A stretch of 64,000 bases of DNA, from NCBI GenBank assembly GCA_002281855.1, contig NCHQ01000002.1, positions 186,001 to 250,000 of the forward strand, given 5' to 3'. The position numbers and the translations under genes are program-made. Positions 1-64,000 of this stretch are shown here, piece by piece. Source of the stretch: Rhodospirillales bacterium 24-66-33. GTDB taxonomy: Bacteria > Pseudomonadota > Alphaproteobacteria > Reyranellales > Reyranellaceae. The notes below the pieces were generated by a model. That model did no database searches and was not told the origin of the DNA. It was given only the letters and a program-made list of their open reading frames with translations. How positions within the stretch are numbered: position 1 is the stretch's first letter; the number at the start of each line of letters is the position of its first letter.

Positions 1-254
1 TCGGCGACGGCACCGAGATGGTCCTCGTGGGCGTGGGTCAGGACGATGCCGACGAGGTCGTCGCGGCGTTCCACGATGAATTCGGGATCCGGCATCACCA
101 CCTCGACGCCGGCCATCGAACTGTCGGCGAAGCCGATGCCGAGATCGACCATCAGCCACTTCCCGGCCGTGCCGTAGAGGTTGAGGTTCATGCCGATCTC
201 GCCGGCCCCCCCGAGGGCCAGGAACAGCAGCTCGTCGTTCGAAGGAACCGTCAT
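1..254 (-). CDS. rnj: Ribonuclease J, N-terminal part (cut by window edge)
   Basis: This is the first 84 codons of a metallo-beta-lactamase-fold RNase J, a 5'-3' exo/endoribonuclease for mRNA decay and RNA maturation. The N-terminus has the family's 'ALGGAGEIGMN' strand. The zinc-binding HxHxDH motif is visible as THAHEDHLGA (H74, H76, D78, H79). The ATG overlaps the coaX stop codon by four bases (ATGA), so it is probably translationally coupled at the distal end of the nuo-birA-coaX run. The beta-CASP and C-terminal domains lie outside the window. Confidence 0.93.
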   Translation of the reverse strand, partial: MTVPSNDELLFLALGGAGEIGMNLNLYGTAGKWLMVDLGIGFADSSMAGVEVVMPDPEFIVERRDDLVGIVLTHAHEDHLGAVA

Positions 255-1021
255 CCGCGGTTGCGCCGCCAGATCTCCAGCAGGCCGAGCGACATCAGAT
301 CGGGCTCGATGAAGTCGAAGAGGCCGATCTCGTCCTTGAACACGCTGGCGAGGCCGCCCGTGGCGATCACCTTCATGGGCTCGCCATACTCCTCGCGGAT
401 GCGCCGGATCAGGCTCTCGATCAGGCCGACATAGCCCCAGAAGATTCCGGACTGCATGTTGGCCACGGTGTTCTTGCCGATGACGTGGGCCGGCTTCTCG
501 ACCCGGATGCGCGGCAGGCGCGCCGTCATCAGGTAGAAGGCCTCGATCGTCAGCTCGACACCCGGCGCGAACACGCCGCCGATGAAATTGCCGTCCCTGT
601 CGGCGAGGTCGAAGGTGGTGGCACTGCCGAAGTCGATCGTGATCAGCGGCCCGCCATACTTCGTGTGGCCGGCGATGACGCCGACGAGGCGGTCGGCGCC
701 CGCCTCGGCCGGCCGGTCGATCAGCACCTTGATGCCGAGATTGCAGTCGGGCTCGCCGACGATCAGCAGCCTGGTGTGGAAGTAGTTCTCGCAGAGGCGC
801 CGCAGATGGGTATTCACAGCCGGCACGACGCTGGCCAGGATCGCGCCCTTGATCGACTTCGGATCGAAGCCCTGCAGGTTCATGAGCTGCGTCACCCAGG
901 CGGCATATTCGTCGGACGTGCGCTTGGACTCGGTGCGCAGGCGCCAGGCAGCGACGATCCTGTCCTCGTCGAACACGACGAACTTCGAGTTGGTGTTGCC
1001 AACGTCGATGGCCAGCAGCAT
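251..1021 (-). CDS. coaX: Type III pantothenate kinase
   Basis: This 256-residue CoaX phosphorylates pantothenate in the first step of coenzyme A synthesis in the cytoplasm. It has the ASKHA-fold phosphate loop DVGNTNSKF at the N-terminus, the GADRLVG motif near residue 110 and the IDFGSATTFD adenosine motif after it. The length is normal for the family. It sits 11 bases after birA and overlaps the start of rnj, which is a common alphaproteobacterial order downstream of nuoN. Confidence 0.96.
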   Translation of the reverse strand: MLLAIDVGNTNSKFVVFDEDRIVAAWRLRTESKRTSDEYAAWVTQLMNLQGFDPKSIKGAILASVVPAVNTHLRRLCENYFHTRLLIVGEPDCNLGIKVLIDRPAEAGADRLVGVIAGHTKYGGPLITIDFGSATTFDLADRDGNFIGGVFAPGVELTIEAFYLMTARLPRIRVEKPAHVIGKNTVANMQSGIFWGYVGLIESLIRRIREEYGEPMKVIATGGLASVFKDEIGLFDFIEPDLMSLGLLEIWRRNRG

Positions 1022-1032
1022 TCCCGCCCTCC

Positions 1033-1758
1033 TCAGGCCGCCCGGCCCAGCAATTCACCCGACACGATCTTGCGCGGGCCCTCCGCCGTATCGAGCAGAA
1101 GCGCGCCTTCGCGGTCCAGCCCGGCGAAGCGGCCGCTCACCAGCCCCTCGCCCAGCCGAACGTCGATCTCGGCGCCCAGCGGTCCTGCCTTCGCGAGCCA
1201 TTCGCGGCGTACCGTCTCGAACCCGTCGCGGCGCCACTGCGCCAGCCGGGTCGCCAGTGCGCGCGTGAGGCCTTCCAGCGCCGCCTCGACGGTGCCCCCC
1301 AGAGCTGCCCCCGGGTAACGCATTTCAGGAAGCTGCGGCGCAAAGGTGACGTTCACGCCGATGCCGGCCACGACGTGCTCGACCCGCCCGTCCTGTCCTA
1401 TCGCGCTCTCCAGCAGGATGCCGGCGATCTTTCCGCCATCGACCAAAACGTCGTTGGGCCATTTCAGGCGCACGCTGCGATCCGCCGGCACGAGGTCGCC
1501 AACCGCGAGCGCAGCCACGAAACCCAGCTCGGCGGCGCGCGGCGCCTCGCAGGCGGGCCGCATGACCGTGGAACTGTAGAGATTGCCGACCGGCGACGCC
1601 CAGTTGCGGCCGCGGCGACCGCGACCGCCCGACTGCTCGCGCGCCCAGACGACGGTGCCCTCGGGGGCGCCGGCGTCGGCCAGGCGGGTGGCCTCGTCGC
1701 TGGTGCTGCCGACGCTCTGGAGCGCAACCAGCGTCCACCCGTCCGGGAGGACGGGCAT
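1033..1758 (-). CDS. birA: Biotin-[acetyl-CoA carboxylase] ligase
   Basis: This 241-residue enzyme attaches biotin to the carrier domain of acetyl-CoA carboxylase and related enzymes. It has the biotinyl-AMP loop GRGRRGRNW and the KWPNDVLVDGGKIAGIL segment. There is no N-terminal helix-turn-helix, so it is a ligase only, not a repressor as in E. coli. The ATG at 1758 begins MPVLPDGW. An in-frame GTG at 1767, overlapping the nuoN stop as GTGA, would add three residues and is an alternative start. It lies in the operon tail after complex I. Confidence 0.93.
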   Translation of the reverse strand: MPVLPDGWTLVALQSVGSTSDEATRLADAGAPEGTVVWAREQSGGRGRRGRNWASPVGNLYSSTVMRPACEAPRAAELGFVAALAVGDLVPADRSVRLKWPNDVLVDGGKIAGILLESAIGQDGRVEHVVAGIGVNVTFAPQLPEMRYPGAALGGTVEAALEGLTRALATRLAQWRRDGFETVRREWLAKAGPLGAEIDVRLGEGLVSGRFAGLDREGALLLDTAEGPRKIVSGELLGRAA

Positions 1759-1763
1759 CGGGG

Positions 1764-3212
1764 TCACTGGAACAGGCCCTTGGCAGCCGCTTCGGCGATC
1801 AGGCTGAGGGGCTGGGGAACCAGGGAAAAGATGGCGATCAGGAAGGCCGCTACCAGCGCCACCACGCGGTTGACGCCGAACGCCGGGCGGTCGATGGCCT
1901 CGGCCGGCTCGTCGAAGTACATCACCTTCACGATGCGCAGGTAGTAGTACGAGGCCACCACCGAAGCGAGCACGCCCAGCACCGCGGGGATGAACAGCTT
2001 GGCTTCGACCGCCGCCATGAAGATGTAGAGCTTGCCCCAGAAACCCGCGAGCGGCGGAATGCCGGCCAGCGAGAACATGAAGATCAGCATCCCCAGCGCC
2101 ATCATCGGCTGGCTGCGCGCGAGACCCGCGAGATCGGAGACCTGCTCGACCATGATGTTGCGGCGCTTCATCATCAGGATCGTGGCGAAGACGCCCAGCG
2201 TCATGACCAGGTAGATGGCGAGATAGAAGACCACCGCCTGGATGCCGATTTCCGTGCCGCTGGCGACGCCCAGCAGGATGTAGCCGACATTGCCGATCGA
2301 CGAATAGGCCATCAGGCGCTTGATGTTCTGCTGGCGGAGCGCAGCGAAGGCACCCAGCGCCATCGAGAGCACCGAGGCCACGACGATGATCTGCTGCCAC
2401 TGCGCGAACAGCGGCTTGAACGGGCCCATCAGGACCGACACCAGCAGCGACAGGGCGGCGATCTTCGGAGCCACGGCGAACAGGGCCGTAACGGGCGTCG
2501 GTGCGCCCTCGTAGACGTCCGGCGTCCACATGTGGAACGGCACGGCCGAGACCTTGAAGGCGAGACCGGCAACCACGAACACCAGGCCGATGATCACGCC
2601 GATTTCGGTGGCGCGACCGTCGGCCAGCGCGCCCGAGATCTGGACGAAGGCGGTGCCGCCGCAGAAACCGTAGATCAGCGACGAGCCGAACAGCAGCATG
2701 CCCGAGGCGACCGAGCCCAGGACGAAGTACTTCACGCCCGCCTCGGTCGAGCGCACGCTGTCGCGCTGGAACGCGGCGATGACGTAGAGCGCCAGCGACT
2801 GCAGCTCGAGGCCGACATACAGCGCCATCAGGTCGTTGGCCGAGATCATCAGCATCATGCCGAGCGTCGCCAGGGCGACCAGGATCGGATACTCGAACCG
2901 CCAGGCCTTGGCCTGCTCGAAATAGGCGCGCGACATCAGGATGGCGACGGCGGAGCCCACCAGCACCATCACCTTCATGGTCGCGGTCAGGCGGTCGACG
3001 ATGAACAGCGAGGAAAAGGCTGTCCCTTCGCGATACGGCAGGAACAGCAGCGCCGCCGTCACCAGCAGGGCGACCGAGGTCGCCACCGAGACGAACGGCG
3101 TGGCGATTTCACCCCGGACGACGCCGTAGATGAGCAGCAGTGCGGTGGCCGCCGCGAGGAAGATTTCCGGGCGGGCCAGGGTCCAGGATTCGAGACCGAC
3201 GATCATGTTCAT
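1764..3212 (-). CDS. nuoN: NADH-quinone oxidoreductase subunit N
   Basis: This 482-residue antiporter-like membrane subunit of complex I is almost entirely hydrophobic, with about 14 predicted membrane segments. It is one of three Mrp-related proton-pumping subunits, with NuoL and NuoM. The conserved core can be read in FVVAGLAFKVSAVPFHMWTPD, the typical Lys/His-bearing helix segment. It is the last nuo gene, 13 bases after nuoM, and its stop abuts birA. Confidence 0.97.
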   Translation of the reverse strand: MNMIVGLESWTLARPEIFLAAATALLLIYGVVRGEIATPFVSVATSVALLVTAALLFLPYREGTAFSSLFIVDRLTATMKVMVLVGSAVAILMSRAYFEQAKAWRFEYPILVALATLGMMLMISANDLMALYVGLELQSLALYVIAAFQRDSVRSTEAGVKYFVLGSVASGMLLFGSSLIYGFCGGTAFVQISGALADGRATEIGVIIGLVFVVAGLAFKVSAVPFHMWTPDVYEGAPTPVTALFAVAPKIAALSLLVSVLMGPFKPLFAQWQQIIVVASVLSMALGAFAALRQQNIKRLMAYSSIGNVGYILLGVASGTEIGIQAVVFYLAIYLVMTLGVFATILMMKRRNIMVEQVSDLAGLARSQPMMALGMLIFMFSLAGIPPLAGFWGKLYIFMAAVEAKLFIPAVLGVLASVVASYYYLRIVKVMYFDEPAEAIDRPAFGVNRVVALVAAFLIAIFSLVPQPLSLIAEAAAKGLFQ

Positions 3213-3225
3213 TACTCCCGGCCGC

Positions 3226-4740
3226 TCACGGTACCAGCGCCGCGGTGCGGGCGAGCTTCAAAGCCGCCTGATAGTCGCCGATCAGCTTGTCCACGGCCGG
3301 CGCCATCGGGTCGAGGAAGGAATTGGGATAGACGCCCATCCAGATCGTGAGCAGCACCAACGGCAGGAAGATCGCGATCTCGCGACCGTTCATGTCGAGG
3401 ATGCCTTTCAGCGAATCCTTGGTGAGTTCGCCGAAGACGATCTTGCGATAGAGCCAGAGCGCGTAGGCGGCGCCCAGGATGAGGCTGGTCGCGGCCAGGA
3501 ACGCCACCCAGGTATTGGCCTTGAAGGCACCCAGCAGAACCAGGAATTCGCCGACGAAGCCCGACAGGCCGGGCAGACCGACGCTCGCCAAGGTGAAGAA
3601 CAGGAAGGTGAAGGCGTAGCGCGGCATGCGATGCACGAGGCCGCCATAGGCCGCGATCTCGCGGGTATGCATGCGGTCGTAGACGACGCCGACGCAGAGG
3701 AAGAGCGCGGCCGACACGATGCCGTGGCTCAGCATCTGGAAGATCGAGCCCTGCACGCCCTGCATATTCATGACGAAGGCGCCGATCGTCACGAAGCCCA
3801 TATGGGCCACCGACGAATAGGCGATCAGCTTCTTCATGTCCTCCTGCACCAGCGCGACCAGCGAGGTGTAGATCACCGCCACGAGCGAGAGCGCGAAGAC
3901 CATCGGCGCGAAATACTGCGTCGCCTCGGGAAACAGCGGGATCGAGAAGCGCAGGAAGCCGTAGCCGCCCATCTTCAGCAGCACGCCGGCCAGGATGACG
4001 GAGCCCGCGGTTGGCGCCTCGACGTGGGCGTCCGGCAGCCAGGTATGGACCGGCCACATCGGCACCTTCACGGCGAACGACGCGAAGAAGGCCAGCCACA
4101 GCCAGCACTGCCAGGTGAACGGCAGGTCGAGCTTCTCCATCACCGTCGGCAGGTCGGTCGTGCCCACCTGGCCATAGACGGCGATGATCGCCAGCAGCAT
4201 CAGCACCGAGCCGAGCAGCGTGTAGAGGAAGAACTTGAAGGCCGCGTAGACGCGCCGCTTGCCGCCCCACACGCCGATGATCAGGAACATCGGAATGAGG
4301 ACGCCTTCGAAGAAGATGTAGAAGAGCGCCAGGTCGAGCGCGCAGAACATGCCGACCATGAAGGTCTCGAGCACGAGGAACGCGATCATGTATTCCTTGA
4401 CGCGAACCTTGATCGACTCCCAGCTCGCCAGGATGCAGATCGGCGTCAGCAGGGTCGACAGCAGGACGAAGAACAGCGAGATGCCGTCGATGCCGGCGTG
4501 ATAGCCGATGTTCAGCGCCGGCACCCAGGCGACCTTCTCCTCGAACTGGAAGCCCGCCTTCGTCGGATCGAATTGGATCCACAGAAGCAGAGAGATCAGG
4601 AAGGTTACCGTCGTGGTGACGATCGCCACGCTGCGGCAGTTTCGGTCGACGGCCTCTTTCGGGCCGTTGACGATCAGGCAGAACAGCGCTCCCACCAGAG
4701 GCAGGAACGTGATCAGGGAAAGGATAGGCCAGCTCGACAT
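3226..4740 (-). CDS. nuoM: NADH-quinone oxidoreductase subunit M
   Basis: This 504-residue antiporter-like proton-channel subunit of complex I starts at the ATG giving [18 protein letters not shown]. The same frame is open further upstream, but that part is only an out-of-frame reading of nuoL. The conserved helix with [22 protein letters not shown] identifies the family. It lies 8 bases after nuoL and 13 before nuoN. Confidence 0.97.
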
Positions 4741-4748
4741 CGGGGGCC

Positions 4749-6716
4749 TTACCTCGCCGACAGCATGAAATAGGTGACCAGGCCGGCGACGCCGACCAGC
4801 ATCACGAACGCGTAGTGATAGAGATAGCCGCTCTGGAAGCGCATCAGAATGCCCGCCATGTCCTGCGCTCGCGCGGCGACATTGTCGGGGCCGAGCCCGT
4901 CGATCGTGGCGCCGTCGCCCTTCTTCCAGAGGAAGCGGCCGATGGCCAGGGAGGGCTTCACGAACACCGCATCGTAGAGCTCGTCGAAGTACCACTTGTT
5001 GTAGAACAGGGCGTGCAGGCCCGGGAAGCGCTTCACGGTACGCGCCGGCATGTCGGTTCGCACGATGTAGAAATAGTATGCGATGGCGATGCCGACGAGC
5101 GCGAAGACCAGCGGCGCGAGCTTCACCCACACCGGCACTTCGTGCGCGTGATGAAGCACCTCTTCCGTTGCCTTGACGGCGACGGAGTTGCCCCAGAAGG
5201 CGCGCCAGTCGTGGCCGACGAACCAGTCGTAGCCGACCAGGCCCGAGAACGCCGCGCCGATGCCCAGCACGTACAGCGGGATCAGCATCACCACCGGCGA
5301 TTCGTGGGCATGATCCCAGGTGTGATGGTCGCCGCGGTACTTGCCGTAGAAGGTCATGAACATCAGGCGGGTCGAATAGAAGGCCGTCATCAAGGCCGCG
5401 ATCACACCCAGCCAGTAGGCGATGACGCCGACCGTCGTGTGCACGCCGAAGGCCGATTCCAGCATGATGTCCTTGGAATAGAAGCCCGCGAAACCCAGCC
5501 CGGTGCCGAAGATGAACGGAATACCGATGCCCGACAGCGCCAGGGTGCCGACCCACATCAGGAGGAAGGTCTGCGGCGCCTTCTCCTTCACGCCGCCCAT
5601 CTTACGCATGTCCTGCTCATGGTGGAGACAATTGATCACCGACCCCGACCCCAGGAACAGCAGCGCCTTGAAGAAGGCGTGCGTGGTGAGATGGAACATG
5701 GCGGCCGAGTAACCGCCGACGCCGCACGCAAAGAACATGTAGCCGAGCTGGCTGCAGGTCGAATAGGCGACGACCCGCTTGATGTCGAACTGGGTCATGC
5801 CGACGGTCGCGGCAAAGAAAGCGGTCGCAGCACCGACGATGGTGACGATCATCGACACGGTGGGCGCCAGCTCGAACAGCGGCGACAGGCGGCAGACCAT
5901 GAACACGCCGGCGGTCACCATCGTGGCGGCATGGATCAGCGCCGACACCGGCGTCGGGCCTTCCATGGCGTCCGGCAGCCAGGTGTGCAGGCCGAGCTGG
6001 GCCGACTTGCCCATGGCGCCGATGAACAGCAGCAGGCAGGCGGTCTCCAGAGCCGGCAGATCCATGCCGAGGAACTGGATGCGCATCTGCGCCATCTGCG
6101 GCGCCTTGGCGAAGATTTCCTCGAAGCCGACCGAGCCGGACAGCATCCAGACGGCAGCAATACCCAGCGCAAAGCCGAAGTCGCCCACCCGGTTCACGAT
6201 GAACGCTTTCATCGCCGCGTTGTTGGCCGACGGCTTGTCGTACCAGAAGCCGATCAGCAGATAGGATGCGAGGCCCACTCCCTCCCAGCCGAAGAAGAGC
6301 TGTACGAGGTTGTCCGACGTCACCAGCATCAGCATGAAGAACGTGAACAGGCTGAGATAGGACATGAAGCGCGGGATGCTGGGATCGTCCGCCATGTAGC
6401 CGATGGAATAGACGTGCACCATCGACGACACGACGGTGACCACGATCAGCATGACAGCGGTCAGCGTGTCGACGCGCAGCGCCCAGGCAATATCGAGGGT
6501 CCCGGATTCCATCCAGGAGAAGAGCTTCACGACGATCAGCTTCTCCGTGCCGAAGCCGATCTTGACGAAGACGAAGATCGAGAGGGCCGCCGCGATCAGC
6601 AGGGCCGCGCAGGTGATGACCTGCGCGGGACGTGCGCCGATGACGCGGCAGAAGAGGCCGGCGATCGCCGCCGCGACCAGCGGCAGGAAGACGATGAGCT
6701 TGATGGCGATATCCAT
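4749..6716 (-). CDS. nuoL: NADH-quinone oxidoreductase subunit L
   Basis: This 655-residue protein is the distal proton-pumping subunit of complex I. The Mrp-antiporter core occupies roughly the first 450 residues ([33 protein letters not shown]). A C-terminal extension follows, with the long lateral helix that braces NuoM and NuoN, and a final membrane anchor. The length is normal. It lies 12 bases after nuoK in an unbroken operon. Confidence 0.97.
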
Positions 6717-6728
6717 GATGAGTGCGCC

Positions 6729-7037
6729 CTAGCCCTTCATCGCGTTGATGTCTTCGACGGCGATCGTTCCGCGGTTACGGAAGTAGACCACCAGGATCGC
6801 CAATCCGATCGCCGCCTCGGCGGCGGCCACGGTCAGCACCAGCAGGGCGAAGACCTGCCCGACGACATTGCCCTGGAAGACCGAGAAGGCCACCAGGTTG
6901 ATGTTCACCGCGAGCAGCATCAGCTCGACGCACATCAGGATGACGATGACGTTCTTGCGGTTCAGGAAGATGCCGAGGATGCCCATCGTGAAAAGCACAG
7001 CGGCGACGGCGAGATAGTGGCCCAGCCCGATCGTCAT
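6729..7037 (-). CDS. nuoK: NADH-quinone oxidoreductase subunit K
   Basis: This 102-residue, three-helix membrane subunit carries both buried glutamates of the family: E38 in [12 protein letters not shown] and E74 in [11 protein letters not shown], corresponding to E. coli E36 and E72. Its start codon shares one base with the nuoJ stop (TGATG), so translation is coupled to nuoJ. Confidence 0.97.
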
Positions 7038-7651
7038 CAGACGCCTCCCCGCGTCGGTACCTTCACCACCGTGATGGACTGTTCCTTCGTGCGGTTGATC
7101 TGCTCCCCCGCCTTCTGGCGACGGACGCCCGGCCGGCTGCGCAACGTGAGCACGATGGCGCCGATCATGGCCACCAGCAACACCAGGCCGGCCACCTGGA
7201 AGAGGTAGAAATACTGGGTGTAGAGGACCCGCCCGATGGCCCTCGTATTGTCGATTGCCATCACCTGGGCGCCATGCGCATTCAGCCCCGTGATGGTCGC
7301 CGAGCCGGCGCCGAGGATGCCGACGCCCAGCAGCAGCTCGGCGAACAGCACCGCGCCGATCAACGCGCCCACCGGGAAGTATGCGAGGAAGCCCTCACGC
7401 AGCTCCGTGAGGTTGATGTCGAGCATCATGACCACGAAGAGGAAGAGCACCGCGACCGCGCCGACATAGACGATGACCAGGATCATCGCGATGAATTCGG
7501 CGCCGATCAGCAGGAACAGCCCGGCGGCGTTGAAGAACGCCAGGATCAGGAACAGCACCGAATAGACGGGATTGCGCGAGACCACGACCATGGCGGCCGC
7601 AGCCACGGTGATCGCGGCGAAGACGTAGAAGGCCAGGGCCTGAAGTATCAT
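7037..7651 (-). CDS. nuoJ: NADH-quinone oxidoreductase subunit J
   Basis: This 204-residue membrane subunit of complex I has five predicted helices. The conserved helix 3 region [19 protein letters not shown] is present; its tyrosine/glycine bulge takes part in coupling. A basic tail of about 30 residues extends past the last helix. It starts 24 bases after nuoI and overlaps nuoK by one base. Confidence 0.96.
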
Positions 7652-7675
7652 GATCTGTCTCTCCCCCCGCCCGGC

Positions 7676-8164
7676 TCAGCGATACGCCGCTTCGGAGTGG
7701 AGGTTCGCCGCGATCAGGGTCTCCCAACGGTCGCCGTTCGCGAGCAGCTTGTCCTTGTTGTACATGAGTTCCTCGCGCGTCTCGGTCGAGAACTCGAAAT
7801 TCGGCCCCTCCACGATCGCGTCGACCGGGCAGGCCTCCTGGCAGAAGCCGCAATAGATGCACTTGGTCATGTCGATGTCGTAGCGCGTCGTGCGGCGGCT
7901 GCCGTCATCGCGCGGCTCGGCTTCGATGGTGATCGCTTGCGCCGGGCAGATCGCCTCGCACAGCTTGCACGCGATGCAGCGCTCCTCGCCGTTGGGATAG
8001 CGGCGCAGGGCGTGCTCGCCGCGGAAGCGCGGGCTGAGTGGTCCCTTCTCGTAGGGGTAGTTCACCGTCACCTTCGGCTTGAACATGTACTTCAGGGTGA
8101 GGGCAAAGCCCGCCAGCAGCTCGGTGAGCAGGAAGGCGCGCGCGGTACGGTCGAGGGAAGCCAT
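7676..8164 (-). CDS. nuoI: NADH-quinone oxidoreductase subunit I
   Basis: This 162-residue ferredoxin-like subunit of the complex I connecting arm carries two [4Fe-4S] motifs, [12 protein letters not shown] and [12 protein letters not shown] (clusters N6a and N6b). The short N-terminal amphipathic region [18 protein letters not shown] docks on the membrane arm. Length and start ([11 protein letters not shown]) match alphaproteobacterial and mitochondrial TYKY homologues. Confidence 0.97.
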
Positions 8165-8176
8165 TGGCGATTGCTC

Positions 8177-9214
8177 CTAGGGCTTCGGCAGCCAGCCGCC
8201 GAACGTCAGGACGGCAGCGGTGAGGACGACCCAGCCCAGCGACACGGGCAGGAACACTTTCCAGCCCAGCCGCATCAGCTGGTCGTAGCGGTAGCGAGGC
8301 AGGGTGCCCTTGGTCCAGCTGAAGATGAACAGCAGGAAGGCGATCTTGAGGGCGAACCACACGACGCCCGGCACCAGGGTGAACGGCGCGTAGGGGATCG
8401 GCGAATGCCAGCCGCCCAGGAACAGGACGGCGCCCAGGGCCGAGAGCAGGATCATGTTGGCGTATTCGCCGAGGAAGAACAGGCCGAAGGTCATGGCCGA
8501 GTATTCGGTGTGGAAGCCGGCCACCAGCTCGGCCTCCGACATCGGCAGGTCGAACGGCGTGCGGTTCGTCTCGGCCAGCGCCGAGATGAAGAAGATCACG
8601 AACATCGGCAGCAGCGGCAGCCAGAACCAGTTCCAGAACCAGCCGGACTGGGCCAGCACGACGTGCGACAGGTTGAGCGAGCCGACGCAGAGCAGGACGG
8701 TGATCAGCACGAAACCGATCGAGACCTCGTAGGACACCATCTGTGCCGCCGAGCGCAGCGCGCCGAGAAAGGCGTACTTCGAGTTCGAGGCCCAGCCCGC
8801 GATGATGATGCCGTAGACGCCCAGCGACGAGATCGCGAAGAGATAGAGGATGCCGACGTTGATGTCGGCGATGACCCAGCCGTCGTCGAACGGCACCACC
8901 GCCCAGGCGACCAGGGCCGTCATGAAGGCGATCATCGGCGCGATGATGAACAGGACGCCGTTGGCGCTCGACGGGACGATCGTCTCCTTGAGCACCAGCT
9001 TGAGACCGTCGGCGAAGGGCTGCAGCAGACCGAACGGACCGACCACGTTGGGACCGCGGCGCAGCTGGATCGAGGCCCAGACCTTGCGGTCGACATAGGT
9101 CATGTAGGCCACGGACACGAGCAGCGGCACGGTCACGGCGAGGCACTGCGCCAGCATGACGATCGCCATGCCCAGCCAGTTGGTCGTGAAGAAGCTGATC
9201 AGATCGGCGTACAT
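8177..9214 (-). CDS. nuoH: NADH-quinone oxidoreductase subunit H
   Basis: This 345-residue membrane subunit (ND1 homologue) helps form the quinone-binding site at the arm junction. Conserved signatures include [21 protein letters not shown] and the loop [22 protein letters not shown], with its acidic residues at the quinone channel. It is spaced 12 bases before nuoI and 3 after nuoG. Confidence 0.97.
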
Positions 9215-9217
9215 GCC

Positions 9218-11266
9218 CTACTCCGCCGCCATGAGATGCGCCCGCGAGGCCATGCAATCAGCCATGGTCTGCGACGCGCGGCTGATCGGACAGGTCATGT
9301 AGAAGTTCGGCACCGCCGACTTCAGCGGCGCATCCGAGGTCGCGCCCGGCTGGCCGACCGGTCCCCAGGCGCCGGGCGCCTGCTGGTCGATCGCCGCGAA
9401 GATCCTGTTCACGGCCACGAGGCGCGCACGCACCTGATGCAGCGTGTCGTAGGGCAGCGTCTTGCCCAGCCGCTCCGAGAGCGCGCGCAGGATCGCCCAG
9501 TCCTCGCGGGCATCGCCCGGCGGATAGCCGGCGCGCCGGCCGACCTGAACGCGGCCTTCGGTGTTCACGTAGATACCGGGCTTCTCGGTATAGGCCGCAC
9601 CCGGCAGGATCACGTCGGCACGATGGGCGCCGGCGTCGCCGTGATGGCCCTGGTAGATCACGAAGGCCTTGCCGAGCTTCGTCGTGTCGATCTCGTCGGC
9701 TGCGAGCAGGAAGACCGCGTCGATCTCCTTCTTCTGGCAGCCGTCGAGGATCGCGGCGACATCGCGGCCGCCCTCGCCCGGCACCAGGCCGAGGTCAAGG
9801 CCGCCGACGCGCGCCGCCGCCGTGTGCAGCACGGCAAAGCCGTTCCAGTCGTCGCGCACCGCGTTCAGCTTGCCGGCGAGCTCGTATGCCAGCGCCAGCA
9901 CCGCGGCGCCGTCCTCGCGGGCGAGCGCGCCCATGCCGACGACGATCATCGGATGCTTCGCATCCTTGAGCTTTTCGAAGAAGCCGAGCTTGCCGTCGAC
10001 CAGTTCCCGCAAGGTCGCGGGGCCGGCGCCCAGCCGCTCGACCGGGTAGGTCAGGTCTTCGGCGGTGCCGATGCTGGCGACCGGGCACTTGCCGTGGAGA
10101 TACCGCTTGCGGATGCGGGCATTGAGAACCGGCGCCTCGGTGCGCGGGTTGGTGCCGATCAGCAGGATCGCATCCGCCTGGTCGATGCCGCGGACGCCGG
10201 CATTGAAGATATAGCTGCCGCGCGGCCCGTCGATCCTGGCGCCGTCCTGGCGGCAGTCGACGTTGGGCGAGCCCAGCGACGTCATGAGATCCTTCAGCGC
10301 TACCATCGACTCGGCGTCGCACTGGTCGCCGACGATCGCCGCGATCTTGCTTCCGTCCAGACCATTCAGCTTGGCGGCGATGGCGGCAAACGCCTGATCC
10401 CAGGTCGCTTCGACCAGCTTGCCCTTGGTGCGGACATAGGGTCGGTCAAGCCGCTGGTGACGCAACCCGTCGATCGCGTGGCGCGTCTTGTCGGAGATCC
10501 ACTCCTCGTTTACGTCGTCGTTGAGGCGCGGCAGCACGCGCATGACCTGCGCGCCGCGCGAGTCGATGCGGATGTTGGAGCCCAGCGCGTCAAGCACGTC
10601 GACCGACTCGGTCTTCGTCAGCTCCCAGGGACGTGCCTCAAAGGCGTAGGGCTTCGAGGTGAGCGCGCCGACCGGGCAGAGATCGACCAGGTTGCCGGCC
10701 AGCTCCGTCGACAGAGCATGTTCGACATAGGTCGTGACCTCCATGCTCTCGCCGCGGCCCGTCGCTCCCAGCTCCTCGACGCCCGCGACCTCGGTCGCGA
10801 AGCGGATGCAGCGCGTGCAATGGATGCAGCGGTTCATCGACGTCTTCACGAGCGGCCCCAGTTCCTTGTCCGGCACCGCGCGCTTGTTCTCGTGATAGCG
10901 GCTGCGGTCGAAACCGTAGGCCATCGCCTGGTCCTGAAGGTCGCACTCGCCGCCCTGGTCGCAGATCGGGCAATCGAGCGGATGGTTGATCAGCAGGAAT
11001 TCCATCACGCCCTTGCGCGCCTTCTGCACGGTCGGGGTCTGGGTGAAGATTTCCTGCTTGTCGGCAACCGGCAGGGCGCAGCTCGCCTGCGGCTTGGGCG
11101 GGCCGGGCTTCACCTCGACGAGGCACATGCGGCAGTTGCCGGCGATCGACAGGCGGTCGTGATAGCAGAAGCGCGGAATCTCGACGCCCGCCAGCTCACA
11201 GGCCTGCAGCACGGTGATGCCGGCCGGCACCTCAATTTCGACGCCGTCGATCTTGACCTTGGGCAT
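9218..11266 (-). CDS. nuoG: NADH-quinone oxidoreductase subunit G
   Basis: This 682-residue subunit is the largest of the peripheral arm. The N-terminal [2Fe-2S] domain has CYHDRLSIAGNCRMC. A His/Cys [4Fe-4S] region follows, then CPICDQGGECDLQD and CIHCTRCIRF. The molybdopterin-oxidoreductase-like C-terminal domain no longer binds molybdenum in this family. Start at MPKVKIDGVEIEVPAG. It ends in a short tail after MASRAHLMAAE. Confidence 0.96.
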   Translation of the reverse strand: MPKVKIDGVEIEVPAGITVLQACELAGVEIPRFCYHDRLSIAGNCRMCLVEVKPGPPKPQASCALPVADKQEIFTQTPTVQKARKGVMEFLLINHPLDCPICDQGGECDLQDQAMAYGFDRSRYHENKRAVPDKELGPLVKTSMNRCIHCTRCIRFATEVAGVEELGATGRGESMEVTTYVEHALSTELAGNLVDLCPVGALTSKPYAFEARPWELTKTESVDVLDALGSNIRIDSRGAQVMRVLPRLNDDVNEEWISDKTRHAIDGLRHQRLDRPYVRTKGKLVEATWDQAFAAIAAKLNGLDGSKIAAIVGDQCDAESMVALKDLMTSLGSPNVDCRQDGARIDGPRGSYIFNAGVRGIDQADAILLIGTNPRTEAPVLNARIRKRYLHGKCPVASIGTAEDLTYPVERLGAGPATLRELVDGKLGFFEKLKDAKHPMIVVGMGALAREDGAAVLALAYELAGKLNAVRDDWNGFAVLHTAAARVGGLDLGLVPGEGGRDVAAILDGCQKKEIDAVFLLAADEIDTTKLGKAFVIYQGHHGDAGAHRADVILPGAAYTEKPGIYVNTEGRVQVGRRAGYPPGDAREDWAILRALSERLGKTLPYDTLHQVRARLVAVNRIFAAIDQQAPGAWGPVGQPGATSDAPLKSAVPNFYMTCPISRASQTMADCMASRAHLMAAE

Positions 11267-11286
11267 TGCCTGCTCCCCGCCCCCGC

Positions 11287-12570
<1,284 letters not shown>

Positions 12571-12573
12571 CGT

Positions 12574-13155
12574 CTATTCGCCCTTCAGCGTTGTCAGGCC
12601 GCCCTCGGGCGCCGACGTCTGTCGGTCCACCTGCGGTCCGGGCTTCGGTGTCTCGCCGCGCCGCAGCGCGTCGAGCACCTTGTTCATCGAAGCCTCGTCG
12701 AGGTCCTCGTAGAAGTCGTCGTTCACCTGCACGACCGGCGCATTGACACAGCCGCCGAGGCACTCGACCTCCTGCACGCTGAACATCTCGCCATCGGCGG
12801 CATGCTGGCAGGCCTTCATCACGGCATCGGAACCGCGCAGCCAGCACGGCGTCGTGGTGCAGACCTGCAGCAGGTACTTACCCTTCGGGCGCAGCTGGAA
12901 CATCGTATAAAAGGTCGCGATCTCGTAGACGCGGATCGGCGCCATTCCGAGGATACGCGCCACCTCGTTCATCGCCGCGCGCGGCAGCCAGCCCTGCTGG
13001 CGCTGCGCCAGGTCCAGCACCGCAATGACGGCGCTCGCCTGACGGCCCGGCGGGTAATGGGAAATCTGTTCCTCGACCTTCGCCATGTATTCGGGCGTGA
13101 AGGAAAAGCTCGCGACCTGCGGGACGTCCTTCGGGTCGGCGGTGATCATCGCCAT
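12574..13155 (-). CDS. nuoE: NADH-quinone oxidoreductase subunit E
   Basis: This 193-residue subunit carries the N1a [2Fe-2S] cluster. The ligands are in CTTPCWLRGSD and ECLGGCVNAP. The start is the ATG reading MAMITADPKD, preceded by an AGGAGA ribosome-binding sequence in the 11-base gap after nuoD. The frame is open further upstream but that only shadows nuoD. The C-terminal tail after the thioredoxin-like domain is proline-rich. Confidence 0.95.
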   Translation of the reverse strand: MAMITADPKDVPQVASFSFTPEYMAKVEEQISHYPPGRQASAVIAVLDLAQRQQGWLPRAAMNEVARILGMAPIRVYEIATFYTMFQLRPKGKYLLQVCTTTPCWLRGSDAVMKACQHAADGEMFSVQEVECLGGCVNAPVVQVNDDFYEDLDEASMNKVLDALRRGETPKPGPQVDRQTSAPEGGLTTLKGE

Positions 13156-13166
13156 CGCATCGTCTC

Positions 13167-14351
13167 CTAGCGGTCGATCTCGCCGAACACGATGTCGAGC
13201 GAGCCGATGTTCGCCGACATGTCGGCGAGCTGGTGTCCCTTGGTCATCATTTCGAGCGCCTGCAGGTGCGGGAATCCGGGAGCGCGGATCTTGCAGCGGT
13301 ACGGCTTGTTGGTGCCGTCGGACACCAGGTACACGCCGAATTCGCCCTTGGGCGCCTCGACCGCCGTGTAGGTCTCGCCGGCGGGCACTTTGTAGCCCTC
13401 GGTATAAAGCTTGAAGTGATGGATCAGCGCTTCCATCGAGCCCTTCATCTCGCCGCGGCGTGGCGGAGAGATCTTGCGGTCGTCGACCCGCACCGGCCCG
13501 CCGACCTTGCGAAGTGCTGCGATGCACTGCTCCATGATCCGGGCGCTCTGGTACATTTCCTCGATGCGCACGAGGTAGCGCGCATAGCAGTCGCCGGTCT
13601 TGCCGACCGGGATGTCGAAATCCATGCGGTCGTAGACGTCGTAGGGCTGCGACTTGCGCAGGTCCCATGGCAGACCGGAAGCGCGGATCAGCGGTCCGGA
13701 GAATCCCCAGTCGAGCGCCTGCTCGGCCGAAACCACGCCGATGTCGACGGTGCGCTGACGGAAGATGCGGTTCTCGTTCAGCAGGCTCTCGACGTCCTTC
13801 ATGAACGGATAGAACTGCTTGATCCATCCTTCCATCGAATCGAGCATGCCCGCCGGCAGATCCTGGTGGACGCCGCCCGGCCGGAAGTAGGCCGCGTGCA
13901 TGCGCGAGCCACTCACCTGCTCGTAATACTCCATCAGCAGCTCGCGCTGCTCGAAGCCCCAGAGCGGCGGTGTGAGCGCGCCGACGTCCATCGCGAAGGT
14001 CGTGACGTTCAGGAGATGGTTGAGGATGCGCGTGATCTCGGAGAACAGCACGCGGATGTACTGGCCGCGCTCCGGCGCCTCGATTCCCAGCAGCTTCTCG
14101 ACCGCGAGCGCGTAGGCATGCTCCTGGTTCATCGGCGAGACGTAGTCGAGCCGGTCGAAGTACGGCACCGCCTGCAGGTAGCTCTTGTACTCGATCAGCT
14201 TCTCGGTGCCGCGATGCAGCAGCCCGATATGCGGATCGCAGCGCTCGACGATCTCGCCGTCCATCTCGACGACGAGCCGCAGCACGCCGTGGGCCGCCGG
14301 ATGCTGCGGCCCGAAGTTCATGGTCAGTGTCTTGATTTCGACGTCGGACAT
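13167..14351 (-). CDS. nuoD: NADH-quinone oxidoreductase subunit D
   Basis: This 394-residue, 49-kDa-type subunit forms the quinone pocket with NuoB. The conserved N-terminal loop [13 protein letters not shown] contains the quinone-contacting His. The C-terminus ends [11 protein letters not shown] as in other family members. NuoC and NuoD are separate here, not fused as in E. coli. One base separates it from nuoC. Confidence 0.97.
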
Positions 14352-14352
14352 G

Positions 14353-14994
14353 TCAGTTCGCCTTCGCCGGTGCCGCCGCGGGTGCCGCCGCCGTCTCCTG
14401 GGCCTTCTCGTCGCCCGGAAGAACCTTGGGCGCCCCCTCCCAGGGGCTCAGGAAGTCGAAGCGACGGAACTCCTGGGCCAGCTTCACCGGTTCGTAGACC
14501 ACGCGCTTCTGGACATCGTCCCAGCGCAGCTCGACGAACCCGGTCAGCGGGAAATCCTTGCGCAGCGGATGGCCCTCGAACCCGTAGTCGGTGAGGATGC
14601 GGCGCAGATCCGGATGGTCCGAGAACCATACGCCGTAAAGATCGTAGGTCTCGCGCTCGAACCAGCCGGCCGAGCTGTAGACCGAGGCGGCCGACGGCAC
14701 AGGCGTCGTCTCGTCCGTCATCAGCTTCACGCGGATGCGCTGGTTGTTTTTGACGCTGAGCAGATTGTAGACGACGTCAAAGCGCTTCTCGCGCTCCGGC
14801 CAGTCGACGCCGCAGATGTCGATCAGCTGCGTGAACAGGCACTTCGGGTCGTCGCGCAAGTAGGTGAGAAGCGCAGTCACCTTGTCCGGCGACGTTCCGA
14901 GCATCAGTTCGCCAAGGCGGATTTCGGTCTTCGACACCACGTCCGCCTGCGCTTGGACGATGTGGTCGCCAAGTTCCTTGAGAGCCTCGCTCAT
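14353..14994 (-). CDS. nuoC: NADH-quinone oxidoreductase subunit C
   Basis: This 213-residue, 30-kDa-type subunit of the connecting arm has the signature [27 protein letters not shown]. The C-terminal 25 residues are alanine/proline-rich and unlike the core. The ATG ([10 protein letters not shown]) overlaps the nuoB stop as ATGA. Confidence 0.96.
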
Positions 14995-15527
14995 CAGCGC
15001 ACCAGCGTGCCCGTACGACGGACCTTCTTCTGGAGCTGCAGCACGCCGTAGAGCAGCGCCTCGGCGGTCGGCGGGCAACCCGGCACGTAGACGTCGACCG
15101 GGACGATGCGATCGCAGCCGCGCACGACGGAGTAGCTGTAGTGATAGTAGCCGCCGCCATTGGCGCACGACCCCATCGAGATCACGTAACGCGGCTCGGC
15201 CATCTGGTCGTAGACCTTGCGCAGCGCTGGGGCCATCTTGTTGGTCAGCGTGCCGGCCACGATCATCACGTCCGCGGCGCGCGGGCTCGGCATCGGCGCG
15301 AAGCCGAAGCGATCGAGATCGTAGCGGCTCATCCAGCAGTGGATCATCTCGACGCCGCAGCAGGCCAGACCGAAGGTCAGCCCCCACATCGAGCCGGTGC
15401 GTGCCCAGGTGACCAGCTTGTCGAGCTGGGCGACGACGAAGCCCTTGTCGGCCAGCTCGTCGTTCAGCGCCCGCGACAGCGCCGCTTCGGCGACCGTGTT
15501 GGGCTTGGCCGGAGTGATCACTCCCAT
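14994..15527 (-). CDS. nuoB: NADH-quinone oxidoreductase subunit B
   Basis: This 177-residue PSST-type subunit carries cluster N2, the last iron-sulfur centre before quinone. The ligands are the adjacent C56-C57 (LACCGVEM), C121 (GSCANGGG) and C151 (VPGCPPTAE). It overlaps nuoA by ten bases and nuoC by four, so the head of the operon is tightly coupled. Confidence 0.97.
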
Positions 15528-15889
15528 TCCAGGGCTCCCTTACGCCACTCGTAGATGAAGCCCACCGTCAGCACGCCAAGGAACAGCATCATCGACCAGA
15601 AGCCGAAGAGGCCGATATCACCCAGCGCCACCGCCCACGGAAACAGGAACGCAACCTCGAGATCGAAGATGATGAAGAGAATCGCGACGAGGTAGAAGCG
15701 GACGTCGAACTGTCCGCGCGCATCGTCGAACGGTGCGAACCCGCACTCGAACGGCGACAGCTTCTCCGAGTTCGGATTCTGGCGGGCAATCAGGTATGAC
15801 CCGCCGAGCATGGCGCAGACCAGCCCGAAGGCTAGTCCGAGGAAGATCAGGATTGGCAGGTATTCCCGCAGAAGAGCTTCCATCGCCAC
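15518..15889 (-). CDS. nuoA: NADH-quinone oxidoreductase subunit A
   Basis: This 123-residue, three-helix membrane subunit (ND3 homologue) has the conserved loop [21 protein letters not shown], whose Cys marks the active/deactive transition loop. It is the first gene of the nuo operon. The tRNA-Asp gene ends only 39 bases upstream with no obvious separate promoter between them, so the operon may be read through from the tRNA promoter. Confidence 0.96.
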
Positions 15890-15928
15890 CCCTTGCGCCC
15901 GGTTATTATGGGCCGCCAGTGTTTGGGC

Positions 15929-16005
15929 TGGCGCGAGCGACGGGACTCGAACCCGCGACCTCCGGCGTGACAGGCCGGCATTCTAACCAACTGAACTACG
16001 CCCGC
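15929..16005 (-). tRNA. tRNA-Asp (GTC)
   Basis: A 77-base cloverleaf. The acceptor stem GCGGGCG/CGCTCGC has one G-T pair, followed by discriminator G and an encoded CCA. Anticodon GTC is at 15969-15971 in loop CTGTCAC, and the T-arm is GCGGGTTCGAGTCCCGT. It lies directly upstream of nuoA on the same strand. Confidence 0.96.
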
Positions 16006-16328
16006 TTTCAGCCCCAAACAGCGCGCGGAGAAATATAGGAGCCCCTACTAGGTGTCAAGCATACCGCAGCCGCGAACGCGTGTGTAAGTGCCGGATTTTT
16101 CAGAGAATTTCCGCATGCCACCTGGCGACATCACAGTTTGCGAACGCGAACTCACGATTGCGATTGATTCGCACGCCTTCGATCGACCGGCCGACCGCGA
16201 TCTGCCGTACGCGAGCGCACGGTAAAACATTGGCCCGCTTGGCTTTCGCCCGATTCACCGCCCTCACCGACCTGCCACCGTCGAGCGCCCACTGCCGAGG
16301 ACTTCGCGAGGGCGCACGGAGCTGCGGA
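16006..16328. other. 323-base stretch without a gene
   Basis: No frame here has a ribosome-binding site, family motif or credible composition. The part just upstream of tRNA-Asp must hold the promoter for that tRNA and perhaps for nuo, but I cannot point to convincing -35/-10 boxes. It lies between the tRNA and the tail of the decayed gene at 16329 and may include its eroded sequence. Confidence 0.5.
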
Positions 16329-17877
16329 TTATTTCTGAAAATAGGCTTTCAGGATCGCCGCCAGGACCATGATGCCGATCCAGATCAGCCAGGCCCTGCC
16401 GAAGTCAAAGTTGAAGCCGAAGCCGAAGCCGAAGCGACCCAGTGCGACCGGGCGGTCATCCTGGACCTCGATCGCACCGGTTTGATGGGCACAAGGCCAG
16501 AAGGCCTGGATCTCCTTCAGCCGGTCGTTCGGGTAATCGGCGGGGCCCCCGTTCGCGAACCTGTGACGCGTATCATCGCAGCCCGGGCATAATACTCGAC
16601 TTGCCTCGTCAGCCTCGCCGGCGAGTCGGGCTTGGGGCCGAACTCGACCTCGTCCTCGACATTGACCTGCGGCGCCGGCTCGCCGGGGCCGATCTGCTCC
16701 AGCGTATCGGCATCGCCCGAGAGCGGCAGTCCCCAGCCGAAATGAACCTGACTGAGCTTTGCCGGCCGGCCGGTTTGTTCGGGACAGGTCGGATCGAGCC
16801 AATAGCTCGTCCCCTTCAGGCGCAGCCGCACGATGCAATGGTTGAACAGGTCCGACGCCGCCGGGAAATCCGGCAGCGCGATGTCGTACGTCGTCGAGGT
16901 GAGCGCCGCACAGGCCTCCAGTTCCAGGCGGCGTGCCCCGGCGACATAGAGCTGGGCGCGTCCTTGCAGTCGCCGAAGCGGCTGGACCAGATCGCCGCCA
17001 GGCCGCGCGGCATGAGCCCCCTTCGCCGAAAGACAGCGCGAAATAGCGATGCTCCCGCTGCATGAAGCGGAGCCATTCGACGGCGCGAGCTGCCGGGTCG
17101 GATACTGTGCGGCCAGTTGGTCGATCTCGCGGGCCCGTCCCTCGGGAATTTCGCGGTTTCATAGTAAGGGGCGAACAGGCACGACACGTCCGACCACGCC
17201 AGAAATTCGCTGAACTGGAGGGTCGGGGCATGGAGATGCACAGGGTACCGCATGCTCCTCGACCTCGTGCCGTGCGGCATCATCCAGGCACCCGTGAGCG
17301 TCGACGTCCCCATCTGACACTGTGATCGCCTCTGTCGCCGGATCGTTGAACGCTCTGCAGGCAACAGGACGATCGACCGGGCGAAGCTGACGGTGGCGGC
17401 ACTTGTGGAATGGCTCGATGTCATCGAAAACCACCCAGCCGGCAAACTTGCCCTTCGGCGCTGGATTGCTGCCAGTGACCGTCACCGCAGTCTCGACGAT
17501 GTCGCCAACCCGCACGTCGGAAACCAACAACGAGGCCGTCAGCCGCCCGTTTCGAATCAGCATTTCGAGATTTGCTTCACGCCGGAACATCTGAAATGCG
17601 TCGGCATGGGCATGTGCCATGATTGGCCGTCGCGGAAGATGCGCCCGTGATGAATGGCCACCTGCTCGCAGGCAGGGTCGAACTCCACCCCGATGCGAGA
17701 CGCGTTCGACGCCGGCGCGGGTCAGAACCTTCTGGACGCGCCGGAAGTGCCATGGCCGCCTGAGCAGGCGGTCGGGTCTGCCGGAACGGCGTAGGGCGCA
17801 CACTCGAGCCAGGTTGGCACCGGCTCGCAGCGCACCGCGGCCTGGGGTGCTGCAGGCACGCTTTCGATCTGCGTCAC
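16329..17877 (-). pseudogene. Decayed DUF3857/transglutaminase-like protein gene
   Basis: Recognisable pieces of one protein appear in the right order but in changing frames. They run: VPTWLECAPYAVP (about 17820); FDPACEQVAIHHGRIFRDGQ (about 17660); REANLEMLIRNGRLTASLL and SDVRVGDIVETAVTV (17570-17470), which is DUF3857; then FLAWSDVSCLFAPYYETAKF (about 17190), AVEWLRFMQREHRYFALSF (about 17070) and AIWSSRFGDCKDA (about 16970), which is a transglutaminase core including the catalytic-Cys motif; then GTSYWLDPTCPEQTG (about 16790) and a C-terminal membrane helix ending AILKAYFQK. At least five frame changes are needed, so this is a pseudogene, not one sequencing slip. The ancestral start was probably the GTG at 17877 behind GGAGGAG. 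Confidence 0.85.
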
Positions 17878-17908
17878 GCTGCGGCTCCTCCGGATCGGCC
17901 ATGTCAGT

Positions 17909-17983
17909 TGGTGGGCGATGACGGGATCGAACCGCCGACCAGTCCCGTGTAAAGGGAATGCTCTACCGCTGAGCTAATCGCCC
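17909..17983 (-). tRNA. tRNA-Val (TAC)
   Basis: A 75-base tRNA with encoded CCA. The acceptor is GGGCGAT/ATCGCCC, discriminator A, anticodon TAC in loop TTTACAC, and T-loop TTCGATC. The outermost anticodon-stem pair (27-43) is a T/C mismatch; the other four pair normally. It lies 34 bases after hup and about 30 bases before the GTG of the decayed gene. Confidence 0.95.
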
Positions 17984-18017
17984 GGCGTCGCTCCTAGCAC
18001 AGCGGGCTGGGAAAAGC

Positions 18018-18290
18018 CTAGTTGATCGCGTCCTTGAGAGCCTTGCTGGCCTTGAAGCGCGGCACGATGGCCGCCGGAATCTTGATCTTCTCGCCGGTCT
18101 GGGGATTTCGCCCCTCACCCGCCTGCCGCTTGGTCACCTGAAAGGTGCCGAACCCGACGAGCAGGACCTTTTCCTTCTTCTTCAGCGATTTGGTGATAAC
18201 CGTGAGCATCGAATCGATGGCGTTTGCCGCATCCGTCTTGGAAAGGTTCGTCGATGCGGCGACGGCGGCGATCAGATCGTGCTTGTTCAC
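18018..18290 (-). CDS. hup: DNA-binding protein HU
   Basis: This 90-residue histone-like protein compacts and bends DNA as a dimer. The HU/IHF signature can be read as GFGTFQVTKRQAGEGRNPQTGEKI, with the proline-bearing beta-arm that intercalates DNA. The C-terminus is FKASKALKDAIN. The position directly downstream of lon is conserved in many proteobacteria and supports HU over IHF. Confidence 0.96.
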   Translation of the reverse strand: MNKHDLIAAVAASTNLSKTDAANAIDSMLTVITKSLKKKEKVLLVGFGTFQVTKRQAGEGRNPQTGEKIKIPAAIVPRFKASKALKDAIN

Positions 18291-18389
18291 GGGCGAGCCT
18301 CTCGATGGTCCGGCAACTCAAGTCCTGAGCCGCTTATACCATATTTTGTAGCCCTGCTGAAACGGATCGCATCATTTGGGCTGAAACGA

Positions 18390-18416
18390 CGAAGCCCCGG
18401 ATAAACCGGGGCTTCG
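18390..18416 (-). terminator. Intrinsic terminator between lon and hup
   Basis: A perfect 11-base-pair stem, CGAAGCCCCGG with CCGGGGCTTCG, encloses a 5-base ATAAA loop. It begins 22 bases beyond the lon stop. The T-rich side is modest on both strands, so it may only attenuate transcription between lon and hup. Confidence 0.7.
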
Positions 18417-18438
18417 CTTTATAACTCCAGGAGGCGTC

Positions 18439-20838
<2,400 letters not shown>

Positions 20839-20937
20839 GATGCCTCGCAACGTACGCTGTTAGAGCTACCCGTGCCTCGGCCGGGGATCCCTCTCGGGGC
20901 GATCCACGGCACGCGAACGCGCGCACTCGCTATCAGA

Positions 20938-20965
20938 GATTGGCCTGAACAGAGGGTTGTTCAAG
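20938..20965 (-). promoter_or_regulatory. Candidate heat-shock (RpoH/sigma-32-type) promoter of lon
   Basis: On the minus strand, CTTGAA (20965-20960) is followed after 16 bases by CCAATC (20943-20938). This resembles the alphaproteobacterial RpoH consensus (CTTGAA, 16-17 bases, C-rich CYTATnT/CCATnT). It lies about 100 bases upstream of the lon ATG. The -35 is exact; the -10 is only partial. Confidence 0.4.
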
Positions 20966-21014
20966 CCCCGTCGGGGGAGACCGCCGGCGACGGTTGCCGC
21001 CGACGCAGCAAAAC

Positions 21015-22286
21015 TCAGGCCGGAGCAGCCGCAACGCCTTCTTTGCGCTCGCCGTGCACGTAAAGCGGCTGGGCGCGACCCTCGATGACCTCCCGGTTGA
21101 TCACCACTTCCTCGACGCCGTCGAGCGACGGCAGGTCGTACATGGTGTCGAGCAGGACGGTCTCCATGATGGACCGGAGCCCGCGGGCGCCGGTCTTGCG
21201 CAGGATCGCCTTCTGGGCGACCGCGCGCAGCGCATCGTCGGAGAATTTGAGCTTCACGTTCTCCATGTCGAAGAGGCGCTGATACTGCTTGATCAGGGCG
21301 TTCTTCGGCCGGGTCAGGATCTCGATCAGCGCGACCTCGTCCAGGTCCTCGAGCGTCGCCACGACCGGCAGGCGTCCGACAAACTCGGGGATCAGGCCGT
21401 AGCGCAGCAGGTCCTCGGGTTCGAGTTCCTTCAGGATCTCGCCGGTCCGGCGATCCTCCGGCCCGCGCACTTCCGCGCCGAAGCCGATCGAGGTGCCCTG
21501 CCGGCGCATCGAGATGAGCTTGTCGAGGCCGGCGAAGGCGCCGCCGCAGATGAACAGGATGTTCGTCGTGTCGACCTGCAGGAACTCCTGCTGTGGATGC
21601 TTGCGCCCACCCTGCGGCGGCACGGAGGCCACGGTGCCCTCCATGATCTTCAGCAGCGCCTGCTGCACGCCCTCGCCCGATACGTCGCGGGTGATCGAGG
21701 GGTTGTCGGACTTGCGGCTGATCTTGTCGACCTCGTCGATATAGACGATGCCGCGCTGCGCCCGCTCGACGTTGTAGTCGGCCGCCTGCAGCAGCTTCAG
21801 GATGATGTTCTCGACGTCCTCGCCGACATAGCCGGCTTCGGTGAGCGTCGTGGCGTCGGCCATCGTGAACGGCACGTCCAGCATGCGCGCCAGGGTCTGG
21901 GCGAGCAGCGTCTTGCCGCAGCCGGTCGGCCCGATCAGCATGATGTTGGACTTGGCGATCTCGACTTCGTTCGCCTTGCCGCCGTGGCTCAATCGTTTGT
22001 AATGATTGTGCACGGCGACGGAAAGGATGCGCTTGGCGCGGTCCTGCCCGATGACGTAGTCGTCGAGGATCTGCCGGATCTCCTTGGGAGACGGCACGCC
22101 ATCCTTCGACTTGACGAGAGTCGTCTTGCTCTCTTCCCTGATGATGTCCATGCAGAGTTCGACGCATTCATCGCAGATGAACACGGTCGGACCGGCAATG
22201 AGCTTGCGGACTTCGTGCTGGCTCTTGCCGCAGAAGCTGCAATACAGGGTGTTGCGGGAATCACCCCCGGATTTGGCGGCTGGCAT
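21015..22286 (-). CDS. clpX: ATP-dependent Clp protease ATP-binding subunit ClpX
   Basis: This 423-residue AAA+ unfoldase feeds substrates to ClpP. The N-terminal zinc-binding domain has CSFC and CDEC pairs. Walker A is GPTGCGKT, the pore loop GYVGED and Walker [10 protein letters not shown]. The chosen ATG (MPAAKSGGD) has GGAGG upstream; the frame remains open earlier but without a better start. It is 144 bases downstream of clpP, with a hairpin between. Confidence 0.97.
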
Positions 22287-22364
22287 GTCGGTAACGCACC
22301 TCCGCTTGGGGGGCCCTACGACCTGCGGGCCCGCACACAAGCCTATGTTAAACGTGCCGCCCGG

Positions 22365-22398
22365 ACGGCGACAACATCAAAATATGGTGTGTCGCCGT
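22365..22398 (-). other. Hairpin in the clpP-clpX intergenic region
   Basis: An inverted repeat pairs ACGGCGACA with TGTCGCCGT, and further pairing is possible inside. It lies between the clpP stop and the clpX start. There is no T-tract, so it is not a typical terminator. It could be an RNA-stabilising or processing structure, or an operator for a separate clpX promoter. Confidence 0.5.
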
Positions 22399-22430
22399 GC
22401 GAACGGGAAACAATTGGTCGCTGCTGCCCC

Positions 22431-23081
22431 TCAGGAGGCAGCTGCCTGGATGGTCGTGGGGGTCGGCCGCTTCTCGAGGACGTCGTCGATAAGGCCGAAC
22501 TCCTTGGCTTCCAGGGGCGCGAAGAACTTGTCGCGCTCCATGGCATGCTCGATCACCTCGATCGTCTTGCCGGTATGTTCCACGTACATTTGGTTAAGCC
22601 GCGACCGGGTCGCAAGGATCTCCCGGGCATGGATTTCGATATCCGTGGCCTGGCCCTGCGCACCGCCCGACGGCTGGTGGATCATGATGCGGGCGTTCGG
22701 CAGCGCGAAACGCTTGCCCTTCTCGCCCGCCGTCAGCAGGAGCGAGCCCATCGACGCCGCCTGACCATAGACGAGGGTCGAGATGTGCGGGCGGATGTAG
22801 CGCATGGTGTCGTAGATCGCCATGCCGGACGTCACCACGCCACCGGGCGAGTTGATGTAGAACGAGATGTCCTTGGTCGGATTCTCGGCTTCGAGGTACA
22901 GCAGCTGGGCGCAGAGCACGCCTGCCACATGGTCCTCGACCGGACCGTTCAGGAAGATGATCCGTTCCTTGAGCAGCCTCGACCAGATGTCGTAGCCGCG
23001 TTCGCCGCGCGCCGATTGCTCGACCACCATCGGCACGTAGTAGTTGTTGTAGACTTCCAGCGGATCGCGGTCGCGAATCAT
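22431..23081 (-). CDS. clpP: ATP-dependent Clp protease proteolytic subunit
   Basis: This 216-residue serine protease forms the barrel that pairs with ClpX (and ClpA). The catalytic triad is visible: Ser in [11 protein letters not shown], His in [11 protein letters not shown], and Asp in the C-terminal MERDKFF segment. The short N-terminal extension before [17 protein letters not shown] is typical of ClpP propeptide regions. It is preceded by tig, 75 bases away. Confidence 0.97.
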
Positions 23082-23156
23082 CGCGGGCCCCCTTGAGTGA
23101 CAATGCTACGGAAAGTGGCAGCGCCGGTGGCCCCATTCAAGGCCACCGGCTCCGGA

Positions 23157-24503
23157 TCAGTTCGCCGCCGCTTCCGCAGGCTCGTCGTTTTCCGCCTCGC
23201 GGGCGGCCTTGAGCAGTTCCTCGGGGGTAACCGGCTTCTCCGAAACCTTGGCCAGCTCCAGGATGAAGTCGACCGTCTTCTCCTCGAAGATCGGCGCCCG
23301 CAGCTGGTCCTTCGCCTCGGCATTCTTACTGAAGAACTCGAGCACCTGGCGCTCCTGGCCCTGATAGCGCATGGCCTCGCGCATCACCGCCTGGTTGAGC
23401 TCCTCAGGCGTCACGTCGATGCTGTTGGAGCGGCCGATGTCGGCCAGCAGCAGGCCGAGACGCACGCGGCGCTCCGCGATGTCGCGGTACTCCTTGCGCA
23501 TCTTCTCCTCGTCGCCCTCGAGCTTCTCGCCCTTCGACTTGGCTTCCTCGATGCGCTGCCAGATCGCGTTGAACTCGCTCTCGACGAGGCCTTCCGGCAC
23601 GTCGAACTTGTGGGTTTCCGCAAGCTTGTCGAGGAGCTGGCGCTTGATCATCGTGCGCGAGATCTGGTTGTAGTCCTGCCCGATGCGCTCGCCGATCGCC
23701 TTGCGCATGGCCTCCAGGTTCTCGAAGTTGCTCTTCTTCGCCAGCTCGTCGTCCGCCGGCTTGTCGACGAACTCGTGGATTTCCTTGATCGTGCACTTGA
23801 ACACGGCGTCCTTGCCGGCGAGTTCGGGCGCGCCGTACTCGGCCGGGAAGGTCACCTTGACGTCGACCGTCTTGCCGACCTCGGCGCCCATCAGCTGATC
23901 CTCGAAGCCGGGGATGAACGAGCCCGAGCCGAGCTCCAGCGTGTAGTCGCTGGCCGCCCCGCCGGGGAATTCCACGCCGTCGACCGACCCCACGAAGTCG
24001 AGCTTGATCGCGTCGTCCTTCTGCGCCGGACGCGGCGGATCCACGGGCTTCTGCTCGCGGTTGGCCTTGGCGATGCGCTCGAGCGCCTCGTCGATGTCCT
24101 TCTCCGGCACTTCCGCCTTCAGACGCTCGAGCTCGATACCCGAGAAGTCGAGCTTGCCGATTTCCGGCAGCACCTCGACCACGACCTCGAACTCGACGTC
24201 CTTGCCCTCTTCCAGCTGCTTCAGGTCGACGCGCGGCTGCAGCGCGGGCTTCAGGCCGCGATCCTCGATCGCCTTCGCCGTGCTGGTATTGACGGCCGCC
24301 TCGACGGCTTCGCCGAACAGCGCCTGCCCATACTGCTTCTTGAGAAGACTGACCGGCACCTTTCCGGGACGGAATCCCGGCAGGGCTGCGGTCTTCGCCA
24401 TTTCGGCCAGGCGCTCGTCGATCTTCGCCGACAGGTCGCTCGCGGGGACGACGATCTTGAACTGGTGCTTCAGGCCTTCGGCCGAGAGTTCCGTAACTTG
24501 CAT
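23157..24503 (-). CDS. tig: Trigger factor (ribosome-associated chaperone and prolyl isomerase)
   Basis: This 448-residue chaperone binds nascent chains at the ribosome exit tunnel. The N-terminal domain contains the ribosome-docking signature GFRPGKVP near residue 45. A central FKBP-type prolyl isomerase domain (LELGSGSFIPGFEDQLMG) and a helical C-terminal domain follow. The start MQVTELSAEG is only 18 bases beyond the 3' end of tRNA-Leu, so the mRNA 5' end may be made by tRNA processing. Confidence 0.97.
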   Translation of the reverse strand: MQVTELSAEGLKHQFKIVVPASDLSAKIDERLAEMAKTAALPGFRPGKVPVSLLKKQYGQALFGEAVEAAVNTSTAKAIEDRGLKPALQPRVDLKQLEEGKDVEFEVVVEVLPEIGKLDFSGIELERLKAEVPEKDIDEALERIAKANREQKPVDPPRPAQKDDAIKLDFVGSVDGVEFPGGAASDYTLELGSGSFIPGFEDQLMGAEVGKTVDVKVTFPAEYGAPELAGKDAVFKCTIKEIHEFVDKPADDELAKKSNFENLEAMRKAIGERIGQDYNQISRTMIKRQLLDKLAETHKFDVPEGLVESEFNAIWQRIEEAKSKGEKLEGDEEKMRKEYRDIAERRVRLGLLLADIGRSNSIDVTPEELNQAVMREAMRYQGQERQVLEFFSKNAEAKDQLRAPIFEEKTVDFILELAKVSEKPVTPEELLKAAREAENDEPAEAAAN

Positions 24504-24521
24504 TGTCTCACTTCCATTTCC

Positions 24522-24606
24522 TGGTGCGGGCGGAGGGACTTGAACCCCCACGCCTTGCGGCACGAGAACCTAAATCTCGCGTGTCTACCAATTCCACCAC
24601 GCCCGC
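24522..24606 (-). tRNA. tRNA-Leu (TAG)
   Basis: An 85-base class II tRNA with a long variable arm (TGCCGCAAGGCG). The acceptor GCGGGCG/CGCCCGC is perfectly paired, with discriminator A and encoded CCA. The anticodon stem CGAGA/TCTCG holds loop TTTAGGT with anticodon TAG. It is immediately upstream of tig on the same strand. Confidence 0.96.
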
Positions 24607-24695
24607 CCGAAGCTTTGCCCAAACGACATCCTGAGCCATCGGGGCGTGCCGCGAAGGCCGAATCGCGCGCCTCTTAGCCCGACCCCGATGAACGG

Positions 24696-26207
24696 TCAAT
24701 TGAAGGTCGACAGGGAGCGGAGAACGCGGGGCAATTGAGCGGGTAAATCCTCGGCGATCAGGCCGGGATGGCCGAACTGCAGCGCACATTCCCCATGCAG
24801 CCAGGCGGCGGCCGCCGCCGCGGCAAACGGCGTGAGGCCCTGCGCCAGAAGTCCGCCGATCAGCCCCGCGAGCACGTCGCCCGATCCGGCCGTCGCCAGC
24901 GCCGGCGAGGCGTGGACGTTGATCACCGCGCGGCCATCCGGCTCGGCGATCACGGTGTCGGGACCCTTGAGCAGGACCGTCGCCCCGCTCCGCGCCGCCG
25001 CCTGCCGCGCCCGCTCGAGCTTGCCGGTCTGGCCGGCAAGGTCGGGGAACAGCCGCCTGAATTCGCCCTCATGCGGTGTCAGCACCGTCGGCCCGGCGAT
25101 GCGGCCGAACAGGAGATCGGGATCGCCGGAGAAGACGGTGATCGCGTCGGCATCCAGCACGACCCGGCGCCGGGCGTCGAGCGCTGCGAGGACGGCGTCC
25201 TTCGTTCGGTCGATCACGCCCGATCCCGGACCGATCAGCACCGCATTCCGCCGCTCGTCTTCCAGCAGACGGGCGAACATCGGGCCATCGTCGGCCTCGA
25301 CGACGAGATTTCCGGGCTCCGCCGCCTGATAGGCCGTCATCGTCGAGCGGAAACCCGCGATCGTCACCAGTCCGGCCCCGACCCGGCGCGCGGCCAACGC
25401 CGCCAGCCGTGCCGCCCCCGTGGCATGAGGCCCGGCCAGGATGGTGAGATGGCCCCGCGCATACTTGTGGTCGCCGATGTCCTCGCGGCGCAGCAGGTGC
25501 GCCCACAGGGCCGGCGCATTGAGCCACGTCCGGGGCCCGATCGCGGGCAACGCGGCCGCGGGAATGCCGATGTCGGCGATGCGGAGAGCCCCGCAACGGC
25601 GCAGCCCCTCGACCGAATAATGGCCCGGCTTGGCGCGAAAGAACGACACGGTCGATTCTGCCTGAAAGGCGCGGCCGAGGATCTCGCCCGTGTCGCCATG
25701 GAGGCCGCTCGGCACGTCAACGGCGACCACGGGCAGCTTGCGCCCGTTCACCAGATCGATCGCGGCGGCAATCTCTCCGTCGATCGGGCGGCTCAGGCCG
25801 GCCCCGAAGATGGCGTCGATCACGAGGGGGGCGTCTTCCAGCAGCGCCGGCGACCAGCGCTCGACCGGCCCCTTCCAGGTTCCGGCAGCCCAGGCCGCGT
25901 CTCCCTTTAGGCTTGCGACCTCGCCAAAGAGCGCCACGCGCACGGGCCAGCCCGCCGCCTGCAGATGCCGCGCCGCGACGAAGCCGTCGCCTCCATTGTT
26001 GCCCGGCCCGCAGAGCACGATGGCGTCACGCCGCGCATGGCGCTCCATGACGGCGACGGCCACCGACTGTCCGGCGGCCTCCATGAGAGTCGGTCCGGAA
26101 ACACCGGCCGCGATGGCAAAGGCATCGGCCTTCGCCATCTGCCCGCAGCCGAGAAGCGCAAGTGCGTCGTCGGGAATGAGATCGTTCACGTCAGGCCTTG
26201 GCGGCAT
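24696..26207 (-). CDS. nnr: Bifunctional NAD(P)H-hydrate repair enzyme (epimerase/dehydratase)
   Basis: This 503-residue fusion repairs hydrated NADH and NADPH. The N-terminal YjeF-type epimerase domain has CGPGNNGGDGFVAARHL and VIDAIFGAGLSRP. The C-terminal ribokinase-like ADP-dependent dehydratase domain has LTPHEGEFRRLFPD and ATAGSGDVLAGLIGGLL. The start MPPRPDVNDLIPD lies 14 bases after tRNA-His; the same frame is open through the tRNA but that is not coding. Confidence 0.95.
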   Translation of the reverse strand: MPPRPDVNDLIPDDALALLGCGQMAKADAFAIAAGVSGPTLMEAAGQSVAVAVMERHARRDAIVLCGPGNNGGDGFVAARHLQAAGWPVRVALFGEVASLKGDAAWAAGTWKGPVERWSPALLEDAPLVIDAIFGAGLSRPIDGEIAAAIDLVNGRKLPVVAVDVPSGLHGDTGEILGRAFQAESTVSFFRAKPGHYSVEGLRRCGALRIADIGIPAAALPAIGPRTWLNAPALWAHLLRREDIGDHKYARGHLTILAGPHATGAARLAALAARRVGAGLVTIAGFRSTMTAYQAAEPGNLVVEADDGPMFARLLEDERRNAVLIGPGSGVIDRTKDAVLAALDARRRVVLDADAITVFSGDPDLLFGRIAGPTVLTPHEGEFRRLFPDLAGQTGKLERARQAAARSGATVLLKGPDTVIAEPDGRAVINVHASPALATAGSGDVLAGLIGGLLAQGLTPFAAAAAAAWLHGECALQFGHPGLIAEDLPAQLPRVLRSLSTFN

Positions 26208-26221
26208 GGAACGGGGGCGAT

Positions 26222-26299
26222 TGGGGCGGCCGACCGGAATTGAACCGGCGACATCCAGAATCACAATCTGGCGCTCTAACCAACTGAGCTACGGCCGCC
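26222..26299 (-). tRNA. tRNA-His (GTG)
   Basis: A 78-base tRNA with anticodon GTG in loop TTGTGAT on a perfect CCAGA/TCTGG stem. The acceptor GCGGCCG/CGGCCGC is preceded by an extra G (G-1) opposite C73, the identity element of tRNA-His, and CCA is encoded. It lies directly upstream of nnr. Confidence 0.96.
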
Positions 26300-26353
26300 A
26301 TCGCGGATCGCTCCCGACGAAGCGCGCCTTCCTACGCTCCAGCGGCCGGAGCG

Positions 26354-26995
26354 TCAACAATCAGCAGACGTCTTCGGCAGGAGTCGATCGATGGCGTGCA
26401 CCCACACGGCGCAGGCCTGCTCGAACGACAGCTCGAACTGGCCGCGCAGACGTGCCCAGCTCTCGAAATCGACCAGGGCCTCGATTGCCAGCACCGTCTG
26501 GCGGCGCTCGCACGGCTCCAGGGTCGCCAGTTCCGGCGCATAGATCTCCTCGATGCGCCGCACGACCATTTCACGGACGATGCGGATGCGCGCCTTGAGG
26601 TCCGGCGAGTCACCCTGGTTGGCATTGAGGGCGCGCCACAGGGGCAGCCATTCCGCGCAAATATGACCACGCATCTGGACATGCGCGTGGATGCGCTCCC
26701 GGCGGCTGCCGTTCGCCGGCCGAGCGGCCACCTGGGCCGAGGCCTTGAGCAGCGCCTCGTCGGTCGCAGCGACCCGCAACGCGTGCAGGTCCGGAAAGCG
26801 TTCGAAGACCGATCGCACCGAGTAGCCGGCGCGCTGCGCGATCGAAGCGGCTGTGGGTATCTGCGGCCTCTCGCGAAGCAGCGCAAGGTAGGCGTCGACG
26901 ATGAGCTGGCGCGTGCGGGCGCTGCGCAGTCTTCGACCGTCCTTCGGGCTGGGCGTCGCGGATGCTGCGGGCACCCCTTCACCCGCCGCGGTCAT
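26354..26995 (-). CDS. TetR-family regulator, third of a tandem array
   Basis: This 213-residue protein has an N-terminal TetR-type DNA-binding domain: RRLRSARTRQLIVDAYLALL, then helix-turn-helix IAQRAGYSVRSVFERFPDLHALR. It is clearly paralogous to the two genes upstream. The ligand domain shares the EIYAPELATL and ACAVWVHAIDRLLP blocks with its neighbours. Its ATG overlaps the previous stop codon by four bases (ATGA). The target and ligand are unknown. It is the last gene of the three and is followed by tRNA-His. Confidence 0.9.
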   Translation of the reverse strand: MTAAGEGVPAASATPSPKDGRRLRSARTRQLIVDAYLALLRERPQIPTAASIAQRAGYSVRSVFERFPDLHALRVAATDEALLKASAQVAARPANGSRRERIHAHVQMRGHICAEWLPLWRALNANQGDSPDLKARIRIVREMVVRRIEEIYAPELATLEPCERRQTVLAIEALVDFESWARLRGQFELSFEQACAVWVHAIDRLLPKTSADC

Positions 26996-27609
26996 GCGGC
27001 CTCGTTCGGATTCCGGGGCAGCAGCCGGTCGATGGTCTGGATCCAGACGGCGCAGGCCTCATCGACGGACAGGCCGAAATATTCGCGCATGCGTTCCCAA
27101 CTTTCGACGTCGGTCAACGCCTCCAACACGATCAGGGTCTGACGCCGCTCATCGATCTGCATCGTGGCGAACTCCGGCGCAAACATCAGCTGGATGCGCT
27201 CCGTTACGCTGTCGCGCGCCAGTCGGACGCGTGCCTTCAGTTCCGGCGAGTCGCCCTGGTTGACGACCAGCGAGTGCCAAAGGCGCACCCAGCGCTCGCA
27301 GGTCTGGCCGCGCGTCCGCACATGCGCTTCGATCCTGCTCGCGCGGTCGCCCTCGGCGCCCCGCGGCGGCGCCAACGCCGAAACCTGCGCAAAGCAGTAG
27401 TCGACGGCGGCAACCTGCAAGGCAAGGATGTCGGGAAAACGCTCGAAGATCGACCGCACCGAGTATCCAGCCTTTGCCGCGATCTCGGCCGCGGTCGGCA
27501 CGCGCGGCGACAGGTCCTGAGCGAGCGCGAGATAGGCCTCGATGATGAGCTGCTTCGTGCGCTCGCTGCGCAGCCGGCGGCCGTCCACTTTCGTCGGGCG
27601 GACCGTCAT
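26992..27609 (-). CDS. TetR-family regulator, middle of a tandem array
   Basis: This 205-residue TetR-type regulator starts MTVRPTKVDGRRLRSERTKQ. The DNA-binding helix reads AAKAGYSVRSIFERFPDILAL, nearly the same as in the flanking paralogues. The C-terminal half carries FAPEFATMQIDERRQTLIVL and ACAVWIQTIDRLLP. Both ends overlap the neighbouring genes as ATGA, so the three products are probably made at related levels. Function beyond DNA binding cannot be read. Confidence 0.9.
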   Translation of the reverse strand: MTVRPTKVDGRRLRSERTKQLIIEAYLALAQDLSPRVPTAAEIAAKAGYSVRSIFERFPDILALQVAAVDYCFAQVSALAPPRGAEGDRASRIEAHVRTRGQTCERWVRLWHSLVVNQGDSPELKARVRLARDSVTERIQLMFAPEFATMQIDERRQTLIVLEALTDVESWERMREYFGLSVDEACAVWIQTIDRLLPRNPNEAA

Positions 27610-28265
27610 GCGCGAGCCCCACCTTCCGGCGTCGCCGGCAGGAGCCGGTCGATGGCCGCGATCCAGGCCGCGCAGCCTTCGGCGAACGACAAACCATGCA
27701 TGTCGCGAACTCGCGCCCAACTCTCGATGTCGGTGATCGCTTCGAGCGCGATCAGGACATTGCGGCGCTCGGCCTCCGCGAGCGACGTCAGTTCGGGCCG
27801 GTACATCAGTTCCATGCGCTCGATCGTCCGGTCGCGCGCGACCTTCATGCGCATCTTCAGCTCGTCGTTCTCGTCGATGTTGAACAACATTGCCCGCCAC
27901 AACGAGAGGCCCCGCTCGCAGGTCCCTGCCCTGGTCTCCACATGCGAACGGATGCGCGTTGCCCGGTCGCCATCGACGTCGCGTGCCGGGGCCAGCGCGG
28001 CGGCGTGCGCGAGCGCGTAATCCGCTGCCGCGACGCGCAAGGTGTGAAGATCGGGAAAACGTTCGAAGATGGACCTGACGGAATAGCCCGCGCGCTCCGC
28101 GATTTCCGCCGCCGTTGGAACCGGCGTCTGCGGATTCTCCCGGATCAGGGCGAGATAGGCTTCGACGATGAGCTGCTTCGTTCGCTCACTGCGCAGCCGC
28201 CGACCGTCCACCCTGATGTTCTTCGCCGAAGCCGGGTGGCGGGCAGAAGGGTCGATCCAGCTCAT
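27606..28265 (-). CDS. TetR-family regulator, first of a tandem array
   Basis: This 219-residue TetR-type regulator has a DNA-binding domain (GRRLRSERTKQLIVEAYLAL; AERAGYSVRSIFERFPDLHTLR) almost identical to the next gene's. The effector half differs more, although MYRPELTSLAEAERRNVLIALE still aligns. It heads a three-gene operon with ATGA junctions. A possible promoter region lies within 160 bases upstream, next to the 3' end of the aminotransferase gene, but I see no clear operator. Confidence 0.9.
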   Translation of the reverse strand: MSWIDPSARHPASAKNIRVDGRRLRSERTKQLIVEAYLALIRENPQTPVPTAAEIAERAGYSVRSIFERFPDLHTLRVAAADYALAHAAALAPARDVDGDRATRIRSHVETRAGTCERGLSLWRAMLFNIDENDELKMRMKVARDRTIERMELMYRPELTSLAEAERRNVLIALEAITDIESWARVRDMHGLSFAEGCAAWIAAIDRLLPATPEGGARA

Positions 28266-28426
28266 CTCGCCAGCGAACCCGCCGATCGGAGCGAGGTTGC
28301 GATGCCGCAGCCCCCAGAGCGAATTAAAAGCATTCTCAACGCAAACACCTCAGACGCTTGCCTCTGCCCCGCCGAAACGGGGCGACAATTGCATCCTATG
28401 TCCACATCAGTGCAAATACCAGCCGG

Positions 28427-29590
28427 TCAACGACCGAAATATTTCGCCAGTCGAGATATCGCGCTGTCGAGCGTGCTGTCATGCTTGCAGAAGCAGAAGC
28501 GCGCGAAATGTTGGGGCGCGCCTTCGGACTGGTAGAAGGCGCTGACCGGCACGGCCGTTACCCCGGCCTCGACTGTAATCTGTCGGCAGAAATCCTCGTC
28601 GGTTCCGTTGAAGCCGAGCGGTCGGAAGTCCGTGGTGACGAAATACGTCCCGTGCGAGGGCAGGACGTCGAAACCGATCTTCGCCAAAGCCACCGCGAGA
28701 TGGTCGCGCTTGCGCTGCATGTCGGCGGCCAGTGTCGCGAAGTAGCGATCGTCCAGGCGCAGTCCGGTCGCGGCGCCCCATTGCAGGTTGGGGGGCGTCG
28801 TGAAGGTCATGAACTGGTGGGTCCTGGCGATCGCCTTCATCAGCTCCGGCGCCGCCGTGATGTAGCCGACCTTCCAGCCGGTCAGGCTGAAGCTCTTGCC
28901 GGCGGAGCCGATCCGGACCGTGCGGTCGCGCATGCCTGGCAGGGTCATCAGCGAGATGTGGCGCCGATCGTCGAAGATGATGTGCTCGTAGACCTCGTCG
29001 CACACGGCGTAGACGTCGTGCTCCAGGCACAGCCCGGCGATGAAATCGAGTTCCTCGCGGTCGAACACCTTGGAACAGGGATTCATCGGCGTATTGAACA
29101 GGATGAGCTTGGTCTTCGGTCCGAACGCCGCCGCCAGCTCCTCCCGAGGCAGACGCCAGGTCGGCGGCTCGAGCCGCACCAGCTTCGGCACGCCGCCGGC
29201 CCGCCGCACGATCGGCAGATAGGAATCGTACAGCGGCTCGATCAGCACGACCTCGTCCCCCGGCTCGATCAGGCCGAACAGGCAGTCGCCCAGCGCCTCG
29301 GTCGCGCCGGAGGTCACGAGCACTTCGCTTTGCCAGTCGATGTCGAGCCCCTGGAAACGGCGGGCATGCTCGGCCACCGCCTGGCGCAGCTCCGGGATCC
29401 CCATCATCGGCGGATACTGGTTGTGGCCGTTCATCAGATAGTCCGCGGCCGCCGCCCTCACCTCCTCCGGTCCCTTGTCGTCGGGAAAGCCCTGGCCGAG
29501 ATTCACCGACTGGTGCTCACGGGCCAGCGCCGACATGACTTCGAAGACCGTCGTGCCGAGCCCGGCCATGGTGGAGTTTGCGGATTTCAT
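28427..29590 (-). CDS. Class I/II PLP-dependent aminotransferase
   Basis: This 387-residue fold-type I aminotransferase resembles the kynurenine/methionine (YbdL/KAT-like) subgroup. The PLP lysine is in SAGKSFSLTGWKVGY. Also present are NTPMNPCSKVF (substrate/PLP contact), DEVYEHIIFD and the C-terminal RFCFCKHD arginine strand. It is transcribed away from glnB across a 199-base gap, suggesting a link to amino-nitrogen metabolism, but the substrate cannot be fixed from sequence. Confidence 0.88.
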   Translation of the reverse strand: MKSANSTMAGLGTTVFEVMSALAREHQSVNLGQGFPDDKGPEEVRAAAADYLMNGHNQYPPMMGIPELRQAVAEHARRFQGLDIDWQSEVLVTSGATEALGDCLFGLIEPGDEVVLIEPLYDSYLPIVRRAGGVPKLVRLEPPTWRLPREELAAAFGPKTKLILFNTPMNPCSKVFDREELDFIAGLCLEHDVYAVCDEVYEHIIFDDRRHISLMTLPGMRDRTVRIGSAGKSFSLTGWKVGYITAAPELMKAIARTHQFMTFTTPPNLQWGAATGLRLDDRYFATLAADMQRKRDHLAVALAKIGFDVLPSHGTYFVTTDFRPLGFNGTDEDFCRQITVEAGVTAVPVSAFYQSEGAPQHFARFCFCKHDSTLDSAISRLAKYFGR

Positions 29591-29704
29591 GCGAACTTCT
29601 CTTGTGTCTACTTTTTGCGCTGTATTTTGTTTGTATTTTAATCAATCCGCCCTCAAAACAGACAGACTGACGCCGGATTTCCCGCATTACCCTGTGGAAA
29701 ATTC

Positions 29705-29720
29705 TGGCATGAAGTGTGCT
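29705..29720 (+). promoter_or_regulatory. Sigma-54 (RpoN) -24/-12 promoter of glnBA
   Basis: TGGCATGAAGTGTGCT matches the RpoN consensus TGGCACG-N4-TTGCW at 14 of 16 positions, including the invariant GG (-24) and GC (-12) at the right spacing. It lies 69 bases before the glnB ATG, where nitrogen-controlled glnBA promoters are found in alphaproteobacteria. I could not see a clear NtrC enhancer pair upstream. Confidence 0.75.
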
Positions 29721-29747
29721 TCCCTATCCTGACGCGGGCTCTTCTGA

Positions 29748-30128
<381 letters not shown>

Positions 30129-30186
30129 GGACCCGGCCTTTCGGGGGCTGAAAGCAGTAAACCACTAAGTAGAGGGACGAGCGACA

Positions 30187-31593
30187 ATGGATGCCAAACA
30201 GGTTCTCGCGCTGATCAAGGAAAAGGACGTCAAGTTCGTTGACTTCCGCTTCACCGATCCTCGCGGCAAGTGGCAGCACACGGCCCGCATGGCGTCCGCC
30301 ACCGACGAAGGCACCTTCGAAGACGGCGTGATGTTCGACGGCTCCTCGATCGCCGGCTGGAAGGCGATCAACGAGTCAGACATGATCCTGATGCCGGATC
30401 CCTCGACCGCCGTGCTCGATCCCTTCACCGCGCAGACCACGCTGATCGTGAGCTGCGACGTCGTCGAGCCCTCGACCGGCCAGCTCTACGCCCGCTGCCC
30501 GCGCTCGACCGCCAAGCGCGCCGAAGCCTTCATGAAGTCGTCCGGCATCGGCGACACCGCCGTGTTCGGCCCCGAGCTCGAGTTCTTCGTGTTCGACGAC
30601 GTCCGCTACGACGTGCAGATGCAGGGCAGCTTCTACAGCATCTCCTCGAACGAATCGCCCTGGAACTCCGGCATCGCGGTCGAAGGCGGCAACCTCGCCC
30701 ATCGTCCGGGCGTCAAGGGCGGCTACTTCCCCGTCCAGCCGGTCGACACGCACAACGACCTGCGCGCCGAGATGATGTCGGTCTGCACCGACATGGGCCT
30801 GGTCATGGAAATCCACCATCACGAGGTCGCCCCGGCGCAGAACGAACTCGGCTTCAAGTTCGACACGCTCGTGAAGACCGCCGACAACGTGCAGAAGTAC
30901 AAGTATTCGCTGCACAACGTCGCCCACAGCTACGGCAAGTCGCTGACCTTCATGCCGAAGCCGCTCTATGGCGACAACGGCTCGGGCATGCACTGCCATC
31001 AGTCGATCTGGAAGGACGGCAAGCCGCTGTTCGCCGGTTCGGGCTATGCCGACCTGTCGGAGACGGCGCTGTACTACATCGGCGGCATCATCAAGCACGC
31101 CAAGGCGCTGAACGCCTTCACCAACGCCAGCACCAACTCCTACAAGCGCGTCATCCCGGGCTTCGAGGCGCCGGTGCTGCTGGCCTACTCGTCGCGCAAC
31201 CGCTCGGCCTCGTGCCGCATCCCCTACGCGTCGTCGCCCAAGGGCAAGCGCGTCGAGGTTCGCTTCCCCGATCCGTCGGCCAACCCGTACCTCGCCTTCG
31301 CGGCGATGCTGATGGCCGGACTCGACGGCATCAAGAACAAGATCCATCCGGGCGACCCGATGGACAAGAACCTGTACGACCTGCCGCCGGAAGAACTCTC
31401 CAAGGTTCCGACCGTCGCCGGCTCGCTGCGCGAGGCCCTCAACGCCCTCGACGCCGACCGCTCGTTCCTCACCCAGGGCGGCGTGTTCACCGACGACCAG
31501 ATCGACGCCTACATGGAACTCAAGTGGGAAGAGGTCTACAACTGGGAACACCAGCCGGCCCCGATCGAGTACAAGATGTACTACTCGATCTGA
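30187..31593 (+). CDS. glnA: Glutamine synthetase type I
   Basis: This 468-residue GSI-beta dodecamer subunit makes glutamine from glutamate, ammonia and ATP. Landmarks are [10 protein letters not shown], the [12 protein letters not shown]/metal region, [10 protein letters not shown], and the adenylylation site Tyr in [10 protein letters not shown] near residue 397. It is co-transcribed with glnB, giving joint control by PII and by adenylylation. A strong terminator follows the stop. Confidence 0.98.
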
Positions 31594-31618
31594 TCTCGGC
31601 TCCCGAGTTCACGACAGA

Positions 31619-31647
31619 AGGCCGCCCCTCACCGGGCGGCCTTTTTC
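31619..31647 (+). terminator. Intrinsic terminator of glnBA
   Basis: GGCCGCCC and GGGCGGCC form an 8-base-pair GC stem (extended by one A-T pair) with a 6-base loop, followed by TTTTT. It begins 26 bases after the glnA stop. Confidence 0.9.
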
Positions 31648-31711
31648 TATTTGGCTAGACTGGTGTTTGCCGCCCAGCAGTAATGCGTAGCTGGTCGCCA
31701 GTTCCGTTGGG

Positions 31712-32560
31712 TTAGCCAAGCACCTTCAACGAAACACCATTCCAGAAATTGAGCGCTCGCTTCTCAGCGATTTTCTGCGATCCATTCCAGTCAAAGTTTG
31801 CGCCGCAAATGCCAAGGTTCAGCCGATCGATGATCCGAATTGAGAGTGCCAGAAGCCAGCTGTCGTCGCCGTATTTGGCGGTGGTCAACGGGGCCTTTCT
31901 CGCAGCAGCGAAGGAAAGATTGTGAGCGATGTAGCGGTCCCTTGAATCAACCAATGCCAAGTAGCGATCACATCGGCGAACACGGGTCTCCATTCTTTTC
32001 GCAGATTTTAACCAGTGCAGGGCCTTCTGTGCTTGCTTCACGCCAAATGCGGCACTCTGTGCGTGCGCGATCGACTCAGCCAACTTCTGCACCTCATCGT
32101 CAGAGCCTTCATCTGAGGGAATCACCCTTGCTGGTAGTTGAACCCAATGCCTCTGGGTTTCCTCTGCCAGCAAGGTCCGCACGGCATCACTGTCAACGAG
32201 GGCTGCGATCGTAGGAATACTTTCCCGGTCTGGTTTGCTGGGATCCCATAGCGCGCATAATCGCACCAATTCATACCGATACTGATTGTCACAAAGTAGA
32301 TTGAACGTATGCGCGGCGTGAGATGGCGGCACTTGCTTGGCCAGCGTGTCGGAAAATAGAAGTGCCCTGTTGCTTTCATGAACTGCGATTACATGCAGGA
32401 GGTGATCAACGATCTTTCGTGTTTTCTCTTTCGCCTCCGCAATTCTGTCCTCCGGCGAAAGCATCTCGGGCCACCTCTGTTTATCTGGCTTCCCTTTCAT
32501 AGATTTCTCTTTTTCATCTTCGCGTCCTGGAAATGCGAGTGCTGACTTGGACCGCAACAT
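31712..32560 (-). CDS. Hypothetical protein, HEPN/AbiU2-like
   Basis: This 282-residue soluble, mostly helical protein contains YELVRLCALWDPSKPDRESI and a later RDRYIAHNLSF. The first resembles AbiU2-type HEPN proteins, and the second fits the HEPN Rx4-6H ribonuclease motif (R-x5-H). That assignment is by eye and tentative. Base composition is lower in G+C than its neighbours: three 60-base lines average about 53 percent, against 72 percent for a sampled glnA line. It is alone on its strand between two plus-strand terminators, suggesting transfer. The start could instead be the ATG at 32500 (MKGKPDKQRW). Confidence 0.7.
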   Translation of the reverse strand: MLRSKSALAFPGREDEKEKSMKGKPDKQRWPEMLSPEDRIAEAKEKTRKIVDHLLHVIAVHESNRALLFSDTLAKQVPPSHAAHTFNLLCDNQYRYELVRLCALWDPSKPDRESIPTIAALVDSDAVRTLLAEETQRHWVQLPARVIPSDEGSDDEVQKLAESIAHAQSAAFGVKQAQKALHWLKSAKRMETRVRRCDRYLALVDSRDRYIAHNLSFAAARKAPLTTAKYGDDSWLLALSIRIIDRLNLGICGANFDWNGSQKIAEKRALNFWNGVSLKVLG

Positions 32561-32637
32561 TACCGAAGCTGCTTCAATGAAGGCGCAAAATCCCGCAACT
32601 CACGACGAACTGATCTTCTCCGATCTTTCGGATCATG

Positions 32638-32667
32638 GAAGGGCCCGCTGTTGCGGGCCCTTCTTTT
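32638..32667 (+). terminator. Strong terminator-like hairpin with no upstream gene on its strand
   Basis: GAAGGGCCCGC and GCGGGCCCTTC make a perfect 11-base-pair stem with a TGTT loop followed by TTTTGTT. No plus-strand gene ends nearby, because glnA already has its own terminator about 1 kb earlier. It may protect the dehydratase gene from read-through, or be left over from a lost gene. Confidence 0.8.
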
Positions 32668-32707
32668 GTTGGAGGATGCGCGCCGCAACACTTCTGAGGG
32701 AACGGGC

Positions 32708-33574
32708 ATGGGCTGGATGGACGAAGCGATGGAGACCCTGCGGCCCTGGATCGGGCGGGTGCGCACGGTCGAGGACGATATCGGCATGATGGCCGTCCGC
32801 CGCGTCGCCGCGACCTTCGACGTCGATCCCGACAGCATCAAGCGCGGCCAGGAGCTGCCGCCGCACTGGTTCACGGTGTTTTTTGCCGAAACCGTCCGCC
32901 AGGGCGAGCTGGGTCCCGACGGCCATCCCAACAAGGGCATCGTCCTGCCGCCGATCCCGATGCCGCGCCGCATGGGCGCCGGCCGCCAGGTCGAGATCAT
33001 GGGCCGCCTCAAGGCCGGCGAGCCGGCGCTGAAGAAGGCCGAGGTGGCGAACATCGTCCCCAAGACCGGCCGCTCGGGCGACATCTTCGTGCTGACGATG
33101 CGCCACACGATCGAACAGGGCGGCAAGACGATCGCCTCCGACACGTTCGACGCGATCTATCGCCCCGCCGTCCCGCCCGGCCAGAAGACCACCGCCACGG
33201 TGGCGACGCCGGCACGCACCGACCAGGCCTGGAGCGAGACGACGCCGCTCACCAACACGCTCAATTTCCGCTACGGCGGCATCACCTGGAACGCCCACCG
33301 CATCCATTATGACGGCGACTACACGCGCAGCGAGGAAGGCTATCCCGCCATCGTCTCCAACGGCGGCCTGTCGATGCACCTGATGGTCGATGCCGCGCTG
33401 AAGCACGCCAAGGGCGAGCTGAAGGGCTACAGCGCCCGCCTCGTCCATCCGCTCTGGGTCGGCGACCTGATCGAGGTCCGCGGCGAGGACCAGAAGGACG
33501 GCAGTCTCAGGCTCTGGGCGGCCGACAAGAACGGCGTGCTGTGCGGCGAGATGGACCTGGAGTTCGCGGCGTGA
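32708..33574 (+). CDS. MaoC-like/FAS1-type acyl-CoA dehydratase
   Basis: This 288-residue double hot-dog protein is of the mesaconyl-CoA hydratase/HTD2-like group. It reads MGWMDEAMETLRPWIGR at the start, with a long FAS1-like N-terminal half (PPHWFTVFF, MGAGRQVEIMGRLK) and a C-terminal half with FRYGGITWNAHRIHYD (the Asn/His-bearing hydratase-like segment) and SARLVHPLWVGDLIEVRGE. The ATG has GAGGGA upstream. Its stop overlaps the CoA-transferase start (GTGA), so the two act together, probably on an organic-acid CoA ester. Confidence 0.88.
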   Translation: MGWMDEAMETLRPWIGRVRTVEDDIGMMAVRRVAATFDVDPDSIKRGQELPPHWFTVFFAETVRQGELGPDGHPNKGIVLPPIPMPRRMGAGRQVEIMGRLKAGEPALKKAEVANIVPKTGRSGDIFVLTMRHTIEQGGKTIASDTFDAIYRPAVPPGQKTTATVATPARTDQAWSETTPLTNTLNFRYGGITWNAHRIHYDGDYTRSEEGYPAIVSNGGLSMHLMVDAALKHAKGELKGYSARLVHPLWVGDLIEVRGEDQKDGSLRLWAADKNGVLCGEMDLEFAA

Positions 33575-34764
33575 GCGGTGGTCCGCTCTCCGGCGTGAAG
33601 GTGGTCGACCTGACGACGGTGGTCGTGGGTCCCATCTGCACGCGCACGCTCGCCGACTACGGCGCCGAGGTCATCAAGGTCGAGGCGCCGGGCGGCGACC
33701 TGCTGCGCACCATGGCGCAGGGCAGCCGCAATCCCGGCATGTCGGGCAAGTTCATCAACTTCAACCGCAACAAGCGCTCGATCGTGCTCGACATCAAGCA
33801 GCCGGACGGGCTCGCGGCGCTCCATCGCCTGATCGAAAAGGCCGACGTGTTCGTGAGCAACGTCCGGCCCGAGGCCCTCACCCGCGCCGGGCTCGATCAT
33901 GCGAGTCTGGCAAAGAAGAACCCGAAGCTGATCCACTGCTCGATCCTGGCCTTCGGCCGCGGCGGCCGTTACTACAACCGCCCCGCCTACGATCCCATCG
34001 TGCAGAGCCTGTCCGGCGTCGCCGGCACCTTGGAACGCGCCACCGGCGAGCCGCGCTTCGTGCCCATGGTGATGAGCGACCACACCACGGGCCTGATCGC
34101 CGCCCAGTGCATCGGCTTCGCGCTGTACCGGCGCGAGAAGAGCGGCGTCGGCGAGGCGATCGACGTGCCCATGCTCGAGAACATGGCCTCGTTCGTGTCG
34201 AGCGAGCATCTGGGCGCGGCGACCTTCGATCCGCCGATCGGCCCCAGCGGCGACGGCCGCCTGCTTAGCCCCGACTACCGCCCGCTGCCCACCAAGGATG
34301 GCTACATCACCGTCGGGCCCAACACCAACCAGCAGGCCTTCGCTTTCTTCGACGCCATCGGCCGGCCCGAACTGAAGACCGACCCGCGCTTCGACAGCGC
34401 CGCCTCGCGCACGAAGAATGCCGCCGAGTACTTCGTTGTCCGCAAAGAGGGCCTCGCCCAGAAGACCACGGCGGAATGGCTGGAGATCTTCGACCGGCTC
34501 GACGTGCCGGCCGCGCGCTACAACACGATCGACGATCTGCTTACCGATCCCCACTTGGCCGATGTCGGCTTCTTCCAGCCCGAGGACCATCCCAGCGAAG
34601 GCCGTATCCGCCGTTCGCGCCGCGCCAACAAGTTCTCGGGTGGAGAACGCCCGGTCGAGACGCATGCGCCTCGCCTCGGCGAGCATACCGCCGAGATTCT
34701 CGGCGAGGCCGGATACGGCGACGCCGAAATCGAGAAGATGCGGACGTCGGGCGCCGTGCGCTGA
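33571..34764 (+). CDS. Family III (CaiB/BaiF) CoA-transferase
   Basis: This 397-residue CoA-transferase starts at a GTG overlapping the previous stop. The N-terminus LSGVKVVDLTTVVVGPICTR is typical. The catalytic aspartate is D170 in VMSDHTTGLIA, matching Asp169 of formyl-CoA transferase. The last domain carries LPTKDGYITVG. It presumably activates or recycles the acid whose CoA ester the upstream dehydratase handles. The substrate is unknown. Confidence 0.92.
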   Translation: MSGGPLSGVKVVDLTTVVVGPICTRTLADYGAEVIKVEAPGGDLLRTMAQGSRNPGMSGKFINFNRNKRSIVLDIKQPDGLAALHRLIEKADVFVSNVRPEALTRAGLDHASLAKKNPKLIHCSILAFGRGGRYYNRPAYDPIVQSLSGVAGTLERATGEPRFVPMVMSDHTTGLIAAQCIGFALYRREKSGVGEAIDVPMLENMASFVSSEHLGAATFDPPIGPSGDGRLLSPDYRPLPTKDGYITVGPNTNQQAFAFFDAIGRPELKTDPRFDSAASRTKNAAEYFVVRKEGLAQKTTAEWLEIFDRLDVPAARYNTIDDLLTDPHLADVGFFQPEDHPSEGRIRRSRRANKFSGGERPVETHAPRLGEHTAEILGEAGYGDAEIEKMRTSGAVR

Positions 34765-34807
34765 CCGCTGCTTGGGGGCACCGCGCCGGCCTGGCCAGGC
34801 CACGCAA

Positions 34808-34843
34808 ACGAAATAGACGAAATAACCGAAACAATCGAAGCGA
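34808..34843. repeat. Four degenerate 9-base tandem repeats
   Basis: ACGAAATAG, ACGAAATAA, CCGAAACAA and TCGAAGCGA follow one another without gaps in the 181-base space between the converging CoA-transferase and GNAT genes. It is AT-rich and stands out from the GC-rich surroundings. A short inverted repeat, CGGTA-N6-TACCG, follows at about 34862. The role is unknown. Confidence 0.5.
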
Positions 34844-34945
34844 ACCCGCCCGGGGGACAATGCGGTACTTAAATACCGTGGAGATCGCGTATGGACGTGC
34901 TGGATGACCCCGCCGCCGACGGGCCGCATCGGCCCTGCGCCCGCA

Positions 34946-35530
34946 CTAGCCAGGACTTCTTCTGTTCCTGAGATACTCCTGCCACAGCGGTCGCCATTGC
35001 TCCTGCGTCACGACAAGCACGACTTCGTCGCAACGCTCTCCATCCTGCCGGCGGATCCACTTTGGAAGTCGTCCTACTTCCTCGTAGCCGTTCTTCCGGG
35101 CGTACGCGAGGCTGCGCTTGTTGTCGTCCATCACGCGTGAGCGGATGGCATACAGATCGAGTGCATTGAAGGCGAAGTCGAGCATCAGCATCTTCGCTTC
35201 GCTTCCGTAGCCCTTGCCGAGATGATCCGCCTCGCCGATCGTTGTGCTGGTGGTGGCCGTGCGGTGTGCCCAATCGACCTCATGCAAGCCGATCCAACCG
35301 ATCAGTTCGTTGTCCTCGATCGTCACGATGCCGAGGCCAAACTCCGTCGTCGAACCCGACAGCCTGTCCAGCCACTCCTCCTGGGCCTTTTCCATGAGAG
35401 GAAAGGCCCGCGCCAATCGGAACTGGGTCGTTTCCGGATCGTTCATCCAGCGCCGCATTGCCGGGATGTCGGCTCTCTGGAGGGGACGCAACAGTACGTG
35501 CTCACCTTTGCGGAAGACGACGTCGCTCAT
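34946..35530 (-). CDS. GNAT-family N-acetyltransferase (RimJ/RimL type)
   Basis: This 194-residue acetyltransferase has an N-terminus VLLRPLQRADIPAMRRWMNDP, the acetyl-CoA pyrophosphate loop LGKGYGSEAKMLMLDFAF, and the C-terminal MDDNKRSLAYARKNGYEEVGRL. All are typical of the RimJ/RimL branch that acetylates protein N-termini or small amines. It is 51 bases downstream of the dioxygenase and may be in the same transcript. The substrate is unknown. Confidence 0.9.
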   Translation of the reverse strand: MSDVVFRKGEHVLLRPLQRADIPAMRRWMNDPETTQFRLARAFPLMEKAQEEWLDRLSGSTTEFGLGIVTIEDNELIGWIGLHEVDWAHRTATTSTTIGEADHLGKGYGSEAKMLMLDFAFNALDLYAIRSRVMDDNKRSLAYARKNGYEEVGRLPKWIRRQDGERCDEVVLVVTQEQWRPLWQEYLRNRRSPG

Positions 35531-35581
35531 CGAATCATTCCTTTGTCACCAATCGGAGCTGGTCAGGCGGCGGTCAATCCC

Positions 35582-36421
35582 TCAGATCGGCGGCTCGCCC
35601 TCGATCAGCACGCGGTGCATAACCCGTTCCTCGCCCACCGGATAGTCGATGACGACACGGTGCATGGTGGCGCGATTGTCCCAGACGACGATGTCTCCCC
35701 TGCTCCAGACGTGACCGAAGTGATGCTGCGGCTTGCGCGCCTCGTCGGCCAGTTCGTCGAGCAGGGCGTCGCTTTCGGCCCGCTCCAGCCCGACGATGCG
35801 ATCGAGGCGGTTGGGGTTGAGATAGAGCGCCTTGCGCCCCGTGACGGGATGCGTCCGCACCAGCGGATGCTCGACGTCCGGCGTCTCGGCGATCTCCTCG
35901 GGCGTGCGCGGCGACGGCCGGTTGCGGGCACGCGGCGTGTCGTAGCCGTGGATGGCCTTCATGCCGTCGATCCGCTTGCGCGTCTCCTCCGGCAGGGCTT
36001 CGAACACCGAGTGCATGTTGCAGAACCAGGTCGAGCCGCCGTGGCTCGGAATCTCGATACTGTGCAGCAAGGTCGCCTTGGCGGGCACGGCGAAATAGGA
36101 ATCGTCGGTGTGCCAGTCCTCCGCCCGAATGGCCGTCTTGTCGGTCGTGCCGTCGGCCATCAGGGTGCTCACCATGACCGACACGTCGGGCACGGCGCCG
36201 CTGCGCTTGTAGCGTAGCAGCTGCCTCTGCGGCGCGCCGAAGGCCTTCGAGAACTCTCGCGTCTGCTCCGGCGTCATCGGATCGCCCGGGATAACGACCA
36301 GCAGATGCTCGGCAAGCGCCTGGTTCAGCATCGCGGCCACCGCGGGCTCGTTCGCGGCGGCGCGATCCAGCCCCTCGATCCGCGCGCCCAGGGCGCCTTC
36401 GTTGGGAACGACTTGCGGCAT
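35582..36421 (-). CDS. TauD/TfdA-family Fe(II)/2-oxoglutarate dioxygenase
   Basis: This 279-residue cytoplasmic dioxygenase has its iron ligands visible as H104 and D106 (DWHTDDSYF) and H254 (NRATMHRV). The 2-oxoglutarate arginine is R266. The family includes taurine, alkylsulfate and 2,4-D oxygenases. Lying behind a sulfatase and a solute receptor, it may release sulfite or an aldehyde from an organosulfur compound, but this is inference. The start MPQVVPNEGALG is 94 bases after the receptor gene. Confidence 0.88.
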   Translation of the reverse strand: MPQVVPNEGALGARIEGLDRAAANEPAVAAMLNQALAEHLLVVIPGDPMTPEQTREFSKAFGAPQRQLLRYKRSGAVPDVSVMVSTLMADGTTDKTAIRAEDWHTDDSYFAVPAKATLLHSIEIPSHGGSTWFCNMHSVFEALPEETRKRIDGMKAIHGYDTPRARNRPSPRTPEEIAETPDVEHPLVRTHPVTGRKALYLNPNRLDRIVGLERAESDALLDELADEARKPQHHFGHVWSRGDIVVWDNRATMHRVVIDYPVGEERVMHRVLIEGEPPI

Positions 36422-36515
36422 GGTCCTGCGACTCCCGTCCGTTCACTGCGTCGAGCAAGCCTAACGCAGGAACGGCCAACCGCACAAAGGCGCGAGCCGG
36501 AGAGCGGAAGGCGCC

Positions 36516-37478
36516 CTACTCGGCTTTGAAGCCCAGCTCCTTCGTCAGGATACCGAAGCGGCGATAGTCGCTCTGGAGCAACGCACCGAGGTCCTGGGCC
36601 GTGCCGCCGACGGGCCGCATCGCCACCCCCGCGTAGATTTCCCGCAGCCGCGGATCGCGCAGCGCGGTGTTCACCTCGGCATTGAGTCGTTGGAGGATGG
36701 CAGGCGGCACCTTGGCCGGCGCCAGCAGCGCCATCCACTGATCGACGACGACGTCGTAGCCCAGCTCCTTCAGGGTGGGCACGTCGGGCAGCGCCGGCGA
36801 TCTCTCGGCGGTGGTGACGGCCAGGATGCGGATCCGCCCCGCCTTCTGATAGGGGATCAGCGGCGCGATCCCCAGCACCGCGAGCTGGACCTGACCGGCC
36901 AGGAGATCGTTCACCGCCTGGCCGCCGCCGCGGTACGGCACGTGCAGCAGCTTGAGGCCCGAGACGCGGGCGAACCATTCGCCGGCGAAGTTCTGCGACG
37001 AGCCGATGCCCGAGGTGGCGTAGCCGATCGGCTCGCGCTGCGTCCGCCCGAGAGCGACGAGCTGCTGCAGCGTGGTGACGCCGAGAGAGGGGTGGACCGC
37101 GATCACCAGCGGCTGCGACGAGAGCTGGGCGATCGGGGCGAAGTCGCGGATCGGGTCGTAGTTGGGCGGCGGATCGAGATGCGGCTGCAGGCCGAGACTG
37201 TCGGTGCCGGCCAGCAGAGTATAGCCGTCCGGCGCCGCCTTGGCCGCGAAGTCGTAGCCGATGCGGCCGGCCGCGCCGGGCTTGTTCTCGACGACCACCG
37301 ACACGCCGAGCTGCTGCGACAGCCGTTCCGCCAGCGGCCGGACCGCCGTGTCCGTGGTCCCGCCCGACGGAAACGGCACGACGATGCGGATCGGCTTGCT
37401 CGGCCAGTCCTGCGCCGCGGCGGCGAAGGCCGAGAGCGCGAGGCAGCCCGCGAGGGCCGCGAGAAAGACGCGCCTCAT
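36516..37478 (-). CDS. TctC/Bug-type periplasmic solute-binding protein
   Basis: This 320-residue receptor of the tripartite tricarboxylate transporter type is secreted by a Sec signal (MRRVFLAALAGCLALSAFAAAAQD). The family core IRIVVPFPSGGTTDTAVRPLAERL and PGAAGRIGYDFAAKAAPDGYTLL is intact. No TctA/TctB membrane genes are nearby, as is common for expanded Bug receptor families. The ATG overlaps the sulfatase stop (ATGA), tying it to that gene's substrate. Confidence 0.92.
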   Translation of the reverse strand: MRRVFLAALAGCLALSAFAAAAQDWPSKPIRIVVPFPSGGTTDTAVRPLAERLSQQLGVSVVVENKPGAAGRIGYDFAAKAAPDGYTLLAGTDSLGLQPHLDPPPNYDPIRDFAPIAQLSSQPLVIAVHPSLGVTTLQQLVALGRTQREPIGYATSGIGSSQNFAGEWFARVSGLKLLHVPYRGGGQAVNDLLAGQVQLAVLGIAPLIPYQKAGRIRILAVTTAERSPALPDVPTLKELGYDVVVDQWMALLAPAKVPPAILQRLNAEVNTALRDPRLREIYAGVAMRPVGGTAQDLGALLQSDYRRFGILTKELGFKAE

Positions 37479-38830
37479 GCGCCCGCCTTTCCGCCCGGCA
37501 CGAACGCGTCCGGCGCGCCGGGCGGAATCGGCGGATGGGCCTTGAGACTGTCCTGGAACGATTCGATCAGGCGACGGATCGGCCCGCGCACCCACCCTTC
37601 GTCCATGTTCGCGTCGGTCTCCTCCTTCGGATCCTTCACGAGATTGAACAGATAGGGCGTCTCCAGCTTGATCGGTCCTTCATTGGGCTCGACCTCCCAC
37701 ATGAGATGCATCTTCCAGTCGCGCCATTTGACGGCCCGCAGCTCGGTCTTGATGTAATAGGGAAACCCGTCGCGTGCGGATTTCGGCTGCTCGCCCAGCA
37801 GGAAGCCCAGCTGGTCGATGCCGTCGATCGGCCGGTCGGTCGGCAGCATCGCGCCGCCTGCCTTCGCAAGGGTCGGATAGAGGTCGGTGATGTGCAGCAC
37901 GTCCGTGGTGCGGCGCGGCGCGATGCGGCCCGGCCAGCGCAGGATGAAGGGAACGCGAAGCCCGCCCTCCATGGCCGTGTGATAGGTGCCGCGCCAGGGT
38001 CCGGCGGTGCCGCGCCACGGCCGCCGGAACTCCGGCCCGTTGTCGCTGCCGAAGAGCACGAGCGTGTCCTCACGCAGGCCCAGCCGGTCGATTGCATCCA
38101 GCATCTCCCCCACCCGATGGTCCATCTCGGCCATCGCATCGGCAAAGTCGCCCGCACCGGTGCTGCCCGCGAAATCGGGATGCGGCAGGGTCGGGAAGTG
38201 CAGTTGCGTCAAGGGTACGTAGGCGAAGAACGGCTGGCCGGCGCCCGACTGGCGCTCCATGAAATCGATCGTCCGGCGCGTCAGCTCGCCGTCGATCAGG
38301 CGGCGCTGCTCGAGGTCGTAGACCGCGAGGTCGCGCGCCGGCGCGCCCTTCACGCCCTCCATCACATAGGGCATCGGCACGATCGTGGGATCGAAGCCCG
38401 GCGCCGCCGTGAACATCGCCTCGTTCGAGGTGCGCGGAATGCCGTACCATTCGTCGAAGCCGCGATCCTTGGGCAGGCGCCCTTCCCGGTCACCCAGATG
38501 CCATTTGCCGAAGCAGGCCGTCGCGTAGCCGGCGCCCTGCAGCAGTTCTCCGATCGTGATCTCCCAGGGGATCAGGCCCTGCGGCAGGCCGGCCGGCACC
38601 GACTGCATCGCCCCCGTGCGGATCGGGTGCCGCCCGGTCATCAGCGCCGAGCGCGTCGGCACGCAGTCGCTCTCGACGTTGAAGTTGAGGCAGGTCAGGC
38701 CTTCTTCCGCCAACGCGTCGATCCGCGGTGTCGGGGCTCCGCGCAACACGCCGCCGCCGTAGCAGCCGAGTTCCCCCCATCCCAGATTGTCAGCGAGGAT
38801 CAGCAGGATGTTGGGCGGGCGAACGGTCAC
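37475..38830 (-). CDS. Sulfatase (arylsulfatase-like, formylglycine-dependent)
   Basis: This 451-residue alkaline-phosphatase-superfamily hydrolase has the metal-binding N-terminus NILLILADNLGWGELGCYGGG. The formylglycine motif is C56-V-P-T-R60 followed by SALMTGR; the fourth position is Thr where Ser or Ala is usual. FGSDNGPEFR is the second metal site. I see no signal peptide, so it is probably cytoplasmic. It is the first gene of a group with a Bug receptor and a TauD dioxygenase, divergent from a LysR regulator. Confidence 0.92.
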   Translation of the reverse strand: MTVRPPNILLILADNLGWGELGCYGGGVLRGAPTPRIDALAEEGLTCLNFNVESDCVPTRSALMTGRHPIRTGAMQSVPAGLPQGLIPWEITIGELLQGAGYATACFGKWHLGDREGRLPKDRGFDEWYGIPRTSNEAMFTAAPGFDPTIVPMPYVMEGVKGAPARDLAVYDLEQRRLIDGELTRRTIDFMERQSGAGQPFFAYVPLTQLHFPTLPHPDFAGSTGAGDFADAMAEMDHRVGEMLDAIDRLGLREDTLVLFGSDNGPEFRRPWRGTAGPWRGTYHTAMEGGLRVPFILRWPGRIAPRRTTDVLHITDLYPTLAKAGGAMLPTDRPIDGIDQLGFLLGEQPKSARDGFPYYIKTELRAVKWRDWKMHLMWEVEPNEGPIKLETPYLFNLVKDPKEETDANMDEGWVRGPIRRLIESFQDSLKAHPPIPPGAPDAFVPGGKAGA

Positions 38831-38907
38831 GGGTCACGCTCCTCTGTGGATCCGCAAAGAGTGACAGGCACCTGCTCATGTATAAAATGCAAACAGCGGA
38901 CGGGTTG

Positions 38908-38922
38908 TTGCGATTTCCGCAA
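38908..38922. promoter_or_regulatory. LysR-type box (T-N11-A palindrome)
   Basis: TTGCG-ATTTC-CGCAA is a perfect 5-base inverted repeat with the T-N11-A core of LysR-type operators. It lies in the 102-base divergent region, 10 bases before the lysR start, consistent with autoregulation and control of the sulfatase operon. A TATAAAAT-like box lies about 28 bases before its left end. Confidence 0.6.
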
Positions 38923-38932
38923 GAGGTGTCGG

Positions 38933-39838
38933 ATGAAACTGCAGGCGCTGCGGCTCTTCCTGCGCATCATGGAGCTGGGAAGCCTCGGCACCGCCGCCCA
39001 GTCGCTGAACATGAGCCAGTCCGCGGCAAGCCGCCTGCTGGCCGGCCTCGAACACGAAACCGGGCTGCGTCTCTTCCACCGCGATCGCATGCGCCTCGTG
39101 CCGACGCCCGAAGGGACCACGTTCTTCGCCGAGGTGCGGCGCGTTCTGGTGGCGATCGACGACCTGCCCCGCGTAGCCCAGCGCGTGGCGGGCGGCACGC
39201 GGGCCCGCCTCAGGATCGTCAGCATGCCGCGCTTTGCCGCCAGCCTGCTCGCGCCGGCGGTGGCCCATTTCCATCGCCATCACCCGGAGGTCGAGATCGA
39301 CGTCGCGATCATCCATCGGCGGGAGCTCGAACTGGCCGTCGCCAACCAGTCCTTCGACCTCGGGATCGGCGCCCTGCCACTCGACAATCCGGGGATCGAG
39401 GCTCGGCCGCTCATGACCCTGCCCGCCGTGGTCGTCCTTCCTGCCCGCCATCCCCTCGCCCGGCGCAAATCGCTCGGCGCCCGCGATCTCGCCGCCGAGA
39501 CCCTGGTGGTGCTCGGTCCCGGCACACAGTTGCGCCATGACGTGGAGACCATGTTCGCGGCCGAAGGCGTCGCCATTCGTCCGAGCATCGTCGTCGACTC
39601 ACTCGAATTCGCCTGCCGTCTGGTCGCCCAGGGTGCCGGTGTGGCCATTGCCGATCCGCTCACGCCGGCAGCCCTGGGTGCGGGCCGGCTCGCCCTGGTG
39701 CCGTGGCGTCCGCGAACGCTGTTCAACGTCGGCGTGCTCCTGCCGGCGCTGATGCCGCCCTCGCGTTCGGTCGAGCAGTTTCTGGAAGCCCTGCGGCGCG
39801 CGGCCAAGGAAGCCGGCGCCCGCCTCGCGTCCGCCTAG
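38933..39838 (+). CDS. LysR-family transcriptional regulator
   Basis: This 301-residue LysR regulator has an N-terminal winged helix (LRLFLRIMELGSLGTAAQSL, NMSQSAASRLLAGLEHETGL) and a periplasmic-binding-protein-like effector domain (RLRIVSMPRFAASLLAP). The start MKLQALRL follows AAGAGG. It is divergent from the sulfatase-receptor-dioxygenase group and is its likely regulator. The stop overlaps the stop of the converging next gene in CTAG. Confidence 0.92.
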   Translation: MKLQALRLFLRIMELGSLGTAAQSLNMSQSAASRLLAGLEHETGLRLFHRDRMRLVPTPEGTTFFAEVRRVLVAIDDLPRVAQRVAGGTRARLRIVSMPRFAASLLAPAVAHFHRHHPEVEIDVAIIHRRELELAVANQSFDLGIGALPLDNPGIEARPLMTLPAVVVLPARHPLARRKSLGARDLAAETLVVLGPGTQLRHDVETMFAAEGVAIRPSIVVDSLEFACRLVAQGAGVAIADPLTPAALGAGRLALVPWRPRTLFNVGVLLPALMPPSRSVEQFLEALRRAAKEAGARLASA

Positions 39839-40344
39839 CGGGCCAGTAGGCCCGCCACCAGGCCCGACAGCCAGCGGCGCAGGCGCTGCACCATGGCCTT
39901 CGTCTTCTGCCAGGCCGGCAGCGACTCGACGAAGGCATAAAGCCTGTCACGCCATTTGAAGACCCAGGTCTCGGAGGCGAGGAACCAGGGCATCGTCACC
40001 AGGGTCGGCCGCAGGATCTTGTAGAGACGCGCGACCAGGGCCGTCGCCAGCACCTTGCCGAGCAGGATGCTGGCCGTCGCCAGGGCGAACTTGCCGTGGA
40101 GGGCAAAGCCGAAGGCCGCCAGCTTGATCGGCAGCACCAGCGTGGAAGGCGCGACGAAGGCAACCAAGGCTCCCCAGGGCGGCAGGCGCCCGAACCAGGC
40201 TTCGAGCCGGGCGACCGGCGGCCACTTGGCGAACGCCGCCATGGCGACGCCCAGGTAGTGGAGCAGCACGTCCTCGAAGAAGACGACCGCCGCCGCCAGG
40301 GGCATCAGGATCAGTTCCAGGGCGCGCTTGAGGTGGCGTTTCAT
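39835..40344 (-). CDS. Hypothetical membrane protein
   Basis: This 169-residue protein has a basic start (MKRHLKRALELI) followed by hydrophobic stretches PLAAAVVFFEDVLLHYLGV, LVAFVAPSTLVLPIKLAAFG and LATASILLGKVLATALVARL, then a basic, non-hydrophobic C-terminus. Two to four membrane segments are likely. I do not recognise a named family. It starts 45 bases from, and divergent to, a phosphatase gene and converges on lysR with overlapping TAG stops. Confidence 0.75.
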   Translation of the reverse strand: MKRHLKRALELILMPLAAAVVFFEDVLLHYLGVAMAAFAKWPPVARLEAWFGRLPPWGALVAFVAPSTLVLPIKLAAFGFALHGKFALATASILLGKVLATALVARLYKILRPTLVTMPWFLASETWVFKWRDRLYAFVESLPAWQKTKAMVQRLRRWLSGLVAGLLAR

Positions 40345-40389
40345 CGCGTAGCCATCCAAACCACACAAAATGTCATTATGGTGTTTACC

Positions 40390-41439
40390 ATGTTTACCCG
40401 CCGCACGTTCGCCGGCCTCATGGGCGCTGCTTCGCTGGCCCCCGCCGCTTCCCGGGCGCAACCCGCAAAGCCCCTGTCGCGCATCGCCTTCGGCTCGTGT
40501 GCGAAGCAGACCCTGCCGCAGCCGATCTGGGAGCCCATCCTCGCCTACCGGCCAGACCTCTTCATCTTCGCCGGCGACAATGTCTATGGCGACTTCCATG
40601 CGCCGGATGCAGCGGATCTGAAGCGGGCCTACGACGAAGCCCGGCACATCGCGGGATATGCGAAGCTGCGCGAGACCGTGCCGCATCTCGCCGTCTGGGA
40701 CGACCACGATTACGGCGTCAACGACGGCGGCGTGGAGTTCGCGCACAAGGGCCTGTCGAAGGACCTCTTCCTCGATTTCTGGAAGGTGCCGGCCGGCGAT
40801 GTCCGGCGTACACGCGGCGGCATCTACGATTCGCGGATCATCGGTCCGCCGGGCAAGCGCGTGCAGGTGATCCTGCTCGACGTGCGTTGGTTCCGCTCGC
40901 CGCTCAGGATCACCGACAAGCGCGGCGCGCCAGGCAGGCAGCGCTACCTGCCCGACCCCGCTCCGGCGAAGACGATGCTGGGCGCCGAGCAGTGGGCGTG
41001 GCTGGCGACCGAACTGCGCAAGCCGGCCGAACTGCGCCTGATCGTGTCGAGCACGCAGGTCCTCGCCGAAGGCCATGGCTGGGAGCGCTGGGGAAACCTG
41101 CCGCTGGAGAAGCAGAAGCTCGTCGATACGATCCGCGAGAGTGGCGCGAAGGGCGTCGTCTTCCTGTCCGGAGATCGTCACATCGGCGCGCTTTATCGCG
41201 AGACTCCCGAAGGCCTCTATCCGCTGTACGAGGCCACTTCGAGCGGCCTCAACATGGTCTATTGGGCGGCCAAGGAGCCCGGCCCCAACCGCCTCGGCCC
41301 GCTCTTCGCCGCCGCCAATTTCGGCGTGGTCGAAATCGACTGGTCGGCTCGCACGCTCCTGCTGGCGCTGCGCGACGAGAGCGGCGACACGCGGCGGGCG
41401 GTCGATGTCGGTTTCGACACGCTGGGCATTGCCACCTGA
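40390..41439 (+). CDS. PhoD-like metallophosphatase/phosphodiesterase (Tat-exported)
   Basis: This 349-residue metallophosphoesterase starts MFTRRTFAGLMGAASLAPAAS, a twin-arginine signal (RRTF) for folded export. The metal-binding blocks FGSCAKQ, FAGDNVYGD, WDDHDYG and SGDRHIG match PhoD-like alkaline phosphatase/phosphodiesterases. An ATG four codons earlier (40378) is possible. Neither start has a good ribosome-binding site. A role in periplasmic phosphate-ester use is inferred. Confidence 0.9.
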   Translation: MFTRRTFAGLMGAASLAPAASRAQPAKPLSRIAFGSCAKQTLPQPIWEPILAYRPDLFIFAGDNVYGDFHAPDAADLKRAYDEARHIAGYAKLRETVPHLAVWDDHDYGVNDGGVEFAHKGLSKDLFLDFWKVPAGDVRRTRGGIYDSRIIGPPGKRVQVILLDVRWFRSPLRITDKRGAPGRQRYLPDPAPAKTMLGAEQWAWLATELRKPAELRLIVSSTQVLAEGHGWERWGNLPLEKQKLVDTIRESGAKGVVFLSGDRHIGALYRETPEGLYPLYEATSSGLNMVYWAAKEPGPNRLGPLFAAANFGVVEIDWSARTLLLALRDESGDTRRAVDVGFDTLGIAT

Positions 41440-41532
41440 TTGCCCAGATTGAATCGGGGGATGAGGCTTCACCGGAGGGCGTAGCGAGGACAAGGCGGTA
41501 TCGGCCGCCGATCTCGGCCCAAAGGAACCTGC

Positions 41533-41913
41533 ATGCAATCGGTGAAACCCGTCGCGTCAGTCTCGCTCCTATTGTTTGCTCTCGCCAGCACCGCGGTTTG
41601 CGCCCAGGACCGGATGCCCCCTCCCTCGTCTTCCCAGACATCGACGGACACTTCCACCGACCGGCCGCAGGGACCGCCGCCACAAGGCAAGCCTGGCGGC
41701 AAGGCGAACGGTGACGGCGCGACCATGCAGGGAGAGCGTCGACCGCCTCCGCCGAACGGACGGGGCGGCAACGGTGCGCCGTCTTCCGAGCCGCCGCGCA
41801 TCGGACAGCAGGGTAAGCCGCCGGAAACCGGCCCGGGACAGCCTCCTGACGGCGAGCGGCCTTCCCGAGGACAACAGCCGCCGGCGTCGTCGAGCGCAGC
41901 CAACCCCGGCTGA
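41533..41913 (+). CDS. Small secreted proline/glycine-rich protein
   Basis: This 126-residue frame starts behind AAAGGAA with a Sec signal peptide (MQSVKPVASVSLLLFALASTAVCAQD), then a low-complexity, disordered Pro/Gly/Ser/Gln-rich body. No family is recognised. The signal peptide and ribosome-binding site favour a real gene. The low-complexity body and high G+C mean it could still be a chance frame. Confidence 0.6.
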   Translation: MQSVKPVASVSLLLFALASTAVCAQDRMPPPSSSQTSTDTSTDRPQGPPPQGKPGGKANGDGATMQGERRPPPPNGRGGNGAPSSEPPRIGQQGKPPETGPGQPPDGERPSRGQQPPASSSAANPG

Positions 41914-41925
41914 TACGCCGTCCGC

Positions 41926-41955
41926 AAAAAAGAAGGGCCGCCCTTGCGGCGGCCC
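41926..41955 (-). terminator. Intrinsic terminator after the Bug receptor gene at 41978
   Basis: On the minus strand, GGGCCGC and GCGGCCC pair around a 7-base loop and are followed by TTCTTTTTT. It lies 23 bases beyond the receptor stop, in the gap to the converging proline-rich gene. Confidence 0.85.
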
Positions 41956-41977
41956 CTCATGCCTTCGGTCGACGTTC

Positions 41978-42964
41978 TTACTGCGGCTGGACGCCGGCGG
42001 CCTTGATCGTAGGCACCCACTTGTCGATCGACGCCTTGAGCTGGGCACGCAGCGCCTCGGGCGTCGCGTCCTTCGGCTCGGGCAGATCGACCGCCTGATC
42101 GATCAGGCGCGCGCGCACCTTCTCGTCGCCGAGCGCGGTGACCAATGCCTTGTTGAGCTTGTCGATGGCGTCCTTCGGCGTGCCCTTGGCAACGAAGAAA
42201 CCGTTCCAGATGGTGACCTCGTAGCCCTTGATGCCCGACTCGTCGATCGTCGGGACGTCCGGCAGCTGCGGCAGGCGCTTCAGGGTGCTGACGCCCAGAG
42301 CCTTGATGGTGCCGGCCTTGATCTGCGGCAGCACGTTCACGGCCTGGTCGACCATGTAGTCGAACTGGCCGCTCACCAGGTCGTTCAGCGCCGGACCGGT
42401 GCCTTTATAGGGAATCTCCAGCACGTCGACCTTCATCATGCTGTTCAGCATCAGGCCGCCGAGATGCGAGGCGGCGCCGATGCCGGCCATGCCGTACTGC
42501 GCCTTCTTCTGGTTGGCCTTCACATAGGCCTCGAATTCCTTGAAGTCCTTGGCCGGCAGGCCCTTCTTGGTGACCAGCACCATCGGGTTCGTGCCACCGA
42601 GCCCGATCGGCTCGAAGTCCTTCTGGCTGTCGTAGGGCAGCGACTTGTAGAGCGCGATATTCACCGCCAGGGTGCCCATGTGCGCGAACAGGATCGTGTA
42701 GCCGTCGGGCGTCGCCTTGGCCGCCTTGTTGACACCGATCGTGCCGCCGGCGCCGCCGACATTCTCGACGATCATCGTCTGGCCCAGCGCCTCGCCCATG
42801 CGGGCGGTGAGCACGCGGGCCAGGGCATCGGTCGGGCCGCCGGCCGCGAACGGCACGATGACCGTGATCGGCTTCGTCGGATAGGCCGTCTGGGCCATGG
42901 CGCCCAGGGGTGCGGCCGCCAGGGCGGCGGCGGCGACGGTCGACAACAGGTTGCGTCTCTTCAC
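41978..42964 (-). CDS. TctC/Bug-type periplasmic solute-binding protein
   Basis: This 328-residue secreted receptor has signal MKRRNLLSTVAAAALAAAPL. The core ITVIVPFAAGGPTDALARVL, GGAGGTIGVNKAAKATPDGYT and LPDVPTIDESGIKGYE marks the Bug family. It is 36 bases downstream of a tartrate/D-malate dehydrogenase-like gene, so a hydroxy-dicarboxylate such as tartrate or malate is a reasonable guess for its ligand. Confidence 0.93.
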   Translation of the reverse strand: MKRRNLLSTVAAAALAAAPLGAMAQTAYPTKPITVIVPFAAGGPTDALARVLTARMGEALGQTMIVENVGGAGGTIGVNKAAKATPDGYTILFAHMGTLAVNIALYKSLPYDSQKDFEPIGLGGTNPMVLVTKKGLPAKDFKEFEAYVKANQKKAQYGMAGIGAASHLGGLMLNSMMKVDVLEIPYKGTGPALNDLVSGQFDYMVDQAVNVLPQIKAGTIKALGVSTLKRLPQLPDVPTIDESGIKGYEVTIWNGFFVAKGTPKDAIDKLNKALVTALGDEKVRARLIDQAVDLPEPKDATPEALRAQLKASIDKWVPTIKAAGVQPQ

Positions 42965-43000
42965 AGGGTTACCCTCCCAAGAATCACTGTAATGCGGCTG

Positions 43001-44068
43001 CTACACCGTCTTCACGAGCTCTGCAATGGCTGCACCCACTGTCTTGGTGTCGCCGTTGCCCCCCAGATCCTTGGTCCGGGGACCGCCCTCGACCAGCGAG
43101 GCCGCGATCGCCCGCTCGATCGCCTCCGCCGCCTCCGGATAACCCAGGTGCCGCACCATCATGGCGCCGGACCAGATCTGGCCGATCGGATTGGCGATGC
43201 CCTTGCCCGCGATGTCGGGCGCCGAACCGTGGACCGGCTCGAACATCGACGGATACTTGCGCTCCGGATTGATGTTGCCTGACGGCGCCACGCCGATCGA
43301 GCCGGTGAGCGCCGGGCCGAGGTCGGAGAGGATGTCGCCGAACAGGTTGGAGCCGACCACCACGTCGAACCAGTCCGGGTTGCGCACGAAATGCGCCGTC
43401 AGGATGTCGATGTGATACTGGTCCGCCTTGATGTCCGGATACTTCTTCCGCATCGCGTCGAAGCGCTCGTCCCAGAACGGCATGGTGTGGATGATGCCGT
43501 TGGACTTGGTGGCCGAGGTGACGTGCTTCTTCTTCGTCGTGCTGGCGAAGTCGAAGGCGAACTTGAGGATCCGATCGACGCCCTTGCGCGTGAAGATGGA
43601 CTGCTGAATGGCCATCTCGTCGTCGGTGCCCTGGAACATGCGGCCGCCGATCGAGCTGTACTCGCCCTCGGTGTTCTCGCGCACCACCCAGAAGTCGATA
43701 TCACCCGGCTTGCGGTTGGCGAGCGGCGACGGCACGCCTTCGAACAGCCGAACCGGACGCAGGTTCACATATTCGTCGAAGTCGCGACGGATCGGGATCA
43801 GCAGGCCCCATAGCGAAACGTGATCGGGCACGCCCGGCCAGCCCACGGCGCCGAGGAAGATGCTCTCGAATGCCTTGAGCTGCTCCATGCCGTCGTCCGG
43901 CATCATCTTGCCGGTCTTGACCAGACGATCGCACGACCAGTCGAAATCGGTGAACTCGAGCTCGAAGTTGAAGCGCCGCGCCGCGGCCTCCAGAACCTTC
44001 ACGCCTTCCGGCAGAACTTCCTTGCCGATTCCGTCACCCGGAATGAGCGCGATCTTGTGCTTGGCCAT
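43001..44068 (-). CDS. Tartrate/D-malate dehydrogenase-like decarboxylating dehydrogenase
   Basis: This 355-residue member of the isocitrate/isopropylmalate dehydrogenase superfamily has IALIPGDGIGKEVLPEG at the start. It also has NLRPVRLFEGVPSPL, the VVRENTEGEYSSIGGR active-site segment, NLFGDILSDLGPALTGSIGVAPS and the adenine-side HGSAPDIAGKGIANP. The pattern fits the tartrate/D-malate (TtuC/DmlA) branch rather than LeuB. The start at 44068 has GGGAGG at good spacing; a second ATG lies one codon earlier. Confidence 0.9.
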   Translation of the reverse strand: MAKHKIALIPGDGIGKEVLPEGVKVLEAAARRFNFELEFTDFDWSCDRLVKTGKMMPDDGMEQLKAFESIFLGAVGWPGVPDHVSLWGLLIPIRRDFDEYVNLRPVRLFEGVPSPLANRKPGDIDFWVVRENTEGEYSSIGGRMFQGTDDEMAIQQSIFTRKGVDRILKFAFDFASTTKKKHVTSATKSNGIIHTMPFWDERFDAMRKKYPDIKADQYHIDILTAHFVRNPDWFDVVVGSNLFGDILSDLGPALTGSIGVAPSGNINPERKYPSMFEPVHGSAPDIAGKGIANPIGQIWSGAMMVRHLGYPEAAEAIERAIAASLVEGGPRTKDLGGNGDTKTVGAAIAELVKTV

Positions 44069-44182
44069 CATAATCCTCCCGAACCGCGCGGAACGTAGCA
44101 GCGCGACCTTGCCATGCAAGCACGGCATTGCCCCTGTCGTACGCTCACGCCAATATGAACAGGTGTTTACCCCGGAGTGGCC

Positions 44183-45868
44183 ATGACCTTCGACCTAAAG
44201 ATTACCGGCGGCACCATCGTTGACGGCACCGGCAGACCGGGCTTCGTCGGCGATCTCGGAATCAAGGACGGCAAGGTCGTCGCGCTCGGCAAGGTCGAGG
44301 GGCCGGCCGCGCAGACGATCGACGCCACAGGCAAGGTCGTCGCACCGGGCTTCGTCGACGTGCATACGCATTACGATGCCCAGATCCTGTGGGATCGGAT
44401 GCTCACCATCTCGCCCTGGCATGGCGTCACCACGACGGTGATCGGCAATTGCGGATTCGGCGTCGCGCCGACCAAGGAAATCCACCGCAAGATGATCATG
44501 CAGACCCTGGAAAAGGTCGAGGGCATGAGCCTCGAGGCGCTGGAAGCGGGCCTCGGCACGGACTGGCCGTTCGAGACCTTCCCGCAATATCTCGACGCGC
44601 TGGAGAAGCGTGGCTCGGCGATCAACGTGGCGGCCCTGTTCGGCCACACGCCGCTGCGCCTCTACGTGATGGGCGAGGAATCGACCGAGCGTGCCGCCAC
44701 CGTCGACGAGGTCGGCGCGATGAAGAAGCTGGTCCAGGAGGCGATGGAAGCCGGCGCCATCGGCTTCGGCACCTCCGTCTCGGTCAGTCACAACGGTTAT
44801 GCCGGCAAGCCGGTCCCCAGCCGGCAGGCAACGCCCGAAGAAATGGATGCCCTCGTCTCGGTCATGGGCGAGATGAAACGCGGCCTGATGCAGATCACCA
44901 TCGGCCGCGATTTCTCGACCCGCCACATGGCCGAGGTCAGCCGCAAGTACAATATCCCGGTCACCTGGACGGCCCTGCTCTCTCACCTCTACGGCCCGGG
45001 TGGCCATCGCAAGCAGCTCGATCTTGCCGCCGAGCAGCGCAAGTCCGGCGCCATGGTGATCCCGCAGGTGAGCTGCCGGCCGCTCAACTTCGAGGTCACC
45101 TTCGCCGAGCCGTTCATCTTCGACGTGATGCCGTTCATGAACGAGCTGGCGAAAGCCGACGCGAAGGATCCCGGCGCCCGACGCCGCGCCTATGCCGATC
45201 CGGCCTGGCGCGAGAAGCTGCGCAGCGAGGTCACGCCGCTCTTCCAGAAATGGTGGGACCGCGTGGTCATCTCGTGGTCGCCATCGCATCGCGAGCTCGA
45301 AGAGATGCCGCTGGCCGTCGCGGCCGCCCGGCTGGGCAAGGATCCGGTCGATCTCGCCCTGGACATCTCGCTGGCGGACGACCTGAAGACCCGCTTCCGC
45401 ATGGCCGTCATGAACTTCGACGAAAAGGAAGTGGCCGAACTGATCACCGATCCCAACACGATCATCGCCCTCTCCGACGCCGGCGCCCATGCCAGCCAGC
45501 TCTGCGACGCCTGCTACTCGACCCACCTGCTCGGCCACTGGGTACGAGACCGCAAGGTCTTCACGCTCGAGGAGGCGGTGCACAATCTCACCCAGCGCCC
45601 GGCCGAGATGTTCGGCATCACCGATCGCGGCGTGCTGGCCGAGGGCCGTCCCGCCGACGTCGTCGTCTTCGATGCGAAGACCGTGAGCCCCGGCCCGCTG
45701 AAGCGGGTCTACGACATGCCCGCGGGCGCCGACCGCCTCGTCTCGGAAGCCAGCGGCATCGATGCGGTCATCGTCAACGGCAGGGTCATCCGCCGGAACA
45801 ACAAGGACACCGTCGCGGCCGACGACAAGCTGCCCGGTCGTCTGCTAAGACACGGCCGCGCCGCTTGA
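44183..45868 (+). CDS. N-acyl-D-amino-acid deacylase family amidohydrolase
   Basis: This 561-residue metal-dependent amidohydrolase has GFVDVHTHYDAQILWD (HxH metal site), GNCGFGVAPT (the conserved Cys of the D-aminoacylase group) and LSDAGAHASQLCD (active-site Asp). The C-terminal strand domain is EGRPADVVVFDAKTV. It is longer than a dihydropyrimidinase and typical for this family. The start has CCGGAG upstream. It is first in a three-gene operon and divergent from the tartrate-dehydrogenase-like gene. Confidence 0.92.
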   Translation: MTFDLKITGGTIVDGTGRPGFVGDLGIKDGKVVALGKVEGPAAQTIDATGKVVAPGFVDVHTHYDAQILWDRMLTISPWHGVTTTVIGNCGFGVAPTKEIHRKMIMQTLEKVEGMSLEALEAGLGTDWPFETFPQYLDALEKRGSAINVAALFGHTPLRLYVMGEESTERAATVDEVGAMKKLVQEAMEAGAIGFGTSVSVSHNGYAGKPVPSRQATPEEMDALVSVMGEMKRGLMQITIGRDFSTRHMAEVSRKYNIPVTWTALLSHLYGPGGHRKQLDLAAEQRKSGAMVIPQVSCRPLNFEVTFAEPFIFDVMPFMNELAKADAKDPGARRRAYADPAWREKLRSEVTPLFQKWWDRVVISWSPSHRELEEMPLAVAAARLGKDPVDLALDISLADDLKTRFRMAVMNFDEKEVAELITDPNTIIALSDAGAHASQLCDACYSTHLLGHWVRDRKVFTLEEAVHNLTQRPAEMFGITDRGVLAEGRPADVVVFDAKTVSPGPLKRVYDMPAGADRLVSEASGIDAVIVNGRVIRRNNKDTVAADDKLPGRLLRHGRAA

Positions 45869-45899
45869 GGCCACGAAGACGCTCACGAGGGAGAAAATC

Positions 45900-46202
45900 A
45901 TGATCCACGTCATCGCCATCATCACCGCCAAGCCCGGCAAGCGCGACGAAGTCCTCAAGAATTTCAAGGACAACGTCCCGGCCGTCCACGCCGAAAAGGG
46001 CTGCATCGAGTACGGTGCGGCCGTCGACATCGATGGCGGTCCGTTCGCCAAGTTCGGTCCGGACACGTTCGTGGTCATCGAAAAGTGGGAGAGCATGGAC
46101 CACCTCAAGGCCCACGGCGCCTCGGAGCACATGAAAGCCTATGCGGCCAAGAACAAGGACCTGCTCGCCGATCGCGCCGTCCACGTCCTGCAGAACGCTT
46201 GA
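45900..46202 (+). CDS. ABM-domain monooxygenase (YgiN-like)
   Basis: This 100-residue dimeric ferredoxin-like alpha/beta protein of the antibiotic biosynthesis monooxygenase type starts MIHVIAIITAKPGKRDEVLK, with FVVIEKWESMDHLKAHGASEHMKAYAAK at the conserved centre. Family members oxidise quinols or small aromatics without a cofactor, or help turn over reactive products. The ATG follows GAGGGAG. It ends in a four-base overlap with the dioxygenase gene. Confidence 0.9.
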   Translation: MIHVIAIITAKPGKRDEVLKNFKDNVPAVHAEKGCIEYGAAVDIDGGPFAKFGPDTFVVIEKWESMDHLKAHGASEHMKAYAAKNKDLLADRAVHVLQNA

Positions 46203-47008
46203 TCTCCGTCACTGAAACAGACGTCGCCGCATACGAACGCGACGGCGTCGTCTGCCTGCGCGGCGCCTTCGATGCCGTGTGGGTTGGAATCCTGTGCGAG
46301 GCGGTCGAGCGAAACCTCCTCAAGCCGGGCCCCCACGCAACCAACTTCGCGGAAGGCAGCTCGTCGGGCAAATTCTTCGGCGACATGTTCATGTGGCAGC
46401 GGGACAACGATTTCCGCCTTGCCGCCACGACTTCGCCGGCCGGTGAAATCGCCGCCGCACTCATGCAGTCGGAGAAGGTCGATTTCTTCTACGACCAGCT
46501 CTTCGTGAAGGAGCCCGGCACGGCGTATCCGACGCCGTGGCATCAGGACCAGCCCTACTGGCCCATCACAGGTCGGCAGATCACGTCGGTCTGGATCGCC
46601 CTCGACGATATCGACCACAGCAACGGCGCGGTCGAGTTCATCGCCGGGTCCCATCGCTGGGGAATAAACTACCGGCCGACACCCTTCCGCAAGGGCCACG
46701 AGGCCAAGTTCACGTCGAGCGATCTCGTCCAGATCCCCGATATCGATGCCGACCGGAGCAAGTACGATATCCGGTCCTGGAAGATGGAGCCCGGCGACTG
46801 CCTGGTGTTCCACGCGATGATCGTGCACGGCGCGCCGGGCAACGACACGCCGGGCGCGCGGCGCCGCGGCCTGTCGCTGCGCTACACCGGCGACGATGCG
46901 CGCTACGATCCGCGCCCCGGCACCTTCCAGTTCCCCCACACGCCCGACCTCGCCACCGGCGCGCCGATGACCTGCGACCTCTTCCCGAGAGTCTGGCCGC
47001 GGCGGTAG
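46199..47008 (+). CDS. Phytanoyl-CoA dioxygenase (PhyH) family protein
   Basis: This is an Fe(II)/2-oxoglutarate dioxygenase of 269 residues if it starts at the TTG that overlaps the previous stop (TTGA). There is no ATG or GTG before the conserved DVAAYERDGVVCLRGAF, so this rare start is the best choice. The iron ligands are in TPWHQDQPYWP (HxD) and the distal His in IVHGAPGN. The 2-oxoglutarate arginine is probably in GLSLRYTGDD. The substrate is unknown but probably shared with the two upstream genes. Confidence 0.88.
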   Translation: MISVTETDVAAYERDGVVCLRGAFDAVWVGILCEAVERNLLKPGPHATNFAEGSSSGKFFGDMFMWQRDNDFRLAATTSPAGEIAAALMQSEKVDFFYDQLFVKEPGTAYPTPWHQDQPYWPITGRQITSVWIALDDIDHSNGAVEFIAGSHRWGINYRPTPFRKGHEAKFTSSDLVQIPDIDADRSKYDIRSWKMEPGDCLVFHAMIVHGAPGNDTPGARRRGLSLRYTGDDARYDPRPGTFQFPHTPDLATGAPMTCDLFPRVWPRR

Positions 47009-47009
47009 T

Positions 47010-47070
47010 GGGCTGAGCAAAGCTCAGCCCGTTGAGCGACAGGCTGCGGCTTGGCTACAAGCCGCCAAGC
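47010..47070. repeat. Two intergenic inverted repeats
   Basis: GGGCTGAG-CAAAG-CTCAGCCC (47010-47030) and GCTTGGC-N8-GCCAAGC (47049-47070) lie just after the dioxygenase stop. A weaker CCCC-AATTGAA-TGGGG follows near 47141. None has a T-tract. They look like REP-type palindromes. The rest of the 194-base gap shows nothing else. Confidence 0.6.
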
Positions 47071-47202
47071 TTGCAATGTCCGAGAGCGCCGAAGGATGCG
47101 CGACTGGGTCACCCCTCCGGCGGCCACTACGCCGCCACCTCCCCAATTGAATGGGGCGGATGGTGATTCTAGTCTCCGCGCCCGTTCCCGAGGGCAGATT
47201 CA

Positions 47203-48390
47203 ATGGAAGAGCGCGGCGTCGATCAGATCACCGAGGTCACCAGTACCTCCTGGTTCGCCCGCCTCGGGCAGGCGATCGTCGGGGTCCTCATCGGGTTCAT
47301 TTTCATCGTCGTGTCGATCGGCGTGCTGTTCTGGAACGAAGGTCGCGCCATCCGCACGGCGCAGGGGCTGGCCGAGGGCGCCGGTATCGTGAGCAGCGTG
47401 CCGGCCGATCGGGTCGATCCGGCGAATGACGGCAGGCTGATCCATGTGAGCGGCATGCTCTCGACGGCCGGACCCGTGTCGGACCCCGACTTCGCCGTCA
47501 GGGTGCACGGCGTGCGCCTCGAACGTCACGTCGAGGTCTATCAGTGGAAGGAAGAGACCCACAGCGAGACCCGCACGAAATTCGGCGGCGGCGAGGAGCG
47601 CACGACGACCTACAAGTATGTGCGCATCTGGTCGGACAAGCCGATCGACTCGGACCGGTTCAAGGAGCCGCGCGGCCACACCAATCCGGTGCCGACCTAC
47701 CAGTCGCGCGACCTGCTGGCGCCGGGTGCGCGGCTCGGCGCCTTTTCCGTCCCCGATGCGCTGCTGCGCGGCTTCGGCGAGGCGAAGCGACTGGCGGCGA
47801 CGGAGGTTCAGGCCAGTGCCCTGCAGAATCGCATCACCAAGCCAGTCACGGTGAATGACGGCGTACTCTATGCCGGCCGCGACCCAGCCCAGCCGGCGAT
47901 CGGCGACATGCGCATCTCCTTCTCGGAAGTACCCTTGCAGACCGCCAGCGTGGTCGCAGCCCAAGCCGGTTCCGCCTTCGCGCCCTTCCCCACCCATACC
48001 GGCACGACGGTCGAGCTGATCGCGGCCGGCGCCGTGCCGGCCAAGGTCATGTTCCAGCACGCTGAAGAAGAGAACGTGACCATGACGTGGGTTCTGCGGC
48101 TGATCGGCGTGATCTTCATGCTGATCGGGTTCAACTTCGTGCTGCGTCCGCTGGCTGTCGCGGGCAGCATCATCCCGCTGTTGGGCGACGTGATCGGCGC
48201 CGGTACGTTCCTCGTGGCGCTGGTCTGCACGGTGGCGATCGCGCCGATCGTAATCGCGTTCGGATGGCTGTGGTATCGCCCGTTGATCGGGATCGGGGTG
48301 CTGGTGGTCGGGGCTGCGGCGACCTGGGGCCTCACCCGGCTGCTGCACGCGCGCGCGGCGGCGAAGAGGCCCGCGCGTCCCGCGGCTTGA
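47203..48390 (+). CDS. TMEM43-family membrane protein
   Basis: This 395-residue protein has one N-terminal membrane helix (AIVGVLIGFIFIVVSIGVLFWNEGRA). A large soluble domain follows (about residues 50-280), including RLIHVSGML, RVHGVRLERHVEVYQWKEET and TTYKYVRIWSDKPID. It ends with three or four membrane helices (WVLRLIGVIFMLIGFNFVL onward). This architecture and the NEGRA/YQWKE motifs match the TMEM43 (LUMA) family found in animals and scattered bacteria. The bacterial function is unknown. Confidence 0.88.
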   Translation: MEERGVDQITEVTSTSWFARLGQAIVGVLIGFIFIVVSIGVLFWNEGRAIRTAQGLAEGAGIVSSVPADRVDPANDGRLIHVSGMLSTAGPVSDPDFAVRVHGVRLERHVEVYQWKEETHSETRTKFGGGEERTTTYKYVRIWSDKPIDSDRFKEPRGHTNPVPTYQSRDLLAPGARLGAFSVPDALLRGFGEAKRLAATEVQASALQNRITKPVTVNDGVLYAGRDPAQPAIGDMRISFSEVPLQTASVVAAQAGSAFAPFPTHTGTTVELIAAGAVPAKVMFQHAEEENVTMTWVLRLIGVIFMLIGFNFVLRPLAVAGSIIPLLGDVIGAGTFLVALVCTVAIAPIVIAFGWLWYRPLIGIGVLVVGAAATWGLTRLLHARAAAKRPARPAA

Positions 48391-48393
48391 TCC

Positions 48394-49056
48394 TCAGTCG
48401 CCCCGGATGATGCCCTTCATCACGATGTCGAGCATGCCGGTGCCCAGCAGGTCACGATTGGACCACGGGAAGTCGGCTTTCAGGATCAGGGCCGAGACGA
48501 CGCCGTGCATGGCCATCCAGCACAGCTCCGCACAGGTATCCGCCGGGTAATTGAGCTTGAGGCCTGATGCCTCGGCCTCAGCCAGAATGCTCACGAGACG
48601 CTGGAACACGATGGCGCCGCCGATACCGGGACGGGTCGGATCGTCCGTCGGCATGCGGTGCCCGAGCTTGCGGACCGATTCCGGAATGTTCGTCCCCAGG
48701 AAGATCAGTTTGTACTCGTCGGGGTGGGCCAGCCCGAACTTGAGGTACGCCTCGCCGAAGCGCCGGATGCGCTCGCGCGGATCGCTGACGGTGCTCTCGA
48801 TCTCGGCGATGCTCTCGATCAGGTACCCGAAGGTCTGATCGCAGAGCGCCAGCATCATCTGTTCCTTGTCGGGGAAATAGAGATAGAGCGCCGGCGCCGA
48901 CACGCCGACCCGGTCGGCGATCCGCCGGATCGTCGTGGCCTCGTAACCCTGCTCCAGGAACAGTTCCTTGGCGGCCTGGAGAATCTCCTCGCGGCGGGTA
49001 TGTCCCTCGCCGCGCTTCTTCCGGCCGCCCGTCGCCGCTGTCGAAAAAGCGCTCAC
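48394..49056 (-). CDS. TetR-family repressor of the RND efflux genes
   Basis: This 220-residue TetR/AcrR regulator has DNA-binding domain TRREEILQAAKELFLEQGYEATTIRRIADRVGVSAPALYLYFPDKEQM. The C-terminal domain is of the type that binds hydrophobic drugs. It is divergent from the membrane-fusion gene, with a palindromic operator and a perfect TATAAT (49084-49079) for its own promoter in between. It is therefore the likely local, self-regulating repressor. Confidence 0.93.
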   Translation of the reverse strand: MSAFSTAATGGRKKRGEGHTRREEILQAAKELFLEQGYEATTIRRIADRVGVSAPALYLYFPDKEQMMLALCDQTFGYLIESIAEIESTVSDPRERIRRFGEAYLKFGLAHPDEYKLIFLGTNIPESVRKLGHRMPTDDPTRPGIGGAIVFQRLVSILAEAEASGLKLNYPADTCAELCWMAMHGVVSALILKADFPWSNRDLLGTGMLDIVMKGIIRGD

Positions 49057-49094
49057 CGGGGTTCTCCTACCCTTGACTATTATATTAACGCAGA

Positions 49095-49115
49095 TAACTT
49101 ATCAACGGTAAGTTA
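49095..49115. promoter_or_regulatory. TetR operator and divergent promoter region
   Basis: TAACTTA-TCAACGG-TAAGTTA is a perfect 7-base inverted repeat with a 7-base spacer between the regulator and the efflux genes. On the plus strand a -35-like TTGACT (49073-49078) sits 16 bases before TAACTT, so the operator's left arm would cover the -10. Binding here would block both promoters. Confidence 0.75.
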
Positions 49116-49164
49116 ACGACGTTTATTCTTCAGTCCATTGTAAACGTCCGAAGGAAGCCCCGCC

Positions 49165-50319
49165 ATGCGTCTCCCCAACGTTCAGCTTCTCCGCAAGTTT
49201 CCCGTGAAGCTCGTCGTTATCGGTGCGGCTGGTGTGGCGCTGGCAGGCGGCGCCCTCGCAGCCTATTCATTCACGAGGAATCACGGCGCCCCCGTGGCCA
49301 GCGCCGAGCCGGTCATCCGGCCGGCCCGAGTTGCGGAAATTTCCTACAGGACGCAGGGCCAGATGTTGCTCCTGGCCGGCACGGTGGTGCCGCGCATCGA
49401 GAGTACGCTGGGTTTCCGGGTCGCGGGCAAGATCATCCAGCGTTCGGTCGATCTCGGCGCGGTCGTAAAGCCGGGCGACATCATCGCCAGCCTCGATCCG
49501 GCCGACTATCAGCTTGCCGTCGACAATGCGCGCGCGGCGCTCGCATCGGCCGAAGCCGACTATGTGCGCGCCAAGGCAGACCACGAACGTTATCTCAATC
49601 TGCGCGGCAGCATGGCCTTCGTGCCCCAGACGCTCGACCAGCGGCAGTCGCTGGCCTCGACCGCCCTCGCCCGCGTCGACCAGGCCAGGAGCCAGCTTTC
49701 CTCGGCTGAAAACAACCTCGCCTATACGGTGCTGCGCGCCGATGCCGCCGGCGTCGTCACGGCCGTCCAGGCCGAGGTGGGCCAGGTCATGGCGCAGGGC
49801 CAGGGCGTCGTCCGGCTCGCTCGACTGGACGAATTGGAGATCGTGGTCGGTGTCCCGGAGCATCGCCTCAAGGTCGTGCGCGAAAACCCGACCGCCACTT
49901 TCGAACTGTGGTCCGATCCCGGCCGGCATCATGCCGCAAAGCTGCGTGAGCTCTCGCCCAGCGCCGATCCGGTGACCCGAACCTATGCCGCGCGCTTCAG
50001 CGTCCTCGAGCCGCCGGAGTTCATCGGTCTCGGCATGACTGCGACCCTGGGCTTCGAGCGGCCCGATCGCACACCCGTCGCCGAAGTGCCCCTCTCCGCG
50101 ATCTTCCAGCGCGGCACGCAGCCCGCGGTCTGGGTGGTCGATCGCGACACCGGCACGGTCGAACTGCGCCCCGTCACCATCGCGCGCTGGCGCGATGACA
50201 CGGCCGCGATCCTTTCGGGCGTGAAGGAGGGTGAGCTGATCGCCACCGCCGGCGTGCACAAGCTCGAGACCGGTCAAAAGGTGAAGCCGCTTCTGCCTCA
50301 GCAACAGGCGGCACGCTAA
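49165..50319 (+). CDS. RND efflux periplasmic adaptor (membrane-fusion protein)
   Basis: This 384-residue HlyD/AcrA-type adaptor has an N-terminal anchor (LVVIGAAGVALAGGALAAYSF). The barrel-sandwich halves are TLGFRVAGKIIQRSVDLGAVVKPGD and LRADAAGVVTAVQAEVGQVM, around a helical hairpin (about residues 120-190). The C-terminal beta-barrel includes EVPLSAIFQRGTQPAVWVVD. It has GAAGGAAG upstream and is followed after 27 bases by the pump gene. Confidence 0.94.
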   Translation: MRLPNVQLLRKFPVKLVVIGAAGVALAGGALAAYSFTRNHGAPVASAEPVIRPARVAEISYRTQGQMLLLAGTVVPRIESTLGFRVAGKIIQRSVDLGAVVKPGDIIASLDPADYQLAVDNARAALASAEADYVRAKADHERYLNLRGSMAFVPQTLDQRQSLASTALARVDQARSQLSSAENNLAYTVLRADAAGVVTAVQAEVGQVMAQGQGVVRLARLDELEIVVGVPEHRLKVVRENPTATFELWSDPGRHHAAKLRELSPSADPVTRTYAARFSVLEPPEFIGLGMTATLGFERPDRTPVAEVPLSAIFQRGTQPAVWVVDRDTGTVELRPVTIARWRDDTAAILSGVKEGELIATAGVHKLETGQKVKPLLPQQQAAR

Positions 50320-50346
50320 CGGCCTCGATCGGCGGGGAGACGACCC

Positions 50347-53300
50347 ATGAACACGCGCACCAACCTCTCGGCCCTGGCGCTGAAGTACAGCACGCTCACC
50401 GTGTTCTTCATGATCGCGCTGACCCTGGCCGGCTTCTACGCCTTCTTCAATCTGGGCCGCGCCGAGGATCCGCCCTTCACCATCAAGCAGATGGTCGTGT
50501 CGGCCGCCTGGCCCGGCGCCACCGCGCGCGAGGTCGAGCAGCAAGTCACCGAGAAGATCGAGACCAAGCTTCAGGAACTGCCCTTCTTCTACAACGTCCA
50601 GAGCTACACCAAGCCCGGCGAGACGGTGATCTACGTCTCGCTGCGGGACGACACGCCGCCCGGCAGGGTCGCGGATCTCTGGTACCAGGTGCGCAAGAAG
50701 GTCGGCGATATCAGGAGTTCGCTGCCGCAGGGCGTGGTCGGCCCCTTCTTCAACGACGAGTACGGCGATACCTACAGCATGATCTGGGCCTTCGAGTCCG
50801 ACGGTTTCTCAGCCGCCGAGGTCAAGGAGATTGCCAAGACGGTGCGGCAGCGGCTGCTCCGCGTGCCCGACGTCACCAAGGCCGATCTGTTCGGCCTGCA
50901 GGACGAGAAGATCTACATCGAGTTCAGCCACACGCGGCTGGCCATGCTGGGTGTCCCTGTCGACCAGATCCTCGAGGTCGTGCGCCGCCAGAATGCGATC
51001 GTGGCCACCGGCACGGTCGAGACCAAGGGCGAGCGCGTGGCCGTGCGCGTCGACGGTGCGCCGACCTCGGCCGAACATCTGATGTCCCTGCCCTTCACCG
51101 CCAACGGCCAGACCCTCACCCTGGGCGACGTGGCCGAGATCAGCCGCGGCTACCAGGATCCGCGCCAGCTTGCCATGCGCTACAACGGCAAGGCGGTGAT
51201 CGGCCTCGGCGTCGTCATGGCGCCGGGCGGCAACGTCCAGAAACTGGGCGCCGCCCTCGACAAGACCATGGAAGAGGTCGAGGCGGGCCTGCCGATCGGC
51301 ATCACGGTGCATCGCATCGCCAACCAGCCCGAGGTCGTCACCAAGTCGTTCGAGGAATTCAGCTCGGCGCTGCTCGAGGCGCTGGCGATCGTGCTGGTGG
51401 TCTCCTTCATCAGCCTCGGCGTCCGTACCGGCGTGATCGTGGCGCTCTCCGTGCCTCTCGTGCTGGCCATCACCTTCGTCGGCATGCTGCTGCTGGGCAT
51501 CGACTTTCAGCGCATCTCGCTCGGCGCGCTGATCATCGCGCTCGGCCTGCTGGTCGACGACGCCATCATCGCTGTCGAGATGATGATGGTGAAGCTCGAA
51601 CAGGGCGCCAGCCGCATGGAGGCCGCGACCTACGCCTACACCTCCACCGCCTTCCCCATGCTGACGGGCACGCTCGTCACCGCTGTAGGATTCGTGCCGG
51701 TCGGCTTCGCGCGCTCCGGCGCCGGCGAATACACCAACTCGATCTTCTGGGTCGTCGGCCTGTCGCTGATCATCTCGTGGTTCGTGGCCGTGCTGTTCAC
51801 GCCGTGGATGGGCTACCACCTGCTGCCCACGCCCAAGGTCCAGCACCACGATCCCTACAACGGTCGCCTCTACACGTTGTTCCGCAAGCTCGTCGTGTGG
51901 TGCGTCACCTGGCGCAAGACCACGATCGTGATCACGGCTCTGGCTTTCGTCGGTTCAATCGCGGCGTTCGGCTTCGTATCCAAGCAGTTCTTCCCGACCG
52001 CCAACCGGCCGGAGCTGATCGTCGATCTGAAACTGGCGCAGGGCGCCTCGTGGGCCTCGACCGACGCCGAGATCCGCAAGCTCGAAACCTGGCTCGCCAA
52101 CGACTCCGACGTCGCCTCCTACACCGCCTATGTCGGCGCCGGCAGCCCGCGCTTCTACCTGCCGACGGTCCCTGAGCTGTCGAATGCCAATTTCGGCCAG
52201 ATCATCGTCATGACCAAGGACCTGGTGGCGCGCGAGCGCGTGGTCGCCGCCCTCGATACCCTGTTCAAGCAGGATTTCGAGGCCGTCCGCGCGCGCGTGC
52301 AGCGGCTGCAGAACGGCCCGCCGGTCAGCTATCCGGTCATGTTCCGCGTGCTGGGCGACGACCCGCAGCAGGTGCGCCAGGTGGCCGAACAGGTGCGCCA
52401 GGTGTTCAAGGCCGATCCCGCGACGCGCGACATCAACTTCGACTGGAACGAACTGGCCAAGACCGTGCGCCTCGAGGTCGACCAGGCGAAGGCGCGCGCG
52501 CTGGGCGTCGATTCGCAGGCGCTGGGCAACACGCTGCAGACCCTGCTGACGGGCATCACCGTCACCCAGTACCGCGAGCGCACCGAGTCGATCGACGTGG
52601 TCGCCCGCGCCGTCGCGCCGGAACGGCTGAGCGTCGAGGGGCTGGAGGCGATCAACCTGCGCACCTCGACGGGCGGCGTGGTCTCGCTGGCCCAGCTCGC
52701 GACGCTGAAGTTCGAGCTCGAGGAGCCGATCCTGTGGCGGCGCAACAAGGACCTGCTGATGACGGTCCGTGCCGGCGTCGCCGACGGCGTGCAGGGCCCC
52801 GACGTGGCCGCGCGCATCGACAAGGCGTTGGCGCCGGTCCGCGCCAGCCTGCCGCCGGGCTACCGGATCGAGGTCGGCGGCGACCAGGAGGAATCGGCCA
52901 AGAGCCAGGCCTCGATCTTCAAGATGATGCCGCTGATGGCCTTCCTGATGATCCTGTTCCTCATGTTGCAGCTCCAGAGCTTCTCCAAGCTGGCGCTGGT
53001 GCTGCTCACCGCCCCGCTCGGCCTGATCGGCGTGTCGCTGTTCCTGCTGCTGTTCAACCAGCCGTTCGGCTTCGTCTCGCTGCTCGGCGTCATCGCGCTG
53101 GCGGGCATGATCATGCGCAACTCGGTGATCCTGGTGGACCAGATCGACCAGGACATCGCCGCCGGCCACACCAAGTGGGACGCCGTGATCGACGCCACCG
53201 TCCGCCGCGCCCGCCCGATCGTGCTGACCGCCGGCACGGCCATCTTCGCCATGATCCCGCTGTCGCGCAGCGTCTTCTGGGGACCGATGGCCGTCGCGCT

Positions 53301-53451
53301 GATGGGCGGCCTGCTGGTCGCCACCGCCCTCACCCTGCTCTTCCTGCCGGCGCTCTATGCCGCCTGGTTCAGGGTGAAGAAACCGGAGGCCGCCGCCGAG
53401 ACGAAGCCGGTCCACCACACCCCGCCCCCGCTCGCGATCGCGGCAGAGTAG
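50347..53451 (+). CDS. RND-family efflux transporter permease
   Basis: This 1034-residue inner-membrane pump of the AcrB/HAE-1-like type begins STLTVFFMIALTLAGFYAFFNL. It has two copies of six-helix bundles with large periplasmic loops. The helix-4 proton-relay segment LIIALGLLVDDAIIAVEMMM and the second-half FGFVSLLGVIALAGMIMRNS are in place. The N-terminus AEDPPFTIKQMVV places it in a subgroup distinct from AcrB. No outer-membrane TolC gene follows, so it must borrow one encoded elsewhere. Confidence 0.95.
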   Translation: MNTRTNLSALALKYSTLTVFFMIALTLAGFYAFFNLGRAEDPPFTIKQMVVSAAWPGATAREVEQQVTEKIETKLQELPFFYNVQSYTKPGETVIYVSLRDDTPPGRVADLWYQVRKKVGDIRSSLPQGVVGPFFNDEYGDTYSMIWAFESDGFSAAEVKEIAKTVRQRLLRVPDVTKADLFGLQDEKIYIEFSHTRLAMLGVPVDQILEVVRRQNAIVATGTVETKGERVAVRVDGAPTSAEHLMSLPFTANGQTLTLGDVAEISRGYQDPRQLAMRYNGKAVIGLGVVMAPGGNVQKLGAALDKTMEEVEAGLPIGITVHRIANQPEVVTKSFEEFSSALLEALAIVLVVSFISLGVRTGVIVALSVPLVLAITFVGMLLLGIDFQRISLGALIIALGLLVDDAIIAVEMMMVKLEQGASRMEAATYAYTSTAFPMLTGTLVTAVGFVPVGFARSGAGEYTNSIFWVVGLSLIISWFVAVLFTPWMGYHLLPTPKVQHHDPYNGRLYTLFRKLVVWCVTWRKTTIVITALAFVGSIAAFGFVSKQFFPTANRPELIVDLKLAQGASWASTDAEIRKLETWLANDSDVASYTAYVGAGSPRFYLPTVPELSNANFGQIIVMTKDLVARERVVAALDTLFKQDFEAVRARVQRLQNGPPVSYPVMFRVLGDDPQQVRQVAEQVRQVFKADPATRDINFDWNELAKTVRLEVDQAKARALGVDSQALGNTLQTLLTGITVTQYRERTESIDVVARAVAPERLSVEGLEAINLRTSTGGVVSLAQLATLKFELEEPILWRRNKDLLMTVRAGVADGVQGPDVAARIDKALAPVRASLPPGYRIEVGGDQEESAKSQASIFKMMPLMAFLMILFLMLQLQSFSKLALVLLTAPLGLIGVSLFLLLFNQPFGFVSLLGVIALAGMIMRNSVILVDQIDQDIAAGHTKWDAVIDATVRRARPIVLTAGTAIFAMIPLSRSVFWGPMAVALMGGLLVATALTLLFLPALYAAWFRVKKPEAAAETKPVHHTPPPLAIAAE

Positions 53452-53472
53452 CCGCACGCTGGCCTAATAATT

Positions 53473-53601
53473 ACTCCGTCATCTCGACCGGAGCGCGCAG
53501 CGCGGAGTGGAGAGATCTTCTCTCGACGATTTGCTGGCTTTTGGTCGAGCAAAGGTCTCTCCGCTCCGCACCTTCGGTGCTCCGGTCGAGACGACGGGAG
53601 T
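53473..53601. repeat. 129-base palindromic intergenic repeat
   Basis: The outer arms ACTCCGTCATCTCGACCGGAGC and GCTCCGGTCGAGACGACGGGAGT are near-perfect inverted copies. Inner arms (GGAGAGATCTTCTCTCGAC; GTCGAGCAAAGGTCTCTCC) also pair, so the whole element can fold into one long branched hairpin. It fills the gap between the converging pump and peptidase genes. It looks like a REP/BIME-type mobile palindrome and may act as a two-way terminator. Confidence 0.75.
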
Positions 53602-53602
53602 T

Positions 53603-54244
53603 TTAGGAAATCCGGCCCTCGGCGGTGTGAATGTCCGTCGTCCGGGCGGCGCTGGTCGCGACGATGATCTCGATGCCGCGCACGATGTCGTCGACCGCCA
53701 TTGAGGGCGCCCCACCCAGTCGCGCCGCCTGCTCGGGCACGTAGGGAATGTGCAGGAAGCCGCCGCGCATCTTCGCCGGATGGCTCGCGATGATGTCCAT
53801 CAGCGAATAGAGGATGTGGTTGCAGACGAAGGTGCCGGCCGTGTTGGACACGGCGGCCGGCAGGCCCGCCTTGCGCATCTCCGCGACGCAGGCCTTGACC
53901 GGCAGGGTCGCGAAGTAGGCCGCCGGACCGTCGGCGCGCACCGGCAGGTCGATCGGCTGTTGGCGGTCGTTGTCGGGGATGCGCGCGTCCTGGACGTTGA
54001 TGCCGATCCGCTCGAGGCTGAGTTCGGTGCGCCCGCCAGCCTGTCCGACGCACAGCACGATGTCGGGCTTCGCCTCGTCGATCGCCTCGCGCAGCACGCT
54101 CGCGGACTTCGCATAGGACGTCGGAAGCACCGCGGTCACCACGGTCACCGTCCCGATGTTCTTCCTGAGCCGGCTCACCGCCAATGACGACGGATTGACC
54201 GCGTCGCCGCCGAACGGATCGAAGCCCGTGACCAGAGCTATCAT
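53603..54244 (-). CDS. pcp: Pyrrolidone-carboxylate peptidase (pyroglutamyl peptidase I)
   Basis: This 213-residue cytosolic cysteine peptidase of family C15 removes N-terminal pyroglutamate. The catalytic residues are E78 (RTELSLERIG), C141 (NTAGTFVCNHILY) and H165 (GGFLHIPYVPEQ). The start has GAGGTGA upstream. It is separated from the cox operon by a terminator, so it is probably transcribed alone. Confidence 0.95.
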   Translation of the reverse strand: MIALVTGFDPFGGDAVNPSSLAVSRLRKNIGTVTVVTAVLPTSYAKSASVLREAIDEAKPDIVLCVGQAGGRTELSLERIGINVQDARIPDNDRQQPIDLPVRADGPAAYFATLPVKACVAEMRKAGLPAAVSNTAGTFVCNHILYSLMDIIASHPAKMRGGFLHIPYVPEQAARLGGAPSMAVDDIVRGIEIIVATSAARTTDIHTAEGRIS

Positions 54245-54260
54245 TCTGTACTCACCTCAA

Positions 54261-54289
54261 ACGAAAGGGCGCCCTGTAAGGGGCGCCCC
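54261..54289 (-). terminator. Intrinsic terminator of the cox-type operon
   Basis: Two copies of the self-complementary GGGCGCCC (54267-54274 and 54281-54288) form a stem with a 6-base loop. On the minus strand it is followed by TTTCGTTT. It lies 28 bases after the coxM-like stop. Confidence 0.8.
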
Positions 54290-54316
54290 GACGTTAGTCC
54301 CTGAAACGGGGGACGG

Positions 54317-55114
54317 CTACTTGTTGGCCTTGTCGACCGCGCGGCGGGCCATGACACCGACCAGATGGGCGCGATATTCGGCGCTGCCGTGGATGTCGCT
54401 GTTCAGGCCGTCGGCCGGCACCTTGATGTCCTTGATGGCGTCCGACGAGAAGTTCTTCGACAGCGCCTCTTCCATCGCCTTCACGCGGAAGACGCTGGGG
54501 CCGGCGCCGGTCACCGCGACGCGCACGCCCGCCGAGGTCTTGGCGACGAACACGCCGACCATCGCGTAGCGCGAGGCCGGGTTCGGGAACTTCATGTAGG
54601 CGGCCTTGTCGGCCTTGGGGAAGCTGATGGCGGTGATGATCTCACCCTCGGCCAGCGCCGTCTCGAACAGGCCCTTGAAGAAGGCGTCGGCCGTGTGCTT
54701 GCCGGTGTTGGTGATCACCGTGGCGTTCAGGGCCACGACGGCCGCCGGATAGTCGGCCGCCGGATCGTTGTTGGCGACCGAGCCGCCCATCGTGCCGCGG
54801 TTGCGGACCTGCGGATCGCCGATATGTCCGGCCAGGTCGGCCAGCGCCGGAATGACCTTCTTCACGTCGGCCGAGGTCGCGACGTCGCCGTGCTTGGTCA
54901 TGCCGCCGATGACGACAGTGTCGCCCTCGACCTTGACGCCGGCGAGTTCCTTGAGGCCGCCGAGATCGACGACGTCGCTTGGGCGCGCCAGGCGCTGCTT
55001 CAGCGTCGGGATCAGCGTCATGCCGCCCGACATCGGACGGGCTTCTTCATTGCCCTTGAGCAGGGCGATCGCGTCGGCAACCGACTTCGGACGATGATAG
55101 GCAAAATCGTACAT
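54317..55114 (-). CDS. Molybdenum hydroxylase FAD-binding subunit (CoxM-like)
   Basis: This 265-residue medium subunit passes electrons from the iron-sulfur subunit to FAD. FAD motifs are RPMSGGMTLIPTLKQRLARP and NRGTMGGSVANNDPAADYPA. The start MYDFAYHRPKSVADAIALL and length are typical. It follows coxL by 15 bases and closes the operon. Confidence 0.93.
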   Translation of the reverse strand: MYDFAYHRPKSVADAIALLKGNEEARPMSGGMTLIPTLKQRLARPSDVVDLGGLKELAGVKVEGDTVVIGGMTKHGDVATSADVKKVIPALADLAGHIGDPQVRNRGTMGGSVANNDPAADYPAAVVALNATVITNTGKHTADAFFKGLFETALAEGEIITAISFPKADKAAYMKFPNPASRYAMVGVFVAKTSAGVRVAVTGAGPSVFRVKAMEEALSKNFSSDAIKDIKVPADGLNSDIHGSAEYRAHLVGVMARRAVDKANK

Positions 55115-55129
55115 CTGGATTTCCTCCGT

Positions 55130-57514
55130 TTACTCGGCCGCCGCGTGCTGGGCGCCCTGGATCGACTGCCACACGTTGAGCGGCGTGGCCGGCATTTCCA
55201 CGTGCTTGACGCCGATCGGCGCCAGCGCGTTGTGAACCGCATTCATCACGGCCGCGGGCGCCGCGATGGCCCCCGCCTCGCCGCATCCCTTCACGCCCAG
55301 CGGATTGTGCGGGCACGGGGTGACCTTGTAGCCGAGCTTGAACGACGGGAAGTTGTCGGCGCGCGGCATCGTGTAGTCCATGAACGAGCCGCTCAGCAGC
55401 TGGCCCGTCGCCTTGTCGTAGACCGCACCCTCGAACAGCGCCTGGCCGACACCCTGGACGATGCCGCCATGGACCTGCCCCTCGACGATCATCGGATTGA
55501 TGATGTTGCCGAAATCATCGACCGCCGTATGGGCGATGACCTCGACGATGCCGGTCTCCGGATCGATCTCGACCTCGCAGATCTGCGTGCCGGACGGATA
55601 GACGAAGTTCGCCGGATCGTAGAAGGCGTTCTCGTCCATGCCGGGCTCGATCTCGGCGTGCGGATAGTTGTGCGGCACGTAGGCAGCGAACACCGCCTGG
55701 GCCAGCGGCACGTTCTTGTCCGTGCCCGCCACCTTGAAGGTGCCGTTCTCGAACACGACGTCGGCCACGTCGGCTTCCATCAGATGGGCCGCGATCCTCT
55801 TGCCCTTGGCAATGATCTTGTCGGTCGCCTTCATGATTGCCGAGCCGCCGACGGCCAGCGAGCGGCTGCCGTAGGTGCCCATGCCGAAGGGCGTGGTCGC
55901 GGTATCACCATGGACGATTTCGATCTGGTCCATCGGCACGCCCAGCCTGTCGTGGATCAGCTGGGCAAAGGTGGTCTCGTGACCCTGGCCGTGGCTGTGC
56001 GCCCCGGTCATGACCTGGACATTGCCGGTCGGGTTGAACTTGATCTGCGCCGATTCCCACTGGCCGACGCCGGCCCCGAGCGAGCCTACGACCTGCGAGG
56101 GCGCGAGACCGCAGGCCTCGATGTAGGACGAGAAGCCGATGCCGCGCAGCTTGCCGCGCGACTTGGCCTCGGCCCGGCGGGCCTCGAAGCCCGGATAGTC
56201 GGCGATCTTCATCGCCTCGTCGATGATCGGCGGGTAGTTGCCCGAATCGTACTGCAGCGCCACCGGCGTCTGGTACGGGAAGGCCGTCGTCGGGATGAAG
56301 TTCTTCCGGCGCAGCTCGGCCGGATCCATCTTCAGCTCGGCCGCCGCCTTGCTGACGATCGTCTCGATCACGAAGGTCGCCTCGGGGCGCCCGGCGCCGC
56401 GATAGGCATCGACCGGCGCCGTGTGCGTCACCGCCGCCTTCACGTTGGCGTAGATGAGTGGCGTCGTGTACTGCCCGGCCAGCAGGGTCGCGTAGAGATA
56501 GGTCGGGACCGCCGTCGAGAAGGTCGAGAGATAGGCGCCCATGTTGGCGATCGTTTCGACCTTGAGGGCCAGGAACTTGCCCTCCTTGTCGAGAGCAAGT
56601 TCGGCGTGGGTGACGTGGTCACGGCCGTGGCAGTCGGTCTGGAACGACTCGCTCCGCTCCGCCGTCCACTTGATCGGCCGGCCGACCCGCGAGGCCGCCC
56701 AACAGACCATGGTCTCGTCGGCGTAGCAGAAGATCTTGCTGCCGAAACCGCCACCCACGTCCGGAGCGATCACGCGCAGCTTGTGCTCGGGAATGCCCAG
56801 CACGAAGGCCGACAGGATCAGCCGCAGCACATGCGGGTTCTGCGAGGTCGACCAGAGCGTGTAGTTGCCCGTGCCCTTATCGTACTCGGCCGCCGCGGCG
56901 CGCGGCTCCATGGCGTTCGGGATCAGGCGATTGTTGACGATGTCCATTTTGGTGACGTGCGCCGCCTTGGCGAACGCCGCCTCGACATCGGCCTTCACAC
57001 CGATCTCCCAGTCGTAGATCAGGTTGCCCGGCGCCTCGGCGTGAACCTGCGGGACGCCCTTGTCGAATGCCTTGGCGAGGTCGACATTGGCCGGCAGCAC
57101 CTCGTAGTCGACCTTGATCGCCTCGGCCGCATCCTTGGCCTCGTCATGGCTGTTGGCCACGACCATGGCGACCGTGTCGCCGACATAGCGAACCGTGTCG
57201 ACGGCCATCACCGGGTGCGGCGGCGCCTTGTGCGGCTCGCCGTGCTTGTCCTTCACCACCCAGCCGCAGATCAGGCCGCCCACCTTGGCGTCGACGAGAT
57301 CCTTGCCGGTGAAGATGTTGACGACGCCTGGGCTCTTCTCCGCTGCCGAAATGTCGATGCTCTTGATCTTCGCATGGGCATGCGGCGAACGCAGGAAGTA
57401 CGCGTAGGTCGCCCGGGCGAGGGGCAGATCGTCGACATAGCGACCGGTCCCGGTCAGGAAGCGCTTGTCTTCCGTACGCAGGACGCGGGCACCGATTCCG
57501 GTGGCGGAGGTCAT
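55130..57514 (-). CDS. Molybdopterin-binding large subunit, form II CO-dehydrogenase-like
   Basis: This 794-residue molybdenum hydroxylase of the xanthine oxidase family has the active-site loop [15 protein letters not shown] (about residues 365-380). That is the form II sequence, not the AYRCSFR of true (form I) CO dehydrogenase, so the substrate is uncertain and need not be CO. Other cofactor motifs are [25 protein letters not shown] and [19 protein letters not shown]. The order coxS-L-M also fits form II. Confidence 0.93.
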
Positions 57515-57517
57515 GGC

Positions 57518-58003
<486 letters not shown>

Positions 58004-58129
58004 ACTCGATCTCCCCTCACGTATTGGTTCGCGCGGCTGCGGCTATGCGCGGCCGCCGGGCATTGCCCAAGACTCTCGCAAGCCCTTCACGTGGCGGTCA
58101 AGGGAATTGCAAGTTTCGGTCGCTAACTG

Positions 58130-58270
58130 CTAACGACTCGCAAGAAAGACAAGGATCAGCACCGCGGCGCCGACGCCGATGACGGTCCAGTGACGAAAGC
58201 CGCGCTGCACTGCAGCAGACGGCACGGGCGGCGGCGGGTCTCCCGACGGGCCCGACGGCGGCATCGTCAT
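58130..58270 (-). CDS. 46-residue single-pass membrane protein in the cox operon
   Basis: A short frame whose ATG shares one base with the coxG stop (TGATG). It encodes a proline-rich N-terminus (MTMPPSGPSGDPPPPVPSAA), then basic QRGFRHW and one hydrophobic helix TVIGVGAAVLILVFLAS ending in Arg. The layout suggests a tail-anchored protein with the N-terminus in the cytoplasm. Coupling to coxG and the clean membrane helix support it, though chance cannot be excluded. It might tether the hydroxylase or CoxG to the membrane. Confidence 0.6.
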   Translation of the reverse strand: MTMPPSGPSGDPPPPVPSAAVQRGFRHWTVIGVGAAVLILVFLASR

Positions 58271-58731
58271 CACGCGGCGGCGACGGGCGGCGGCGCGCCG
58301 ACGCTCTCCGCGAACTTGCCGAAGAACTGATCTGCCAGCTTCTTGGCCGTGCCGGTGATCAGGCGCGCGCCAACCTGGGCGATCTTGCCGCCGACCTGGG
58401 CATCGACTTCGTACTTCAGGATCGTGTCGCTGCCGTCTTCCGTGAGGGCAACTACCGCGCCGCCCTTGGCGAAGCCCGCGACGCCGCCCTGCCCTTCGCC
58501 GGAGATCCGGTATCCGTTCGGCGGATCGATGTCCGAGAGCGTGACCTTGCCCGAGAAAGCCGCACTCACCGGCCCGATGCGCAGGCGCACCTTGGCCGTC
58601 ATCTCGGTGGGGGAAAGCATCTCCAGCGACTCGCAGCCCGGAATGCAGGCCTGCAGAATGGCCTGGTCGTTCAGCGCCGCGAAGACCTTCTCCCGCGACG
58701 CCGCAATCCTGTACTCGCCCTTGATTTCCAT
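58270..58731 (-). CDS. coxG: CoxG-like SRPBCC protein
   Basis: This 153-residue START/SRPBCC-fold protein of the CO dehydrogenase subunit G family starts MEIKGEYRIAASREKVFAAL, with ILQACIPGCESLE and GQGGVAGFAKGGAVV as family landmarks. CoxG proteins recruit the hydroxylase to the membrane or deliver lipid-like electron carriers. Here it lies upstream of coxSLM and overlaps the 46-residue ORF by one base. Confidence 0.93.
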   Translation of the reverse strand: MEIKGEYRIAASREKVFAALNDQAILQACIPGCESLEMLSPTEMTAKVRLRIGPVSAAFSGKVTLSDIDPPNGYRISGEGQGGVAGFAKGGAVVALTEDGSDTILKYEVDAQVGGKIAQVGARLITGTAKKLADQFFGKFAESVGAPPPVAAA

Positions 58732-58753
58732 GTCGTAACTCCCGGCTCAGCGC

Positions 58754-60685
58754 CTACCATTTGTTCGTATAGGAGTCCGGCGGCAATTCTGCCAGAGGCT
58801 CGCGTACGGAGACATAGATGGTGGCGATATAGGGAACGGCCATCAGCAGCGCCATGAACGCGAACCAGTTGGCCTGGGTGTTCCAGAGCAATGTGCGGAT
58901 CACCCATCGGCCGCCATCGGCCGACACGAAACCGCCGGCACCGCCGTCATGCAGCTTGATCGCCCCTTCGGTGATGACCAAGACGACGGCCCAGAAGACC
59001 AGCATCGAGGCCAGCACGATTTCGGGCATCACCGGGCCGAAGCGGCTCATCCGCCGGTCCATCCGCACGACGCCGCGGCTGCCGTCATAGCCCAGCAGGC
59101 GGCCGAACGAGAGCGCCTTGGCAATGCGGTGGTCGCGCACGACCGGGTCGGCGCGCAGGATGGTGGTCGTCTTCCAGAGCATCAGCACGATGCTCGGGAT
59201 GACGAAGCTCCACATCGGGAAGTCGCGGTAGCGGCCGTCGATGGCGATCTGCCGGAACCAGTCGCCGATCTGGATCACCCCGTCGTACCAGTCGATGCTG
59301 ATCACGATCAGGTAGAAGATGCAGAGGATCGTGAGCACGAGATAGAGCATCTGCGCCAGCAGGTCGGCCCGCTGCGCGATCCGGTAGCGCGGCAGCTGGC
59401 GCCACGCCCGCCACGCGTCACGGACGCGCGCGCCATAGAGCGACGGATCGGCCATCTGCCCGGTCAGGCTGTCGGCGATGCCGCGCAGCAGGGCGTAGCT
59501 GAACAGCGCCAGCAGGATTGCCCAGAAGGCGATGCCCAGGGTTTTCTCGAAGTAGAAATTGCGGGTCAGGTCGACCCACGTCGCCTGCACGTAGCAGGTC
59601 GCCACCAGCTGGGCGAAGAAGGCGAAGAGGCAGATGCCCTTCCAGTTGCCAGCCTTGGGGCGGCTGGCATAGGCGAGCAGCAGCAGCGCGCCGCCGATCG
59701 TCGAGATGGCGAACAGGATCTGCCAGTGCGGTTCCGCCCTCACCGGCTTGCCCAGTTCGAACTTGTCGTGCCGCTGGGCGTCCAGCAGGCCCCAGGCGGC
59801 GCCGACCGTGCCCTCCTGGCGCGCCTTCCAGTACTGGTCGAAGGCTTCGATGACGTTGTAGTCGAAGCCTTCCCGCTCGGCGGCGCTGCGGAAAATCGAG
59901 AAGTATTTCACCTGCTCGACCCGGCCCGGCCGGGCGTCGGAACGCATGCGGCCGTCGCTCGGCCAGCCGGTCTCGCCGATCACGATCTTCTTGCCCGGGA
60001 AGCGTGCCTGGACCTTCTTGTAGATGTCGACCAGGTGCTTCTCGATGGCGAGCTTGCCGTCGGCCTCGGTGCGATCCAGCCCGATCGGCTCGTCCTCCCA
60101 GTAAGGCAGGATGTGGATCGTGATGAAGTCGACCTCGTCGGCGAGCGACGGATTGCGCAGCCAGAACTCCCAGACGTCGGCATAAGTCACCGGCTGGGTC
60201 ACCCGCTGCTTCACCTGCCGGATGTAGCGGCGCAGTTCGTTCGCGGTGAGGTCCTTGCGCAGCAGCACCTCGTTGCCGACGATCACCCGCTCGACCGTGT
60301 CCTTGTATTTGTTGGCGTGGTCGATCAGCAGGTTGATCTGCTCGAGATTTTCCTTCTCGTTGCTGTTCAGCCAGGCGCCGTGCCAGACCTTGAGCCCGTA
60401 CTTGCCGGCGCGCTGCGGCACCGTCTCGAGATTCTCGCCCGCGGAATAGGTCCGGACCGCCCCGACCTTGCCCTGCAGGCGCTTGAGATCGGCCTCGATC
60501 TGGTCCGGTGTGGGAAAGGTCCGGGTGAGCGGGCTCTGGCCCGGCCGGTAGGGAGCGAAGGAGACGCTCTGCAGCGGCGCGGCATTCCAGCCGGCGATAT
60601 CGACCGGCCGGTTCGGAACCCACCACCACAGGAAATTGAGAGCCGCCACGACCGCGAAAGCCAGCAGCGCCACGAGTGCACGCAT
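58754..60685 (-). CDS. GH17-family glucanase/transglycosylase domain with multi-helix membrane region
   Basis: This 643-residue protein has an N-terminal membrane anchor (residues 3-22). A GH17 beta-1,3-glucanase-type barrel occupies about residues 35-310, with the acid/base E139 in IVGNEVLLR and the nucleophile E238 in VIGETGWPSDG. About eight membrane helices follow to the C-terminus. The arrangement recalls GH17 domains of bacterial cyclic or branched beta-glucan synthesis proteins (NdvB/NdvC type), but no glycosyltransferase domain is present. The ATG at 60685 begins MRALVALLAF; a TTG at 60745 is a weaker option. Confidence 0.85.
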   Translation of the reverse strand: MRALVALLAFAVVAALNFLWWWVPNRPVDIAGWNAAPLQSVSFAPYRPGQSPLTRTFPTPDQIEADLKRLQGKVGAVRTYSAGENLETVPQRAGKYGLKVWHGAWLNSNEKENLEQINLLIDHANKYKDTVERVIVGNEVLLRKDLTANELRRYIRQVKQRVTQPVTYADVWEFWLRNPSLADEVDFITIHILPYWEDEPIGLDRTEADGKLAIEKHLVDIYKKVQARFPGKKIVIGETGWPSDGRMRSDARPGRVEQVKYFSIFRSAAEREGFDYNVIEAFDQYWKARQEGTVGAAWGLLDAQRHDKFELGKPVRAEPHWQILFAISTIGGALLLLAYASRPKAGNWKGICLFAFFAQLVATCYVQATWVDLTRNFYFEKTLGIAFWAILLALFSYALLRGIADSLTGQMADPSLYGARVRDAWRAWRQLPRYRIAQRADLLAQMLYLVLTILCIFYLIVISIDWYDGVIQIGDWFRQIAIDGRYRDFPMWSFVIPSIVLMLWKTTTILRADPVVRDHRIAKALSFGRLLGYDGSRGVVRMDRRMSRFGPVMPEIVLASMLVFWAVVLVITEGAIKLHDGGAGGFVSADGGRWVIRTLLWNTQANWFAFMALLMAVPYIATIYVSVREPLAELPPDSYTNKW

Positions 60686-60748
60686 GGGGAGGCTTGTAGC
60701 AGGATCGCTGAGCGGGCGTATGGCTTTTCGAGGGCTTGTCCCCAAAAG

Positions 60749-61846
60749 CTAGAACGGCCCGCGCTGCAGGCCGGCGATGGCCTGGCGCACGACCTGGTGG
60801 CCGCGGAACAGCACGGCCTCCTTCCAGTCGTCGGTCTCAGGATAGAACTGCCGCCGCATCGCCTTGCGCACCGCCTCGGCCTCCTTGCCCAGCGGGTCGC
60901 CGTATTTGTGCAGCCAGTGATCGGCCCGGAAGGCCTTCTGGCCGCTGTCGCGATCGAAGGTGCCGTATTCGAGGGTGCACATGGTGAGCCGGGTCTGCGG
61001 CTCCTTGAGCACCCGGTTCAGCCCGTAGTGGCCGAGCCCGTCGCGCGCCTGCGAGGCCGTCTGGCCCCGTTTCGATTCGGTGACCGACTCGCCCCAGAAG
61101 TTGCGCACCCGGCGCGAGCCGCCGGTGCCGATGTCGTAATGGGTGATGGGCTCGCCATAGCCGTAGGGGCCGAGGCCGGTATGGAAGTCGACCACCGCCA
61201 CGTCCTCGCGGCCCTTCAGATAGCGGTCGACGATGGCGTGCAGCGTACGGTTCGACCAGGCCGGTCCGCCGCCGCCGAAGAACATGCCGTCGGCATGGCT
61301 GTACTGGCCGCCCGAGACGGCGCGGAAGAACTCTACGTCGCCGACCTTCCGGCGGAAGGCCGCCAGGCGGGCATCGGCCGCTGCCCGCCCCGCCTCGCTG
61401 AAATCCGCCGGCACGAGATCGTCGGCGATCTCGAGATAGCCCTCGTTCACCGGATAGGGCTTGGAGTGGTCGACATAGTTGCGGTTGAGGTCGTTACCCT
61501 CCTCCGTCACGCGCCGCGTCCAGGCGAAGCCGTAGGGGTTGATGGCGTGCACGAACAGCGCCGCGGTGCCCTTCGGGAGGCCCGCGGCGCCGACGCCGGC
61601 CAGCCAGTCGACCTGGAAGCCCGAGCCGCAATAGCCCTCGATCCCGTGCGTCGACGAGATCGTGACCATCACCTTCGAGGCGTCCGCCGGCCCGACCCAG
61701 GCCACATCGGTCGACAGAGCCTCGCCTTTCGGCCCCTTGGTGGGATTGTCGTAGCGGAAGGTCGCCGCGTCGGCGAGCCGGGCCGCGGCCAGGAACTTGT
61801 CGCGCGCCTCGCTGTAGTCGGCGGCGAAGGAGGCAATGTTGTTCAT
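60749..61846 (-). CDS. DUF2817 family protein, M14-like metallopeptidase
   Basis: This 365-residue cytosolic protein carries a zinc-carboxypeptidase-like set of residues. These are H67 and E70 (SSTHGIEGYCGS), DLNRNYVDH, the second His in VVDFHTGLGPYGYG, and a late Glu in LEYGTFDRDSGQ. DUF2817 is related to M14 peptidases and succinylglutamate desuccinylase. It begins MNNIASFAADYSEARDKF and is 63 bases upstream of the GH17 gene. The substrate is unknown. Confidence 0.88.
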   Translation of the reverse strand: MNNIASFAADYSEARDKFLAAARLADAATFRYDNPTKGPKGEALSTDVAWVGPADASKVMVTISSTHGIEGYCGSGFQVDWLAGVGAAGLPKGTAALFVHAINPYGFAWTRRVTEEGNDLNRNYVDHSKPYPVNEGYLEIADDLVPADFSEAGRAAADARLAAFRRKVGDVEFFRAVSGGQYSHADGMFFGGGGPAWSNRTLHAIVDRYLKGREDVAVVDFHTGLGPYGYGEPITHYDIGTGGSRRVRNFWGESVTESKRGQTASQARDGLGHYGLNRVLKEPQTRLTMCTLEYGTFDRDSGQKAFRADHWLHKYGDPLGKEAEAVRKAMRRQFYPETDDWKEAVLFRGHQVVRQAIAGLQRGPF

Positions 61847-61954
61847 GGTAGACGATACCTCGTCCAGAGCTTCACACATTTCAAAAGACGCCGTCAGACT
61901 CCTCCCGGTTGTTTGGAAAGGAGACATGGCGAACACATATCAAGTTAGCCCAGT

Positions 61955-62130
61955 TTATGGGTTGAGATCGATGGGCTTGAGCCCGAAGTTGCGGAACAGT
62001 AGATGCTTGTCGTGTTCGTCTCCGTTCAACGGCCCATCGCGGCCTGAAGCGCATTCTTGCCGTCGCGCCATCGATATGGCCGGGCTTGTGGATGCCGACG
62101 GCCATTGCCCGGCCCACCTGCATCGCTTCT
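61955..62130 (-). pseudogene. Possible decayed coding fragment in a 318-base gap
   Basis: Three consecutive minus-strand frames hold protein-like pieces in order: AVGIHKPGHIDG (about 62105), then YRWRDGKNALQAAMGR, then LNGDEHDKHLLFRNFGLKPI ending DLNP and TAA at 61955. Two frame changes would join them into one short protein tail. No family is recognised. Its place beside a toxin/immunity pair suggests an old immunity or toxin remnant. The rest of 61847-62164 shows nothing. Confidence 0.35.
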
Positions 62131-62164
62131 ATTCATGCCGTTGCTAGCCAAACTCTTCCCAACG

Positions 62165-62959
62165 TCAGATCTTTGCGAAAGCCGGCTTCTCGACGCCGGT
62201 CATCGTGTCGTAGGCCTTGAGGATCGTCTCCTCCGGCGTCCGCGTGACGCCGCTGTCGTGGTAGATCGCCTTCAGCCACATCGCCATCGGGATTCGGGAC
62301 CCGTTCGGGATGAAACGCTCTATCGTCGTCTTGCGCAGCATCTCCTCGCCCTTGGCGACATAGGCCGCGTCGGGCTTGCCACCGTCGGCAAGATGACGAC
62401 AGGCCCATTGCCCGTACATCAGTTCCGCCCGCGAGATGGCCGGCGCCGACGAGGCCTTGGAGGTGAGTCCCGCCTCCTGACAGAGCTTCAGGCCGACGTC
62501 ATGGCGTCGCGCCGCCAAGTTGAGCGGCAACGCTCCTTCGAGCACCTCCCGCATCAGCAGCTTCCTCCCGTTAGGCAGGAGGCGGTCGAACTTGTCCCAC
62601 TTCCGCCAGACGGCTTCGCTCGCGCGGCCGAACTCGGCCACCGCCGGATCGCCGTCGATCAGCCACTTGCACACCCCCAATGTCTCCCACCATTGGTAAG
62701 CACGGAAAGATTCGCGGCTATCCTTGCCCTCTGGGGGAGCGGCTTGTCCTTCCATCCAGGCGACGAGCGCCTGCGCGGTCGGCAGCACCCGATCGCGCAA
62801 GCCCAACAAGTAGCCTTGGATCACTTCAGCCAAGCTACACGCCATGTAGTGCGAGCGATTGGATGGACCAGTCTTTTCCGGTTCGAATCTCATCATGTGT
62901 TGCAAATACACGTCTAGGTAGAACTGGCGATCTTTTTCGAAATCGAGTGTCCCTGACAT
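62165..62959 (-). CDS. Hypothetical protein, probable immunity partner of the upstream nuclease
   Basis: This 264-residue soluble helical protein starts MSGTLDFEKDRQFYLDVYLQ. The ATG shares one base with the stop of the toxin-like gene (TGATG); a GTG one codon earlier is also possible. I do not recognise a named family. The composition is acidic to neutral with alternating helical stretches (RASEAVWRKWDKFDRLLP; EEMLRKTTIERFIPNGS), similar in style to Imm49-type proteins. The call as immunity rests on position, size and coupling. Confidence 0.6.
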   Translation of the reverse strand: MSGTLDFEKDRQFYLDVYLQHMMRFEPEKTGPSNRSHYMACSLAEVIQGYLLGLRDRVLPTAQALVAWMEGQAAPPEGKDSRESFRAYQWWETLGVCKWLIDGDPAVAEFGRASEAVWRKWDKFDRLLPNGRKLLMREVLEGALPLNLAARRHDVGLKLCQEAGLTSKASSAPAISRAELMYGQWACRHLADGGKPDAAYVAKGEEMLRKTTIERFIPNGSRIPMAMWLKAIYHDSGVTRTPEETILKAYDTMTGVEKPAFAKI

Positions 62960-64000
62960 CACGGCCTCCGTTTCGGATGGACGACAGCTCGCTCGTCCCC
63001 GGCAATTCGTTCAATCACACCGTTGCGTGCGTTGCCAGTACCCACCGTGACGATTGTCAGGTTCCCGTTTCTCCAATTCTCCAGCGCCGTGGCGCCGGCC
63101 TCTGGCGACACGCGTCCGCTCTTCATCGCCGCGTTGATGCTGAGTCCGATGCGTTGCAGCGCGCTTTGGAGTGAATTTTCCGTCTGATGTGCGCGCCTGC
63201 TCGGACTGATCGACGTATCCGCCCCGCGCCATTTGGAATCCAAGACGGTGATCTTGCCGTTGGGGTCGACCGAGATCACGTCCGGCCCGTGCTCACCCGC
63301 CTTGCGGCCGAACTCGATGATCGTGTGGTCGGGGAATTGCCGCGCGAAGTCGTTGACCAGACCGAACTCTCCTTCCAATCCCTTGCGATGGTTCAGGTTA
63401 TTGGGCTGGTAATCTCGCCCTGCCGCCGGTTCGCCGACGCGAGGATCGAGCCGGACGCCGATGGCCGTGTCGATACCATCGGCGCCCGTGTACTTGTCCT
63501 TGTCGGCCCGGACGTTCCTCTCGCTCAGCCAACGAGAAATGTGCGCGAATTCCTTGGGGTCGGGCTCTTCGGGCGGCGAGCTGTTCGGGCTAGCTGCGGT
63601 GGAACCGTCGAGCGATGGCCCACCGTTGTGACCGCGGCGATCCTCTTTCACCGGCGGACGGCTCGAATAGATCGGCACGACATCGAAGCGCGTCGCCGCC
63701 TCTGCCAGCACGCGGTCGGCCGCCTCCGGCCCGATCGCTCTCTCCAGCGCCGTGGCGTCGATCGTCAATATCTGCGGGCGATCCGAAGTGGCGCCATCCT
63801 GGATGTGCACCGCTACGGGCGTGCGATCCCACAGGCTGCCGCCGACGACCGCTCTTCTCGACGACGCCGCTGGAATCTCCCGGCGGTTGGCGCAGACGCA
63901 CGCCATCGCCCAGATCGACCGTGGTGCCCTGGCTGTTCGCCGGTGTGAGGAGCGCCGCAGCACCTGCCGCGACTCCGGCCGCGGCTCCGGTCACTGCGGC
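62959..64000 (-). CDS. C-terminal part of a polymorphic-toxin-like protein with PD-(D/E)XK nuclease domain (apparent frameshift, cut by window edge)
   Basis: The last ~200 residues form a restriction-endonuclease-like domain: an acidic LEGEFGLVNDF helix, then HGPDVISVD and ITVLDSKWRG (D and DxK catalytic pattern), with ALENWRNGNLTIVTVG at the end. A charged linker, ASPNSSPPEEPDPKEFAHI, precedes it. Around 63841-63870 the frame changes. Upstream of that, protein-like sequence (GAAAGVAAGAAALLTPANSQ; TVDLGDGVRLRQPPGDSSG) runs to the window edge in a different frame, and this frame has a stop near 63990. So either the gene is frameshifted or the sequence has an indel there. Confidence 0.65.

Follow-up and report, generated by a model that had tools for sequence, protein, structure and literature searches.

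A solitary HEPN_AbiU2-family gene in the glnA-maoC gap of Rhodospirillales bacterium 24-66-33, at a site of varied small cargo

In Rhodospirillales bacterium 24-66-33 a single minus-strand reading frame stands between two plus-strand genes, glnA and maoC, and this arrangement raises the question of what kind of gene it is, how it came to this position and whether it serves in phage defence. We addressed this question computationally in a stretch of 64,000 nucleotides (assembly GCA_002281855.1, contig NCHQ01000002.1, positions 186,001 to 250,000), hereafter called the window. The reading frame extends over window positions 31712-32560 on the minus strand, is 282 amino acids long and contains the string RDRYIAH. 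On the glnA side Pfam assigned its neighbours as PII and GlnA, and on the maoC side as a MaoC-like protein and a CoA-transferase; the MaoC match was weak (15 bits, under its cut-off of 27). The G+C content of the gene is 52.3%, compared with a mean of 65.6% (s.d. 2.4, minimum 57.2) in 849-bp intervals clear of the insert. By codon position its G+C is 0.58/0.42/0.57, and its GC3 of 0.57-0.58 compares with 0.92 in both glnA and maoC and with 0.76-0.89 in three other measured genes. The open frame measured 295 codons, against up to 275 codons across 300 dinucleotide shuffles of the segment; a long open frame is weak evidence by itself, and it is homology that makes ORF 31712-32560 a gene. Elsewhere in the window (26992-28265, minus strand) inspection by eye revealed two similar adjoining genes for putative TetR-like regulators, a probable tandem duplication.

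The start of the gene is probably not the first ATG of the frame but the ATG at 32500 (M21), 20 codons further inside, because the alignable part of the protein begins downstream of M21 and the stretch AAAGAGAAA precedes this ATG. Nothing like AAAGAGAAA was found upstream of the alternative start at 32560. The two parts of the frame are accordingly listed as follows.

31712..32500, minus strand: HEPN_AbiU2-family gene, probable extent, 262 amino acids, starting at M21 of the longer ORF (Pfam PF18734, alignment start, possible ribosome-binding stretch)
32501..32560, minus strand: 20 further codons back to the first ATG, possibly an N-terminal extension but probably untranslated (ORF list, composition, upstream sequence)

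The window protein matched the Pfam family HEPN_AbiU2 (PF18734) over residues 45-271 with an E-value of 5.7e-13 and 49.2 bits (cut-off 26.8). Homologues were compared in two alignments: A1 consists of the window protein and five homologues, among them the weak homologues of loci L035 and L043, which are absent from A2 and A3, and A3 has 12 rows, each of which, the window's included, matched PF18734 individually. One further locus, L080, holds 199 bases of a homologue at a contig edge and is in no alignment, though it is still counted among the 12 homologue loci described below. The residues invariant in all six rows of A1 are L101, D106, T117, R207, A212, H213 and W273, so that the motif contributes R207, A212 and H213. 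In A3, 11 rows extend to the motif and all 11 have its R and H; the remaining row, L078, stops short of it.

31922..31942, minus strand: Rx5H motif, R207-D-R-Y-I-A-H213, predicted RNase active site (conservation in A1 and A3)

In RDRYIAH, the candidate catalytic pair would be the first R together with the H. PMC3710099 describes HEPN domains with an Rx4-6H motif and a polar residue following the arginine, and in the window protein the arginine is followed by aspartate and the spacing is Rx5H.

An AlphaFold model built on A3 (pLDDT 85.5, pTM 0.82) has eleven helices and zero strands. With residues numbered from M21, helix 178-190 has R187 (= R207) close to its end, and the short helix that follows has H193 (= H213) close to its start; PMC3710099 describes the motif at such a helix break for HEPN domains. 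Helix 61-83 is the second long helix of the model and contains, or is directly followed by, the conserved E77 and D86; an accessory acidic residue in helix 2 of HEPN is described in that paper. The predicted fold is thus all-helical and confident, with the motif modelled where HEPN RNases have it. Fold searches against the PDB and against viral models gave no match at E ≤ 0.001. The best PDB match by Foldseek had an E-value of 0.36, and no HEPN chain was recognised among the 50 matches listed in each PDB list, which is evidence neither way; the Z scores of VIA-align (≤ 7.7) were inside the range that its notes give for common helical arrangements. At the sequence level, the single protein matched no solved structure and the profile gave four matches at E 0.35-0.44. 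As no structural match was significant, the grounds for calling the protein HEPN are the profile, the motif and the position of the motif. The earlier note on this DNA had described a low-G+C minus-strand gene with RDRYIAH and had called it HEPN/AbiU2-like. Both descriptions are borne out by the figures above, and the structure prediction that it had proposed as a check returned an all-helical model with the motif at a helix break, which does not speak for a fold other than HEPN.

To learn how the gene is placed in relatives, we compared the glnA-maoC gap across the genus. The pair was readable in 57 of 65 genomes, the window's own included; seven of the 65 had no maoC match at E 1e-100, and in G351 glnA was out of reach. 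The survey covered window positions 31594-32650 and loci L003-L022, L047-L068 and L082-L096, and gap length was taken up to codon 21 in the maoC ORF of the window. A short gap of 93-122 bp was observed in 35 of the 57 genomes, and each of these 35 gaps contained exactly one terminator-like hairpin. The gap was longer in the other 22, of which 18 (the window's included) carried genes and four (G006, G326, G337 and G346) had no detected gene; the gap of G326 was compared with ten cargo queries and scanned for open stretches, the longest being 65 amino acids. The cargo was as follows.

SnoaL-like gene: 7 genomes
119-aa protein without a Pfam match: 5 genomes, with an extra gene in G001, G027 and G336 (glyoxalase-like in G336)
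alpha/beta hydrolase: 2 genomes
HAD-like gene: 1 genome
90-aa lipoprotein-like gene: 1 genome (by eye)
148-aa secreted-looking gene: 1 genome (by eye)
HEPN gene: 1 genome (the window)

The conserved protein of about 119 amino acids, for which Pfam gave no match, contains the string MFRDA.REYEV and was seen in the gaps of L061, L066, L067, L068 and L009.

In trees that took in 39 of the 57 readable genomes, an 11-genome clade around the window (support 0.978-0.998 in three trees) comprised seven short gaps and four filled ones, each filled with a different gene. Directly after glnA, filled sites show a terminator-like hairpin different from that of the short gaps. It was found by script in 14 of the 18, and in the remaining four (G001, G011, G027 and G036) a G+C-rich inverted repeat and a T-run were seen by eye behind glnA; G006 and G337 have a hairpin behind glnA and no gene. 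The second hairpin, T2, was detected by the script in some of the filled sites only. The features of the window's own site are listed below.

31586..31596, plus strand: left copy of an 11-bp repeat, CGATCTGATCT, overlapping the glnA stop codon (repeat comparison)
31597..32616, no strand assigned: inserted segment of 1,020 bp, made up of T1 and the HEPN gene; 7 of the 10 nearest relatives have short gaps that lack it
31616..31645, plus strand: terminator T1, just behind glnA, 12 pairs; a hairpin stands here in other cargo-bearing genomes too
32606..32616, plus strand: right copy of the repeat, CGAACTGATCT, 10/11 identical; from CTGATCT on it is the short-gap junction of G324
32637..32664, plus strand: terminator T2, before maoC, 12 pairs; the sole hairpin of short gaps

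At the right end of the segment CGAACTGATCT is followed by TCTCCGATCTTTCGGATCATGG, and from CTGATCT onward the sequence exactly matches what the short gap of G324 has across the glnA stop. The preservation of the short-gap junction beside the right repeat favours insertion of the 1,020-bp segment. The repeat could be a target duplication or a look-alike, and a deletion between its two copies could also make a filled site short; the direction of the change is therefore taken from the short gaps in 7 of the 10 nearest relatives. The 11-bp match exceeded that of all 200 random windows inside the gap. The same test requires a readable T2 anchor, which seven cargo genomes did not have, and among the 11 testable cargo genomes, the window's included, none of the other 10 had a bounding repeat beyond that of random windows. 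We therefore claim no common mechanism. No long terminal repeats of the mobile-element kind were found at the segment, and the search for RNA at the site gave only two sub-threshold Rfam matches. Homologous recombination through the end of glnA was considered and rejected: when filled and empty genomes were compared at equal maoC identity, there was no consistent excess of identity in the 110-base glnA tail.

These comparisons also bear on two statements of the earlier note about the site. It had placed the gene between two terminators, and both hairpins exist, with 12 pairs each. However, their T-runs are on the plus strand, so that T1 and T2 would end plus-strand transcripts and do not bracket the minus-strand HEPN gene; a scan over 3.5 kb gave 4 terminator-like sites, compared with 2.6 (s.d. 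1.5) in shuffles. It had also taken the position as a sign of a single-gene defence insertion and had suggested comparing the gap in relatives. This comparison showed that the gene is not always present at the locus, and the insertion itself stands, as the protein was found in none of the 64 other genomes at E 0.001 and the gap is short in 35 of 57. The position, however, is no argument for defence, because other species hold mostly non-defence-like genes or genes without a family match at this site. For the same locus we rejected the idea of a defence hotspot, the other cargo being SnoaL-like, alpha/beta hydrolase, HAD-like, glyoxalase or without a Pfam match. Known sites of a similar kind are cargo hotspots that lie between conserved genes and lack mobility genes. 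The glnA-maoC site shares with them the conserved flanks, the different cargo in sister species and the absence of an integrase from the segment, and it differs in its very small cargo (one or two genes) and in the terminator-like hairpin behind glnA.

The spread of the homologues was then considered. At E 0.001, a protein search of the 65 genus genomes (many of them drafts, 44 with at least 90% completeness and at most 5% contamination) detected the window protein in none of the 64 others. A profile search found other HEPN_AbiU2 proteins in 3 of these 64, none of which matched the window protein at E 0.001. At class level, PF18734 was matched in 15 of 289 genomes, the window's own counted, and the match was above the cut-off in 13; among the 398 genomes of the phylum-level set, one other genome had a match to the window protein itself. 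Used as a single query, the protein retrieved no relatives from the genome_contigs, viral_contigs, plasmids or phages collections (for plasmids and phages, none at E 0.01). With the alignment as query, genome_contigs yielded 11 loci and viral_contigs one (L070-L081). The titles of the 11 records name Bradyrhizobium, Devosia, Mesorhizobium, Terricaulis, Hyphomicrobiales or Alphaproteobacteria in ten cases and only Proteobacteria in one; the four genera belong to the Alphaproteobacteria. The homologue at L036, from a genome of the window's class (G159), is identical in protein sequence to that of L076, whose title reads Alphaproteobacteria bacterium, and this gives Alphaproteobacteria as the class; the genus is presumably Reyranella. 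The search pattern was derived from four sequences of this class, and more distant relatives may therefore escape it. The nearest relatives found are 30-37% identical to the window protein, and in 11 of the 11 listed cases the G+C content of the homologue is below that of its own locus. Two Bradyrhizobium copies, 93% identical over 238 codons, gave a dN of 0.035 and a dS of 0.328, indicating purifying selection in the single close pair measured; dS was saturated in three more distant pairs. The frames at L078:8007-8444 and L079:8004-8621 end early, perhaps owing to decay or to sequencing errors.

Phage, transposon, integrase or defence-type genes were found near the homologue in 6 of the 12 loci L070-L081; in the other six, none was found in the part of the neighbours scanned. 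At L070:2044-10228, a gene of the DISARM-type DrmD is located about 4 kb from the HEPN_AbiU2 homologue, with a DUF5677 gene in between, and at L075:8875-16443 a HEF_HK kinase-like and Response_reg_2 pair, which we take to be linked to defence, stands about 3 kb from the homologue. L073 has a tyrosine integrase and a weak small-terminase match, L079 IS110-type transposases and L072 an integrase-core fragment. The viral contig L081 carries a large terminase, a methyltransferase and a serine recombinase near the homologue, together with a DUF2924-resolvase fusion and a PNP_UDP_1 phosphorylase-superfamily gene. Homologue copies also adjoin purD (L072) and ruvB (L077). One core gene, presumably xseA-like, lies within several kb of four homologues (L072, L074, L078 and L035), perhaps a second favoured spot. 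An all-against-all comparison of the neighbours at 17 homologue loci revealed no recurring partner gene; apart from the HEPN gene itself and the xseA-like gene, the repeats were the shared surroundings of L072 and L074, one genome represented twice (L036/L076) and one match between L079 and L080. The absence of a recurring partner fits a one-gene system.

Taken together, the family membership, the conservation of the motif, the predicted helical fold, the insertion at the site and the patchy spread are supported by computation. We consider it probable that this is a horizontally acquired, solitary and intact AbiU2-family HEPN gene, whose product would most likely be a metal-independent RNase acting in phage-triggered abortive infection. 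The conserved arginine and histidine of Rx5H, the aspartate following the arginine and an acidic residue of the second long helix would constitute the RNA-cutting site, which would probably work in a dimer. The protein would most likely be kept silent in healthy cells and be switched on by a phage cue, and the resulting RNA cleavage would halt the growth of both phage and host. The reading as an RNase and a defence protein draws on the placement of the family in PMC3710099, the strict conservation of the motif, the signs of mobility and the defence or phage neighbourhoods of some homologues. Counting against the defence role are the varied cargo at the same site and, according to PMC3985639, the lack of growth inhibition when abiU2 of Lactococcus lactis was expressed in Escherichia coli. 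Further points against this reading are the absence of a significant match to a solved structure by sequence or fold, of relatives among plasmid and phage records at E 0.01, and of phage, transposon, integrase or defence genes from the scanned neighbours at six of the 12 homologue loci. In addition, none of the 5027 models of PADLOC-DB 2.0.0 matched the window protein up to E 10, and the 12 rows of A3 gave a single chance-level match (Cmr3, E 0.024, one row).

The gene could instead encode a toxin of the toxin-antitoxin or element-maintenance kind, brought by a mobile element and without a phage role here, its antitoxin being encoded elsewhere or lost. HEPN toxins paired with MNT proteins are described in PMC3710099, and integrase, transposase or phage genes occur near the homologues in L072, L073, L079 and L081. 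However, the segment leaves only about 115 bases (with T1) and 56 bases outside the HEPN frame, and the listed ORFs of 124 and 85 amino acids overlap the HEPN gene. No MNT gene is adjacent, and the four scanned neighbour proteins (PII, GlnA, MaoC-like and CoA-transferase) had no nucleotidyltransferase or antitoxin family match above the cut-off. Nor does any neighbour recur at the 17 homologue loci beyond shared chromosomal surroundings, and we consider this explanation unlikely.

Alternatively, the gene may belong to a prophage or another element, for exclusion or as an accessory, with a HEPN domain that binds RNA or a partner and does not cut RNA. This would agree with the viral contig on which one homologue occurs together with terminase and recombinase genes, and also with observations on Lactococcus lactis, where AbiU is a two-gene system and abiU2 expressed in Escherichia coli caused no growth inhibition or toxicity, according to PMC3985639. 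In the same report, AbiEii was the only product of the L. lactis two-component genes tested that inhibited the growth of E. coli, and AbiB, AbiF, AbiJ and AbiO likewise did not inhibit it. A silent, phage-triggered protein would also be non-toxic, so that the behaviour of L. lactis AbiU2 does not decide the matter. Binding alone would not explain why no row that reaches the motif has lost its R or H, and we regard a non-cutting protein as improbable. Least probable is that a passing foreign gene, functionless here, was caught in a permissive gap before its decay: the protein occurs in one of 65 genus genomes, the gap houses many unrelated genes and two homologues (L078 and L079) have shortened frames, but the frame in the window is intact, its motif is conserved and the sole homologue pair measured is under purifying selection.

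The favoured reading, that of a solitary AbiU2-family RNase in abortive infection, has its closest counterparts in described HEPN families. HEPN_AbiU2 (PF18734; AbiU2 row of Table 1 in Anantharaman et al. 2013, PMC3710099) is the same sequence family, with the Rx4-6H motif and its polar residue and an all-helical predicted fold. The HEPN_AbiU2 operons described there contain Sel1-repeat, restriction-modification and Bxe_C0808 genes, whereas the gene of the window is solitary. With the AbiU system of L. lactis (abiU1 and abiU2) it shares, by the name of the Pfam model, the AbiU2-type protein. AbiU, however, has the abiU1/AIPR-type partner (the AbiU1/AIPR naming follows PMC3506569), and the window gene has none among its four scanned neighbours and no room for one in the segment. 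A literature search of titles and the beginnings of abstracts, with most subscription papers outside its coverage, returned no biochemical study of any AbiU2 protein.

The gene of the window adds a member to the already known HEPN_AbiU2 family, and the find is real yet fairly ordinary. Tentatively, a broader picture is possible: a family of solo HEPN-AbiU2 RNases for defence, sparse and scattered widely in the Alphaproteobacteria, may lie outside the defence library used, and the glnA-maoC gap may be a site of rapid turnover, where small units, each a terminator-like hairpin with one or two genes, come and go without a mobility gene. If confirmed, the gene would represent a HEPN RNase defence that consists of one gene and is easily tested, and biochemistry would have a solitary protein to work with under a name, AbiU2, that derives from a two-gene Lactococcus system. 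At the exchange site around it, gains and losses of single genes between two fixed core genes are naturally recorded in compact form, and the site could be used for asking how small genes move without integrases.
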